From positions 19,501,017 through 19,565,016 of the forward strand of contig OZ038379.1 in NCBI GenBank assembly GCA_964036045.1: 64,000 bases of DNA. Direction: 5' to 3'. The notes beneath the pieces are model-generated. The model did no database searches. It saw nothing but the letters and a program-made list of their open reading frames with translations, and was not told the DNA's origin. The translations under genes and the position numbers were made by a program. Numbering within the stretch: the stretch's first letter is position 1; each line of letters begins with the position of its first letter. The stretch comes from Eutreptiella sp. 'Long Island Sound 2002'. Lineage: Eukaryota; Euglenozoa; Euglenophyceae; Eutreptiales; Eutreptiaceae. This document shows positions 1 to 64,000 of the stretch, piece after piece.

Positions 1-1495
1 GGATAGAGGCCGGGTTGGCTGCAACCCCCTCAGACCAGTTCCCAGAGGTTTCCGAACCGCACCCAAATGAACTGCAAATTGAACAAAGAAGAGTTCATGG
101 TGGAGTACCAAAAAGCAGTTGTTGTGTGGGAATGCCTCCACCGGTGGCCACCAACCATGGCCACCAACATAACCCCTTCTGCACTGGCTGTGAACTGGAC
201 CAGCTGGGACGGCAGTAATGAGTCTTCAGGGTGTGACAGCCGAGAGTGTACCAGTCGCCGAGGGAGACCAATGCAAACCACCTGAAACGGCTGCCTTGAC
301 CACAGCTGCGCCATAGTGAATCAGGCAAAGCAGCTGGACCCGCTCAGTGTATCGTTCCAAGGATCCTTTAGATTAGGATTAGGAGTAGGGGATGATGTAG
401 CTTGCAGGAATGCCCCACAGCGCCACACTCCAATCGTGATCCTGCAATGCAGTCAATCCAAGGGCCACACACCCATGGCCCTGTGGCCATGGTCATTTAG
501 CAGACACATTTGTCGCACAGACACTGCACAGATACTACACAATTGCACTGAAAAGGCGGAGTAGCAGTCGTAGGCCACAAGCACCAGACTGACCCAGGCT
601 GCAAGGAACCTTATTTACAATGTGGGTGTGCATACGTAAGCACAAGAAGCTGCATTCATAAGTTGTGAGCATTAAATCTGTGTAACACTCAACATGAGTT
701 ACCAAGTGCGATTCTGGAAACCCAAACCTCGGCATAGAAACAGGGAGGGAGGCAGTCGACGTGCAGCACACGCTGGTTGGGCATGCACAAATATGGACAT
801 AAAGTATAGACGCTGGATGTTGGACAAATGTATATGGACCTACAGTGGACACAGGGGACGAGGTAGGTGTGGATCCAGAATGTCAACTGCGTAGTCGAGA
901 TGATGCAATCAGACAGCACTCGTGCCTAGCAGCGTTCAGGGATCAGTTGGTGATACGAGGTGTGCGCCTACCCCCAGAAATGTCCTTGGCACTTGGGCGG
1001 GGTGCAACACGTGGCTATCAATCCTCCTTTTCAGTGCGGCAGCCGTCACATATCATGGCGAAGTGTCTGTGACTGAGCTCGCTTTTTGCCTGTTGCACTG
1101 CCTGAGCCACGATGGACGCCGTTCGGCAGAGCTAAAGAGGGCCAGCGACCAACGAGGTAGGGCAACAGCAAAAGCTGCGGGAATGGCTGCTAAATGCTTG
1201 GATCCAGACCTGAAAGGGAAAGGCGCGGGGTTGTAGTGGGGGTGCGCAGGAGTCAGGCTTTGATCTTTTCTCACACCAGATTCCTACAATGGTCGATAAA
1301 ATATGCGAAGACAACTGAGAGAACCGGTCAAATATGCGGACGAAATCATCCCCCCATGCGCTGACGCATGGTCAGTCGCGTGTGTGGGGCCACAAAGTGC
1401 ACGCGCAGGCCACTGGTGTGTGCGATACGATGTGTGGCGAGAAACGTGACAAAGCTCCGCAAGCCGCTGTTTTGGCCCCCTTGGGGGAATGTAGG
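1..1495. other. Spacer, no supported gene
   Basis: No open frame here has splice sites, family motifs or composition that would support a gene. Only short overlapping frames on both strands are seen. Confidence 0.6.
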
Positions 1496-1517
1496 CCGGC
1501 GCGCGCCCGGCGCGCTA
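1496..1517. repeat. GC-rich imperfect palindrome
   Basis: Two CCGGCGCGC-type halves in a row followed by CTAG. A near-identical block lies at 2,325-2,347, and degenerate relatives at 7,926, 8,631, 26,022, 26,138, 26,809, 48,148, 58,464 and 58,772. It behaves as a dispersed repeat module and several copies are followed by TACTTTT or TAACG. Confidence 0.6.
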
Positions 1518-1773
1518 GTTTTCTATTAACTATCCCGACTTCAGCCCCAGATTTACCCTCTCATGGAGAAGCCCCCCAAGGAGACCACATTGCACTGCAC
1601 ACCTTCCCTACAAAGCACGTTGCAAAATAAAGCAGGATCTGTGAATTCAACCACTCCAACTTTCATTTGTAGTGTAATTAACAAACAACATTGGTCCCAC
1701 AAGTGTGGGCGTCGATACATTCATTACAATAGTGCTCCTTACACTCATCACAAACTGGGACGGTGCGACGGTG

Positions 1774-2221
1774 AATGCTACGTCACCCCTGCATTCTCGG
1801 GGGTCCCCAACAAAGGGGACAAAATCAGAAGTCAAAACCTACGCCGGGGGTCACCATGATGCACCACGCAACAAAGCGTGGATTCAAAGATTGTTCCGGT
1901 TTCCTCAATAGCACCAGAAGGTTGGGGCCCAAAAGAGGGCGGAAATGCTATGTCACCCCTGCATTCTCGGGGGTCCCCAACAAAGGGGACAAAATCAGAA
2001 GTCAAAACCTACGCCGGGGGTCACCATGATGTACCACGCAACAAAGCGTGGATTCAAAGATTGTCCCGGTTTCCTCAATAGCACCAGAAGGTTGGGGCCC
2101 AAAAGAGGGCGGAAATGCTACGTCACCCCTGCATTCTCGGGGGTCCCCAACAAAGGGGACAAAATCAGAAGTCAAAACCTACGCTAGGGGTCACCATGAT
2201 GCACCACGCAACAAAGTGTGG
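1774..2221 (+). repeat. 170-bp tandem satellite, about 2.6 copies
   Basis: The block starting AATGCTACGTCACCCCTGC recurs at 1,774, 1,944 and 2,114, a period of exactly 170 bp. The first two copies are nearly identical and the third is truncated after about 108 bp at GGTCTCTAG. The unit contains CTCGGGGGTCCCC. Open frames through it are by-products of the repeat. Confidence 0.9.
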
Positions 2222-2324
2222 GTCTCTAGTACAGCCAGGCGCCCAAATAGCTGCACTGTGCTAAGTGCGCCCCCTTAGTGCACCCCCTAAAAGGCCACTA
2301 GAGGGGCACGGGTCCAAAAAGATG

Positions 2325-2347
2325 CCCGGCGCGCGCCCGGCGCGCTA
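2325..2347. repeat. GC-rich imperfect palindrome, second copy
   Basis: Almost the same sequence as at 1,496-1,517. The two copies flank the 170-bp satellite. Confidence 0.6.
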
Positions 2348-2572
2348 ACGTTCCCCCCTTAGTGCACCAGTGTCATGGCCCCTGCCAGCCCTTGGTCTGG
2401 GTGTATACACAACCAAAAGCATCATGCTCCTTTGATTTCCCCATCTCCAAATATGAGGCTGGTTCCAAAATTGGGGATGTATGTCTCCCAGGGAGATCCC
2501 CAGGGACATTCCTTTGAGATCCCCATACCCAAAACAGGGGCAGGGGGAGGGGTTGGCATGACGTCGGGGTAA

Positions 2573-2720
2573 ATTGCTTTCTGAAGCTGGCGGCACTGAT
2601 TGGCAGCTCGCCATTTGCCCTTGTCCTCTCCCTTGAACCCTTTCCCTCCGGGCAGCAGCACCTCTTGGCCTCTCCCCTCTTACCCTTGTCCTTCCCTGGA
2701 ATGCTTTCCCTCGTCAACGG
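2573..2720 (+). repeat. Dispersed repeat with CTGAAGCTGGCGG core
   Basis: The segment 'CTGAAGCTGGCGGCAC..TTGGC..CTCGCCA..TTGYCCTTGTCC' recurs in diverged form at 4,445-4,570, 4,690-4,765, 5,980-6,040 and 6,065-6,200, all in the same orientation. No coding potential was recognised. Confidence 0.6.
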
Positions 2721-2765
2721 GTAGTCCTAACACACGATGTCCTCATCGACGATGCGTGGATCTTG

Positions 2766-2801
2766 AGAACATGGGGGGGGGGGTGGGGGGGGGGGGGGGG
2801 G
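2766..2801 (+). repeat. Poly-G tract interrupted by a single T
   Basis: A run of G broken by one T, one of many G/C homopolymers in the window. Similar tracts occur near 5,157, 15,940, 16,144, 19,390, 28,287, 38,466, 51,416, 51,918, 52,746 and 61,910, and C runs near 6,272, 36,679, 37,772, 43,137 and 43,882. Confidence 0.8.
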
Positions 2802-3788
2802 CGTCACACCTTACCCAAAGTGCTCCTCGTGCTCCAAATCCTAGCTATACCTCCTGAAGCTACATATAGTACCAACACTGCGCATCAGTGGCATTACCAT
2901 GGGTCCGAAAATGGCACAACCGTCCAACACACAATCATGGTAATTTTTTCTTCTGGTGTTTTTCCACACCTGTCCAGAAGATTGCACCAATGTATCTGAC
3001 GCTTAGCCAGGGCCAGAAGCAAATTGATTGTCAGCTTGGTGGTCCAGATAGGCAAGGAGGTGCACTGTGCGTATTCCAACCAACAACGAATGTAAACATG
3101 TTGGGTACAAGAAAGGCAATTCAGGTGAAAGCACTTCACTCCACTCTGCACTCTCTTCACCTATTCTTGCTTGTTCTTCAACATGAATGGTAGCCGCTAC
3201 ACAAGCTATATCATCACCCATTCCATATCATGCTCTGGGGCTAGTCATCTGGAATGATCCTTGGGCCCTAAATCTCCTGCTTGGCATGCACTGCCGCTCA
3301 GAAAAGTGAAAAGGGAATGAGATTCCTGGCAGCATTTGTAACACAGTGTGCAACCCAATCTCATTCTTTCCATGTTTTTGAGGTTGAAAGTATTGTCCGC
3401 ATTTGTTGACTGTCGTCAATCCATCCAACCGTCCTCTACTGGCTGTGAGCTTCATGTGGGTGAGACATGTCCCTGTCAGTGGACACCCAGTGGTGGCACA
3501 TAGTCGCACATAAGCCATATGCATGCCACAGATGACGATGGTTGTCACATGTCACATGGCTTATCCTTAGCGACCGACGACGGTAGGCGTGAACCGAGGT
3601 TTGCGGCAAAACTACGCGAGTTGGCTGGTAATTACCAACAATAGACCGGGTACAACAATAGCGTTCTGGCTTGGCCTCTTCCCGCTTTGCCTGTACAATA
3701 AAGCCTCACAGTATTGGCCACCATTAGTCATGCAGGCACTCTGACCTTGCTCTACCCCGCTCCCAAACCTGTGCAGCAGAACGCATAC

Positions 3789-3916
3789 CCGTAGAACAAA
3801 CACATTGGCGTCGTCGGGTACATTTTCCAGTCTTGATATGGTTGTAAGCAATCCGGCCATTCGGGCCGCGGTAGCATCCGGGGGGCTTTTGAAGGCTGAA
3901 AAGAGTTCCCCAGAAT
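3789..3916 (-). CDS. Candidate internal exon, unknown protein
   Basis: On the minus strand a good acceptor (GCGCATGCGCAG) at 3,917 is followed by 128 nt of open frame ending at a strong donor, CTACGG|GTATGC. The peptide is about 42 residues, amphipathic, and includes FKSPPDATAARMAGLL and SRLENVPDDANVFVLR, which looks like a helical segment. It starts with two nucleotides of a split codon and ends in phase 0. No family was recognised and neighbouring exons were not found. Confidence 0.4.
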
Positions 3917-4444
3917 CTGCGCATGCGCCGGCAGGCGGCAAGGGTCACGGACTGGCAACGGGCAGAATCCTGATAGTACCATAGTACCGACAAACCTAAG
4001 GAGAAATGGCGTCATTACTGCGCGTGTGTAGGTTGGCCTGGCCCAAACAGCACTGCCTTTTAACACAAATGTCTGCATGAATGGCAATGTAAGGCACAGT
4101 AACTGCACCCAGCAGCCCCTATAGATTCCTCGCAACACAGCCCTTTGCAGAAATGGCCCGCTCTGCTAGGGCTGGCGTCTTTTAGGGGGAGTATCTTATG
4201 TACGGCCATCCCCCCATCCTCTTGCCATCTATGCCCCCAATTGTCCCAAGGAGTTTCCGCAACCCAGCATATCTAGCCTCTTGCTCCATTGCATCTCCCA
4301 CTTGCTGAGGCTCTGGCAAGGTTTGCCGATGGTCAACAATTCTGTGCACCGTGAGACCGGACAATTGGGGGATGCAGCCACCCTCCACGGGCTGGGCAGA
4401 TGTCAGGCAAATGGGCGGGGGGGTGTTTGGCATAAAGCCTGTGG

Positions 4445-4765
4445 AGATTGCTGTCTGAAGGTAGCGGCGCCTATTGGCCTCTCGCCACTTATCCTTGTCC
4501 CTTCCGTGAACTCTTACCCTCCATAGGTACTGGTGTCCATTGGCTTCTCACCACCTTTTGCCTAGATCTCCCATCCTATACTTACCTCCCTATACATCCT
4601 GCCTTTCCCTTGGTTGGTTGTGCCAACGGAGCCCCCAGACTGTCTCTGTTTGCCATTTGGGGGAGAGGGAGGGTGTTTGGCATAAAGCCTGTGGAGGTTG
4701 CTGTCTGAAGCTGGCGGGGCCTGTTGGCCTCTCGACACTTAATCTCTCCTTAAGCCATTTTCCAC
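4445..4765 (+). repeat. Dispersed CTGAAG repeat, two copies
   Basis: Copies at 4,445-4,570 and 4,690-4,765 match the repeat at 2,573. Both are preceded by 'GTTTGGCATAAAGCCTGTGG'. Confidence 0.55.
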
Positions 4766-5970
4766 CACCCAGTGCAATTCCTCTACCGGGCTTGCCATTC
4801 CTTACCTAGCTGTGATCCCTTCCTTTCCCTTGGTCCATTGTGTCAACGGAGCCCCCGGACTGTGCTTGTTTCACTGCTTTGTGTCGGGTCCACACAGAGG
4901 ACCATTGGTCATGTGCAACGCCGCCCCCTACCAGGGGTGGAGGAACCCTCTCCAACGGCGGCTGTTGGGCCCTGATACGTCCACTTGCGGGGTAACACCC
5001 GATGGGGGCACATAACACCCTCAGACCTTCCCTTTCCCGCGCTCAGTCCTCCGAGTGCCAAGCACATCACATTTCCCCCCGCCTCCCATATCTATTGTGT
5101 GTGTCACATATCTCTTCCCCCCTTGTTCAGTTTGCGCACCACCCGGTTTGATAGGTGGGGGGGGGGGGGTGGCACAAGGCCTTGGTGGTTGGCTCTGGGG
5201 GGGGGGGGGGGCATGGAGCCTATGTAGATTGCTGTGCGTGAACATCCATGGAAGGCCTGGTCCGGTCATCCTTTCCTACACGACGATTTCCTGAGTATTC
5301 CGTTGGTCTGCTTCCCGCTGGGCACCGTCCTTCATCAAACCCACCTCCAGCCCTCACCTCTATCTGCCAGTTCCAAGACCTGTATCCCGCAGTGCAATTC
5401 CCCACGTGCCTTGGGGCGGTGTGTTGTTGCACAATGCTGTCCCCAGGTCACAAACCTGAAGACTCCGGCAAGAATACCAAAATGTAGAACACCATCAATC
5501 CGATGATTCCCATCATTCTGTGACACCTGCAAAACAAAAAAAAACATATGGACTAGCTTGGCGCCTCAGCAATGCCCTAGACATTGAACACCTCCGAATA
5601 CCACATTTTCCCGCAAGCACCATCTGGCCGGCCAGTCAGCAGTAATAGGTCACCACAGTGGAATATAAAATGTGGTGTTATCAGGTCATGAGCACAGTGA
5701 CTGATAGTGTGCCGGGGATCAATGCCAATGTGCTGATCAATGCAATTATTGTGTTGGCAACACCTTGTTTCAAATCTGCATTTTCCATTTTTCATTTTGC
5801 TCAAGCAGACCGCCACAGATGGTACAAAACTGCAGGTTGATCGACATGCAGTGTTCAGAAGTGTCTGTAGAAATCGTTTGGCGAAATGGATAGCATTGTG
5901 CAGAAAAGCTGGGGTGCTGCAACAACGTATGTGATGGGCACTTCCATTTGGGCGGACGGGGGTTTGACAT

Positions 5971-6230
5971 TCAGCCTATGTAGATTGCTCTCTGAAGCTG
6001 GCAGCACCTATTGGCCTCTCGCCACTTACCCTTGTTTAGGGGGGTTTGGCGTGACGCCATAGTAGATTGTTGTCTGAAGCTGGCGGCATCTAGTGGCTTT
6101 TCGCCACTTATCCTTGTCCCTTCCGTGAACCCTTTCCCTTCATCGGTAGTGGTGCCCATTGGCTTCTCACTGCCTTTTGCCCTTGCTCTCCATTAGTGCC
6201 TATCCTTACCTCCCTACAAATCCTTCCTTT
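5971..6230 (+). repeat. Dispersed CTGAAG repeat, two copies
   Basis: Two further copies of the repeat seen at 2,573 and 4,445, starting near 5,985 and 6,068. A C-run begins at 6,272. Confidence 0.55.
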
Positions 6231-6286
6231 CCCATGGGAGGGCGACTCCTCGGCTCTGGACGCCAACTACCCCCCCCCCCCCCCCA

Positions 6287-6694
6287 CTAACCGTTGCCCA
6301 ACCACTGTGACAGCCACAAGCAAATGAGGGGTTTCACGGCACGCTCATTCATGTCAAGAGATGTTTTGTGAGGGATTGTGCCATCTACAATATCTACACA
6401 ATGCTGCACAAGGCACAATTCTGCTCTTTGGCAGACGTGGTGTTGACAGCTTTTCTTGACCAATTGATCCCCAGAATTCAGGGCATGGGATCTATTGGGT
6501 AGACCTGACAAAAGGTACACATTACGGTCCAGAAAAATATACGAGCGGTCTTCAACCTTAATCAACCTTAGCTTGGTGGTCTTCAACCTTAGCTCCTGCT
6601 TGTAAAAATTACTAGAAACTGACATCCACAATTGCAACAACTGGAGTGCCATTAGGAAGTGCATGTTCTTTGCAGATTCCCATGAAATGTTCAT
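6287..6694 (-). CDS. Open frame, possible decayed mobile-element fragment
   Basis: A 135-codon minus-strand frame, more AT-rich than its surroundings. It carries a direct duplication of AAGGTTGAAGACC inside the frame. The N-terminus (MNISWESAKNMHFLMAL) loosely recalls a SANT/Myb-like first helix, but this is not a safe assignment. No splice sites or partner exons are clear, and it could be non-coding. Confidence 0.25.
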   Translation of the reverse strand: MNISWESAKNMHFLMALQLLQLWMSVSSNFYKQELRLKTTKLRLIKVEDRSYIFLDRNVYLLSGLPNRSHALNSGDQLVKKSCQHHVCQRAELCLVQHCVDIVDGTIPHKTSLDMNERAVKPLICLWLSQWLGNG

Positions 6695-7170
6695 TTTGTC
6701 TGTTCCATTAGTCGCTTGAAGGCGTCTTCACAATAGAAGAGGCGTTCGTTGCATGGTCATGGTACAAAATGGAACTCATCAAATGTGGTGCAGGTGTGGG
6801 GAACTTGGCTCACATTTCTCAGTAGTCTGCTTCCACAACGGTTGGAAGATCTACATTTCACCAACGGCATTTGTTACTAGTGCCCCCGTGACACAACGTT
6901 TCTCGTGGCCAAATGCAATGTTTTGCCAGATAGGAATGAGCATAGCGCACTGCTGTTGAATGAACAATTTTGATTTTAACCCTAGATTTACCCTCCCCTA
7001 AAAGCCCTGCAAATAGACTAGAGTGGACCGCAAATGCAGGACATGGTCCCATGGTCCATACAGAGGGCAACAGACGTGCCGAATGCAAAGTTGCGTAAAA
7101 TGCAACAAAACACGCACAGACTAGTGCAACTCATCAAGGGCCCGAAACCAGATGTTCTAAGGCCAAGTTC

Positions 7171-7222
7171 TTGCACTGCGTGCGCACTGCGTGGGCACTG
7201 CGTGTGCACTGCGTGCATACTG
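7171..7222 (+). repeat. Minisatellite of GCGCACTGCGTG units
   Basis: About five diverged 10-12 bp units with core GCACTGCGTG. The same unit reappears at 7,855-7,902 and 32,774-32,812, with a single-unit echo at 29,449. Confidence 0.8.
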
Positions 7223-7689
7223 CACACGGCAGAGGCCGGTATACTCACTCAAGAATACCTGTCACCTGACTGGTTGCACAACGAAGCAACAAAACCCACA
7301 TGAGACCGACGAAACTGCCTTCAACTTGGTACTCCACTGTCCCTATGAACAAACCACTCAGCCTTGTAAAGTCCGCTTGCTTCGAGTGTTTCGGTGCCCG
7401 TGGCTTCGCTCTTGGAGGCGGCGATGAGATGTCCCTTGACTCGGAGTGCAGGGAATGCGTTGTCCGTGGTCTCTTGGGTGATGGGGACCGCGAATAGGGT
7501 GAAGGGGAGGGAGGTGGTGATTCTGAGCGTGGGCGCGACACAATTGTTGATGGCGAGCGAGGTCAGTGATGTGGTGGGGATGAAGGCCGTACCACAAACT
7601 CCTCAAAGTCCGCGGGCTATGTATGGCTACATCACCCCGGCCTTCTCGGGGTCCCCATAGTAAGGAGAGTTCAATATGGGGGATGGAAA

Positions 7690-8060
7690 ATGGGTAAAAA
7701 TGGTTGACATTGGGCAACAAAGGGTGACAATTCAAATGTGCCACATCCCAAATGCATAGGTAGAAAAAAAACTACAAAAAAACCCAGTATGGAACCAAAA
7801 ACTTGTCAAAAGGGGCCAAAAGTAGGGTCCGAGTATTGGCCGACATCCAAAACTTCGCACTGCGTGCGCACTGCGTGTGCACTGCGTGCGCACTGCGTGC
7901 ATGGCATTCCCTAAGGGGGAGTGTTTGCCCTGCGCACACCCTACACGCCACTTTTATGATGACTTCCCCAAATTGAGTCCCCGAGTTTACCATTACCATA
8001 TGAAGCCCCCGAGTAGACCAACAGCCGCCCCTTGCCTACCAAATGAAGCAACAAACCATC
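7690..8060 (+). repeat. Composite dispersed repeat
   Basis: The left part (7,690-7,850) matches 33,270-33,460; both contain CAATTCAAATGTGCCACATC and end at GCACTG-type units. The middle (7,855-7,902) is the GCACTGCGTG minisatellite. The right part (7,912-8,060) matches 48,138-48,260, including ACCATTACCATATGAAGCCC. It is therefore a mosaic of modules found separately elsewhere. Confidence 0.75.
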
Positions 8061-8069
8061 CGTGAGCGA

Positions 8070-9070
8070 CATTTAACAGACCGCCACAGACTGCTGTATC
8101 CTCCGGACGGATGGGATCGTAGTCTGGGACCGGTAGCCGTGTGGCCATTTTGGCGAATAAGTCCATCTCCCCATTGCGCCGGATTTGCTCACGTCCTTGT
8201 GCATTGCGGGCCTCGGACTCTTGACGGTGACTGGGGATCTACTCTATGATGATTCGCTTGTGTTGCGTGTGATCACACACCTTGTGGCGGACGTCGGAAT
8301 AAGAGCACTCCCACATGGGTTGTTTGTTGGCACATTTGGTCACGGCCATGCTGTCGATGTACCCGAGCGAGAATGCGCAGGGGTCCTTTTGTCACTGCAC
8401 CTCCCACGGCTTGGTACTCGGAGCCCGTGATTCCACCGTTTGGAGGCCGCCGTCGGCATACAGTGACATGCCTTCAGGCTGCTTTTGATTGTACTAACCC
8501 CTTCAAATGCACCAAAGTGTAGAGGAAGCAAACGTGGTCCCCATAGGCCACTGGGTTGGCACCCTAGGACTTGCGGGGACAAAATCGGAGGGTCCCACAA
8601 GGGTAGGGATTGAAAATAGCCCAAAAAGCTGCCCTGCGCACGCCCTGCGCGCTAACGCTCCCTCTAACCAAACCCCAATCCCACAATTGCTCCATGCGTG
8701 CCCTCCACCACCCATGTGCATCATTGTGCAACTGTTGCTGGGCCATCAAAGTTCCATTCTTCTTCGGTTGAATGGCACATTGACATGCACTCGGCTTTTA
8801 CAAGCACCGCCATGGCCCCCCACCTCAAAATCAAAGATACCATATCCCCTACTCAAGGGGCCACTAAATGTGTGGATTGTTTGGTGTGGATATGGGGTGA
8901 GACAAAGCAAGGAGGGAGCCGAAAATGGTCATGGGTGGGAAATGGGTCCAAAACGATGGGCACCCTAGGAAGTTCGTGAGTTCCCTTCACAAGGGGGAGG
9001 TGGTGCACCAGGGTTTCATCAAGTGCACTCCTCATGCGCTGTGGAATACTTGTGACACCTTTGGTCCTTA
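8070..9070. other. Spacer between repeats and transposase relic
   Basis: A GC-rich module of the dispersed family lies at 8,631-8,655. A minus-strand open stretch at about 8,900-9,060 reads as a coding-like peptide (LVHHLPLVKGTHELPR) in a frame that does not join the exon at 9,072 cleanly. Nothing else is supported. Confidence 0.4.
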
Positions 9071-9071
9071 C

Positions 9072-9213
9072 CATGTGCGGTTCGGTTGTCAGCAACATCA
9101 AAAATGTACAGCTGCCATTTGTTGTCTTTGACCATGACCAGATCAGCCAATGTATTTTGGGGACGATCGGTATCCGAAGATCTCAAGTCCGGCCCTATCT
9201 CCTCTTGAAATCC
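9072..9213 (-). CDS. Candidate exon, possibly part of the neighbouring transposon relic
   Basis: On the minus strand an acceptor (CATTCATGGGTCAG) precedes 142 nt of open frame that ends at an excellent donor, CACATG|GTAAGG. The roughly 47-residue peptide contains DTDRPQNTLADLVMVKDN and KWQLYIFDVADNRTAHG, compact and protein-like. It lies directly downstream, on the same strand, of the CENP-B-like transposase remnant, so it may belong to that element. No family was recognised. Confidence 0.45.
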
Positions 9214-9257
9214 CTGACCCATGAATGGTTGATATATGGCAGCACAAAACCCTCAGC

Positions 9258-9640
9258 CCCCAACCGATTTTTTCTAGAGTGCTTCTTTGACTGCCAACAA
9301 AATTGTTTCTTTGTCCTTTGGCCCACCTTCTTGATAGCTTGCTAAAAAGTGCTATACAAGTGCAGCATTTTCATCCTCTTGCAAAGTACGTGGATGCCCA
9401 ACAGGGTTGGTGTGGCTCTGCTCAGCAAACTTTGTTGCCCACTCCTGTAAAGTACTCCGAGGGGGACACTCATCACCCAAAGCAATTTGCATGATTTCAA
9501 GCCGGCACACATGAATTGCATACCTCCTGTTTCTCCGGCAGAGACCAATTGTGCCAAGGGTTCGCCTTGTATGAACCACGTTTGTTGCCTTTGCCTTTGC
9601 CTTTGCCTTTGGGGGCAACACGTTTCAAATGGTCACCAAG
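9258..9640 (-). pseudogene. CENP-B/pogo-like transposase N-terminal region, broken
   Basis: Read on the minus strand, a basic KGKGKG stretch and a segment with NPWHNWSLPEKQ pass, after a one-base frame change near 9,530, into IALGDECPPRSTLQEW and then DENAALV-TAG-HFLASYQEGG. This order (helix-turn-helix with PRSTLQ, then a 'GxPxxL..eE..LV..' helix, then a second helix) is typical of the DNA-binding half of CENP-B/jerky/pogo transposases. Two in-frame TAG codons and the frameshift mark it as decayed. No catalytic DDE half was found nearby. Confidence 0.55.
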
Positions 9641-10020
9641 AACAGCAACATTTTGTGTGGGTTCACAAACATCCATGGGCTTGCAATACGACAACACACT
9701 GTGCACGGCCCAAAATCCTGCCAATACATCCTCACATGTAATACATGGGCACCAGTACCTCCCACAAAAGAAAAATGTCAGCCGCCTACAAAGGGAGCAA
9801 CAAATGGCCACACTCAGAACCTCGGGGCGGTGGGCTCCTGAAATGGTTATGGGATTAGTGTTACACGGTGGCACAAGGCATACATATATATAGGGGTTGG
9901 AATGCAAGTGCATAAGTGTGGCCATAGCAACTCGGGGTGGTGGCCCCGGACCACACGCCATGACGGTACATCACCCCTCCCCGCTTACACACTTGCACAA
10001 GCCTCCTCCCCAAACGTTTC

Positions 10021-10152
10021 GAGGAAGGGAAGGGAAGGGCCTAAGACCCAGAGTGGCTCCTTGGAACACTTTCTACGGATCAACCTAAGAAGGGGAGGGC
10101 CTAAGACCAAGAGTGGCTCCTTGGAACACTTTCTACGGATCGACGTAAGAAG
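10021..10152 (+). repeat. 60-bp direct tandem duplication
   Basis: GGGCCTAAGACC through TTTCTACGGAT occurs twice, exactly 60 bp apart (10,021-10,080 and 10,081-10,140), with a short third start. Three mismatches or so separate the copies, so the duplication is recent. Confidence 0.9.
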
Positions 10153-10159
10153 GGGAACC

Positions 10160-11100
10160 CTGCAAAGCTGCAAATGAATGGCAAATTCCAAACTTCCAGT
10201 TGCATATCCCCTGCTCGAGACGTGTGGCACGTTTCCGAAGATCGGGACTGGGGTTGCTGGGCTGGGGGGGCATCTGTGCTTGGGCCGTACTGAGCCATGC
10301 AGTGGACACAGCAAGTGCCTACTGAAAGGGGGTGGGTGCTACTGAGTCGCGCATGGTGCAGGGCTAATTCCTAGCGAGACCTAGACACACTGTGATCCCT
10401 CAAGAGGAAGTGGTGAGGGGTTAGGGTGTGCAAGGGTGTGCATCTTGCCGGACAAACCTTTTTTGACCACTCACTCTTAGTTGCGGACATCATTTGTCAT
10501 GGAGTTGGTTCCGTCATTTTTTAAAATGTGGATTTGGGTGGTGTTGTTGCAAAATGGACCAAATATGTATCTAGGAAGTAGAATTTGGTATCTGGATGTG
10601 GAGACAAGACAACCGCAGACCGCATTCCAACCCCATTGCAGTGACAAAGCACCACAATGTAGACCCGTCCCAGTGCAAAGACAAGAAAAAATGCATTATA
10701 GAACAATGCGGAGCGGTGCCATTCGCCCACTGAGAGTAGTGGAGTTGATGGGGGTCGATGGGGTCGAGATTCAGCGCGCCTGCTCCCGTTAGCAATCACA
10801 AATAACAAAATGACATTAGTCAATCAACATCAAACACTACGGAACCATCAACAGCAGGGCAGCAAATGGAGCAATATAAGCATCTGGCGTGCAAAACTGC
10901 TGCTGCAACCTCCAGTAAAAACTTTGCAAATTGGGTCCCCCACAAAAAGATGGGTGTGCCTCATTGTGCAGATGCCTCTTCTTCCTTTCAGGGAAAGCCA
11001 CAAACAGTAAACTTTCACGCCCCTTCCCCCGGATCCGGGATGCCCGCCCCCTTTGTATGCAATCGCATGCTGGGGCGCCACTTTCGCTCTTCACAGTCTA
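10160..11100. other. Spacer, no supported gene
   Basis: Short frames only. Nothing with splice support or a recognisable motif. Confidence 0.5.
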
Positions 11101-11102
11101 TA

Positions 11103-11325
11103 CACTGTGACTCCCAGTGCTGTCACTCTCTACTATCACTCTCCTACTGTCACTCTCTGCTGTCGCTCTCTACTCTTACTCTCTACTGTGACTCTCCTAC
11201 TGTCACTCTCTACTGTCACTATCTATTGTCACTCTCTACTGTCACTCTCTACTGTTACTCTCTACTGTCACTACCTGCTGTCACTCTCCTACTGTCACTA
11301 TCTACTGTCACTCTCTACTGGCCAT
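11103..11325 (+). repeat. CTCTCTACTGTCA minisatellite, left arm
   Basis: Around 16 units of 12-15 bp, consensus YCTCTCTACTGTCA. The complementary sense, GTGACAGTAGGAGA, forms a second array at 11,806-11,962, so the two arms form a long imperfect inverted repeat around a 480-bp loop. Confidence 0.9.
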
Positions 11326-11805
11326 CATGTCCTGTTTTGGCCGGCGGCCCCTCACAGGGGCCACCCCAGTGCCCCTGGGCTGGGAGGACGGAGGGCTGCT
11401 ATGGGGAGTGTGGCACGGTTCCCTCTGCCATAGGGTACCTTATGGACAGGTACAGAGATCAGGGTGCCCCGTTATCCGTCTTGAGTTGCAGATAAGGGCA
11501 GTTTTGCAGGTCCATGGGACCCGTTCACAGCGGAGTTCGGTCCCGATCCCTCCCCTGCCCCTGCCCTGTCCCCACCACCTGCCCCTGTGCGTGTCCCAAC
11601 CCTAGTTCTTATCCGTCGTGTCGCGTGTCGCCGCTCTTCCGCCTTTGTGCCCGCCCTTCCCCCAAGCCTCCATATCCACCAGTCCCGAGATATGTGTCAA
11701 ATCACTTGAGCCACATTCTGCGGTTTGCCATGAAGATACTCCTGCAGCCAGGCTTTTTGAGGTTGGACTATGCTGCCAGAAAAGGAGTGCCAGTCTCGAG
11801 TCAGC

Positions 11806-11962
11806 GTGACAGTAGGAGAGTGACAGTAGGAGAGTTACAGCAGGAGAGTGACAGTAGTGACAGTAGGAGAGTGACAGTAGTGACACTAGGAGAGTGACAG
11901 TAGAAGACTGACAGTAGGAGACTGACAGTAGAGAGTGACAGTAGGAGAGTGACAGATTGCTA
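11806..11962 (+). repeat. GTGACAGTAGGAGA minisatellite, right arm
   Basis: About 10 units of the inverse complement of the array at 11,103. The units favour the CTCCTACTG variant, whereas the left arm favours CTCTCTACTG, so the two arms have evolved partly apart. Confidence 0.9.
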
Positions 11963-12209
11963 AGGGACATCGTCTTTGGTATAGATAGCTAAAACCCCAA
12001 GCTGACACATAGCCGCCCTCCCTTTTCAGCGCATGCCCTTGCGACCCAGACCCGCACATAAGGGCACATGAGATGCTGCTGAATCGAACTTGCAGTTGAA
12101 TAACGTCGCTCAAATCCCGCCTCAAAATCCACTGCAAGACAAATTCCACGCAACTTTCCAATGGAGCTGCAGGTGCTCGTACAACTGCTTAGCATTCTTT
12201 GTGGCACGG

Positions 12210-12297
12210 ATGCAGTTGGAGCAAGAGGACGTGCGTGCGCGGCAGACACTTGCTGAGCTTGAGGAGAGGAGAGGAGAACACAGTGTGCAGAGACAAG
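12210..12297 (+). CDS. Possible coiled-coil exon
   Basis: A plus-strand frame includes MQLEQEDVRARQTLAEL and ends at a donor, AGACAAG|GTCATG. An acceptor (GGAGCTGCAG) lies upstream at 12,170. The heptad-like Leu spacing and Glu/Arg content suggest a coiled coil. Competing frames are also open, so support is weak. Confidence 0.3.
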
Positions 12298-12649
12298 GTC
12301 ATGTACAGGGCCATGATCCGATCTGAACACCAGCCCAACTCCCCAACCGCCTCCCAATTTCGGATTCAGACAGAGGTGCGTGAAAGAATCTGAAGCCTCA
12401 TGCGTCTCGCGCTTTGCCTACTTGGAGTAGGTGCAGCACGCAGTGCTAGCCCCATAAGGTTCGTACAGGGCATGTGTAACACATCACATTGGTCGGTGCC
12501 AGGATGCCACATCCCAGAGCACAGGCGCATGGGCACGCGCCACCAATATCTATGCGAGGTCCCCAGCAAGAAACAATGCGGAAGCTGGCGGCAGCATAAG
12601 CAGGGGCCGGAAACTGATCACCCTGGCTCGAGTGCATTGAAGCCTGAAG

Positions 12650-12751
12650 GAGACTCGGACTCGAGACTTCCCGGGGCGCCGTGCACAAGCTCACGCTGCA
12701 CATGGCACAGTTGGCACGCATGCGGGCACCCAGACAGAAGCGAGTCCTCAG
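12650..12751 (+). CDS. Possible exon, basic helical peptide
   Basis: A plus-strand frame with AVHKLTLHMAQLARMRAPR ends at a donor, GTCCTCAG|GTGCAG. It could belong with the exon at 12,210. The exact start is not defined, and the 290-codon frame on the opposite strand is not better supported. Confidence 0.25.
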
Positions 12752-13699
12752 GTGCAGAAAGGATGTGGAGGGAAGGGCAGGGACGGGTCGGGAACGAAAG
12801 GGACTGCACCCAAACGCCAACAGGCGCCTGAATTTGTGTACGGTTCCATGACTGGGTGGAGGCATATCAAAGAGGCAGCTCCAATCCAGTGAAGAAGGGC
12901 TGCACTCCCGAGGCTGCTCTACAGCATAACACGGAGTGAGTCCACCCGCCAAATTGCCGCTGAGGGTTGCTGAGGAGTGCCAAACGTGACTCAGGTGTAC
13001 AGGTGAGCTGCGTGCAATCCTTTCACAGCTCGGGCACGCACCCAGATGCATGGGCGAGGAAATCAGAGGCAAGGGCAGGGGAGGAAGGGGGGCTGGGTGT
13101 GTTGCTGGACCACAGCCCCTGCACATGAGATGGGGATCTGGAGGGTATATAATAATAGGGTAAGGCGTAAGGGGTGGTGTAGAGCCCTGGTACATTGGAA
13201 TAGCCCTGAATGACTGTCTTCTGCCAGTTGCCTGGAGGAACCAGGGGGACCAGGGAAGAGCACAGGAAGAGCCAGGAGAAGCCTGGAAGGAGCTGGGAGG
13301 CCCACGGACAACAAGCACAAACCCAGAAAACAGCAGGGGTCTTGCAGGGCGAGAGAGGAGTTGTGAGAGCGGTGCGGCTTAGCTGTTCCTGTGATCGGGG
13401 CTGTAGCTTCGACGCATTACCTTTCAGAAAGGCTCAGAAAAACGTATTTACAGGGCCGGTGCTCAGCAAAAACACACATTCACAGGGCCGCACACTGCAG
13501 CAGGACAGGCAGTGCAATTGTACAAATTGCTCAACCCCTTCCCTTATCATTGTCGCGGTCTAACACAGGTGGCAGGCGGTATGCAGCAGCTTTCAGAGGT
13601 GAAGATGCACTGCTCCTTAGGGTAGGCGGATTCGTGAAGTGTGCTGGAGGCCAGGGCTGGCACTTGGATGCATCAGTATCCTTGGTCTTTCACCTACAC

Positions 13700-14173
13700 C
13701 TTCAGGCAGTACTGGCCATCGCCCTTTTTCCCACACACAATGTTGACCACAGAATCCAATAGTGTCGGACTACTGGCAAGTAACTGCCACACGCCATCAA
13801 AAAACCTCGTCTGGCACTCATCTTCTTTGCTGTACGCAATCATGAAGGCGGCTCGGCAGTTACTGTCCCCAGTGATCACTCTCAGAGCATTGCTGATCTT
13901 TGCAATGCAACTTTCGCACACGAAGTTGAGAATTGCTTCCGCAACGTCAGGGGCGTACTGACACATGTTACTAGCAGCATGCCATGTGCAGTTCCCCGTG
14001 CACGAAGACTCAGCAGTAACCTTGTCGCAGTCAACCTCAAACCGCGCAAAAAGATCTTGGGCGGGCTCTTCACAGTCATCCAACAAAGCCGTAAATTGCT
14101 TGAAAGCAGGGCACAATTCCTGCTGAGGCACGAATTTGGGCTCCTCCATCAGCGCCTTGTATTGTTGGAGGAC
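13700..14173 (-). CDS. Secreted Cys-rich protein, internal exon
   Basis: A 158-codon open exon (474 nt, phase 0 at both ends) lies between a good acceptor (CCCATTTGTACAG) and donor (TGCCTGAAG|GTGTAG). It encodes an acidic peptide with 9 or more spaced Cys, including SSCTGNCTWHAASNMC, FVCESCIAK and NIVCGKKGDGQYC, and N-glycosylation-type sequons. Immediately upstream, in another frame, is a hydrophobic stretch (AITVAVARLLLLSLLC) that could be the signal peptide of the preceding exon. Alternatively the exon begins about 24 nt earlier. I know no family with this Cys pattern; extracellular location is an inference from Cys content. Confidence 0.6.
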
Positions 14174-14690
14174 CTGTACAAATGGGAAGTGTGTGACCTT
14201 GACAGACAGATCCAACACAACAGCGATAGAAGCAGCAAACGTGCAACAGCAACCGTGATTGCAACTGCAACGGCAACTGCAATTGCAACTGCTGCAACAG
14301 GAACGAGTGGTTACCCAGTTAGTAGGGTGGGTGAATTTGGTGGCTCAGTATCCCCGTTACTCACTCAGGAAGGGGGATGGGGGGATTACTAATGTGGCCA
14401 GGGGTTCACTGACCCCCCTCACTCCGTCAATAGCCCATCCAAAGTCAGCAAGGGGAGGGTCATAACCCCCTAATGAGCGACGATGGTGGGGGGCTACTGA
14501 GTTTGGATATGTCCCTTGTTTCACCCGTTCGGCCTTGTCATGGATGTTGCAGTAGCAGAGTTGAAGCCATCAATATCCCTACATTGATGCCTTTTGAGAC
14601 GCTAAAGGACTTGAAGGGCATTGCACAGCGCCAAAACTTACTGGTGCGCATCGCATGAGCCATTTTGGTGACGAGGATTGGCAACGTCAC

Positions 14691-14758
14691 CGTGGGGAAG
14701 GCGGAGCACAACAGCAAATCCCACAGCAAGAAATAGAACAACCACAGTGCTGCTGCAG
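14691..14758 (-). CDS. Membrane protein, third visible exon (TM helix)
   Basis: The acceptor GAGTTTTGTGCAG is followed by 68 nt encoding STVVVLFLAVGFAVVLRLP, an unbroken hydrophobic helix with a basic end, then a donor CCCCACG|GTGACG. The reading phase matches the exon at 14,857-14,933, which leaves two nucleotides completing a Ser codon here. That agreement is the main support for a gene. Confidence 0.5.
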
Positions 14759-14856
14759 CTGCACAAAACTCGTGCACTGAAGGATGTGGCGACACTTAAT
14801 TCGGGACCGAGGATGCCCGAAACTATGACAGCACACCAACGCTCGCTTTTGCATAC

Positions 14857-14933
14857 CTGCTTCTCGGGGATTCTCGGAGTGTCGGTGTCTGGTGCTTTGC
14901 AGTGTCCGTGCTACCCTGGCCCGCTGACCGTGT
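14857..14933 (-). CDS. Membrane protein, second visible exon
   Basis: A 77-nt exon between a strong acceptor (CTGTTGTGCAG) and a strong donor (GAAGCAG|GTATGC). It encodes a polar, Ser/Thr/Arg-rich linker (STDTAKHQTPTLRESPR). It starts in phase 0, as the previous exon demands, and ends in phase 2. Confidence 0.5.
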
Positions 14934-15264
14934 CTGCACAACAGGGGGGGCGGGGGGCGCACTATTTTATTGCAGCATGGGCGTCGCATTGAGCGCCTTC
15001 GTTGCATCAGATTCACGGATTGTGTAAGTCGTGATTCGTAGCCAACCTTCCAAATTTGAAGCTTCGACTCATACCCTCGAGCGCACTGGGCAGGCCCTCC
15101 TCCTGCTGTGGCATTTAGATCGTGTACATCGGCTCCGTGGAAGGGCGCTATCTAATCACAGTGCCGTGCACGGGGGCCTCAAAAGTGGTTGCCAAGGCGG
15201 GTACTGGTGGTTGGAAAGGCATCTGGCGGTTCCAAAAGGGTTGGTGGGTCTCTGGGGGATGGAC

Positions 15265-15405
15265 CTGGCGAATATGTGCATGTCCGATGGAAAGCGCTTG
15301 TCTGGATCGAGGTACCAAGGACTGCGACCCGACGAATGACTCCGGCGTCTGGAACGCGAAGGCGCTCAGCACAAGCATCAGCACAAACACGGGGGTTTGC
15401 GTCAT
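15265..15405 (-). CDS. N-terminal exon with signal peptide, possible plastid leader
   Basis: From ATG at 15,405 the frame encodes MTQTPVFVLMLVLSAFAF, a canonical signal peptide ending in a small/aromatic motif. About 28 residues rich in Ser, Arg and Gln follow (SLVPRSRQALSIGHAHIRQ) before a donor CGCCAG|GTCCAT. The exon is 47 codons, phase 0. Bipartite plastid leaders of secondary-plastid algae show exactly this order, with Phe at the cleavage site. With the exons at 14,857 and 14,691 it would make a small single-pass membrane protein. The 3' end was not found. Confidence 0.5.
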
Positions 15406-15691
15406 AAATGGTGCGGACAAAGCAAGTCTGGGGGCAGAAACACAATGCAAACGACGCATATTGAAACCAACCAAGCACAGAACTGCTTGAATTCCCGCGT
15501 TCATGTCGCTTTCACAAGGAATACACGACACCCCCTCCCTGTGCAGCAGTGTGTTGCATGTTCGAAATACCAAACACCAAATACACCACAGCATCCCCGG
15601 TTGACATCCATCATTTTGCCAAAGGCCTGCTATCACCTACCCCCCCCCCCTTGCATAACCTACGCCAATGCACACAATTATTACGGTCCCT

Positions 15692-15930
15692 AGCCTACTG
15701 AGCTTGGACAAGGGCGTGGCTTGCGCACAACACATACAACTGCCGACACACACGTGCGCAGGCCACATGTGCTGAAATTGGCAATTCAGGACCTATGGGA
15801 TGCATCAGACTTCCTGGTGCACCAGCAGGGGGCCACATGTGCCGAAATTGGCAAATGTGACGACAAACCCATGTCTTATGTGGCCACACTACGTTCCCTA
15901 CGCCTACTGTAGCTTGGACAAGGGCATAGC
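15692..15930 (+). repeat. Local direct duplications
   Basis: AGCTTGGACAAGGGC occurs at about 15,700 and 15,911, and GGCCACATGTGCYGAAATTG at about 15,763 and 15,830. Neither copy appears coding. Confidence 0.6.
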
Positions 15931-16164
15931 TTATACAAAGGGGGGGGGGGGGGGGGACTGTGTGCCCAGTATGGCCACACTGTGTGGGGCACCCGTTTTG
16001 CATGGTCCATTCGCAGGTATCAATGTCCTGAGTCATGTGTCACAGTCCATGTGCAAGCAATGCGCTCATCCAAACAACACCCAGTGCTATTTGCGAGATT
16101 CTTTTGGTACTGTTTATTGGTCGCTTGTCGTTGTTTGTGCTAGGCGGGGGGGGGGGGGGGGTTG

Positions 16165-17400
16165 AATGAGTGCCTTGCCTGCAGGTCCACTGTTTTTTGG
16201 GTACCAAGCACCTTGGCGGTTGTTGGACGGTGTTAGGGGCCAAGTTTCTGAGCTGTGCTTCCTTCCACCAGTTCTGACTTACGTTTCAATGTCTGGGTTG
16301 CTTCCGACGGTTTCCCCACCTGCAGGTACCGAACGAAATTGAGAACAAAGATATTTTAGAACGAGAGGCCAGAAGCACCTGGCAGTAGATGCCTTGACAA
16401 TAGCTCACAGGACATGCTTGCACAAAGGGTTTTCTGATATATTCTTGTGCATTCGGGATTGGGCATGTTTGGATGGTCACCCAGCTCCACCGATTTTCAG
16501 CCTTTCTTCCTCTTTTCAGGGATACGGATATAGACTTAACCATGCTCCATTGTGTGGCCCCTCGAGTGGGGCGATGGAATCATCCGTGCTCTGTTTTGTC
16601 GCTCCTGGAGTTGGGGATATTGACTCATGCACGGTTTGTTGTGTGGCCTCCAGATGGCCTTTGTTTTCCTTGGCCTCGAGTAGCACACTGGTATGCCTAT
16701 GGGCATGGCAGTTCCTGCAGATTTGCATCCTCGCAACCTGTTGTGTGTCCCCAAATTACTCTGTGGATCAATTGCTATAGCGGACAGTCCTGATGCATGA
16801 TTCCCAGAGTTTCGCCAAACACCTTCTGCCAGCTTTCTTGGGCTCGGACCCCCTCCTTAAAAGAAAGAAGAAGTTTCAAGGTTACAACACCTGCTAGACT
16901 GGGGTCCGAAATTGAGCTGGCGGTGCGAGGAGCAGGCCAATGCGCAAGCTGGATTTTGCATGCCCCCGCCAGGGAGCCAACAATCCGTACCATTTGGTGC
17001 AGTGGCAATGCATTTCCATGAGAAGCCACTGCCCCTCGCCGACATGCTGAGCAATTGTGGGCACTGCATAAAACACGGCCGAGTAACCCAATGTACACAG
17101 GGGGATGTAGGGACGTGGTGTGCGCAAGCAGTCTACCAGCCACCACATTGGCAAGAGGGGTACCATACTACAGGAGGTTGCCTGATGTGCCAAATGGCGG
17201 ATGGTGTGTGCAACCTACTTTGGCACACTATGTGTGCACCCGCTCTAGGACACACCAGATCTGCTCTGTGGGTGAAGGGTGGGAATTCATATTCATATTT
17301 ACCAGCTTGGCTCTTAAGCTGAGGGTCCCAGCCTTGCCCCTCAACTGAGACAAACAGACCAGGCGCGTAGCTGAGCAATCAGGACCAGAGGCTTCTCCCA
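16165..17400. other. Spacer with a Cys-rich plus-strand frame
   Basis: A plus-strand frame at 16,912-17,322 is rich in Cys and His, but has no convincing splice sites and overlaps an equally open minus frame. I do not call a gene. Confidence 0.4.
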
Positions 17401-17411
17401 CTCTGCTTAGA

Positions 17412-18293
17412 TTACTTTGTAAGCAGCCTATCTATGGCCCGGTTGCCCCGGCCACGTGTCTTGTACACTGCATGTACTATACACCATGGTGTAATGAGTA
17501 CACCTGTGCCCAGAAATCCTGGGCCACACAATTCCGCCATAACACCCCGGCGCCACTCAGGCAGCTCTGGCGCCATTGGCACCTCATAACACTCTCCGGT
17601 TGAGTCATCGCACATCTCCTCCCGAGCGGTTCCACTCAGTGGGACCATATACTTACCAGCCAGGTCAAAAAGGCATGATGTGTAGGAGAAGGGGGAAGAT
17701 ATCACATCACATGGGTCTAGTGTGGCACTAGACCCCCCAACAGCTGCTGCTCGGCCGCCTTAAAGGGAGGATGGATGGGAAAAAGCTGACAAGAGGACAG
17801 GAGTCCTCGGAAAAAGCTGCAGTGGTTTCAGACCTTCGCTAAGCTTGATTCTCATGGACACTGCCACTTCTTGCGTTCTGCTTATCTACAGATCGACAGC
17901 TACATGGCTCAACACACTTCCTTGCCCCGCTGCCTACGGGCTCTTCTGCCCACATACTTCTCCTGTCACACAGGGATTGCAGGATCTCCCAGTCATGAAG
18001 CATAGCATGAAGACCTAATTCCCAGAGGCCAAACTGCAACTTGCGCTAGCAGTGGTCCAGCTACTGTCGGCTCTAACACGACCCTTCACTGCTTGTCACC
18101 CCACAACCTTTTGTGTGAAATGAACTGAAGCCAGTGCGACAGGAACTGGCTCTGCGGTGCCAATCAATGCTGACGCCGGAGTCCGTCGGATGGTAGTTGA
18201 CGGCCCACCAAAAATACTTTTCCCGGTGGCGTGGGACAAGCAATGTACACAATTTCCTCCTACAAACGCAAACCCGGAAGTGCCAATCGACAC
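17412..18293 (-). other. Cluster of possible minus-strand exons
   Basis: Three open stretches read as coding-like on the minus strand: 18,096-18,293 (with GKSIFGGPSTTIRRTP), 17,839-18,039 (with LHAMLHDWEILQSLCDRR) and 17,412-17,705 (with MCDDSTGECYEVPM). The last contains both a GTAAGTAT donor-like site and a possible CACAG|GTGTAC donor. Their frames were not shown to join, so this is only a place to look for a gene. Confidence 0.25.
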
Positions 18294-18299
18294 ACTTAC

Positions 18300-20950
18300 T
18301 CAGCCTTTGTGGTACCCCCCTCCCCGCAGCCTCTGTATGACATATCAGTCCCTGCTTGTAAAATAGCATCATTGGTTGTTGGGGATGCACACTTCCCCAG
18401 GTGCTGGTTCAACTCCTCCCCGGTTGCTAACCCCCAAAAGCGGTCCCGGTATGGTTGCATTGCATGCAAACTATACTCAAGGTGCCCCCCTTCATGCAGC
18501 TTCGTGCTGCCTCATCTCAATTTTTGAATGCTGCTTGGTCCCTTGCGATACTGGGTGAGACTGGGACAGTTGGATGTCCCTCGGTTCACAAGTGCTGCTC
18601 CTGCTTCGGTCATGCCCATGACAGTCCAAATTTGCTCTTCGTCGGTGATATGGGAAATGTAGCACAGGGCCAGGGGGAGAGGGTCGCATGCACGGACCGC
18701 GCCCAGCGGGTGCTCCGGGGTTTCTTCAACCAAAGCGTGGCACCACCAAATCCATGATTCCGAAAGTTGCGGACGCGACAGCCGGGATTGTTTGGACAAT
18801 GCGTCGTTCGCACAAGAGGGAAAGTGCCACTGCGCGGCACGACATGAGACGAGGGGTCGAGTGCTTGCTTTGCGCCTGCACTCGGGGGCCACCCCACCAC
18901 CACGAGTGACCATGGCATTGGTTCACCAGTGAAACAGCCTCCCAGGAAATTCGCATGGCAGGGGGTACACCTCTGCAATCCAGCCGGCAGTGGTGGGCAT
19001 GGGGGGCGCTGGATTGAGGGCGTTGTGGGCGTTTGGGGGCATCATCGGCAAATTGCGCTTGTGGCATGAGCTCATGCAGCCGCATATTTACATGGGGAGC
19101 ACTGCACCAGGACCGCGACAATTGAAAGGCCCACAATCTGATGCAAGCAGACAACAGCGGGGCGGCAGGAGTCAACTCCGTGAACGAGCAGAACGGCCTG
19201 GGGGTCCAGTGCCCAAGGGCTGCGTGACCGTTGTGCAGCTGCTTGCCCTCAGGGTCAAGGGCATATATGGGACAGAGCGCCATTTACAGGCGCCTCAGCT
19301 CGGATACCCCACTTGATGGATGAAATGACTTCGAGATAGAGGACAATCACTGGCATAATGTGGTGGTGACGAGGGGGCAGATCCGGAAGGGGGGGGGGGG
19401 GGTCACGACTGTTTCTTGTCTACAAAAGCTGCCAATCGAATGTGCAGGGGTTCGGTGGTAGCGCACTGGCTCGTGACGAAATTTGGCACCATATATAATG
19501 CACAGGGATCGGGGAAACCGATGCACTGCAAGAGTGTGCGAGTGGACGATTCGGCCTGCGAGTACAGGTGGGGTACCGCTACTGGGTGGTGTACGGAGCA
19601 GGCGGTCACCGGTAAAGCGGCACGGAGGTGGCCCATGACGACTGGAAATGAGGATGACCAGAGACATGGTGCCCCGTTGAACAGCCTCCGAGGGAAAGAA
19701 AGTGTGAACCTGCAACACGCCCTTTGGTTCCTGGTCCCCAAGTGCAAGTCCCGGGGACTCAGGGCCAGTCTACAGTGTCCATAGCAGAGGGGGGACATTC
19801 CACCCAGTCCGACGTGTCCTCCATCCTCCATCCTCCACCCGAAAGGCCAGGGGACGCAGCACCGCACGGAATGCCAGCGTGTGCGTGTCCTGCTGTTGTT
19901 GGTGGGCAGCAGTTCTCTCAGCTACTGAATTTGCCAAGAAGATGTGGTGTGGGTGTTTGCTGAGGGCGGACAGAACCGCACGCACGGGTCATTGCATGAC
20001 AGAGTTTGCATCCTAAAAGTCGCAGCTTGACAAAACCGCACATGCACAGTGGCTGGGACGGGGCGAGGGGGAGGGGGCAGGGGCCGCTTGCCTACACAGG
20101 TACTGCTGCATCCTGCTGAATGAATCGCTTCCAGGCCTGCAGGGAGGGTTTGATTGGACAGGAATTACTGCCGATCCAGTGGATCTGTTGCAGATCTGCA
20201 CTGGCTCACATGTCGCAGGCTAACAACCTGATGTCTTGCCTTCGGGTGTGGCAGCCGCATGCGGCATTTCCTAACTGGAGACTGGAGATGGCACGGTGCA
20301 CGTCCCCTTTGTTGGAGGTGCACAGGGTGATTGTTGCATCACCGCGCCCTGATCTTAGACAGGGGATTCGCAACAGCCCGCTTGCCTTGGTACAAAAAAT
20401 AAGCGACGGGGGTAGCGGATATTGATGGCTAAACTCAAAACTACCGGGGGACATGGGGCGCATCCCGCTGGGTATCGCTGCGCTACACCTTTACGCGATC
20501 AGCGTGGGACATGGCATGCCTTCGGCACGAAGCCAAACGAAAGAAATCCCGCCGCACACTTGACCCGTTCCGTGCCCATGGCTGTGTTTGCAGGACAAGT
20601 TTTGGAGTTCTGTAAACTGTAGTCGTAGTGGAGCTACAGTTGTGGCTGCAGCCGCACTTGTGGTCGTCGTGTAAGATACCATTGCACTTGCAGGGGTCGT
20701 GCTGGTGTTGTATTGTCGTCGTGGTAGCGCGCGGTTCCAGGCCCTACACACGGGTCATTTCTGATGACAGCACAGAGCAAATCGCCAGCACCAGTCGTCC
20801 AGGCACGATCCTGAGCCACCAGCAGCCCCTCAGACCCTTTGTTGTCCGCGCCTCAAAAGACTGCCAGCGACCCCACCCCCGACCGGAGGACGGGGAAGCA
20901 GCCGGGGGCATCGCGGGGAGCAGGTGGATCCGCACACGGAATCCTGACCC
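18300..20950. other. Spacer with one open plus-strand stretch
   Basis: A plus frame at 19,416-19,784 (122 codons, after an acceptor-like TCGAATGTGCAG) has protein-like composition but no confirmed donor. The rest shows only short overlapping frames and a G-run at 19,390. Confidence 0.35.
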
Positions 20951-20962
20951 CATCTCCATCGA

Positions 20963-22453
20963 CTACGCCGTGCCCGTTTCCTCCCGCGCGGTGGTGCCTT
21001 CTGATGCAGCGGCAGGCGGGTGCATCTTGTACACGCCGAAGTGCCGGATGCGCACCGGCGCGGCCGCATCCACCACCTCCGCGCACACCAGCCGCACGCG
21101 GCTGGCGTTCCGCGCGGGCGCCGCATCGAAGTAGTCGATGGACTTGTGACCGATGGTGCGGCCGTTGAGCAGCCGCAGGGCCGTCCAGCGGTCGGCCACG
21201 AGCACTTCGACGCGGTAGCGGGCGACGTTCTGGCCCGACGCGACGTCCTCCATCGCCATCGTCGCGTCGAAGTGCCGCGCGCCGTCCGCGAGGTCGATCA
21301 CGCAGTGCCGGGCGAGCGCGGCGCACGCGGCCTCCACGCCGTCGACGGAGGCCAGGGCCGCGGTGAACGACCGCCGGATGGCGTCCCCGACGGCGCGGGC
21401 CGCGGCCACGTACGGCTCCGGGATGAGCCCGCGGTCGTCCGGTGGGACGTTGGGGATCCAGTTCGCGCCCCGGCCGACGCTGTGCAGGTACCGCCGCCAC
21501 AGCTCCGTGGCGTTAAGGTGGTGCCCGGGCCGCTCGCACGCGCCGCTCCAGAACCACGAGCACCCGGGGCCCGACTGGATCGAGAAGTCCGCCTCCTGCG
21601 GCGCGAACACCGCGTAGCCCCCGGCCGCCGGGCGCGTCGCGTTGCACTCGTACCCGCAGAGGCGGTTGTGGGAGGCGGCGCCGCAGCGGTCGTCGTTGTA
21701 GGCCCACAGGCCGTCGAGGCCGTACGCGGACCCGCTCAGGTCGCAGACCCCGCTCTCCGCCGGGTAACAGAGGCAGCCGTCCGGCCCCGGCAGCACCATC
21801 GCCGCGGCGTTCAGCGCGCGGATGTGCTGCACAACGGCGCCCCAGGGGAATGGGGTGAGGCCCGGGGGGCAGGCCCCGCGGGAGCACTGGGGGTTCGGGT
21901 ACACGTCCATCCAAATGCGGTCGATGGGACCGTAGCGCGTCATGAGCTCCGAGAGCATCCCGAGCTGCTGGCGGAGGTAGTCCGCGGGCGGGCGCGTCCA
22001 CGCGGCGCAGTCCAGGCTCGGGGCGATGTAGAAGCACGGGCTCACGCCGTGCCGGCGGCAGCTGGCGACGAACTCCCCGGCGATGTCGCGGCCCGTCCGG
22101 CCGAACGGGGACGCCGCGACGCCGTAGGTCGAGTAGCGGCTGGGCCACAGCACGAAGCCTTCGGCGTGGTGGGCCGTGAGGCAGAGCTGGCGGGCGCCGA
22201 GGCTGACGGCCGTCCGGACCCATTGGTCCGTGTCGAGGAGGCGGGGGTTGAAAGCGGAGGCCGGGAAGGCGACGCGGGAGTCGCCGTTGCAGCCCCGCGG
22301 AGTGTCACAGTCGCGAAAGGTGCAGATGCCGAAGTGGAGGAACATCGTGACCTCTAAGTCCATGTACCTGAGCTGACTGGCCGAAGGCAGCGGGCGGTCG
22401 GCGAGGGACAGCGCGAGCCCAGCGAGCCATAGCAATGCTACCGACAAAGACAT
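20963..22453 (-). CDS. Secreted alpha-L-fucosidase, family GH29
   Basis: The enzyme should remove terminal alpha-L-fucose from glycans outside the cell or in the endomembrane system. The 496-residue product starts with a signal peptide (MSLSVALLWLAGLALS). GH29 hallmarks follow: FLHFGICTF near residue 35, LTAHHAEGFVLW near 90, and GPIDRIWMDVY near 180, whose Asp is the expected nucleophile. A C-terminal beta-type domain ends with IRHFGVYKM. ATG 22,453 was chosen because a perfect acceptor, CCTTTTTCTCTGCAG, abuts it; the in-frame sequence upstream is therefore intronic. Stop is TAG. The gene has no other intron and is far more GC-rich than its neighbours, which produces a 445-codon antisense shadow frame. 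Length fits the family. Confidence 0.93.
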   Translation of the reverse strand: MSLSVALLWLAGLALSLADRPLPSASQLRYMDLEVTMFLHFGICTFRDCDTPRGCNGDSRVAFPASAFNPRLLDTDQWVRTAVSLGARQLCLTAHHAEGFVLWPSRYSTYGVAASPFGRTGRDIAGEFVASCRRHGVSPCFYIAPSLDCAAWTRPPADYLRQQLGMLSELMTRYGPIDRIWMDVYPNPQCSRGACPPGLTPFPWGAVVQHIRALNAAAMVLPGPDGCLCYPAESGVCDLSGSAYGLDGLWAYNDDRCGAASHNRLCGYECNATRPAAGGYAVFAPQEADFSIQSGPGCSWFWSGACERPGHHLNATELWRRYLHSVGRGANWIPNVPPDDRGLIPEPYVAAARAVGDAIRRSFTAALASVDGVEAACAALARHCVIDLADGARHFDATMAMEDVASGQNVARYRVEVLVADRWTALRLLNGRTIGHKSIDYFDAAPARNASRVRLVCAEVVDAAAPVRIRHFGVYKMHPPAAASEGTTAREETGTA

Positions 22454-22475
22454 CTGCAGAGAAAAAGGAGTGGGG
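22454..22475 (-). other. Intron 3' end before the fucosidase start
   Basis: On the minus strand the pyrimidine tract CTCCTTTTTCTCTGCAG runs directly into the ATG. This implies an intron in the 5' untranslated region and shows the fucosidase gene is spliced like a resident eukaryotic gene. The matching donor was not found. Confidence 0.6.
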
Positions 22476-22778
22476 GCTCTCGGGCTGATAGAGCGGCGGC
22501 ACACCAGCTAGTGAGCTGTGGCTCTGTGTGTCAGGGCCATGGGGCTGTATCATGCACATTGTCGACTGGACAGGCAAATGCAACTATGAGACACGTGGGT
22601 GACTCTTTGGGAAGAAGAACTGTGGGTGTGATGTGTGCACAATGGCACTAATCCCCAAAAAAGGTACCAAGGGGGGACAGATCTTGGCAAACCGCGAAGT
22701 AAGGCCAGGGGATAAATTTTGGGGGGTATAAATTTTGGGTGGGGAGATGCTGCATGTTCTTTTTCTCCTGTCATTCAG

Positions 22779-22954
22779 TTTGTGTTGACTGCATGGAACA
22801 TTCAGAAGGTGAATCTGATTTTGAACTGCAGTGGACTTGATGGCCTCTCTGATGAACCTTCTCAGATATCTTCTCAGGAACCAGACAGCGGGTCAGGGGT
22901 TGTTGATGGAGACGATGTAGACAGTGGCAATGAAACTGACGGCGGCTCAAGGGG
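22779..22954 (+). CDS. Candidate exon encoding an acidic Ser/Asp-rich segment
   Basis: A near-ideal acceptor (TTTTTCTCCTGTCATTCAG) precedes a 176-nt open stretch ending at a donor, AAGGGG|GTATAA. The frame gives DEPSQISSQEPDSGSG and VVDGDDVDSGNETDGG, a disordered acidic region resembling in character the acidic first exon of the gene at 37.6 kb. It diverges from the fucosidase. No family was recognised. Confidence 0.4.
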
Positions 22955-22959
22955 GTATA

Positions 22960-24550
22960 AATTTGGCAAAATGCCCATTACCAAGGGCGGAATAAATTGT
23001 GAGGGAGTTGGATTTTGGATTTTTGCAAAATGTTGCAAAAATGTTGCAGATTTTTGTGTCTCAACTCTACAATAACGCATTGCGGCGTCCTCTGGGCTGA
23101 TACCATGGGGGCTAGCGTGTACAACCAGCGCGGCCATGTCTCCCGCTAGCATGTCGTGTGTGACATGGACGTGCCGGTCTAGGATGAGGCAGGGATGCGG
23201 GACATGGCAGTGACGTGGTCGGGGCTCCTGTGGGCCCAGAACCCCAACGCCCTGACGGTCGGCCGGAGGGCTAGGCTGACAGCCTCCTACAGTCCCTTCC
23301 CCGTGTCAATGGGCCATGTTTCGAAGGGCCATGAAGCGACGGATACTTAGCTACCAAACGCCCCGGCGACACAAGTCATTTGATCATCGCTCAAACTGTT
23401 CACAGTGCAGTATCGCCCGGCTGGCCTGCTGCCCTGTTTCATCCGCTCATCCCCCTCCCTCAGAAAGAGGTGAGCTGTTGCTTGCACAACACGGGCTCCT
23501 GCGGCTCCGCTCTCAAGGGGCGAATGGCCAATAACAGCATCCCCATGGAGGCTAGTCTACCCATATTGTCATAGGAAAGGGTCGAATCAACACAATGCGA
23601 AGCAAGCGAGCAGAGCTGGGCAGCTCAACAAATCATGGAAACCTGCCAAACAGCAAGAGTGCAAAATGCATGGTCGCCAAATGATCAACCAAACACATCC
23701 AAAAGGCAATAGAAGTATTTAGGGAAAATCCAAATTTTCGAAAAAAATTCCGGTGCCACCAAAAAAAACAGCAATTTTGTGGCTTCCGGGATTTGACAAG
23801 GGGTTACACCAACAATTCAACCGCTTGGGGTAGGGTACGGGAATAGGCCCAAAAAGGGGCCGGTATGTGGCGCTTTCCCATATATGTGGGCTTGCATGCT
23901 TTTGATCTAAAACCCTCTGCGAGGTGATTTTTGGCCGGCGCATGCCAACCTGAAAATCAGCAACTCCTCACTGGTAAGAGCCCATGGGGGGGCCAACCAA
24001 GGGTACCCAAAGTTTGGACATGGGACCCCCACCGTTCGTTAGGAGGCCCACATACAAGTAAAAAGTTTCAACACACGGCAGCCACAACAGGCAAAAAAAT
24101 TTTCACCCCCCCCCCGAACCACCCCCCCTCCCAAGAAAAGCGGTACCCAGGGAGGAGGGGGGTCAAAATCGAAAAATCAAAATGATGATTTTACAAAGGG
24201 TTGGACATCCCATATCATGCATTGGGGTATGTTACGTGGGTACCCCCAAAAACAGGGGGTACGGGCGCTCGTGCCTGCGCTTGATTCAACCTTTCTGCAA
24301 GGTGATTTGTCTCCTTATTCATCACCAAGCCCACAGGTGGAGAGGAGCGACGTGGCTACATAAACGCTCCCTCGGGGCCATACCTAAAGTGAGAGGGAAT
24401 AGCTTTGCTCCATCTCCCATGCCGTATCAGGCCCTGCGGCACTGGGAATATAGGAGTGGAGAACACAAAGTGCCAAAAACCGTCATGCAGCAAAATGTTT
24501 GCCCTGCATGCAACCTGCACATGCCGTGCGCTCAAACGTCTTCTCTTTCT
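22960..24550. other. Spacer, no supported gene
   Basis: AT-richer than its surroundings, with C-runs near 24,106. No splice-supported frame. Confidence 0.5.
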
Positions 24551-24589
24551 TGGTCACTGCTGGGTGAACGATAAAAAGAGAGGAAGTGT

Positions 24590-24844
24590 TGTGACCTGTG
24601 ACTCCCCTTGATTTTTGAGACAGCCTCTTTTCAAAACTTTGCACCGTGTGCACAAGGTGTGCCCCGTCCCCTGATAGTGGATCACTTCGTGCTTCTCATA
24701 CACAGAATCCATGATGCGACTGACATGAATCTTATCTCCAACAAATCTCACCCAACCATGATCGAAGGTGACCGGGGCATTCACGTTTTGACATAGCAAC
24801 CACATCCCGCGTGCAAACATGGGTCCAAAACATTCCATTTGGGG
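24590..24844 (-). CDS. Possible exon, unknown protein
   Basis: A minus-strand frame of about 85 codons with FDHGWVRFVGDKIHVSRI and HTLCTRCKVLKRG is protein-like and contains a CxxC pair. It is followed by a TGACTCCCC-type sequence without a clear donor. It may be a mobile-element fragment. Confidence 0.3.
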
Positions 24845-24899
24845 TTGGGTCACACTGCTCAATCCCCAGTTCACGGGCCTCGTGATAAGGATTGATTGT

Positions 24900-27600
24900 A
24901 CAGGGGTTGCATGAGCCCAAACGAATCAGAAGCGCCCAATGGCCCTTGTGTGCGTGGACACCCCAGGGTGCCGACATGAATGACGACCACCATTTTGGGC
25001 AGGGCCCGCCTGCTCTTCAGAGCGAGCAAGGTTCCGAGCGATTTGTTGCTGGTTCATATCATGTCACGGGCCTAGCGAAAGGTGTCAAGGACGAGTCTGA
25101 ACGTGCACACAACATTTTACTGGAAACAAGATTCCAGCCACAGTCCCCTTGTGTTGAAAAACACAAGATTGCATGGCAGTACATCTCTGTTGTGGTGCGC
25201 CCCTATCCCACTGCATCCTGCATGCACCAATCAGGCGGTACTCATCACCCCGTCTTGTCCGTCCAGTCCCCATGCACAAGCCAGAAAAGGTTCTCAACAG
25301 TATGCCAAACTTATGTTTTTGTCAAAACATTGGTTTATCTCCGACCCCCATCGCCGCCTTCGGCGGGCCCCAGAGGTATGGCACGTGATCCCGCGCCAAG
25401 TCAGTTCTTCTGAGCACCATGAGGATAAGGGCGGGGACTTTAACGAGCCCATCCAGGGTGCCAGAGAGGCCCCGTCAAGGCTGTTCTTAAGCAAAAAAAT
25501 AGAAACACTCGTTGATTTACACTTGGCCCATCACCAATGGCAGTTTGCTGGTCACTGCCAGCAGTTGCAGCTTGAATGACAGCGCTTGGCAGTTAAGGGA
25601 TGGCGATTGGTGGTGGACCGACAAATTTGAGCCGCTAAGCACTTGGTGGTGAACCGCCGGTCGGGGGGAGGGGGGGGGCTTGAGAGCTGTCATTTATTTC
25701 AGCAAATCCCATTGATTGACGACAGCCGTGGGCTGCATCCAGGGGTTGGTCCTTTCTCTGTGTCCCCCGTCCCCATTTGGTCAGGGCTGCGTGGCCAGAA
25801 TGGCACCCAACTGCATGACCAACACGCGGACTTGTTGGGACAAGGCCACTGGTGATGCACCACCTCACAAAACCCGTACCGCAGGCGTTGTCTGACCACA
25901 TGGGCCAGCCGGGGATCGGAGCAGCGGGGCACACCACTTCAGACAGTCCAAACGGCACCAAAGCGAAAAAACACGCATCTCTCTGGTCAGCAAACCATGC
26001 AACCCACAGCAGAGGGGAAGTACCCGCGCCGCACGCGCCGCGTGTACTTTTGGAGGGAACTGTTCTCCTGACACGGGCAAATAGGCATCAAAGGCAGAAG
26101 ACACGAAGCACGTGTACGCCTGCCCACAGTTCCGGTTGCCCCGCGCGTACGCCCCGCGCGCACCATGTCAAGAACTTCCCCCAATCTGCCGTTTCGGTTG
26201 CAATAAAAAAACGGTTGGGACTGCAAACTCCACAGCCCCACACCTCCAGAAAAAACACTACAAAGTGCTGTGTGGACACGGCATTGTTGCGCAAGGGGGG
26301 TAATCCACAAGACACAAGGGGATCCTGGCACATACCTCCGGAACTAGATGCACCAGACTCCACATACAGTCACCCCCGAACCGTGAAGTTTGGAGGGTGC
26401 TCTCCACCACAAATGGTGTGCCAAGTTGTAAGGGTCAGGGGGTTCCGGACCACCAAGTGCTGCAAGTGCGCGCTCCACTCCAAGGGAGTGCAGCTGGTGG
26501 ACTGTGCCCCACGGGCCGTTTATCGGGTGTGCTAGGGCTGAGGCCCTGGTGCGCGAGTGTAGAGCAGGAGCCTAGAGCGTTATCAGTGTATGGGTTGTCC
26601 CCGAGCGCCCCCCCATGCACGCCGGACGTCGACGAAACTGTGAGTGACAATATCCATCTTCTTTGCCGCGGATCAGGCCATTCCATCATGATTCACATCT
26701 GCAATAGTTTGAGGGTCTCCTGTTGGACAAGGAAACATTGTGCAATGAAACTTGGCTTCCAGTCGGTCTATGATACAACACCGGGTCAGGGGGGGGGGAG
26801 TATTGGCGCCGCCCGCGCGCCACACGCACACCCCGCGCTACTTTTGCGGCGAGTACACCGGGACCGCCCTGATTTTTCCCCCATCCCAAAATGGCCCCGA
26901 AGAAAAGCGAACCCATTGCCACAGGAATTACATGAACACCGCGCCTTCCCACAAAGTTGCACGATCAAGCGGAGGGGGCATGTTGAGATGTCTGAAAGGG
27001 AGCACCATACATTTTGACCCCTCAGTGGCTCCGGAAGGTTCTACGAACGCAATCAGAAATGGCTACAGGCTAAAGTAGGGGTACGCCAGACGGCCAAATC
27101 AATGCACCGCACGCACGCCGCGTCAGGTGCTCCCCCAGAACAGAGCTCTTCCAGCTTACGCCCTTTACGATTGGCTTCAAAATTAGCGTACTTCATGCCG
27201 CAGGATCAGGACAATAGGGGGGGGGGAGGGGGGTCACCTCAGGGTTGGAGTTAGAGCGCGGGCAAGGACAAGAGCAGGGGTCACAGCCCGATAAACAGTG
27301 GTTGATGGACAGAAACTGGAAATTCCGACGGCAATCAACGGTGGTTGACTTGAACAATGAGCGTCAGCAAATACATCCAATACCAACTTGCCAAAGTAGC
27401 CCCCCAAAGTACGGCCAAAGGCAGGCAAAAGGACAGTCCAACGGGGATCCCGTGCGTAGACCCGGCCTCAGTGCATTCAGCCACCTAAACAAGAGCATCG
27501 ACCGGTGTCCGTTTGGCACCGGTGGCGATGCCCGGTCTGAGGCAGGAATCCTCTTGTTCAGGGGCAGCACAGTCGTACCCGGTCGTTCCTACTGGACCAG
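24900..27600. other. Spacer with GC-rich repeat modules
   Basis: Members of the CCGCGCGC module family lie at 26,022, 26,138 and 26,809, and a related one near 27,104. G-runs occur at 25,668, 26,790 and 27,219. Several 100-220 codon frames exist on both strands, none with splice support. Confidence 0.5.
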
Positions 27601-27638
27601 CGGGATGTTGCAGCCTTCTGATACCCCGCCAACGCACA

Positions 27639-27869
27639 CTAAGTGTCATACGCAAGCACACCCTTCACCAAGGTCCTGCCTTCCAGCCCATCTTTCACGT
27701 TGACATGCCCGGAGAGCGCGCGGCGAAATCGCAAAAGTGCGTGTTTTCTCAGATGGAGCCGCTCTATCCCACGCCGCCTCTTGACCTCGGGAACCCACAG
27801 CGGTGCAGGAAATTCTCGGGTCGGGAGCAGGATACCAACAATCATGAATTGCACTTTGAGTACACGCAC
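27639..27869 (-). CDS. Possible exon, basic protein
   Basis: A 76-codon minus-strand frame with VQFMIVGILLPTREFPAPL and a highly basic middle (KRRRGIERLHLRKHALL), ending in TAG. The composition is protein-like but no splice sites are decisive. The opposite strand is also open for 244 codons. Confidence 0.3.
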   Translation of the reverse strand: MRVLKVQFMIVGILLPTREFPAPLWVPEVKRRRGIERLHLRKHALLRFRRALSGHVNVKDGLEGRTLVKGVLAYDT

Positions 27870-28425
27870 CGCACACCCGGAACACGTATGATATCATATC
27901 ACACATGCATTTGGATGTGCACATCCATCAATCATTCCTTAAAGCTCCGTCCCCCTTGTGCAAGTACGGCTCAGGTCCCAGCAACCAACGACAGAGGGTC
28001 CCCGTGCCCAGACAAGGCCGTGCGGGCACATGGACATGAAGGGGGGGCACGGCACAACAGTAGCCATGGCCCCCAATCGCATCAAACCCAATCAAACCGG
28101 CGTGCAGACACAAGTCTCACGAGTCGTACACGCAGCCTCTGTTCTTGTCCTCCCACACGGAGCAGGCTCACATGGTTGTGCCTTCAGGTGCTGGACCATG
28201 AAACAGACGGTGCCCAAGATGAGGGTGACGGCAGGGGCCCATGCTGACTCCTGGTCGTTGTGCCTTCAGGGCCATGCTTGCGCATGGGGGGGGGGGGGGG
28301 GAGCAGCTTGCAATCACGTCTTACGTATCATACGGATCCGTTGTGTGTCTTCATCACACACAACCTTCGACCGAGAGGGGGCGCCTTTGTGATACACTCC
28401 ACAAAAAAGGTGCTCGACGCAGGCT

Positions 28426-28890
28426 CTAGGTACGCTCCAGGTGTGCTCTAACTTGGCGGTCCGCCGGACAAAACAGCCCCGGCGGTGCACGCGGGTCCGC
28501 ATGGTACCGGTCCCAGAGCCGCTGCACTGTACCCACAAAGTCGTCCGGCGTGCCCTCTGCCGGGGGCATGCGCAGGCGCTGCTCCAGGTCTTGGCCCCCC
28601 GTGCGCCACTCACGCAGCAACTGCCGGCGCCGCGACTCGAGACGCTCCTGCGCCGCCTCCCGCTCCCGCAACTGCCGCTCCCGCGCCGCCGCCTCCTCCT
28701 GCTGCTGCCGCGCGAACTCCTCCTCTGCGGCCGCATGGCGCTGGCGGCGGGCAGTACCGGCGGCGGCAGCGGCACTGTGATCGAGTTTGCGGGCCTCGGC
28801 AGCGGCTTCCAAACGGGAGGCCTCTCGGGCATGCGCCCGCGACGTTTCGCGCAGCCACACGCTGAATTCCGCAGCAGGTGTGGGTGTGGT
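28426..28890 (-). CDS. Terminal exon of a Glu/Arg-rich coiled-coil protein
   Basis: An acceptor (GCAATGAGCCTCAG) is followed by 154 codons and a TAG stop. Residues 20-120 are Ala/Glu/Arg/Gln-rich with helix-forming repeats such as ARQQQEEAAARERQLREREA, then a folded-looking tail with DDFVGTVQRLWDRYHAD. This is typical of long cytoskeletal or ciliary coiled-coil proteins, but the exact family is not identifiable. It begins in phase 0 with ACC after CAG, like the coiled-coil exons at 50-53 kb. A long frame on the other strand is its shadow. Confidence 0.6.
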   Translation of the reverse strand, partial: TTPTPAAEFSVWLRETSRAHAREASRLEAAAEARKLDHSAAAAAGTARRQRHAAAEEEFARQQQEEAAARERQLREREAAQERLESRRRQLLREWRTGGQDLEQRLRMPPAEGTPDDFVGTVQRLWDRYHADPRAPPGLFCPADRQVRAHLERT

Positions 28891-28978
28891 CTGAGGCTCA
28901 TTGCACTGGGATGGAGCTGCGGAGCGTTCCCATTCTGCCGAAACGGAGCAGAGCGGGTCGGCCGGGGGGGGGGGGGGG

Positions 28979-29290
28979 GTCTCACGCACACGGAAACACA
29001 GCGAGGCAGGCTATGGACGGCCTGTGAACAGAGGCGCGTGGACAGCAAAAACAGTCAAACGACCCACGCAACAACCAGCACAACGTGGGCGCCGCTGACG
29101 CGCAAACGGCACATAGTGCCACAACCAGCACAGCCCCAGCACACCAACCACTGGGCTCCGAAAAACGACACCAGCAAGAGCACCGGCCGCAGCGGCCGAC
29201 AGAACCACCCGACGCAACATGCAAAGGGAAAAACGGGTGACTGTCCAGGGCCCCATAAAGAAACAACAACCCGACGGAATGTCACACAGG
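28979..29290 (-). repeat. Dispersed repeat P, copy 3 (minus)
   Basis: About 310 bp matching, in inverse orientation, 48,868-49,200 and partly 57,414-57,640. Shared blocks include CCTGGACAGTCACCCGTT. It ends against a G-run at 28,968. Confidence 0.8.
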
Positions 29291-29711
29291 GGGCACAGGC
29301 CGTCAGCTGCGGTGAGGGCGTGTGGGTCCTCTGGCATGCCTCACTACCCCAAAGTGAAGTGCCATGTTTCCCTCAAGAGTGTCTCCTGTGGCCCAGTGCA
29401 CTCCCTAGCGCACCACGGTCACCTTATGGCTGTGGGCCTGACTTCACACTGCATGCGCACTGCATGCAAAGGTAGCAAGAACGCATACCACATACCCCGC
29501 ATACTCGTGAAAAAGATGCCCTCCTTGGAGCACGAAATGCACCAACACACAATTCATGTGAAGACCCACTGTTCGCAACTTACACATTGCAACTGCTAAA
29601 CAGCACCCGGTAGGTCTGTTGGATGTGATGCCACGGGCTTGAAAATAGGGCTCGGTAATCCCAGCAATATACAAACTCTGTACTGCGCGCAAAGGCAGCC
29701 CGTGTCTTCAG

Positions 29712-29880
29712 GGTATAATCCTGAGGTCAACCATTCCACAATGATGTGGGGAACCTCCACAGTGCAGGATGGCTTCTTATTTACAAAGGCCATGTACAAG
29801 TGGTATCAGATGACATTTACGCCAAGAGAGGAAGAGCCTCTACTTCCATATACGGGGGGCTCTTCCTACATTCAGTGCAG
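29712..29880 (+). CDS. Trp-rich repeat protein, first candidate exon
   Basis: After an acceptor (CCCGTGTCTTCAG) the plus-strand frame encodes VNHSTMMWGTSTVQDG and MYKWYQMTFTPREEEP. The KWYxMxFTP element recurs as KYWYGFRFTP in the exon at 30,637, which argues that both are real and part of one repeat-containing protein. The 3' boundary is uncertain. Confidence 0.4.
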
Positions 29881-30348
29881 CTACTGCAGGCTAGGGCAGT
29901 GGGAATCCTTAATCCTGATGCAAACGGGCCGAAGTGGCTGTGTTTTTAGGCTTCCATGGGGCAAGGGGGTTCATTCTTGCATGCCGCATGTCTTGAGCAC
30001 CCGTGTTATCATGCCCTCGTAAGGATTGGTGAGACGTACTCATCTTGGGCGACTACTCCTTGTCTGGTCATGGCCCAACCAGGGGAACCATGTACGTTTC
30101 CCATCCATCAACCCACTGCCGGTCTGCAGCTGCCAGACTGGGACGCCAAAGATCAGGAACTCTGTTGTTTGCAGGCACTTGGACCTCCCAAAGTTGGTGC
30201 ACCTCAGCGGGCAGTGGTGTTGCGGGGCATCAGCCCTGTTTGTGGGGACCACTCGCCGACAGTTTGGTGTTCTCAACAGTTGGTGCCACAGCTGGGGTCC
30301 GAGGCCCAACCTTTCGGTCCCTGGGAGAGTTCGAAGGCCCTGCTTTAG

Positions 30349-30490
30349 TCCCGGCACCACATTGCGCACAACAAGTCATGGGTGTTCGAACCTGGGGCCA
30401 TGGGTATGGCACAAATGCGTCCCAACCTTTCGACCAACCGGAGTTTCTTTGGTGGTCACTGGCGACCGACGGTGCCTATCAATATTGCAG
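30349..30490 (+). CDS. Trp-rich repeat protein, second candidate exon
   Basis: Bounded by acceptor GGCCCTGCTTTAG and donor ATATTGCAG|GTCCGC; the next intron is 56 nt (30,491-30,546) and the preceding one could be 52 nt. One frame encodes GYGTNASQPF and PEFLWWSLATDGAYQYC, sharing FWWSL with the exon at 30,637. A second frame through the same exon is also open, so phase is not settled. Confidence 0.4.
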
Positions 30491-30636
30491 GTCCGCACAT
30501 TTGCTCGCACAGGTGTCCTCAGTGCCAGTGAAACTTGTCATTGCAGCCTGCAACCCCGTTCTCCAGCCCAAATAACTTTTTTAAGCTGACCTGCAACCCT
30601 ACCCCAAATGGCACCTTCGTGTGTAGCACCGTGCAG

Positions 30637-30836
30637 ATCAAATGTTGACAAACTACAGCGGAGGAGGGGGCGGAATGGGGAGAGACACATTCAGGTCTTG
30701 GTGTGGCGATCGCAGCCACCATGTGAAACTTCTCAGTCCAAGATGGAAATATTGGTATGGCTTCCGCTTCACACCCCACAACTTCTGGTGGTCACTATTC
30801 ATCAGACGAGGAGGACATGCAACTTCCATCCATTGA
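30637..30836 (+). CDS. Trp-rich repeat protein, third candidate exon
   Basis: After an acceptor (GTAGCACCGTGCAG) the frame encodes a Gly run, RWKYWYGFRFTPHNFWWSL and ends at TGA. The motif pair (K)YWYxFxFTP and FWWSL links it to the exons at 29,712 and 30,349. Abundant Trp/Tyr and sequons suggest an extracellular carbohydrate-binding or cell-wall protein, but that is inference. An alternative frame just upstream (30,547-30,650) also looks coding. Confidence 0.4.
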
Positions 30837-31410
30837 TATTGTTTTAATCGGTTCATCCATTATGCAGGTCTGCACCTGCCAGAGTCACGCACCAAAGACA
30901 GCAACAAGGTGACTCTGGTGGACTACAGGTAACAGAGGTACTCCAGAGGGATGCATGGCACTTAAGAGTGGTGAAGCGTGCCAGAGGATGTCACAGCTGC
31001 CAGCGTGTAAGGGGAACAAGATGGGGCCACATGAAGATCACACAACTCTTCCAGTTGGTGCAGCAATGTCATTCTGTGCGAAACAACAAGCATGGCCTAA
31101 TGCGGGCTGTGTGCAGGACCGATCAATGGACGACTGCATAGCAAAGAGCCCCCTCTCTCAAAGATCCGAATGCAGTCGTCGTCGTTGGCAGATGTCAATG
31201 AGCCGATTGCCAGTCAGGAAATGCTATCCTCCACTCCCCAAACATATGCACGCACGCACGCGTGCGCGCACGCGCGTTCAAATGGGCTATAAACAGAGCC
31301 ACACACACCACCGTCAATAGTTCGCCCCCATCCCAATGGGTAACTATGACATGGAGCGACAAGCGCCAAACACCAAGCAACACAAAAGAAGGAATACTGG
31401 CCCGCTTGAC

Positions 31411-31675
31411 CTGCCTTCTCTTCCGACGGTCGCACATGCACCGCTCGCAGCATCTCTTGCTCCCTGCGAAGGTTCTCTGCCTCGTAGCGTGCACGCTCGG
31501 TCGCATCCGTCAGCGCTGCGGAGGCCTGTTGAGCGCGCTTGAAGAGCTCTGTCGTGTCAACATGGCGGTTCTTATCAGGATGCAACTCCAGCGCCTGCCT
31601 GCGAAATGCTCTGCGGACGTCCTCTGGGGTGGCAACGCGGGTAACGCCCAAAAGCTCATAATAGTTGAGCTCCAT
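31411..31675 (-). CDS. J-domain (DnaJ/Hsp40) protein, first coding exon
   Basis: J-domain proteins stimulate Hsp70 ATPase and deliver substrates. From ATG 31,675 the exon encodes a complete J-domain at the extreme N-terminus: NYYELLGV (helix I), VRRAFRRQALELHPDKN with the invariant HPD, and FKRAQQASAALTDATERARY (helices III-IV). An acceptor with a (CT)n tract ends about 49 nt upstream of the ATG, so the start lies in the second exon. A donor (GGCAG|GTCAAG) follows after 88 codons, in phase 1. The remaining exons were not recognised downstream, so the subfamily is unknown. Confidence 0.85.
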
Positions 31676-31706
31676 AGTCTCGCCAGGCGAGACAACGCAA
31701 GGCTGC

Positions 31707-31732
31707 AATAGAGAGAGAGAGAGAGAGAGGGG
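31707..31732 (+). repeat. (GA)n microsatellite
   Basis: Thirteen or so GA units. On the minus strand this is the CT-rich tract just before the acceptor of the J-domain exon. Confidence 0.9.
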
Positions 31733-31739
31733 GGAGGAG

Positions 31740-32770
31740 GGAGGGAGGGAGAGAGGAACAGGGAACGACGTACAACAGGGAGAGCCACCGCGTTGCATGT
31801 GTTTGTGTCTTGAGTCTTGACTCAAAGGACTGTTTCCTTGCGTTCTAAGCCACGTGAGGATATACAGGGGTCACAAACCCCCACCTCCTCCTCCCTAACA
31901 ACCAGCAATGTTCTTCCACTTGACAGGGGCGGGCCATGACGTCAGGTTTTGCATGATCCTGACCTCATGCCAGACTTCCTCAGTACGATCGTAATCCGCC
32001 GTTCTGCATTCATCCGGGGGGGGGGGAGGGGCATGAAGGAAAGTGGGGAGGCAGGAGGGGGATAACTCGAGTGGCTGGGAGGGATGTTCCTTGGACAGGA
32101 CTGTAGACAAAGCTTAGCCCCGAAAACCTTCCAGGCCCCTGTCTGATGACCATCAAATGGACTCCCTATCATCTCGTTGCTGCTTGCCCTTGGCAGTGGA
32201 CCTATAGCCACAGCCTGCAATATTCCGTGTTTTCCCCGCAAATTCCATTTAGAGATCCCGTCACGTGTGGCCCCGGGAGATAGACATTTTCAGACTGGGG
32301 TTGGTGGGGTGGGGGGAGGGAGCACCGGGGCGCACTACTTTTCAGCAAGTGTCCTAGAGCTTAGTCCCAGATCTCCCCTATAGAAGCTCCGAAGCACACC
32401 AGAAAATCCCACCAAATCTGCCCATCAAAATGTGACATTTATTCTGCTCAACAACCAGTTTTGTCTCCACAGATTTTGTAATAATTGCAAGGGGACACAA
32501 ATGCAATGTATAATGCCTCTCATGTAACGGCACCTTGCAAGGTCCAGGGCATGGGACTGGACCAATTTACTGGGTTATTGGTAAAAGTATATGATAGTGG
32601 TGTAGCGGATTCTACACATAGACAAGCACCCCATGACCCACATGGCACCAAACCCCATATCCCATCATGTGGGGGCTGAGGGATTACATAAACATGGTGC
32701 AGCAACTAGGGGTGTGTGTCTCCCTGTGGCTACAAGAGCGTGCCTGGCTAGCTGTGGGACCAGGGGCAAG
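31740..32770. other. Spacer upstream of the J-domain gene
   Basis: G-runs at 31,730-31,750 and 32,014-32,030. No gene seen. Confidence 0.5.
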
Positions 32771-32773
32771 TTG

Positions 32774-32812
32774 TTGCACTGCGTGCGCACTGCATGCACA
32801 CTGCGTGCAGTG
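32774..32812 (+). repeat. GCACTGCGTG minisatellite
   Basis: Three to four units of the same minisatellite as at 7,171 and 7,855. Confidence 0.8.
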
Positions 32813-33269
32813 CCCACACGATGAACCTAGCCAGGGAGGAAGGGAGGAATATGCAGGCGTCACAGGCCCTTGTGTTGGTGGCCGTGGCCAAGCGCAATCT
32901 GCTATTGTGTGAGCGTGCTTGAAGATGGTGGCAGCTTTCCGGGGACATAGGCATTCTGCCTTGACCAGATTGGGGCCCAACTGGTAGCAATATGCAAGAA
33001 TATGTGGGCCGTTACTGATAAGCCAGGCTACTGATTCCGGATGATCCGAGAGTGCGGATGAAGGGTTCAAGTATTGGCACATAAAGAGAATCCACAAAGG
33101 ACATTGTTTCCTAAAGATAGCAAGGCAATGGCCATGAAGGTTGGAATCCGCTTTGGAGTGTTTAACAACCCACCTGCCGATTTCTTGCGTTGTGAATGTA
33201 CACGACGTCCAGTGATTCCCCATCATCATAATCCACCATCCACCTACAACAAAGAACATGCAAAAAAAC

Positions 33270-33460
33270 CGGGTAAAAATGGGCTAAAATGGCTGAAAAT
33301 AGGTGAAATTGGGTGGCAATTCAAATGTGCCACATCCTCAATGCACAAGAAGCGTAAACAAACGTGTTATGGGACAACAAACTTGTGAAAAAGGGCCATA
33401 ACTAGGGTTCAAGTAGTTGCCGGCGTACAAAAGTTTGCACTGTGTGCACGGCATTCCCCG
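33270..33460 (+). repeat. Dispersed repeat matching 7,690-7,860
   Basis: Shares GGCAATTCAAATGTGCCACA-type blocks, AACTTGTSAAAARGGGCC and the run into GCACTG units with the copy at 7,690. Confidence 0.7.
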
Positions 33461-33469
33461 GACCTATTC

Positions 33470-34680
33470 AACAAAGAAAGCTCAGATGATGGTATCATGA
33501 TTAGTATGCAAGGCAAGGTGGTAGGGCTGGATCAAGATGTCGGCAGGTACATGGGAATGTGAGGGCACCACTAGATGATGGGGATGGATGCTGCCGTAGG
33601 GCCATTCCTGAGGGAGGCATAGGATAGGACGGATATGGTACCATGATGGTAGCAAGCACAAGGATTAGCGGCCAGGCATGCTCATAGCAAGATATATTGT
33701 GACGGCCTGAGGATTATTGCCCAAGTGAGTGGGTCTCAGACAAATTGGTCGGAGCTCATGGGAGCTGCCAAGTTTTGTTGCAGTATTCTTGTGCTCCGCC
33801 TTTGCAAACATAGGTATCCTAGCCTCCAAAGGGGATAAAGTGAACATTGACATCAAAGCTGTGGTCGATCATGCAGCGTGCGCGCTACATAGGGTTTAAG
33901 TATGGACCTACAACAAATGATCGGGGGCATGCAACAACATAGCTAGCAGCTAAACGGAGGATGGATCCCAAGTCACCACACGGTAACACACACAGTACAA
34001 AGCACATGGATATGCCACTAACAGCCCCCCTCAAATTTGGCAATTCCCCACGATCCCTACTTGCATTGCAAGTGGGCCATGTGTGGAACAAAAAAAATCA
34101 CCAGACACCGATCTAGCCCTAGCACAAAGGGCAGGGAGCGAGGAGCATGCCAATGTAATGAAGCACATTTGTGATTGGATTATCCAAGGGGCAAAAGGCA
34201 TCAAATGTGAGAATGTATTTTTTCTTTGACCAAGCTGTAACAATGCTGCAACAGTAGGAGTAGGAGTAAATCTCGGATGGTAAGTACACTTGCAGGGTAC
34301 CACACAACACTTTCCTCAATCAATTACATAGGTTGTCGCCAATGTTGCCAACAAGCATCGAATGTGAGAATGCATTGTGCAACTTCTTAGGGTACATCCC
34401 CATTTGCATCCTCCCTCCGCAGCACGCAAAAAGGGCCTTAAAGAAGGTCCCCCCTACCAGGGGTGGGGCAACACTTGGTATAAGCCGGATAAGGGTTGTA
34501 AATTGCTCCCCCATCCGCAACCCCAAACCAACAAGGCTGGTAAACCCCTCCCTCCCAAGAACAATTGGGTGATAGTAGCGCCATTAGCTGCACTGTGCGC
34601 CGGTTGAAACCCAAACCTTTGCACGGCCAAAAAATCCCCTATATATTGGCATGGGGACACTTTGCACTGCCAAAAAGCCC
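33470..34680. other. Spacer with a diverged internal duplication
   Basis: On the minus strand, ATTCTCACATTYGATGC appears at about 34,370 and 34,213 in two related contexts, each giving ILTFDA in one frame. Both are interrupted by stops. No gene is called. Confidence 0.4.
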
Positions 34681-34685
34681 CCTAT

Positions 34686-35285
34686 ATATGGCCAGGGGGT
34701 GCACCCACCACACCTGCCAGTCCAGCGCCTTCTGGAGGCGCACCCCCACCTAGAGCTGGTACACGATCGACAGCACAGTCAGGGGGCGCGTGTTGAGAGA
34801 CCTGGCAGGCCTTCCTTCGGCACCAGCGTGGTGTACCCCCCGGCAAGGACCCTAGGCCAGTGCCCCTCCCGCTCGATGAGCTCAAGGAGTTCAGCCAACC
34901 AGTCACAAGGGCCATGGGCATCACCCTCATGGCCTCTACCGACCACCCATCCAATCCGAGGGCTGATGGGCGCATGGCCCGGGCCCTTCGCAACAGCCGC
35001 TCTCCAGTTAGCGGCCGGGTGATGGTCGTACGCCGCATGAAATCGTCTACCCTGGGCCTAGGACGGGCCGCAAATTTGCGGTTGAGCAGACCCCACGCCT
35101 GCTGCAACAGGCCATCCATCTACGGGGTGTTGGCAGACACCATGCCGTCTTGTCCAAGTAGGAACGTGACGGGCGGCGTGAGGTCGTTCCCCCGCAGCCA
35201 CCAATAGACAGCGCCCTAGTTGGTCGTCTGGGCATCGTCTAGCCACTCACACTGGACCCGCAACCACTATTGGTCATGTTGGTGC
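34686..35285 (-). pseudogene. Non-LTR retrotransposon reverse transcriptase, decayed
   Basis: On the minus strand a frame with WWLRGNDLTPP and RRARAMRPSALGLDGWSVEA leads, after a one-base shift, into GGYTTLVPKEGLPG, TRAPLTVLSIVYQL and DWQVWWVHPLA. These match RT fingers motifs: the 'GLDGWS' motif 1, 'L.PKEG' and 'RPLTVLS..YRLW' motifs 2-2a. In-frame TAG codons interrupt it after SANTP and where Trp is expected after VYQL. The palm with the YxDD catalytic site is absent, so the copy is truncated and inactive. Confidence 0.7.
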
Positions 35286-35289
35286 AGGC

Positions 35290-37590
35290 GCGCCTGCTCC
35301 TTAGCCCGGAGGCGCCCCCGCTGGCGCTCTAGCACATCCACAAAGGGAGCATCACCAGCAGCCCTAGACGGGTGTAGCCCACATACTCCTGCTCAAGCCC
35401 CTGTAGCCGCCGGAGTGTGGCCAACACAACCTCGTTGGCAAACTGTGGCTCTTGCTGTCCTAGCCCAAGGGGGAGCCGTTTCATCACCCCCTTTAGCCCA
35501 CGGAGTGCGCACTACGCCACATGGATGCACACCAATGGGCAGGCGACTGGCCCGCCGTCGGGCGTTGTTGCTATGGGCATACGCGTGCGGACCATACAAG
35601 GCGTGTGGTGCCCCTGCCCCATTGGTGGTGCGGCAGGGCCACCGCCAAAGGGCAGCCATCCCAGAGGTCCTGGGGCTCTTACCTTGCAACACACAGCGCC
35701 AAAAGGACTTCTTCGGCAGCCCAAAACCACTGCTCTAAGATTGCGTCCATGTCGCGCAAGGCCAAAAGCTCCTCCCATCATGCCTACAGCACACAGACCA
35801 TAGGTCCCACCAACTCCCCCATCATGCCCAATTCCATGGGGAGCACCATTAACCGCGGCAGCCGCACAAACCACTGTACTTGCCGATTAGCCAGCGGCAT
35901 ACTCAATCTGAACTCCACTGGGCAGTGCCCCAGAAATCCACCTTCTGGCAAGGCCTAGGCATCCTCCGCCAAGGACGCCGTGCGGACGTCCACCAGACAT
36001 CCATCAATGCGGGACGGCTGAGTGCCCGGCGGCCTCCAAAAATTGCGGAAGCAACGCGAAGTGTTGTTCAGACAAGAGGTTGTTTAGATGGGGGGAGGGG
36101 ACCCATGGCATAAACGTTCCATGCTACATGGGGGCACCATCAGACACTTGCAAAAGAAACGAACCGCGCCTTTGGGTCCCTATATCCCATGGATGCTCAC
36201 GCTAAACACCAAGATTACGCACACCTAATGGTCTTGAACCCCTTGAAATCACCTTCCATGTTCCATGGGGTCACCTTTGGACATGTGCAAAAGAAACCAA
36301 CTTTTTTCGTCAAGCACTTGTATCCGGACCACACCACAAGATGCCAACTGTGTGTGTCAATGCATCACTACTTGCATGGGCAGTGGTGTATGGGGTCATC
36401 TTGCATGCAACAAAGTGTTTCACAGAGGCGGCACAACTACATGCACCCAATGGAGCACACTTGAGCACCGCAACTACGCTGTCCTCTTCCCTGCCAAGGA
36501 CCTGTGGGCAAGTAAACTGGTCATCACAAGTCGGTCTTGGATGCAAGTCCCCTGGCAGATGTCTATTACGATCCAATGCCAGGAAAGACAAGAGCACCAC
36601 CGCCTAGCGGCGATGCAGGTGACTGCTACGAAGACTGTGTCTGGAAACGCCATATGCCCTGACCAGTCAAAGAGCGTGTGCCCCCCCCCCCCCCCGAATA
36701 GTAACCATGGGGGGGTGCTCACTTTCAGTTCCAAATTTACTTAGAAGGTTAGATATTGAGCTTCTTCTTTGTGTTTCCTGGATTGTCATGGTTGTGCAGT
36801 TTTTTAGGCTCTCTTTTTGTAGTACAAGGTATCACATGGAATGCACAAAAATGTGTGGGAGCTAGCTTGGTTGTTGTTTCCCACCAGCAATTTTTTCCAT
36901 AATGTGTTTGATTCAATGTCAAATCCCTTTGGGGAAGGCGTAGCCTCATCAAAGCGACCCATGCTTCAGGGCTTTGCCAGCAGGACATAGGTACCGGAGC
37001 ATGTTGGGCTTCATATTGCCGCCAAGAGGTAGGAAGAGTTTGTTGGAGGGAATTCATAACTATTGGGTTTCACGGGACAACGCGCATTGGAAACCGGCAT
37101 AGATGCGGGGGTGGGGTGAGATGGGGGGCGTAGGGACTAAAGTAAAAGTTTAGCAAAGATTGAAATTTTTCAACTCCCAGAATGCTTTGCCGTATGCACG
37201 GCAATCAGGCTGTAAGCCATGCCATTATCCATGATTTGTCTCTGTTCGATGAACTGCACCCAACCTGGACCTTGTCCTTCAGCCTTTGTTTTCAACCGAG
37301 CTTTTTGCAGCCTGGTGCCAATTTTGGAGATCCACGTGCCGTAGGTGCAACAGCGATGGTGGGGTGCATATGGCTAAGCGAGCCTCCATATACCACACCC
37401 CCCCCCTGTCCTTCCCCACCCCAGGGAAGACGGTCCCGCACCACCCCCTGGGGGACGGTCACCAAGTGACGGTCCCCCACCCCCCCTTGGGGAACCGCAC
37501 TACCACTGTACACGCACATTTGCAGGCACAGAAATTGCAGCATAAAACGAAAGAATTCAGCATAAGATACGTTCAAAGGGCTGCCAATGT
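35290..37590. other. Spacer, possibly more retroelement debris
   Basis: The first 700 bp upstream of the RT remnant keep minus-strand fragments that may be its 5' part. Beyond about 36,100 nothing was recognised apart from a C-run at 36,679. Confidence 0.35.
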
Positions 37591-37598
37591 ACGGAGAC

Positions 37599-38245
37599 CT
37601 ACTCCTTGACCAGCTCGGTGTACATTTTCTTGGTCCTGCTCCACTTGACCTCGAACTCTTGCACATGCTCACCACTTTCCACTGGAATGCTTGGGGCAGC
37701 ACTCTTGGGTGGTGGTTTTACCACAACAACACAGTGCGCTGCAACGAAATTTTTGGGTTGAGCAAGTGACGCCCCCCCCCCCCCCCCCGGGGAAGGACAA
37801 GGGGTGGGGAAGGACAAGGGGGGGGGGGGTACCATCACTCCACATGTTCCTTGCAGAGGACAGTTGGCACAGGCGTTCATGGCAGAACAGCATAATCTAG
37901 CACTTGAGACAGTAACTAGCAACTGTCATGGGCATCAGGTGCTGTGGAATAGAAGCCCTTCCGACCTGCCGCCTCATCTTAAACAACTGGAAATGCTTGC
38001 CCTTTGGGGCTAGCTTTGGAGCAAATTTAGTGGCAGGTTTAAAAATGGGTTTAGGCTTCCAACTCTTTGGCACAAAGTTGCCATCCACAGTATCCTTCGT
38101 GAAGGAGAGCATGCCCTGAAAAACATGGCCCAAACACCACAGGCGATTTTTGCCCACACAGCCTCCACTGTATCAGCCTCCCCAGAATCTGAGGCAGACA
38201 AAGAGTCCTCGTAAGCGAGAAGTTCAGAATCAGAATTAGAATCAG
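37599..38245 (-). CDS. Four-exon gene: acidic region, basic region, C-terminal tail
   Basis: Exons at 38,245-38,160, 38,115-37,966, 37,896-37,833 and 37,738-37,599, introns of 44, 69 and 94 nt, all GT-AG, phases 0, 0 and 1 consistent. Exon 1 is acidic (DSNSDSELLAYEDSLS, ASDSGEADTVEA). Exon 2 is basic with Lys-Pro repeats (PKSWKPKPIFKPATKF, APKGKHFQLFKMRRQ). Exon 4 ends EVKWSRTKKMYTELVKE and TAG. The N-terminus is either an in-frame ATG at 38,273 or an upstream exon; a conserved TTTTGATGYGAWTYTCAG acceptor in the paralogue at 47.5 kb favours the second. The family has at least two more copies in the window. Function unknown; acidic-basic design suggests a nuclear or nucleic-acid-binding protein, which is inference only. 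Confidence 0.6.
37739..37832 (-). other. 94-nt intron with facing C-run and G-run
   Basis: Within this intron the plus strand has a C-run at about 37,772-37,788 and a G-run at about 37,820-37,829. The transcript could form a GC hairpin between donor and acceptor. Confidence 0.5.
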
Positions 38246-38299
38246 CTGAGAATCGCATCAAAACAAACAGCATTGGGTTGCAATGTGTGGTGAAATCAT

Positions 38300-38440
38300 G
38301 TCTTCAGCAGAATGAACAATCATAAACATGATTTAGCTCCTCATTGCCCTCACAAACGCCCAATCTTACAGGACCACAAAAAAAAAGGCAGCAGTCCCAA
38401 AAAAATCCTAAACACAGCGGCTCAACGCTTACCCCGTGCT
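38300..38440 (-). repeat. 5' flank of the gene family; empty site of the transposon
   Basis: On the minus strand, CGGGGTAAGCGTTGAGCC and TTTTTTGGGACTGCTGCC continue to GTTTGTGAGGGCAATGAGG and ATCATGTTTATGATTGTTC. The same order occurs around the element at 43.8/47.5 kb, where 3.6 kb is inserted between the two halves. A third, partial copy is at 48,611. Confidence 0.7.
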
Positions 38441-38943
38441 TAGACAAGGCCATGCAAGCACAAGGGGGGGAGCGGGGGGGGGGGGGGTTAGTGTGTGGGA
38501 TTTTTTTGGTGATTATTAAAATCACTGTGTGATATTACGGAGGGAAATCTGTAGGAGAGAGTCCGACACTGTCAGCGGCGTACCAGCAGCGGCAGCCCAG
38601 GCAGCGGCAGCTTTCTCTACCACCCACACCTAGATCCAGCCTTGTGGTGGTGAAAGGTTAGGTCTGCTTCTGTGAAGGTTAGGCTGCTGCTTCTTTTGCC
38701 CCGCGGTGTGACAGAACCTGTGGTTCCTTCCCCTGGGATTTCCCAACTATCACACTGGCGGCCCTGATAGCAGCTTGGGGCTGAATATTTACCAAACACA
38801 TCCGAAATACTTCCGAACATGCAAATGAAGTTTGACCTTGGCAGTAGAGAAAATATGAGGAAGGAAAAAGCACCAATGGAAAGAATCAACAAGACTAAAG
38901 ATCAAACAAAACAGGCAGAGGGAGGGAAAGAGAGAGACAACGA

Positions 38944-38946
<3 letters not shown>

Positions 38947-38994
<48 letters not shown>
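38947..38994 (+). repeat. (GA)n microsatellite
   Basis: About 24 GA units followed by a G-run. Confidence 0.95.
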
Positions 38995-39000
<6 letters not shown>

Positions 39001-40039
39001 AGGGGTGAAAGTCATGAAGGTCGTGGGGTGCAGGCGTGGCGGCGTCGCGTACCTGACCTTTTGCCCCCCCCTTCCCATACTTTCGGGGTACAGGGGGGGC
39101 GACCATCAGCCAATGCAGCAACCGCAGCACGTTCGTTGCAGTGACATAACCACAACCCCCATGATGTCACAGCTCACCTTCGAGGGGAGACCCGGGCCTG
39201 CTCGTCAGAGCCCCTGGGGCGGGAGTTCCCCTTCCCCTGGGGGTCTGCCCCCCCTGTTCCCCCGTGCCCCCTCACATACAAAAGGGACGACATCAAGGAT
39301 TTGGCCTTTGAAGCTCCAAGAAGCTGGTTCGCAAGTGTAAGGGTCACAGAGGTATGCGTGAGAGAGCGAGGGCTGTTTAGAACCAGATCGCAGTCCCAAG
39401 GGGGGGGGGGGCTTCAAAGCGTGCACATAGAACTCCAGCTCAGGGCACAGATTCGGGTTTCACAGGGGAGTCTGGGAGTCACACCAGACAACCCCAACAA
39501 TGCGAGGGTCCAAAAGGGGGCCGAGCGCCCCGGAGTTGAGATGTTGGGAGGAGAAATTGCCGGGGCACAAAGCTCGCAGCAGCACATTCTGCAGCCATGC
39601 TACACTCGTGGCAGGGGCTTGGCACACACCCGTGTACATCGGGGGTGTCCCCCTCTGAGACATGTCAAACGGCTGGTCTACATCCGCAACCCCTGCAAAC
39701 CGCTGTGTAGCCGCCAACGCCCTGGGGCTGGGCTTGTGGCACCTTTGATCAAGCCATTGTGCAGCCATCAAAGAACCCACGCCGAAGTTTCATTGAGGGT
39801 CAAATTGGGTGGCGCGGGCTTTGCATTCAACACAACGCACACGATGCCCCTGATGGATCCCCTCGTCGCGCTGATACCGCAAGGTACGTCACATGAGCAG
39901 AGCTGTGTGTCGGCCACAGTCGCTTGCGGTCATCAAAAGCGTAGGGCTGAGGGTGCCCCAGCCCCCACTTGCCGCACACGCGCTTGCTCAGCAGCAACCG
40001 CAAGGCGCCGGGAGCGGGGGCCTTTTGTCCCGCGCACCG

Positions 40040-40355
40040 ACCCCCAAAGGGCTCAAACGAAGCAGAGAATGTACGCCGGATACGCCTGCCTGTTGTCCCA
40101 TTTGATCATACACATTCTTCTCATCTTCAATGGAAGTCTCGTTCATGTAGCCAACCTTAGCAGCCACGGGGCGTTGGTTTTCATTGTCCCACATGAGCCA
40201 CACAAGCCCTGAGCCGCCAGCTGCAGCCAACACGTGTATTGGCGTGAACTTATCGCCGAGTGTGCCACCGCGGTCATATCGGCGAGAAGACAAGTCGAGC
40301 AACGGTACCCAATGGCCACCACCAACATAAATCCTCACTTCATCAGTTTTTTCAA
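40040..40355 (-). CDS. Protein kinase-like N-lobe exon
   Basis: After acceptor GTGACTCCATCAG the frame encodes EVRIYVGGGHWVPLLDL, then HVLAAAGGSGLVWLMW (glycine-loop-like) and QRPVAAKVGYM, with the A-x-K Lys expected to bind ATP, then EDEKNVYDQMGQQ (helix C-like). It joins the PARP-like exon upstream in phase 1. The 3' limit is uncertain. A stretch on the same strand at 39,460-39,700 (DVDQPFDMSQRGTPP) may be a diverged activation loop. The alternative is an unrelated Gly-rich domain. Confidence 0.5.
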
Positions 40356-40410
40356 CTGATGGAGTCACTACAGTCACAGCAGGCACTACTTTGTTTGTCG
40401 CCATCCTCAC

Positions 40411-40761
40411 CCTTAAAGTACTCCACATCATAAACTTCATCCAACACTTCCTCAACAGGCCCCGAAAATGTACGCTCAATGAAATCCTTCCTGTTTGGCT
40501 GTAGCGACGTAAATGTCCGGCGGTTGTCTATCGCAGAAGGTGTCGTACCGCCGGAAGATCTTGGACGCAGGAATGACCTCGGGCCTCACGTCCCTCGAGT
40601 CCCCCCTCGTCCGGTCCGCACCGGTCAACAGCACCATGAAGGCCACGCTGGATGCGGGCGGTGCCCCGCTCTGTACAAGCTCCAGCGGAGGAATGCAGCA
40701 GTACCGCTTGCTCACCTTCAGGCGTGCCCCGAAGTACGCGCCGTGGCCGTAGGCGTTCTTG
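40411..40761 (-). CDS. PARP-like ADP-ribosyltransferase C-terminal exons
   Basis: After acceptor CACTGACCACAG the frame encodes SKNAYGHGAYFGARLKVSKR, VAFMVLLTGADRTRGDSRDV and YDTFCDRQPPDIYVAT. The 'YGxGAYFG' element and the final 'Y..F.D....P.IYV' strand match the catalytic fold of poly(ADP-ribose) polymerases. The frame then hits TGA, while another frame continues (ERTFSGPVEEVLDEVYDVEY) to a donor at 40,410. Either a 58-nt intron (40,491-40,548; GTACGA..AAACAG) removes the apparent last strand, or a one-base frameshift is present. Upstream exons carrying the first His were not resolved. Confidence 0.6.
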
Positions 40762-41209
40762 CTGTGGTCAGTGTGCCAGCGCCCAAAAGGCACATCAAGT
40801 CTTCACCTTTTCTCAGGCAGGCGGGACCACTTGGGCCACGTTCTCCTCCGACTCGCCAAAGTGCGCCCCAAAGCCACGGGGCACGCGACAGCACCGCTTC
40901 TACTGCTCTTCTGCGACACCACCACAGAGCTCGGGGGTTCCTCGCCCCACACTCCCGTGTGTACCTGTGTTCACTGTTCTGCACTTCGTGGTGCCCCCGG
41001 ACCAACGGCTAGGGGACTGGGTCTTGGAAAACCTGATCAACAAGGCGTTCACGCCTGGGGACCCCCCCCCAGGTCCGGACGTTGCATCCCGCGTCACCGC
41101 GCGGCCGCAGATCGCGTGTGACGCTCCCGAGACGGACCCAGGACCCCCGAGCACACCCCAGAGAGGGTTCCGGTAAGATTTCTCGCTGGACCGATCCAAC
41201 GGCGGTCTT

Positions 41210-42900
41210 TCGAAAGGGTCAGACTAGCGGGACAAATGCCACACATGCCGTGGTCGCAGCGCTTGCACACGAGGTCCCTGGGGACTGTCAGCCACGGTCG
41301 GGCGACGGCTTCGGGCCGGCGATGGTTGCATCACGAGGTTAGTAGCGGTCAGGCACAAGTGGATGGTACTTAGTTAGGCACATCGAAACGGCCAGTTGGT
41401 TGGTGGCACGATTCGGCTGTTGGCTTGGTAAACGGGCTGGGGCGGTCATCGGCGGTTGGGAATAGCCATTCAGGCGTCGACGGATCAGAGGCAGTGATCC
41501 CGAGTGTCCCCTCAGCCGCTGTCCACACTGCCGCTGGCTCGGAGGCACTGACCCAGAAGCGACGTCACACATACTCGACCCCCTCCACACGTCCCTCTCT
41601 CGATCGGACCAGCTGGGCCGCCTTGTCAGGGAGCTGCAGACTGTTGTAGTACAGCGCCTGCATCATCTTCCAGTCCTGCCATTCATCCTCCGAAAGCCAC
41701 TGCCCGTGGCCCTCTGTTTGCACTTCTGACGTGAGCACAGGTCAGTACAGGCGGACGCGGGTGAGGGTCAGGCATGACACGAGGGACGGAAAGGGAACCT
41801 GCAGGGGGTCTTGATTGAGGGTACGGCCGGGGGTGGGGGGGTGGCTGCGATGACACCGATCCTCAGAAAATGCGAAAACAAATGCGAGCATCGCATTTGT
41901 TTTTCTCATGTCCGACGTGCGGGAACCCTTTTGGGGCGACTTTGCCCTGACTACAATCTTATGTAAATCCACTGGCGAGAAGGTGTAGGTCAGGAAGGGA
42001 AGGGTACAATATCAATGTGCATTCAGAGGACAGTCCTCACAAGGTTCATCGGTGCGGCGCGCAGAAAAATTCTTCGATGCGACATTCAGAGGACAATGAC
42101 GGCATTTGATGGAGGTAGAACGTACCAGAGACCCCTTTTTTCTCGCTTGCGCCAATCTCAGAATAGAAAAAAAAATAATTTGCGGCGGAATACAAACGAG
42201 GAGGAGAATACGAGGCGCACAGAGTTGCAAATCAGCAAGGACCAAAGAACGGGGCCAACGAATCAATTACAACAATCAATAAAGACAGACGTTACATTAC
42301 AAACCACGAAGCCATGTGCAAAGTGGCCCCTGAACTCACTTGTTGGTTATTTCGACCGATAACCACCCTAGACACCCCCGTGCGGCCTGGTGCTGCTAGT
42401 TCACCCCAGGGTGTGTAGGGTGGTCACCAGTCAAATCAGCCACGTGGACGTCAGGGATGCAAGGGGGTATTATTGGTTGATTAGAATGCCGACATCAAAT
42501 GCAACAAATCCATCTGAATGACTTGACGTACAACCAATCAACGAAAAGAGTCTTGATCGGGTACTATCAATCTTGGGAGATTTTTATGCCGTCGAGAGAA
42601 AGCCCTATTCGCTCTTGTACGAGCCTGTGGATCCACTTCTACAACAAAAACTGTTCTGAAAAACGATTTTGAAGGTGCATCCCGCGAAGCAGAGGGGTAA
42701 CTGCTCTGGTCACTTTCAACTCAACGTTTGTGGAATCCCGTTCCGTGGTTTTTCGCCTTCTCAGAATAATCTGGCGCTTGTAATTCATCATCCAAGGGTT
42801 TGTGCGCTGGCCTTCCACCCAAACAGGGAATGACCTCCCTGTCCTATCCCTTCCCCAGGCACAGTATCGGCCTAAGCTTGCCCTTTCAGATCGGAGAGCA
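41210..42900. other. Spacer, no supported gene
   Basis: Several frames on both strands, no splice-supported exon. Possible upstream PARP exons may hide in 40,800-41,200. Confidence 0.4.
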
Positions 42901-42931
42901 CAGCTGGCGGAGCACTGGAGTCGGGACGGAC

Positions 42932-43091
42932 CTGCAACGCAGCCCTCCTTCTTGCGATGGAAGGCATTCAGCTCCTGCAGGGCGGCCGCGAGCCGGGCTT
43001 TGAGCTGATCGTGGCCTGAGAGCTTCCGTCCCTGTTCGGCCACGGTGGCCTTTAAATGGCGGCACTGTGTCTCCCACTCACCACAAGCGAC
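42932..43091 (-). CDS. Coiled-coil internal exon
   Basis: Acceptor CACATTCCACTGCAG and donor CGTTGCAG|GTCCGT enclose 160 nt encoding WETQCRHLKATVAEQGRKL and LKARLAAALQELNAFHRKK. Heptad spacing of Leu/Ala is clear. It may belong to a long coiled-coil protein like that at 50-53 kb. The exon starts in phase 0 and ends in phase 1. Confidence 0.55.
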
Positions 43092-43299
43092 CTGCAGTGG
43101 AATGTGCGTCAGCGAACAGAGCAAGACGCCCCCTGCCCCCCCCCCCCCCGTACGGTGACGCGTGTGATATCACGGGTGTGTGCGTGCTAGTGTGGGTTTG
43201 TGGGGCTGTTAGAGTTGCGCACCGTCCTCGTTAAAAGTGGAAATAGGTCTGTATTAGCGCCAGCGCTGTGGCACACCTCCTGTGGGGATGCCCTGGAGT

Positions 43300-43800
43300 C
43301 ATTCAGATATGCCCCAAAACCATTCAGGTATGCCCCAGACCCATTTGGGTACGTCCTACATCCTTTCGGGTATGCCCTAGACCCAGTCCAGTATGCCATA
43401 GACCCATTGGGGTATGCCCTAAACCTATTCGGGTATGCCCTAGACCCAGTTGGATATGCCATGCCATCCCTGAATTGGTCTAGGGCCCATTCAGATATGG
43501 CCTGTACCCATTCGGGTATGCTCTAGACCCATTTGGGTATGCCCTAGACCCATTGGGGTATGCCCTAGACCCATTTGGATATGCCCTAGACCCGTTCGGG
43601 TATGCCGTACACCCATTCGGGTATGACTAGGGCATACCCCAATGGGTCTAGGGTGTATCCAAGCGCATCTAGGAGTCTATGGCATACCCGACTAGGTCTA
43701 CAGCACATCCAAATGGGTTTACGGAATACCCCGATTGGTCTCGAGCATACTTGAATGGGTGTAGGGCATAGTCGAATAGGTCTAGGGCATACCCGAATGC
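43300..43800. repeat. 22-bp minisatellite with a central orientation switch
   Basis: From 43,300 to about 43,626 the unit CCATTCGGGTATGCCCTAGA is repeated head-to-tail some 15 times. From about 43,627 to 43,800 the complementary unit GGGCATACCCCAATGGGTCT continues, so the array is a long imperfect palindrome. Two stray units occur at 48,706-48,750. Confidence 0.9.
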
Positions 43801-43863
43801 ACGGGGTGGGCGTTGAACATTTTTTGGGACCGCTGCTTTTTGTGCTCCTGAGCGGAGGTTTTT

Positions 43864-43884
43864 CTTAGACGGCCCAAGTTGCCC
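43864..43884 (+). repeat. Left terminal inverted repeat
   Basis: Starts CTTAGACGGCCCAAG and is followed by a C-run. It matches the right end perfectly over 21 bp in inverse orientation. Confidence 0.85.
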
Positions 43885-44219
43885 CCCCCCCCCCCCCCCC
43901 CAAATGGACCCCATGTCACCAAATGACGGTCATCAAAAACGCGTTCTACAGGGGTGAAATTTTAGGAACAAGCAGCGCACGTCTATTTCCGCTCGTTTTT
44001 GACTACCCCCATATATGTTTTTGGCACTTTGCGCACAACACCAACTTGAGGCTGGGCCCTGTGAAATATGGGAAAAATAGTCAAATTCTGAGGAGGAACC
44101 CCACGGAATGCATGTGTGTCTATGCACGCTTCAATATCACTACACCAGCGGAGGCACTACTCGTCGACGCGTACCATGTTACTCAAATTTTGTTCTGCAG
44201 ACAGTGAAATACTGAAGTT

Positions 44220-44296
44220 TGTCTGGAAACAGACAGATCTTACCAAAACCTGCTGCACAGGGACAGTAATCGCAAAAAGTTGTCTGGTTCCAGACA
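44220..44296. promoter_or_regulatory. Palindrome pair 1
   Basis: TGTCTGGAAACAGACA at 44,220-44,235 and the perfect palindrome TGTCTGGTTCCAGACA at 44,281-44,296, start-to-start 61 bp. It lies between the left terminal repeat and the 3' end of the coding part. Confidence 0.8.
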
Positions 44297-44498
44297 CAAG
44301 ACGAGTAACCTAGTGAAAAATTATTGTATTCCACAAAAGGAACTCTGGTCCGCAACCAAATGTCATAAAAAAGTCACAAAGGACTGTCAGTCGCGTGTTG
44401 GTGAAGGGAAAATCGTCAAAATGGACCACTGGGACCCAGAGAGCAGACTGGCACGCCAACAGGGTGCCACAGTGATTACATGTTACGAATAGATAATG

Positions 44499-44516
44499 TG
44501 GTCACTGAGCAGGTTT
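44499..44516 (-). repeat. Inner 18-bp inverted repeat, left copy
   Basis: On the minus strand it reads AAACCTGCTCAGTGACCA, identical to 46,899-46,916 on the plus strand. It overlaps a TAA (44,517-44,515) that closes the frame extending past the TAG of exon C. Confidence 0.85.
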
Positions 44517-44709
44517 ACAACAACAGTGTGCAACCAACAGCAACTGCAATAATGCAGGTTTCGTTCTTCTTGGAGCCATTGAATCGGTCCTTCCATGCCT
44601 GAAACCCAATCTTGGCCTTCTTGGAAGCAGACGACTGAGAATCGGTTCCCGCAGCTGCAGGCTCATCAGAAGGTGATGCCTGTGCTTTTTTGTTGCCTTT
44701 GCCTTTTGT

Positions 44710-45216
44710 CTAGGATGAGGAGGCTTTGTTCTCGTCTCCCTTGCGTGTGCGACCACCTTTTTTGCCAGGGCTCCGTGCCTGCTTCGGTGTACAATACACA
44801 GCATTGTCTGGGGTGGCGCCGACGGCTTCCACTTCATCTTCAGACTCCTGCCCTCTCTCTGCCTTCTCAGGCACACAGCTGCAGTCCACAGGGCAACCCT
44901 CCGCGAAATTTTCAAACACTGCATTCCAGGGAATAGGGCTCAGCCCATCAGCGATGCGTAAATTGCTGCATACGAGGGCACCAACGTCTGCAATAGACTC
45001 CTGCTCCGTGGGCAAACCCAACACCACACTGATGGGTACCGGCATGCGCACTGCCAGACTGCAAGCCAGCTGTACAGAACCACTGATAGCCAAGAACCAC
45101 AAGGTAGTTGCTTCTGAGGGTACTGCATCTGCCAGGTGGTGCATGACAAACCCAACAACCTCCGTACACAGCTGGTTCACCATCGGACCACGAGAAAAGG
45201 CAAAGTAGCGAGGCAC
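44710..45216 (-). CDS. Element protein, exon C
   Basis: Acceptor GTTCCCTTATACAG opens exon C in phase 0, as exon B requires. It encodes VPRYFAFSRGPMVNQLCTEV, a Cys/acidic middle (CPVDCSCVPEKAERGQE, ESEDEVEAVGATPD) and a basic tail (SPGKKGGRTRKGDENKA). It stops at TAG 44,710, but the same frame stays open and coding-like (GFQAWKDRFNGSKKNE) to TAA at 44,515. That TAG may be a recent C-to-T change in a CAG codon. Composition suggests a disordered, charged C-terminal tail. No homologue recognised. Confidence 0.6.
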   Translation of the reverse strand: MPRYFAFSRGPMVNQLCTEVVGFVMHHLADAVPSEATTLWFLAISGSVQLACSLAVRMPVPISVVLGLPTEQESIADVGALVCSNLRIADGLSPIPWNAVFENFAEGCPVDCSCVPEKAERGQESEDEVEAVGATPDNAVYCTPKQARSPGKKGGRTRKGDENKASSS

Positions 45217-45425
45217 CTGTATAAGGGAACAGTGAGTCTGACACCCCTACTGGTGCAGCTGGACTGGCCGATGTCGTCTAGTTCCAGACACTTTCCCACA
45301 ATTCACCCTTCTCAGGACGCATTCTGCGTTATAAGTGTCTGGATCCAGACAAACTTTAGGATTTAACGGTGCACACAACGTGACTGTGGTAGCATGCAGC
45401 AGGTAGCAGGAGCTGACAGTAATAC
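45217..45425 (-). other. Intron of the element gene holding palindrome pair 2
   Basis: A 209-nt phase-0 intron (AAG|GTATTA to TTATACAG|GTG). The palindrome pair at 45,275-45,351 lies inside it, as other pairs lie only in untranslated parts. Confidence 0.6.
45275..45351. promoter_or_regulatory. Palindrome pair 2
   Basis: Diverged CGTCTAGTTCCAGACA at 45,275-45,290 and perfect TGTCTGGATCCAGACA at 45,336-45,351; start-to-start 61 bp. The spacer contains AATTCACCC, related to the AATTTCACC box near other pairs. Confidence 0.8.
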
Positions 45426-45983
45426 CTTCTTGGGTAGCGGATTTTTGGAAACGACCCACAGCTCAGTGAATCCCATCGAGTATTGCTGTGTGAGAGATCC
45501 CACAATAAAGCAAGCCACGCGAATTGTTGTCAACCCCTCGTTGTCGTGCAACTTTCGGAGACCATCCAACACTCCCAAGACGTCACAAGCCTCGCCAACA
45601 ATGAGAACAAGCGGCCCAGACACCAAATTGCGACTGACAACGGAATGGATGCCTTCCATATGTCCCTTTGGAACTTCAACAATGATCAGGCAATACGGCA
45701 TGTTGGCCACCGTAGAGTGCAGCGGAGTACCAGATGCCATCCCAGTGATATGCATGACCCCATCCAGGGACTTGCTGTCAGTCACCCCCGCCTCTGGGGC
45801 CTCAGACCCAATGTTCACGGTGATGAAGTTGACATCAGCAGCAATCTTGATCTCAGGGTTCACAAGGGGACGTTTAAGGGCATCACGGAGGGGAGCATAC
45901 GTGGGGTCACTCCAGATTGCAGCAGTTACGACATACTTCCAGGGGGGCCAGCAGTTCTGCTCAGACCACTTCCAAGTGTACGT
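45426..45983 (-). CDS. Element protein, exon B
   Basis: About 186 codons from a probable acceptor (GTCACCTTCAAG, 45,984) to donor CCCAAGAAG|GTATTA. It starts TYTWKWSEQNCWPPWKYVV and later has LVSGPLVLIVGEACDVLGVL and FTELWVVSKNPLPKK, an alternating beta/alpha pattern as in a Rossmann- or RNase H-like fold. No named motif can be assigned safely. The intron to exon A would be about 190 nt (45,984-46,173) using donor ACA|GTACAT. If that intron is not used, exon A simply ends at 46,060 and B is a separate frame. Confidence 0.55.
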
Positions 45984-46059
45984 CTTGAAGGTGACATGGC
46001 TCTTCGACAATAGACACTATTCACAATGGGCCCGTTCTGCAAGCGTTTTGCGACTGGGG

Positions 46060-46848
46060 TCAACCAAGTCGTTGTCCGGGTGGCAGAGATGATGTCCCCA
46101 CAGACGTGCAGCCTTCAGTTGCTTTGCCTTCTTTGTAATCATTGGCAGTGACACATTGCTGGAGCCCATGTACTGTGTAACCTCGCCTCAAAGCGTCCAC
46201 CGCTCGTGGGAACTCCCGGAAACTGGCTACTATGGTCTGTGCTGTTTGCGGGATGCGTTGGAGAAGATCGTCAAGTGTAGGGAAACCCGGGTACATAGCA
46301 ATCGCAGTTGTATGCAACACTGACATGGCAGTGATGTTTAGACAGCAATCAGGTCGTACCGGGTCACTGCAGTACCGTCTGCGATACCAGTTGTCAAACT
46401 GCACCACCACCTGCTTCCCTGCCATTGATTTCCAAATGGCGTTTGTTCTGGCATGTGCCTGTTGCCCCAAAGGCGGTAACCGGCCCGCAGCAAAACCTGC
46501 ATGTGACAATTGTCTCCGCATCCCCCTGGATGCACTTATCAGTGAGCCAACAGCCTTTTCCTCTGGCAGAGCCATCTTCCTACACAGTTGCATCATCGTG
46601 TACACCTGGCGTGCAAACACTCCATACCACCTTGGCCAAGGTGATTGCCCATGAGCTTTAGTCAACGTTGCCATACTGCGTTTGGTTCGCCGGTTGACCC
46701 TCATCTGTGCGCAGAACTCCACAAGCAGGGCTGCACCTGGTTCCTCATTGCGTAAAGCGGCATCCATAAGCTCCAGCAGTGTACCATACTTCGCTCCGCG
46801 TAAGAAGTCACGCAAGAGACGAAAGGGATCTGTTGCAGCACGGCTCAT
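46060..46848 (-). CDS. Element protein, exon A (candidate transposase core)
   Basis: From ATG 46,848 (the frame is open further upstream to an acceptor-like TTTTGTTTAG) the product has LLRDFLRGAKYGTLLELMD, a basic region (MRVNRRTKRSMATLTKAHG) and AGKQVVVQFDNWYRRRYCSD followed by CCLNITAMSVLHTTAIAM. A beta-strand ending in Asp followed by Asn is how DDE transposases often present a catalytic Asp, so this is a candidate catalytic segment; inference only. It is the first coding exon of the element, next to palindrome pairs 3 and 4. Either it ends at TGA 46,060 or splices near 46,174 to exon B. Confidence 0.55.
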   Translation of the reverse strand: MSRAATDPFRLLRDFLRGAKYGTLLELMDAALRNEEPGAALLVEFCAQMRVNRRTKRSMATLTKAHGQSPWPRWYGVFARQVYTMMQLCRKMALPEEKAVGSLISASRGMRRQLSHAGFAAGRLPPLGQQAHARTNAIWKSMAGKQVVVQFDNWYRRRYCSDPVRPDCCLNITAMSVLHTTAIAMYPGFPTLDDLLQRIPQTAQTIVASFREFPRAVDALRRGYTVHGLQQCVTANDYKEGKATEGCTSVGTSSLPPGQRLG

Positions 46849-46898
46849 CAACGGTGGAACAGAACCAGACTAAACAAAACGGTGAACAACAACGAAAC

Positions 46899-46916
46899 AA
46901 ACCTGCTCAGTGACCA
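46899..46916 (+). repeat. Inner 18-bp inverted repeat, right copy
   Basis: AAACCTGCTCAGTGACCA, about 50 bp upstream of the first ATG of the element gene; inverse copy at 44,499-44,516. Confidence 0.85.
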
Positions 46917-46932
46917 GACAATTGGTGGAGAG

Positions 46933-47008
46933 TGTCTGGAACCAGACACCGTTCAATAAAATGTGTATCTTAATCACGGAATTTCACCAAAATGTCTGGA
47001 ACCAGACA
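46933..47008. promoter_or_regulatory. Palindrome pair 3
   Basis: Perfect TGTCTGGAACCAGACA at 46,933-46,948 again at 46,993-47,008; spacing 60 bp. AATTTCACC lies in the spacer at 46,980. It is upstream of exon A. Confidence 0.85.
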
Positions 47009-47104
47009 CATTCTCCATATTATTGGGGTGTACAGAAGACGTTTGACACTTGCAACAGACACCCGGTGACCCCCCCCCCCTGAAAGGGTGTAAATTGTTT
47101 AGTT

Positions 47105-47182
47105 TGTCTGGAACCAGATACTGCGACCTCAAAAACTGGGTTTCACAGGGGTGGAATTTGAAAGAGTGTATGGTTCTAGACA
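47105..47182. promoter_or_regulatory. Palindrome pair 4
   Basis: TGTCTGGAACCAGATA at 47,105-47,120 and diverged TGTATGGTTCTAGACA at 47,167-47,182; spacing 62 bp. The spacer holds CACAGGGGTGGAATTT. Confidence 0.75.
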
Positions 47183-47436
47183 CTTTTCGAAATTCCAAGA
47201 GAAGGGTACATAGGTGGACAAAGACAACACAGCACAAAGCAAAACTTGTTCACTGAAGCGTAAAAATTGACCATGCGCAGTCACCTGGGTTTGTGTGCGT
47301 GGATATGAGAACCACAAAAACTGGCTGTCAAGCAGTCAAATTCAGGTACGCGTCTGAATGACTAAAAAACAGGCTATGAAATTTCCCACCGGCCGAAATG
47401 GCCCTTTTTGGGTGTTTTGGGCCGATTTACCGGGGT

Positions 47437-47457
47437 GGGCAACTTGGGCCGTCTAAG
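47437..47457 (-). repeat. Right terminal inverted repeat
   Basis: Inverse complement of 43,864-43,884 over 21 bp, followed outside by TTTTTGTGCC. Confidence 0.85.
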
Positions 47458-47469
47458 TTTTTGTGCCGC

Positions 47470-47702
47470 GCTTGTAGAGGGAATGAAGGACTCAGCCATG
47501 TTTGCGATTGTGCATTTTGTTCATAACAACACTGTACCACCCATTGAACCCCATGCTGTTTGTTTTGATGTGAATTTCAGCCATGACGAACACTGTAATC
47601 AAAGCCAGCTCCAAAGGGCAAGCATGTCCAATTGTTCAAGATGAGGCGGAAGGTTGGAAAGGGCTTCTATTCCAAGGCACTTGATGCCCTCGACAGCAAA
47701 TA
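47470..47702 (+). pseudogene. Paralogue of the 37.6-kb gene, interrupted by the element
   Basis: GTAGAGGGAATGAAGGACTC onward matches the minus strand at 38,330 and down: ATGTTTGCGATTGTGC, the acceptor-like TTTTGATGTGAATTTCAG, and a coding segment PKGKHVQLFKMRRKVGKGF ending at TAA, next to PKGKHFQLFKMRRQVGR in the intact gene. The acidic exon and most of the Lys-Pro exon are missing. Its 5' flank lies at 43,803-43,863, separated by the 3.6-kb element. It is therefore both deleted and disrupted. Confidence 0.65.
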
Positions 47703-48137
47703 AGGACGGGCAGAATGTTTGAAAAGGTGCTTGTGCGTTGTACCATGCTTTGTGTAAGGTTTGAGGCCTGTTCGTGCCTTGTGGTTAAGTGTGTCAGATA
47801 AGGTTGTGGGTTAGCTCGGTGACGCAACATGTGCCCTCCCCACGACGACGGTGATGCTGGCCCCGCTAGACCACTTCTCGACCCCCTTACTTTGCCAATC
47901 AGCAGCGCACCGGGCATGCAAGCGGACCCTCGATAGACAGGACTGTGCTCGAACTGTGGAGCCTCGTGACGCTTGTTCGGTGGATGAGAAATATGACCGT
48001 GGTGAATGTGGAGTGTTCATTGATCTAGAGCTGTAGTGGGATGGGACGGCAAAACTGCGGAGGTGCCTTCGGCGCCTCTACAAGGCTGGTTGGCGTGTGC
48101 CGGCACCATCACGTGCTCACAGAAAGCTATGACAGGG

Positions 48138-48260
48138 GGGGAGTGTTTGCCCTGCACGGTCCCTGCGCGCTACTTTTATGATGACTTTCCCAGATTGAGT
48201 CCCCAAGTTTACCATTACCATATGAAGCCCCCGAGTAGACCAATCGCTGCCTCTTGCCTA
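48138..48260 (+). repeat. Dispersed repeat matching 7,912-8,060
   Basis: Includes the GC-rich module (48,148-48,175), TACTTTTATGATGACTTTCC and ACCATTACCATATGAAGCCC, about 85-90 percent similar by eye to the earlier copy. Confidence 0.8.
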
Positions 48261-48376
48261 CCAAATGAAGCAACACACCAGCCATGCACAACATTGAACA
48301 AGAAAAGCATACGTGAATCACCTTCAAAACTTTGTTCTGCCAAATTTGTTCACTCGAATTGAACAAGCAACACTGT

Positions 48377-48553
48377 TCAATAAACAGTCTTCTGCCCACA
48401 GGTGTGCAGGTCAATGCATTCCACACAATAATTCAAATGACATTCACCACATTCTGTCATAGTGTGCTTTTGACAGCACAATGCACATATATCAACCTCC
48501 TCCCCAACATCATCTTGGTTGTCATCCTCAACGGTTGCTTCGGTGCTCTTCCA
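48377..48553 (-). CDS. Exon with acidic stretch and B-box-like zinc-binding motif
   Basis: The minus-strand frame WKSTEATVEDDNQDDVGEE continues into ICALCCQKHTMTECGECHL and NYCVECIDLHTCGQKTVY before TGA. Seven Cys and three His spaced C-x2-C, C-x2-C, C-x2-C resemble a B-box or other small zinc finger used in ubiquitin ligases and transcription regulators. The 5' boundary is not certain (an AAG acceptor at about 48,548 is possible). No other exon was identified. It could also be a module of a mobile-element protein. Confidence 0.5.
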   Translation of the reverse strand, partial: WKSTEATVEDDNQDDVGEEVDICALCCQKHTMTECGECHLNYCVECIDLHTCGQKTVY

Positions 48554-48610
48554 AACATGGGGGGGAACATGTTCCCACGGCCCTTACGGAGGGTAACGGA
48601 CCTACATGCA

Positions 48611-48700
48611 TGCAGTGCCTTGTCTAGGTGCGGGGTGGGCGTTGAACCATTGTTTTACTTGGACTTTTGGGACCGTGGCTGTGCTTGCGCAAGGGGTGTG
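48611..48700 (+). repeat. Third copy of the gene-family 5' flank, truncated
   Basis: GTGCCTTGTCTAGGTGCGGG, GGGTGGGCGTTGAACC and TTTTGGGACCGTGGC correspond to 43,803-43,845 and to 38,440-38,385 (minus). Soon after, two units of the 22-bp minisatellite appear. Confidence 0.7.
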
Positions 48701-48867
48701 GGGGGTTAGGGCATACTTGAATGGGTCTAGGGCAGACGCGAATGGGTCAAACACTATCGAATGGACATGCCCCAATCATTTACAAAGGGTGGGGGATGCA
48801 CCAAGCCACGACCATATGTAAAAGCAGCAGCACAGGCACATGAATATGCACAAGAGAAAAGAACCCC

Positions 48868-49665
48868 TTGTGTGACATTCCGTTTGGTCGTTGTTTCTTT
48901 ACGGGGCCCTGGACAGTCACCCGTTCTTCCCTTCGCATGTTGCGTCAGGTCGCTACTTTCTGTCGGCCGCTGCGGCTGGTACTCTTGCTGGTGTCGTCTC
49001 CGCATTTGCGGAGCCCAGTGGTTGGTGTGCTGGGGCTGTGCTGGATGTGGCATGATGTGCCGTTTGCGCGTCACAGGCACCCAGTAGTTGGTGTATTGAC
49101 GGTGTGCTTGTTGTTGTGGAGGGCGTTTGATTGTGTTTACTGTCTACACACCTCCGTCCTCAGGCCATCCACAACCTGCCTCGCTGTGTTTCTGTGTGGC
49201 CCAGGTGCCCTGTTCCTCAACGTGTTGTCCCGGCCGTCCACCACATACGCTCCCCTACTCCGTGGGTCGCGTGTGCACAGGACGCGTTCCTTGTTGGTTG
49301 CAGGTAGCTTGTGCTTCACAGGTGGCGTGCGCTCCATCATGGTTGACGCGGGTGGCATGCGCACCTGCATGGTGTCCCGAGTGATTTACGCTGCACGGTG
49401 GCCGCACCGCCATCCTTGGTTCTGCCCACCCCGGTTTTGTCGGAGGGCCCACCATTCCTTTCCACAGGGCGCCTCAGGGGCCCAAGCCGTGGCCCACTGG
49501 GTGCTGGATCCCCGGGGCGCAGACGAACAACGGCACTGTGCCGCAGGGGCCCCAGGGTTGGCTCCCTGGGTGCCTGATCCCCTGCGCACTGGTGGCTCCG
49601 CAGAACGCATCAGGGGCCCCAGTGGTGGCCCACTGGGTGCAGGGTCCCCCCCCTCGACATGACAA
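48868..49665 (+). repeat. Dispersed repeat P, copy 1 (longest)
   Basis: About 800 bp in three blocks. Block 1 (48,868-49,090) includes CCTGGACAGTCACCCGTT; block 2 (49,091-49,400) includes CCTCGCTGTGTTTCTGTGTG; block 3 (49,400-49,665) has internal repeats of GTGGCCCACTGGGTGC. Block 1 recurs at 28,979-29,290 (minus) and 57,414-57,640 (plus); blocks 2-3 recur at 56,755-57,300 (minus). Confidence 0.8.
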
Positions 49666-49959
49666 AAGCGTGTCTGAGACTCGTTGTATGGGGCCTTGAA
49701 GAGCCATGTGTCATTCACTCATTTGCGCGTGCTGCTGTTGCTCTGGTCTTCAACAGTGCTTCGACTCCTGCCAGTGCCGATGGTTGGTGGTGGTGGTGCT
49801 ACTAATGCAGGCGTGCCTCTTCCGCGCCCAAACACCTGAATGCCCTAAGTTTATCGTGCCACACAAATACCCTCCTCCCTCTAACTTACCCCAGAGGACC
49901 CACCCCGCATAACACTTTGCACACAGCCCAACCGCACAGACATCCCGCACTGTACACCA

Positions 49960-50250
49960 TACGGCGGCGCACGGTGGTGTGGGGCGCGTGGTGTGTGATA
50001 TTGTGTGACGAGGCGTGTCTTGTGCGGTGCATTGTGTCTGGTGTGTGATGGTGTATTGTGGCGTGTATGGCGCAGCGCGTGCGGTGGTGTGTGCTGTGTG
50101 GTGTACGGTGTGCCGTGCCTGGGGCATGGGGTGTGCTGTATGGGGCATGGTGTGTGGACATCGTGCACACTGCATACCACACCGCACAATCCATGGCGGT
50201 CACTCCCACACAGCATCCCAAATAACACCACACACCATTCACCACACACC
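49960..50250 (+). repeat. GT/GTGTG-rich low-complexity tract
   Basis: Dominated by GTGTGGTGTGTG and CACACCACAC-like words, just downstream of the coiled-coil exon donor at 50,273. It lies in an intron or 3' region of that gene. Confidence 0.6.
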
Positions 50251-50273
50251 GCAGCACAGCACACCACCCACAC

Positions 50274-50819
50274 CTTGTATTTCTCCAATTCCTCCTTCAA
50301 CGCCACGAGCTCTGTCCGGAGCCGCGCCCCCTCAGCCTTCAACTCCCCGCACCTGGACCCACTCTCCTGCCGCCCACGCAAGCCCCATGCCACCCACCAG
50401 ACGAAGTGCTCTTGCCACAGCTGCGCCACCACGACCAACTCCTCTGCCTCCAGCGCCGCCCTCGCGGCCTCCTCCTGCACGACCGACTGGGAGCGCGCCA
50501 GACTCTGCGAGTGCCCCTGCACACGCTGCAGGTCGCGTGCACTGGCCTCGCGCTCCGCAACGGCCGCCGCGAGCGAGCCCTGGACCACCTGCAGGTCGCG
50601 GGCGTGCGCCTCACGGTCCGCAAGGGCCGTCGCGTGCGCCGCTTGCAGTGCGGCGCGCATTGCATCCGCCTGGGCCTGCAGGGCTGCGAGGGAGACGCGG
50701 GCGGCGTCGTGGAGGGTGTGGGTGTCCTGCAGCTCGGTGCAGGTGAGGGCGTGCTGGGTCTGCAGCGTCTTGTGCTCCTTTTGGAGGAGGCGATGCGCGG
50801 CGCGGAGCTTGCCGGTCGT
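50274..50819 (-). CDS. Long coiled-coil exon (third visible)
   Basis: Acceptor CGCGCTCACAG and donor AAATACAAG|GTGTGG enclose 182 codons in phase 0. The peptide is Ala/Leu/Gln/Glu-rich with clear heptads: LRAAHRLLQKEHKTLQTQ, VSLAALQAQADAMRAAL, RTELVALKEELEKYK. A 26-residue Trp-rich break (HFVWWVAWGLRG) may be an unremoved 66-nt intron (GTGGCA..GTCCAG), which would restore the heptads and keep the phase. Very GC-rich. Probably part of a cytoskeletal, ciliary or Golgi coiled-coil protein together with 51,572 and 53,230. Confidence 0.65.
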
Positions 50820-51571
50820 CTGTGAGCGCGTGCGGTCCCGGGGGTAGACGGGGACGCCGGGCAACGACGAGGAGGACGGAGGCAGTGGTGGGCGGGGGTT
50901 GAGGAATGAGGAGTGCCGGAGGGGGGCGGCTGCACGGTCTCTCAGTATCTTCTTCACTGCCTCGCCGGGCTCCCCCGCCGTATCGCGCATGCACAGGAAT
51001 TGGGGGGGGCGGGGGTCTCTTGGCTTCTGACACGACTCCGTCCGTGACGCAAAACATGGACCGAGGGCCTTTACACGGCGGGGCTGGAGGGGCGGGGCTG
51101 GGAGAGGGCCCCAACACGTGTCCCTCACAACGCCAGTTCGCGCTGGTCATTTGGAAGTACAGAGGTACGGAATGGGGGCACAAAAAAAATCATCCGTGCG
51201 GGGGGAGGGGGGGGGATGCTCATGCGGGCGGAAGACACTGCGACATGGCCCCTGCCGCATCGGGTCACACACACACACAAGCCTTATCACCCCGACAACG
51301 CGGGATGGGCACGCACGCAGCCGGGACGTTCTTCTGGGAGGTCGCCATCGACCTTCCCACGTCTTTGGCGCCGGTAGTCCATGTTGGGCGCGGACCGGGG
51401 CACCTGGGCACGGGGGGGGGGGGGGGGGTTGCGAACCCCCCGACTGCGGAACTGCCCCCCGGTGTATCGGACAACACTGAAATCAAGTCACATTCCCATG
51501 CCACATCAGATGCCACGGTCTCGGGGCGTGCACCAGCCGCTGCGGCGATGGCCCCGGAGGGGACTGCCCAC

Positions 51572-51781
51572 CTCATCGACTCCTGCAGTCGCAGGCTTCG
51601 GGACCTCGGGTTTTTGCTTCAGCGCGGCACACTCCGCCTCAAGAGCACGGCAACGCGCTTCCAATTCAGCGCAACGGTCCTCAACGTCGAGTTTCTGTCG
51701 CAGGTCCTTGCGCACTTGCTCCAGCTCCTGCCGCGCGTTGTTGAGCTGCTGATCGGCTGCAGCGGCCTCCATCTGCGCCGT
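51572..51781 (-). CDS. Coiled-coil exon (second visible)
   Basis: Acceptor CCATCTACACAG and donor GATGAG|GTGGGC enclose exactly 70 codons, phase 0. The peptide includes ADQQLNNARQELEQVRKDL and CAELEARCRALEAECAAL with regular heptads, then a Pro-rich tail. The first codon after CAG is ACG, as in the neighbouring exons. Confidence 0.65.
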
Positions 51782-51784
51782 CTG

Positions 51785-53225
51785 TGTAGATGGGCTTGAG
51801 GCGGAGGTGCAGAAGGGGACATGCAAACACACGCAGACCCGGAGGTGGCAGGGGCCCAGTGGGGGGGTGCCGAGGGGATGCGGAGGGTGTATCTGTGGAC
51901 CCCAACCCCTGCGGAGGGGGGGGGGGGGGGGCTTGGGTCAAGGCAGGCGTCCGAAGAGGGGGGGGGGGGGGCATTCCATGACTCCGTTGGGGGGGGGGGG
52001 GGTGTAACAGAGTCCGCCAGCTTCTGGACCCACCCCAATGAGACAAGATCCCTTCAGACTGCGGAGGGGTCACGGGGGCGGGGGGTCAGGGAGGGGGGAT
52101 GTGTGAAGAACGGGGGGTGGGGGGCCCAGAGGGCAGCGGGGGTTAAATGTTTTTTCAGGGAGGACAACAATGGGGCGCTGAAATCTGGGGATCGCCCGGG
52201 CACTTATCTCCCGGTGCCTGTACCAGGTCCTTCCCAACTGCTCCGAGCCCCGCCTGTGTCTGAGATGACGTGTATGCCTGTGTGCGTGCGGAGGTTCAAC
52301 AGGCCTACATTCCCACCACCGCTGCAAACCATGAGTTCTGTGCTGGGCCCTGCAGGGGGGACAGCCCTGACGGGCAGACCATCGCCATATGCACAGGGGC
52401 TGCCAACACACCACGCCCCTGTCCCTTCAGCCTCACCGCAGAGCACCAACACACACGCGTGTGCCCTACCTCCCCAGAAACCAGCCCCATACATCCCTGA
52501 GGAGACGGGAGGGGGGGGGCTGAGAAGAAAACAAAATGGCCCCCCCTCAGGCTCCCGTGTGTGTGTGCATTTGTGTGTCCAACTCTGCCTCAGGTACACC
52601 GCTACCCCCCCCCCCCCCACTTGTGCTGCTTCTCCTGGGGCCTCGAATAGCTTTCTGCGCCCGTGCTTTTGCCTCCACCTGTGCCTATCCTCCAGCGATT
52701 TGAAGCTTCGGCACAGATGCGAGGGAGCCTGACGCCCCGAGAGGGGGGGGGGGGGGGGCATGTCGGGCCGGACGCCCCCCCCTCGGCAGCCCACACCCCC
52801 CTAAGCGATGGGGGACAGCAGCAAATGGGAACGGGAACGGTAACTCGCGCTGGGCATCCAACACGGCCCACATGGCTGTGGTGAGGGCCCTTGGGTTCAT
52901 GGAGCTGATGATCTTACGGGATACGGGACTTTCTTCAGGGGCATTGATCAGAGTTGTGGTCCCTTGCCAAGGTGTGCCGAGGTCCAAAAACAAATAGTAT
53001 TCATGCCAAAGATTGCTTCTGCCGAACCGAAGTTTGCCAGTGCCGAAGCATTCCCCTGTCAAAGTAGGCCATTGCATCGTGCAGCCCAAGTATTCCCCTG
53101 CATTGATTTCCTCACACATCGGAGAGGGCCCCACACTGGCACCTCATCATAGAGCCCGCGTTACGCCCTGCAACCGAACATTCTTTTTTTTGCTTCACAG
53201 GTCTGCCGCGCAGAAGGGCACGCGC
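51785..53225. other. Intron-like region with many G-runs
   Basis: Plus-strand G-runs at 51,918, 51,960, 51,991, 52,511 and 52,746 and a C-run at 52,606. A minus frame at 52,685-53,134 is open for 149 codons, but lies between coiled-coil exons and has no splice support. Confidence 0.45.
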
Positions 53226-53229
53226 ATAC

Positions 53230-53481
53230 CACCAGCTCTTGTCGCATGCCCGCAACCGTGGCCTCCAACTCCGCCAGTTTCCCTCGCATCTTCTCACAGT
53301 CAGCCTCCAAATGCGCGTTCTCACGCTCCAATTCCCTCTGTAAAGCCTCCAGCTGCTCGCGATCTGCTCGCAGTTCCTGGCACTCCCCTTCGGCAGCGTC
53401 CGTGCGCTGCCGAAGCGCTCTTAATTGCACCTCCATTTCCTGGATATGGTTCGTTTGACGCTGCAGAACATCTTCCGTCGT
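53230..53481 (-). CDS. Coiled-coil exon (first visible)
   Basis: Acceptor CCTCAACGTGCAG and donor GCTGGTG|GTATGC enclose 84 codons, phase 0, starting ACG. The peptide has NHIQEMEVQLRALRQRTD, RADREQLEALQRELEREN and KMRGKLAELEATVAGMRQEL: a strong coiled coil. The frame is open upstream to an ATG at 53,538, only about 100 bp after the U2 gene, so this could instead be the first coding exon. Confidence 0.65.
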
Positions 53482-53634
53482 CTGCACGTTGAGGCAGGGT
53501 GTTGCAAGGGTGGGCGCCACAGACGGGGAACACGGCATCGAAGAGCCCGTTTGGCTTGTCCGGAAAAAGAGCTAGAACTGTCGCCTCAGAAAGGAGGGGG
53601 GGCGGGCACAGAGTCACTTTCCGAAGATCCCAAA

Positions 53635-53827
53635 GGGTGAGCCACACCTGCCGGTAGTGCAATAGCAGGGCGACTCGTGTCATGAGACTCAGCAAGCTGA
53701 GGGGGACCCCATGACCCCGGTTACAAATTAGTTTAACTTCTTTATCCAGCAGTGCTGGATATATCAGAAATTAAGCTGACAAGAACAGATACTACACTTG
53801 ATCTTAGCCAAAAGGCCGAGAAGGTAT
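53635..53827 (-). ncRNA. U2 spliceosomal snRNA
   Basis: U2 pairs with the intron branch site. The minus strand begins ATACCTTCTCGGCC, as in plant U2, and keeps CCTTTTGGCTAAGATCAAG and the branch-pairing GTAGTA (53,795-53,790). Stem-loop IIa is TGTCAGCTTAATTTCTGATA, IIb TATCCAGCACTGCTGGATA, and stem IV GCCCTGCTATTGCACTACC closing with GGCAGG; the 3' end is near ACCC (53,635). Length about 193 nt. The Sm site reads AATTTGT rather than the usual ATTTTTG. Ends are set by alignment from memory to the conserved structure. Confidence 0.95.
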
Positions 53828-54000
53828 GCGTATGCATACGTGCTTTGGGCGCCAATGATCTATCCACGTCCAGTTCATACATGTGGTCTTCACTGGCCGT
53901 GTCTTGTCGTCCTTTTCAATAGGAGTAGGAGAGGGAATCCTTAAAACATCCAACTTAGCATCTCTAAAGGATCGATAGCATCTCTAAAGGATAGGCTCAC

Positions 54001-54210
54001 ACGAAGAAGCTCCAAAAAAAAACAATGTCAGTGGTGCGACCCGCACAGATCAGCATATCCATCTGCTCTTGATGCTCAAGATACCCACCATGCTCCAAAA
54101 AAAAACAATGTCAGTCGCACGAAGAAGCTCCAAAAAAAACAATGTCAGTGGTGCGACCCGCACAGGTCAGCATATCTATCTGGTCTTGATGCTCAAGATA
54201 CCCACCATGT
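54001..54210 (+). repeat. 118-bp tandem duplication between U2 and tRNA
   Basis: GAAGAAGCTCCAAAAAAA, CAATGTCAGTGGTGCGACCC and GATGCTCAAGATACCCACC occur at 54,003-54,091 and 54,121-54,208, with an extra short copy of CTCCAAAAAAAAACAATG at 54,093. Confidence 0.85.
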
Positions 54211-54241
54211 TGGAGCATGCGAGACCAGGTGTTAAAACAAA

Positions 54242-54246
54242 TAAAA
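54242..54246 (-). terminator. RNA polymerase III terminator of the tRNA gene
   Basis: On the minus strand a TTTTT run begins 4 nt after the tRNA discriminator base. Confidence 0.7.
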
Positions 54247-54249
54247 ATA

Positions 54250-54321
54250 AGGTCCTACCCGGATTCGAACCGGGGTTACAGGAATCAGGATCCTGGGTGC
54301 TAACCACTACACTATAGAACC
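54250..54321 (-). tRNA. tRNA-Gln, anticodon CTG, with C33
   Basis: A 72-nt cloverleaf on the minus strand. Acceptor GGTTCTA pairs with TAGGACC, discriminator T. D arm GTGTAGTGGTTAGCAC, anticodon stem CAGGA/TCCTG, loop TCCTGAT (anticodon CTG), T arm CCCGG-TTCGAAT-CCGGG. The body matches eukaryotic tRNA-Gln closely, most like plant copies. Unusual: position 33, before the anticodon, is C instead of the near-universal U. No intron. CCA is not encoded. Confidence 0.92.
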
Positions 54322-54329
54322 TCGGCGAC

Positions 54330-54930
54330 AAACTTTCAGACAAATAGAAGTATTCAGTGACAGAATGGTGCACACCTCGTGAAACGCAACAACCACTGCT
54401 GGTGATGGTTTCACCGTTTGACCACAGAATGGATGGCTCTTCTGGGCCCTCCTCCAATTTTCCAAGTATCCCTCCTCCAATTTTCCAAGTATAATTTGCA
54501 GTTTTTCTGAATTGTGGCATGTGGGTGACAACATGGTTCTTCTCAATGGCTCACCAAAGCAAGCCATCTGAGTGCAGGAGGTCCACTGGGGGCAGTCAGG
54601 CAGTACACTCCTCCCCAAACGAGTGCGACACAGTTCAGCTCAACGTAGTCTCTCAATGTCAGTGTGCTTGCAGGTCATGTCCATCAAAACCCAGTTTCGA
54701 CCCCCATCCCGTTAAATGAAAGAGCATTGGTGGTTGCAAAGCGTTTGGCAGCGGTAGCAGGTGCAGACTAGCCGTTTTGCATGCAGCATTTTGTTTTCGA
54801 GGCACGGGGTGGTGCCCTCTTGGCCTCCTCCACCTTGGATTGATTCCCTGCCCAGCCCCAGTTTTGGGCTGCACCCCCGGCAATTGAAAGTGCGGTGCCA
54901 TGCGCCTACAAGGCCAGGACTGGTGGTGGA
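54330..54930. other. Spacer, no supported gene
   Basis: Contains a short direct repeat (CCTCCAATTTTCCAAGTAT at about 54,450 and 54,475). No gene seen. Confidence 0.5.
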
Positions 54931-54933
54931 GGG

Positions 54934-55158
54934 TCACTGCGCAGACACCTGACGATAGGCGGCCAAAGTCAAAATTACGTCGACAACAATCACAAAATAG
55001 TGCAGCCGGGACATGGACGGCAACGCACGCTTGGCGCTGTGGGCCTTGCCAGAGGCGGTCGCTCCCAGAGACTCACATTTGGATGCAAGCAAAGACTCAA
55101 TCCGGATCATCTTCTGATCTCTCAAATGAACCAGCTTCAGTTTGGAGTGTGTGTCTGC
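54934..55158 (-). CDS. Candidate terminal exon with a hydrophobic helix
   Basis: Acceptor GCTGCACTGTAG starts 75 codons ending at TGA. It encodes KLKLVHLRDQKMIRIESLL, a basic stretch and LHYFVIVVDVILTLAAY, a possible C-terminal membrane anchor. A donor-like AAAT|GTGAGT inside could instead end the exon early. No family recognised. Confidence 0.4.
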   Translation of the reverse strand, partial: ADTHSKLKLVHLRDQKMIRIESLLASKCESLGATASGKAHSAKRALPSMSRLHYFVIVVDVILTLAAYRQVSAQ

Positions 55159-55858
55159 CTACAGTGCAGCGAAAGATGGGGCCTGTGGGGCAGTGACAGT
55201 GTTCTGGCACAGAAAAGACCATGACGGAGCCGATCTGTGTGTGTGATGGCAGTGGGTTCACGGGTTCTGGGCGAAGGTGTAAGTGGAACCTTTGGTAGAC
55301 AAACCTTGTGTAACACAGCCACCTACCAGGAGATACTGGATTGCAACCACTCAAAGGCACATAACTTCAAAAAGGAGCGGGTATGAAAGATGATGCAAAT
55401 GGATGTAAGGAACAAAATGCACTGTGAGAGCGAGAACATACTGCATTTATGCTTGTCAGAGCGTTGTCCGCATACAGCACGGCATCAAGAAAGTGTTGCG
55501 GATATGAGGGGGGGGGGGGGGATACTTGGCGCTCACACCTGCCATGGCAGGTGTCGGCAGGTGTCACAAAAAAATGTTGGCAGGTGTCAGGCAGTTTGGT
55601 AGAGGCGCATAGAAACACACACACAGACACAACCCCCAAACTTACATGTACAGGAAACCAGGCCATGCTCTGCAAAATAAAAGAAATATATCTTGGACTG
55701 GCAATGACAGAGGGAAGAACGCACTGACCCCTGCACACATACACACCACAAGTCACGAAAAAGGTCCGGCAGGTGTCGGCAGGTGTATATAAAAGGTTTG
55801 GGGAATCTCGAAGATGCTGCCAAAAAAACTAATGGCACTAGGTCTTACTGTAAACCCC

Positions 55859-55930
55859 CGCCCCAAAAATAAGCCCCCAAAATAAGAACATGCCCCAAAC
55901 TAAGAACCGCCCCAAAAATAAGAACCACCT
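55859..55930 (+). repeat. CCCCAAAAATAAG short tandem repeat
   Basis: Five diverged copies of CCCMAAAMTAAGMAC, 14-17 bp each, just downstream of the PIP-box gene stop. Confidence 0.8.
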
Positions 55931-55983
55931 TGGACACAAGCAAGACAAAAGCGGGGAACACTAAAGATTTTTTTGTGCATCAG

Positions 55984-58900
55984 TTACTTGCGGAAATAGG
56001 AAGTGATGGTAGCTTGGCGCTTTGCTGCTGGCAGGTTGCAGACAGGATCAGGTTCAGGCACTGCCTGGGCCCTTGCAGCTACCATTTGCTGAACATCCTG
56101 CTCCACCTCAGACATTGCAACAAAAGTGTAAGAGGGCAGAACCCACAGCTTGATGTCAGATAGGTCAGCAGGGATATCGCCCATCTTTTTGAAGATCTCT
56201 TGTCGCTTGGCATTGCCAGCACTGATGGTTAAGCTGTGAGCCTTGGCGACAATTGTGGAAAATTGCGAAAAATTGGGGACCCCAACCCCCCCCACCCCTT
56301 CATGCTTGAGGAGGGGGCAGGAGGGTCAGGTCTGCACAATTTTAACAAACAGCTGAAAGCCAACCAACAATGCTCAGACACACTGGGAGACGTTGCAGAC
56401 TGCAGGGGATGGAAGGAGGTCGGGAGAGGCAGACCTGATGGTCATCCACTGTGCAAAAGTGGGACAGGGTGCGCGTGAGCTCTGCAAGGCCCGCATCGCT
56501 GTCGTCGCCGATCTCCTCCAGTTTGCGCTGCAGACTCAGGATGTCGGCCTTCACGACACCCAGAAAGGCCCGCTCTTCCGTCGGGTGCACTTCGGTTCCA
56601 ACAGCCGTGCTGTGGACACACAGCGCGGGGGGGCGTGAGGCCAGCATCACAGAGTGAAGGCGTTCAAGAACCCGATGAGACCGCACATTGAGCTGATGTG
56701 CCCACTTGAACCGCTAACGTCAACAAAATTGAGTGACCCCACAGGGGGGATTGGCAACACCCAAGGGATCTGGCACCCAGTGGGCCATCACTGGGCCCCT
56801 GGGGCATGCAGTGGAGCTGTCAGTGCGCGCAGGGGATCGGGCACCAAGAGGGCCAACCCTGCCTCCCCTGCAGCGCAACGTCTTTTTGTTCGCCTGTGCC
56901 CAAGGGATCCAGCACCCAGTGAGCCACCACTGGGGCCCCTGAGGTGCCCTGTGGAAAGGAGTGCTGGGCCAGGAAAGGGAAAGAATCTCCGACAAAACCA
57001 GAGTGGCCAAAATCAAGGATGGCGGTGCAGCCACCGTGCAGCATAAATCACCCGTGACACCACACAGGCGCATACGCCACCCGCGTCAACCATATCGGAG
57101 TGCACCCCACCCACACAGCGCGCGCTACCCGCGACCATCAAGGAGCACGCCATGCGCGCGCGCAACCCACGGAGTGGTGGAGAGTAGGGGTGGACGGCCG
57201 GTACAACACGCGGAGGAGTGGGGCACCTGGGCCTCACGCACACAGAAACGCGGCGAGGCATGTGGTGGGGGACCGCAGGCATGTATGAGTTTGGGCTTCA
57301 ACCAGGTCTGATTTGGAGAATAAAGATGCCCTCGTGTCACACTTTGGAGTGCATCGCCTCCATTTGCAAATTTCTTCACTTTGCATTTGGTTGATGAGGA
57401 CTCACCCTCCCCCCTGTGTGACATCCCGTCAGGTTGCTGTTTGTTTATGGGACCCTGGACAGTCACCCGTTTTTCCCCTGGCATGCTGCATCAGGTCGCT
57501 GCGGTTTGTCGGCTGCTGCGGCCTGTGCTCCTGCTGGTGTTGTTTCCGATTTCGCAGAGCCCAGTCGTTGGTGTACCAGGGCTGTGCTGGTTGCGCTGGG
57601 TGTCGTTTGTGTGTTAGCGGTGCCCAGTAGCTGGCATACCGGGGTGGTGTTGGTTGTTGCCGGGGTCGGCTGACAGTTTTCCCTGCCCGTGCACCTCGAC
57701 TAGTACAACATTGACGACATACTCTTGTGCGACATAATAGTGTGTGGAACAGTGTCAATTGCAAAGAAAGGACTTGACAGGGGGGGCTTCTGCAACCCAC
57801 ACTCTGCGCACTGCAAGAATCTGCAAAACCCTGCAAGAATCGGGGACAGCCCAGACGGTCTCTGTGGCCCAACCAATTCACAGCCGTAAGCTAAGAGAGG
57901 GCGAGGGGAGGACATACCTGAGGGAGCCCGAGCGAGCGCTGATGCTGCCGCGGGCGGGGGCAGTGATCGGGGGGGTGGTCAGGCCCAGCATCGGGGCACT
58001 GGCCCAGGCCCGGCCAACGTCTTTCGGGGTTTCCTTTCGGAGCGCCGAAGGTGGGATGGGAGGCGCCACGTCAGTTTCGGTGGCAGGGGCGATGGACTGC
58101 AGAGCGGACAGCAATGAAGGTGCAGGGCAGGACGTCACGCACAGGGAGGGTAGGGCCTCAATTGGTCAGGTGTGGACCCGCCACTTAGCTCCAGCCGCGC
58201 CTGCCTCACGACCTTCATTGCCAACTCAGTTCCATGATTGTGCGTGCCACGCGGACAGTGCTTTGGTAGGGGGGGGGGGGTGACCTAATTAAAAAAGGGT
58301 AAGGGGGGGGGGGGGTAGTGGTCCTGCGGAGCGGGGGCGGGGGGGGGGCACCAACTTTCGGTCGAAAACGGGGAGGGGTGACCCGGGTCAGGGGCCATGA
58401 TATCAGCATGATCCTGATCCCATGCCTCACTTCATTTGTTCCATGACATGGAGGGAATGTTTGCCCGGCACGCCCGGCGCGCCTGGCATCCAAATGAATG
58501 TTCCGGCCATCTATCCCAATGCTTTACCCCCATCATACCGAGCTCAGGGTGCCCTTTTCACAATTGCAAAAGAACAAGTCATTCACGCATGATTTGAAAA
58601 AGTGATGGCGAGAGAGTGTAATGACAATGTTATCGTCTCTTGGAATTTTGCTTCCTCTCTTGGACACTAAAATAAGTGCCCAAATCCCACTGTGCTAGGC
58701 TAGGTCACAAAATCCCATACAGACACATGTCCCCAAACGGTTGAAGGTAGGGCGGTGACCGTTGAAACTTTGCCCGACACGCGCGGCGCGCTACCGTTTC
58801 CTGGTAGTGTCCGTTTGCACTGCGACTGCTGCTGGTCTCTAGGCATGGCTTCAGGGTCTCCTTGATGACACATCCATCATAGCTATGGCCCAGATCTCAG

Positions 58901-60007
58901 GCAGAATTTATTGAAATACCATGCACGTGATGCTCGTTCTCACTGGAATTCCATCGCCTTGGACAAGGCACTTCCACCTCAAAGACTGGTCTGGTCTACT
59001 GGGCTCTGGCTACAACATATCATCCCTCACAATGATCGCCATGGTGTGCTGATCATTTTGAGAGCTAAATTGCGTTCAGGGTGGAACGATTTTGGTGCAC
59101 AAAAAATTACCCCAAAACATCCCCCCTCCTGTGGGTCTTGTGGGTCTGCATGGTCGCCACTAAGGGGGTAGCCGTTAAGAACGGGTGGGGGCGAGGTGGG
59201 GAGGGTGCAAGGAGGAGGGGTTCATGTCATCTGGCAAGAAAGGCAGGGAACCGTCATGGAACCAGCACGTTTTCGCTTGGCTGACAGCAATCGCAGTATC
59301 AATTACACCTGCCGCCATCTGCACAACTTGATCCCATACCACATTTTCTCCTCCTCACCGACGCATATGACCACCGGAGATCACCGCCTCTCGGGAAAGG
59401 GGGGGGTTCCACCGCGATGGCATAGATACGCACTGGCCATAATATCCATTTTCATGGCAGCTCGAGAGCCCCCCCCCCCCCCTTGTCCAACTCCGCGGGG
59501 GAAGGGGTGAAGGAAGGAATACACATTCTGGAGCTCAGTCCCTTGGGTCAGTGTGTCCAGGCCCTCATACCCCCATCCGCAGCACCCGTGTGTGCATGGG
59601 GCCCTCACCGCCCCATCAGGGCTCCTGTCCGTCATCCCTGTGCAACTCTGAGGAGGCCTGGCCATGTCCCGCACATACTTTCGGTGTTGTCGATGCGGGG
59701 GAAGGGCTCCATAGCCCTCGACAACCCTCGGCCAGACAAACGCGCAGGGCACCCCCAACAGCCACACCTCCGAACTCGGCGGCGCCCTGCGACTGAAATC
59801 GGCGCGGGGCATGTGCACGACGCCGGGGGTGCTCTGGCTGCGGGCGCTGAGGCACTCTGCATCAGGGGCAGCGGCCTTGGGCCGTGGCTGCGTGGCAGAG
59901 TGCGGGCGGATGAGGCCGCTGCGGCCCTTCCCCTCCTTCTGGGGCCGCAGAACGGTGCGCAGGCTGCGGACCGTGGCGGGCCGGAGCGGGGCCGTGGCGG
60001 TCATGGC
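55984..60007 (-). CDS. Four-exon gene with a C-terminal PIP box
   Basis: Exons: 60,007-59,768 (ATG in GCCGCCATGA), 58,096-57,918, 56,609-56,435 and 56,241-55,984 (TAA). All junctions are GT-AG (e.g. CTCAG|GTATGT) and phases agree: 0, 2, 0. About 280 residues: a basic, Pro/Ser/Arg-rich N-terminus (PATVRSLRTVLRPQKEGKG), a disordered Pro-rich part, a helical part (FLGVVKADILSLQRKLEEIG; KRQEIFKKMGDIPADLSDIK) and the C-terminus KRQATITSYFRK. QxxIxxYF preceded by basic residues is a PCNA-interacting motif, as at the end of DNA polymerase delta POLD3. A replication or repair role is inferred; the body matches no family I recognise. Two introns exceed 1.3 kb; one contains repeat P. Confidence 0.65.
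56755..57300 (-). repeat. Dispersed repeat P, copy 2, blocks 2-3 (minus)
   Basis: Inverse copy of 49,100-49,660, including the internal CACCCAGTGGGCCATCACTG-type repeats. Block 1 of the same repeat lies next to it at 57,414 in the opposite orientation, so an internal inversion has occurred. It sits in the second intron of the PIP-box gene. Confidence 0.75.
57414..57640 (+). repeat. Dispersed repeat P, copy 2, block 1 (plus)
   Basis: Matches 48,868-49,090 over about 220 bp, including CCTGGACAGTCACCCGTTTT. Confidence 0.8.
58464..58483. repeat. GC-rich module
   Basis: CCCGGCACGCCCGGCGCGCC, of the same family as 1,496 and 2,325; another degenerate copy is at 58,772-58,794. Confidence 0.55.
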
Positions 60008-60019
60008 GGCGGCAGACGC

Positions 60020-63000
60020 CTGGGGGCAGGGGAGGGAGCCCCCACACTCCGGGCGGAGCATCCGATGAGGCGAGGGGGAGGAGGGCACTAGCACATGATG
60101 TCTGTCACATGGAGACGGAGGGCGATGGGCTGAGGCCGCAGGGGAGGGGGGGGGGTGGGGCTTTCTGTTGACGGGGACAAAGGCCACAACATATCCTCGG
60201 CCTCGTGTGCCGCCACGGCCTTCATTGCTCTCCGTTCCACGAGTCGTGATTTCAAGTGCGCTGCCCCAAGGGCGCAGTTCTGCACGGCGGGCGCACAGCG
60301 CAAGCACAGCGCCCATTGCTGGGGTTTGTCCCCAGAACCGACCACAAGACCACAAACCACTCCAAACACCGCCTGCATGGGCCAAAGGAGTGCAACGTTC
60401 CTGTTGCTTGTCACTTGGCTCGATGATGCAGTGCTTTCCTTTGCGGGTGCGTGTGTGGCTTGCACTTCGTGTTGGGTGACACCCATCATGGAGCACAGGG
60501 GCCCATCACAGCAGCTGAAACAGATCTGTGCCCCCTGAGTTCATTCATGGGGTTGGGAAAAGAGTCGAGCCGCTTCCCGACCACCTGTGCGCTGTGTGTG
60601 TGCACCTGTTGTGGTGGGGGTAGAGGCCAGTTCCAGTTGGTTACCGCCGGTGTCATGGTCCATGGGGCTCACGCCTCCGTGGCTTTGTGGCGTGGGTACC
60701 TGTGAGAGGTCATCCAGCCTGCAACACTGCCCTATGGCCGGCCCTCTGGGCCATGTTGCGTCTGGATCGCATAAAGGCGGGGTCGGATTGTCGGGGATCA
60801 ATGGTCGGTTCTGATAGACTGAATGCCCCCACCATAGACACTTCCAGCCATTAGTTCCAGTGTGCAAACAATGTACGACAAAGTGTCCCCTTCTTGGTTG
60901 GGGTGCTCCACTAGTCCATGTACAAGGATATGTACAGCAGATGTGGCTCTTGCGGTCCGTTGTTCCTGTCTAGGTACCTACAATTCAATCTGTCGTCAGG
61001 GGGCAGGCCCCTTGCCACCCCCCCTGCACCCCCTCCGATGGATGACCCACACTCCTCCAGCACACTGCCGTCCTGTCATCTCGAACACCACAGGCGACAT
61101 GCCTAGAAATACAGCGCACCACTGATGCGGAACATTTGTTAATCTGCGATCCCCCAGACTCTGTGCTGCAACTCCCCATGTCATTCGCAATGAACAGCAC
61201 CCTCCGAAATTAATGGGGGCGGTTGTGCACAGCGCGCACACAGCACATTCAGCACGCAGTTTACAAAGCAAAACTGGGGAAATTTAGGGTAAACAGCAAT
61301 ATTCTTGCCTATTTCAACAATACTACACCCCCACAATGCTAGACAACCACATATTCCAACTCCCCCAACTTCTGCCCATCAACAACAAAAATCAACAATT
61401 ACATAGCATACCATGAAAAATTTCATTGGTGGGGCATGGAATGATGAATTGCTGTTTGGAATTTGGACCGCATCTGTTTGTTCTTTCTAGTTGCATATTT
61501 GTGGTGTCTATCATGTAACAGACTGCACCAAAGTACTTCTGCTGCAGCCAGGTTGATTGATGGCGGCCCGGGTGCGTTCATCGGTGCTGTCGATACTCTT
61601 TGCCAATGGGCACTGCGCCAAGGCCTTTCACTCCATCATGGTTGGGTGCAGGTCGTGAGCAGAGGCTGTGAAGGGGTTGGCTGCTGCCAATGCCGCCTCC
61701 GCCGATGCGATGGTTGCCGGGTTGCGTGATGGTGACAACTCCAGCCGGTGCCTTCCATCATGCTCTCTGTGTGGTGCAATTTCTTGCGCACGCTATGCGG
61801 CTCCTGTGGTGACTGTAGCACATGCTGCACCGCTGCCGCGCCCGCTGCTGGGGCCATCAGTTGCGCTCCCGGCGCTGGCTGTGCTGTGTGTGGGGATCAA
61901 TGCTGTGTGTGGGGGGGGGGGGGGGGGCTGGTTGTCCCCCCGGAAAGATGTGGGGTATCGAGGTCGTCGCCGCTTGTGCTTGCACTGGCGTTGCAGGATG
62001 CGGGGCCCCTCCTGTCATTTCCCCCAGAGGTAGACATGGGGTCACAACAGAATACAAAGAAAGACAGTTATGGCAATGGTAGGTGGCAAAACTGTAGTTT
62101 TTGGGAAAACTTGGGTTTACCTTCCACATCACCACGCACCTGTTTCACATAACACCCTCCCTAAAGATAATGGCCAGTATGCACCCACCCGTTAAGGTGA
62201 CTAATGATCCATCCACATATAGACCTTTACGTCCGTTGATGCTTATGTCTGGAGGCTAGAGCAGCATCGAGAGAGTCACTGATGTGATTGTCCCACCAGT
62301 TCAGGGCCTGTGGACCCACGCCTTCATCGTTGCGCATGGAGGTGTTCGGCGGCCCAGTCAGAGGCGCTTTGCCGGGGGTGTGCTGCATGTTACCACACAT
62401 CAAACTAAAAAAATTTCACTTGCTACAACTACTGCAAAGATTTTTTTTGTAGAAACAGAGCAAGTTTAAACAAATTTTCTTGCAGATTTTCTGAAACATG
62501 AAAAAGCTGATGTATTGTTCCCAAGCGAATATTCTACCTGTATTTTTGCACTCACAATTGGTCATGAGATGTCTTTTTGAGTGATTTCAATTGATTTCAC
62601 AGCAATATTGCCGAATCAAAAACAAAAATAGAAGGCATATCAAAATGAGTGCCTAATGTTTCGCCATAACAGTGGTGAACAAACACAATACAACATATTA
62701 TTCAATTTTTGGACAAATACCATTCGAGTCTTTTGACCTTTCTCCAAACTGCAAGTGTTGCTCCCAGCTCAAGGTTGGATAGGTGCCTGCCTCAACTGGC
62801 GTCGAGGGTTCAACCCACCCCAAACTAGCAAGAACCCCTTGGGTCAAGTTTCACAGCATACGGCTATCTCAACAAAATTAGAAAACTTTCAGAAAAGGTT
62901 AGGGTTTTGGTGAACATTCCTGTCTCCGTCCTGGAAAGTGCATATGCAAAATGGTAGGAACCTCTGGTATTACAACCACCACCCCAAACTCCAGAGCTGA

Positions 63001-63999
63001 GGTTGGCATACGATTTCGTCTACCTCAGCTGCCCAGGCTGCACAGTGCACCGGAAAGTGCACCCGTTTTGGTTTTGTCCCGCCCCATAAATGTCCCAAGT
63101 GGCTTCCTCCACTTCATGAACATAGATGCCTTAGCTGTAATACAGGGACCCAAAATGCGACAGACAAACGGAGGTAACAATAGATGAACAAGAAATGCAG
63201 TACCGAGTACAAAGCAGCCACTACGTGGATCAATCGTGCCGAAAGTGCTGAAGCAAAATCTTGGCCTAATCTTTTAAGAGACAGAGAGCAATGGTCGGTT
63301 CTCATTGACTGAATGCCGCTGACATGGCCATTGGTTCGGATGATTGGATGCCGAGTATCCCGTGCATGGGGCAGTTAGTTGCAGGGAGAGGGGGGGGGGG
63401 GGTAAGGGGAGGGTTGGTGGGTGATGATAGAGTGAGAAGGTGTGGTTCCGGGTTGGCATAGTTGGAGGTAAACATGTTGGTTTCGCCGCCACATGCCCAC
63501 AACTGGATGTTTTGAAAATCATTGTCTTCTTCAACACACATTTCTTCGAGCCGTTGGACTACCGGACCAATGGGGACAGTACACCCGCTATTGTAGTGCC
63601 TTCTCGCAGCTTACCCCCCGTTGAATGCACCTTTGGTATGGTCGGGAGGGGGTGGACGATAGCGGTGCCCATTTAGGGGTGTTCTCAAAAATTTAAAACA
63701 CAAATCCCCTTGGTGGAGAGCGACTTCGACCCCCTTATAAAACCCAGGTTGAGTCTCTGCCCCCCCCCCCCCCCCGGAACATTGGGAGGACCCCTCCGCA
63801 TCCCCCTAAGCGCTCTTCTTAGAACTCCTCTAGCGCACCCCGTATTCCCTATGATTGCGCACCATAACAACCTAAATCTCCCATGCAAAGCGTTCCCGAT
63901 GGGTGGTGCCGTCTTCATGATTGTCTATCACCACCCCTGGAATTCCCCCAAAGCCGCCACCACTGGCGCCTCCTTCTCGGAGCAGTCCATAACCTCCTC
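60020..63999. other. Spacer with short repeats, no supported gene
   Basis: A short dispersed repeat (CAATGGTCGGTTCT..GACTGAATGCC) is at about 60,798-60,850 and 63,288-63,345. G-runs at 61,910 and 63,389, a C-run at 63,761. The stretch 62,400-62,900 is strikingly AT-rich. No splice-supported frames were found. Confidence 0.45.
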
Positions 64000-64000
64000 C

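Follow-up and report, generated by a model that had tools for sequence, protein, structure and literature searches.

Among eukaryotic DNA transposons, En/Spm (CACTA) elements carry arrays of a subterminal motif that are bound by TnpA. Eukaryotic DDE transposons fall into about 20 recognized superfamilies (PMC9587614). KolobokP, described in the same paper, is a DDE element of two genes, with an accessory protein, TTAA duplications, the Kolobok C/DxxH motif, a His-Me nuclease as second gene and long terminal direct repeats. The element considered here occupies positions 43864..47457 of the window, by which we mean the whole stretch of 64,000 nucleotides of Eutreptiella sp. DNA that was analysed. 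It resembles KolobokP in its two-gene, accessory-protein organization and is unlike it in each of the other respects. Very probably, it represents a two-gene cut-and-paste DNA transposon, for which we propose a DDE mechanism, in the form of a non-autonomous copy with an internal deletion. The general hallmarks of this class are found: shared terminal inverted repeats, a duplication of fixed length, a conserved D/D/E triad and a predicted RNase H-like fold.

The ends, located by repeat search and comparison of ends, lie at 43864..43884 (plus strand) and 47437..47457 (minus strand). As the initial annotation had stated, they are identical as an inverted pair over 21 bp, the first mismatch falling at base 22 (the repeat search gave the terminal pair as 26 nt, 96%), with CT..AG as termini. 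They are also shared: compared with 20 further left ends, the left repeat shows 0–2 base differences in 18 cases and 3–4 in the remaining two. TTTTT, proposed as a target duplication, is present on either side, at 43859..43863 and, as read from the flanks, at 47458..47462. The genome search for further copies and for their 5-bp duplications that the annotation had suggested placed left parts of the element at no fewer than 40 places, and right parts likewise at 40 or more. In 15 copies, the 5-bp duplication was exact in 12, matched at 4 of 5 bases in one and was missing in two, and other copies had exact pairs other than TTTTT. The many copies and their matched duplications support a DNA transposon making 5-bp duplications, and its family has many copies in this large eukaryotic genome. 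Diverged relatives are present on other contigs. The probability that chance inverted repeats happen to flank the exons of an ordinary host gene is next to nil: chance pairing is excluded because other copies exist with the same ends and matched 5-bp duplications, which refutes this reading, and both genes of the window copy are broken, a further point against it.

Seen from the sequence of one locus, the element had been taken as complete, with a single spliced gene; the longer copies rule this out. Two of them measure 7208 and 7301 bp, against 3594 bp here, and display a two-gene layout. Relative to a 6955-bp copy, about 3.35 kb are missing at a junction placed at 46179..46187, where alignments end at element positions 2299–2328 and restart at 2316–2319. 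The start of gene 1 now adjoins the end of gene 2 because this deletion, at about 46179–46187, joined them, so that the first of the presumed exons is the beginning of gene 1 and the others the end of gene 2. The copy at 43864..47457 is a shortened, non-working deletion derivative of a two-gene element. While completeness and the single gene have to be given up, the rest of the original description of this locus (ends, TTTTT, inner repeat, VVVQFDNWYRRR) and of its interpretation (transposon, 5-bp duplications, catalytic Asp and, as far as tested, unrecognized family) stands.

Gene 1, the transposase, retains about 220 first codons in the window (46185..46848, minus strand), with the first catalytic Asp but neither the second Asp nor the Glu; its whole frame is present in other copies. 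The candidate catalytic Asp noticed earlier in VVVQFDNWYRRR, within the open reading frame 46060–46869 of the minus strand, corresponds to D155 and is invariant (21/21 alignment rows). D289 is found in 24/24 rows and E495 in all nine rows that have a letter there, the third catalytic residue being most likely a Glu at 491–495, E495. Between the second Asp and the Glu, H325 and C488 are the only C or H residues kept in at least 85% of rows, and in 21 of 23 rows Gly occupies the position three residues ahead of H325. An RNase H-like fold appears in the predicted model of the protein, with weaker support from Foldseek (best E 0.025). The predicted fold comes closest to those of the P element and hAT (Hermes), in a comparison where absence of a superfamily from the matches does not amount to its exclusion, and the model places a helical insertion where P has its GTP-binding insertion domain. 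No viral protein structure matched the model at E <= 0.001, the top matches containing no transposase.

Pfam includes hAT, BED, THAP, P and KDZ models; with 24 transposase members as queries (several of these rows lack the N-terminus, which query P0046 has), a search at E <= 10 matched no transposase family, although HMMER filters lose the majority of hits weaker than about 0.1. It is unlikely that the element is a strongly diverged hAT (of the hAT5 kind) or P-like transposon, belonging to a known superfamily and using the same mechanism with an altered signature motif and 5-bp duplications. Duplications of 8 bp and, in hAT5, of 5 bp are both known from hAT, and the 5-bp length seen here speaks neither for nor against it. 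Where the C/DxxH would be expected, between the second D and the E, stands the Gly mentioned above, none of the hAT, BED, THAP and P families came up among the 24 members, and there is a second gene, which also sets the element apart from Hermes and hAT5. As for P element and THAP9 transposases, no THAP match (Pfam, 24 members) and no sequence similarity were found. The ends of Drosophila P are 31 bp long against 21 bp here, and again the element here differs by its second gene. Duplications in P are 8 bp long (PMC7776569), against 5 bp here. Less probable still is that the element diverged from within CMCT (EnSpm, Mirage, Transib, Chapaev, Plavaka and kin): the duplication range of 2–5 bp in that group would accommodate it, but the defining motifs C(2)C and H(3-4)H, present between second Asp and Glu in Transib, RAG1 and other CMCT members, are absent, and the termini are CT..AG rather than the CA..TG seen 'in most cases'. 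Membership of KDZ (Kyakuja, Dileera, Zisupton) is very improbable. Large size and an accessory gene recall the fungal KDZ elements that carry a TET/JBP gene, but KDZ duplications are of 7–8 bp (both points from PMC12730594), not 5 bp, and no KDZ match was obtained in Pfam among the 24 members. The label of unrecognized family therefore holds as far as tested, with none of 24 members matching a Pfam transposase, and with the hAT/P/MuDR and CMCT signature motifs absent. We lean, by a modest degree, towards a lineage outside the superfamilies tested, a candidate new superfamily, as judged at the sequence level by Pfam and signature motifs. If so, a P- or hAT-like core combined with 5-bp duplications and diverged relatives would make it a branch between known groups. 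Relatives were sought further afield: 32 pattern matches in viral contigs and four in bacteria and archaea (one genome per species) yielded no confirmed case.

Gene 2 is predicted to have four exons and three introns. On the minus strand of the window, exon 3 without its first part (46184 down to 45426; the exon start is visible in longer copies) has an in-frame TAG at 46017–46019, and is followed by a GT..AG intron of phase 0 (45217..45425) and by the last exon, exon 4 (44515..45216), which is broken because of an in-frame TAG at 44710–44712. Selection ratios between copies are 0.63 for exon 3 in the gene frame against 0.87 in both other frames, and 0.73 for exon 4 against 0.76 and 0.87; an overlapping frame, 5986–6366, gave 0.67, so that the ratios do not clearly single out the gene frame. 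Gene 2 had no match in Pfam, at most weak unrelated ones in NCBIfam, PHROGs and PDB, and a single tblastn match to phages, at E 9. Outside such elements no diverged relative was found; matches numbered 41 and 29, at 54–100% and 59–99% identity, and with one exception the contigs concerned were at least 75 kb long. Its fold model is poor (pLDDT 43). Judged by eye, exon 1 resembles a ParB core (..QYWILSGQHIAEA..) and the order of strands in exons 3–4 recalls that of a permuted methyltransferase; these are leads only, and no sequence match to such families was obtained in Pfam, NCBIfam or PDB.

From the ends, the 5-bp duplications, the copies, the two-gene layout of the longer ones and the conserved D/D/E, we infer a mechanism as follows. 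The gene 1 product, a DDE transposase, would bind ends starting CTTAGACGGCCCAAGTTGCCC, and its RNase H-fold active site (D155, D289, Glu 491–495) would excise the element, to be inserted at cuts with a 5-bp stagger, no strict target word being required; enzyme made elsewhere would have mobilized the window copy. More tentatively, a dimeric protein encoded by one of the two genes might bind a set of 16-bp dyads, either bringing the ends together or regulating the element. About 19 such dyads form an array, and 18 of the 19 have a neighbour 58–62 bp off. The exons are free of them; introns, spacers and flanks carry them. In the window, a pair TGTCTGGNNCCAGACA lies at 44220–44235 and 44281–44296 (61 bp apart), two more inside the gene 2 intron at 45275–45290 and 45336–45351 (61 bp apart), and two pairs within 46933..47182, starting at 46933 and 46993 (60 bp apart) and at 47105 and 47167 (62 bp apart). 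Raised conservation of the dyads, as would be expected of them, was looked for and not found, and the sequences between dyads are largely unrelated. One short site in many copies and a second element protein recall the subterminal arrays of En/Spm; unlike these, the site is a dyad, it is found in introns and spacers besides flanks, and its neighbour is nearly always about 60 bp away. It is conceivable, as a speculative extension, that in a new superfamily the gene 2 protein, perhaps descended from a fusion of a ParB-like DNA-binding protein and a DNA methyltransferase since decayed, binds this phased array, forming a nucleoprotein scaffold by which the ends are paired or the element is silenced and marked. 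Together with the second gene, the array lends itself to testing directly how transposons of large size arrange their ends or regulate themselves. The inner 18-bp inverted repeat of the initial annotation, located by repeat search and copy scan, is a perfect match between its left arm at the end of gene 2 (44499..44516, plus strand) and its right arm upstream of gene 1 (46899..46916, minus strand). It recurs elsewhere, the left arm in 19 of 20 other copies scanned (at most three mismatches) and the right arm in all three of the left-arm-bearing copies whose right part lay in scanned sequence.

The element at 43864-47457 belongs to a real, multi-copy family of two-gene cut-and-paste transposons, and the window holds an internally deleted copy. 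Its 21-bp terminal inverted repeats pair perfectly from 43864 and 47457 inwards, and TTTTT flanks both ends, as the initial annotation had it when suggesting a target duplication; the inner 18-bp inverted repeat and the open frame carrying VVVQFDNWYRRR are likewise present. DNA search of the genome (2.28 Gb in 2205 contigs, with the window at C2:19501017-19565016), in which 40 of 372 candidates were scored, returned at least 43 matches to the element, spread over no fewer than 40 distinct places of which the window is one; with its right part alone as query, and 40 of 180 candidates scored, there were at least 41 matches, lying at 40 or 41 places. In most of the first 20 copies, the similarity to the window element covers its first 2.32 kb, beyond which these copies continue into DNA that is absent from it. 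Both ends were read in 16 copies, namely the window, three others and twelve further ones chosen by presence in both end lists at a plausible distance. One of them, at C5:72556354, has no recognisable left end where it was read and was excluded from the duplication count. Among the remaining 15 copies, 12 are flanked by exact 5-bp target duplications (ttttt, aacaa, tgctt, tagtg, ataaa, ccaat, tgttg, tgcca, tccaa, attgt, ttgta and gcttt), with no fixed target word; another agrees at four bases of five, and two, agreeing at three and at none, are without duplication.

Copies differ on average by 8.5% over the left 2.3 kb (range 0.6 to 12.8%, 21 rows), so that the majority of these insertions are not recent. 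The lowest value separates loci L019 and L022, the 40 printed flanking bases of which are identical; they are probably one duplicated locus, not two insertions. All 12 loci fetched from a protein search have the inverted end upstream of gene 1, the transposase gene, with 0 to 2 mismatches, and two pairs among them (L061/L062 and L064/L068) have identical 12 printed flanking bases. These three pairs are probably duplicated host-genome loci rather than separate insertions. Immediately inside the left terminal repeat lies a C run (43885-43901 in the window) that varies in length among copies. Just left of the element, at 43501-43801, a degenerate 21-bp tandem repeat (CCTAGACCCATTTGGGTATGC-like) occurs in both orientations, its units forming large imperfect inverted repeats.

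Longer copies measure 7301, 7208 and 6955 bp. Read from the right end of the 6955-bp copy, gene 1 is a single intronless frame of 712 codons with one stop. The genome-wide protein search with this gene gave at least 68 matches (63 of 7748 candidates scored) and, among the matches listed, none of the 18 frames that extend from residue 1 to 711-712 is free of stops. Downstream of gene 1, in the same orientation, comes gene 2. Its splice model, with exons of 507, 183 and 915 nt and a last exon, predicts 753 residues and has three introns, all phase-0 GT-AG; it combines exons from two copies and is least certain at the second intron's donor site, and exon 3 as taken contains a stop. In the window, what had been annotated as three exons of one gene turns out to be pieces of both genes, all on the minus strand: a gene 1 remnant of about 220 codons (46185-46848), most of gene 2 exon 3 (45426-46184, with a stop codon at 46017-46019), the intron that follows it (45217-45425), and exon 4, starting at 45216 with a stop at 44710-44712. 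Nor is the element complete, its middle being missing at a deletion junction around 46179-46187. As a result of this loss and of its truncated or stopped genes, the window copy is non-autonomous. Gene 2 exon 3 has 41 matches (54-100% identity) and exon 1 has 29 (59-99%), all close; no usable match to this gene came from Pfam, NCBIfam, PHROGs or PDB, and its predicted fold model is poor (pLDDT 43). By eye, exon 1 has a candidate ParB-like core, and exons 3 and 4 a candidate permuted methyltransferase-like strand order.

The mechanism is ordinary in kind, while the tests run leave the family unplaced. With E up to 10, Pfam identified a transposase family in none of 24 members, the eight families that it did return being scattered weak matches. 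The C(2)C and H(3-4)H motifs of EnSpm, Transib, Chapaev, Plavaka and their kin, described in PMC12730594, are lacking in this transposase, and the same source gives duplications of 7-8 bp for Kyakuja, Dileera and Zisupton, against 5 bp here. The main rival, a divergent lineage of hAT or P, seems to us rather improbable: P elements make 8-bp duplications (PMC7776569), unlike this family, whereas 5-bp duplications are known for hAT5 (PMC12730594), which keeps a very divergent hAT in contention. We lean, by a little over even chances, towards a new superfamily. Relatives of the transposase were confirmed neither in viral contigs nor in bacterial and archaeal genomes. Most subscription papers and Repbase entries being outside reach, no description tied to this family was met in the accessible literature, including PMC12730594, PMC10045372, PMC7776569, PMC9587614, PMC12695648 and PMC12455990.

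Inside the element lies an array of 16-bp dyads, short mirror-symmetric sites (TGTCTGGNNCCAGACA). The 7301-bp and 7208-bp copies have 19 sites each with at most two mismatches, whereas 200 single-base shuffles per copy gave 0.03 on average and never more than 1. In each, 18 of the 19 have a neighbour 58-62 bp off; this spacing accounts for 10 of 18 neighbour distances in the 7301-bp copy and 11 of 18 in the 7208-bp copy, the others being 109-110, 121, 178 and 225-228 bp and, where exons are crossed (four per longer copy), 994 to 2273 bp. Comparison of coordinates puts every dyad of the 7208-bp copy outside its exons and those of the 7301-bp copy in the same gaps. For the most part the spacers are not related to one another, their best identities averaging 0.35 and 0.37 where random pairs give 0.33, and each longer copy has one or two pairs that look alike (up to 0.68 and 0.80). 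The window copy keeps eight dyads as four pairs spaced by 60-62 bp; beyond the element, the rest of the window contains one match with two mismatches and five with three, near the 4.7 expected by chance at three or fewer. Raised conservation of the dyad arms was not found at the four left-part sites (0.889 versus 0.901 in other non-coding DNA, duplicate row L022 dropped), a value reached by 1527 of 2000 random sets, coding DNA standing at 0.922. This counts against dyad function, yet free decay of most copies once inserted would lead one to expect it; the case for function therefore rests on number, spacing and placement. A stretch carrying several dyads varies between copies, being absent, replaced or inverted, in the L010/L030 copy (element positions around 2490-2910) and in L020, and marks a site where the array has been rearranged repeatedly.

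Elsewhere in the window, a U2 spliceosomal RNA gene (53632-53827, minus strand; Rfam, 173.9 bits) lies close to a tRNA-Gln (ctg) gene (54249-54322, minus); the U2 gene is in keeping with a eukaryotic genome. An open frame of 514 aa at 20966-22507 (minus) matches alpha-L-fucosidase (Pfam E 5.5e-20), its best PDB matches being an F5/8 type C domain protein and an alpha-1,3/4-fucosidase, and a frame at 31217-31870 (minus) has a DnaJ domain (Pfam E 5e-17).
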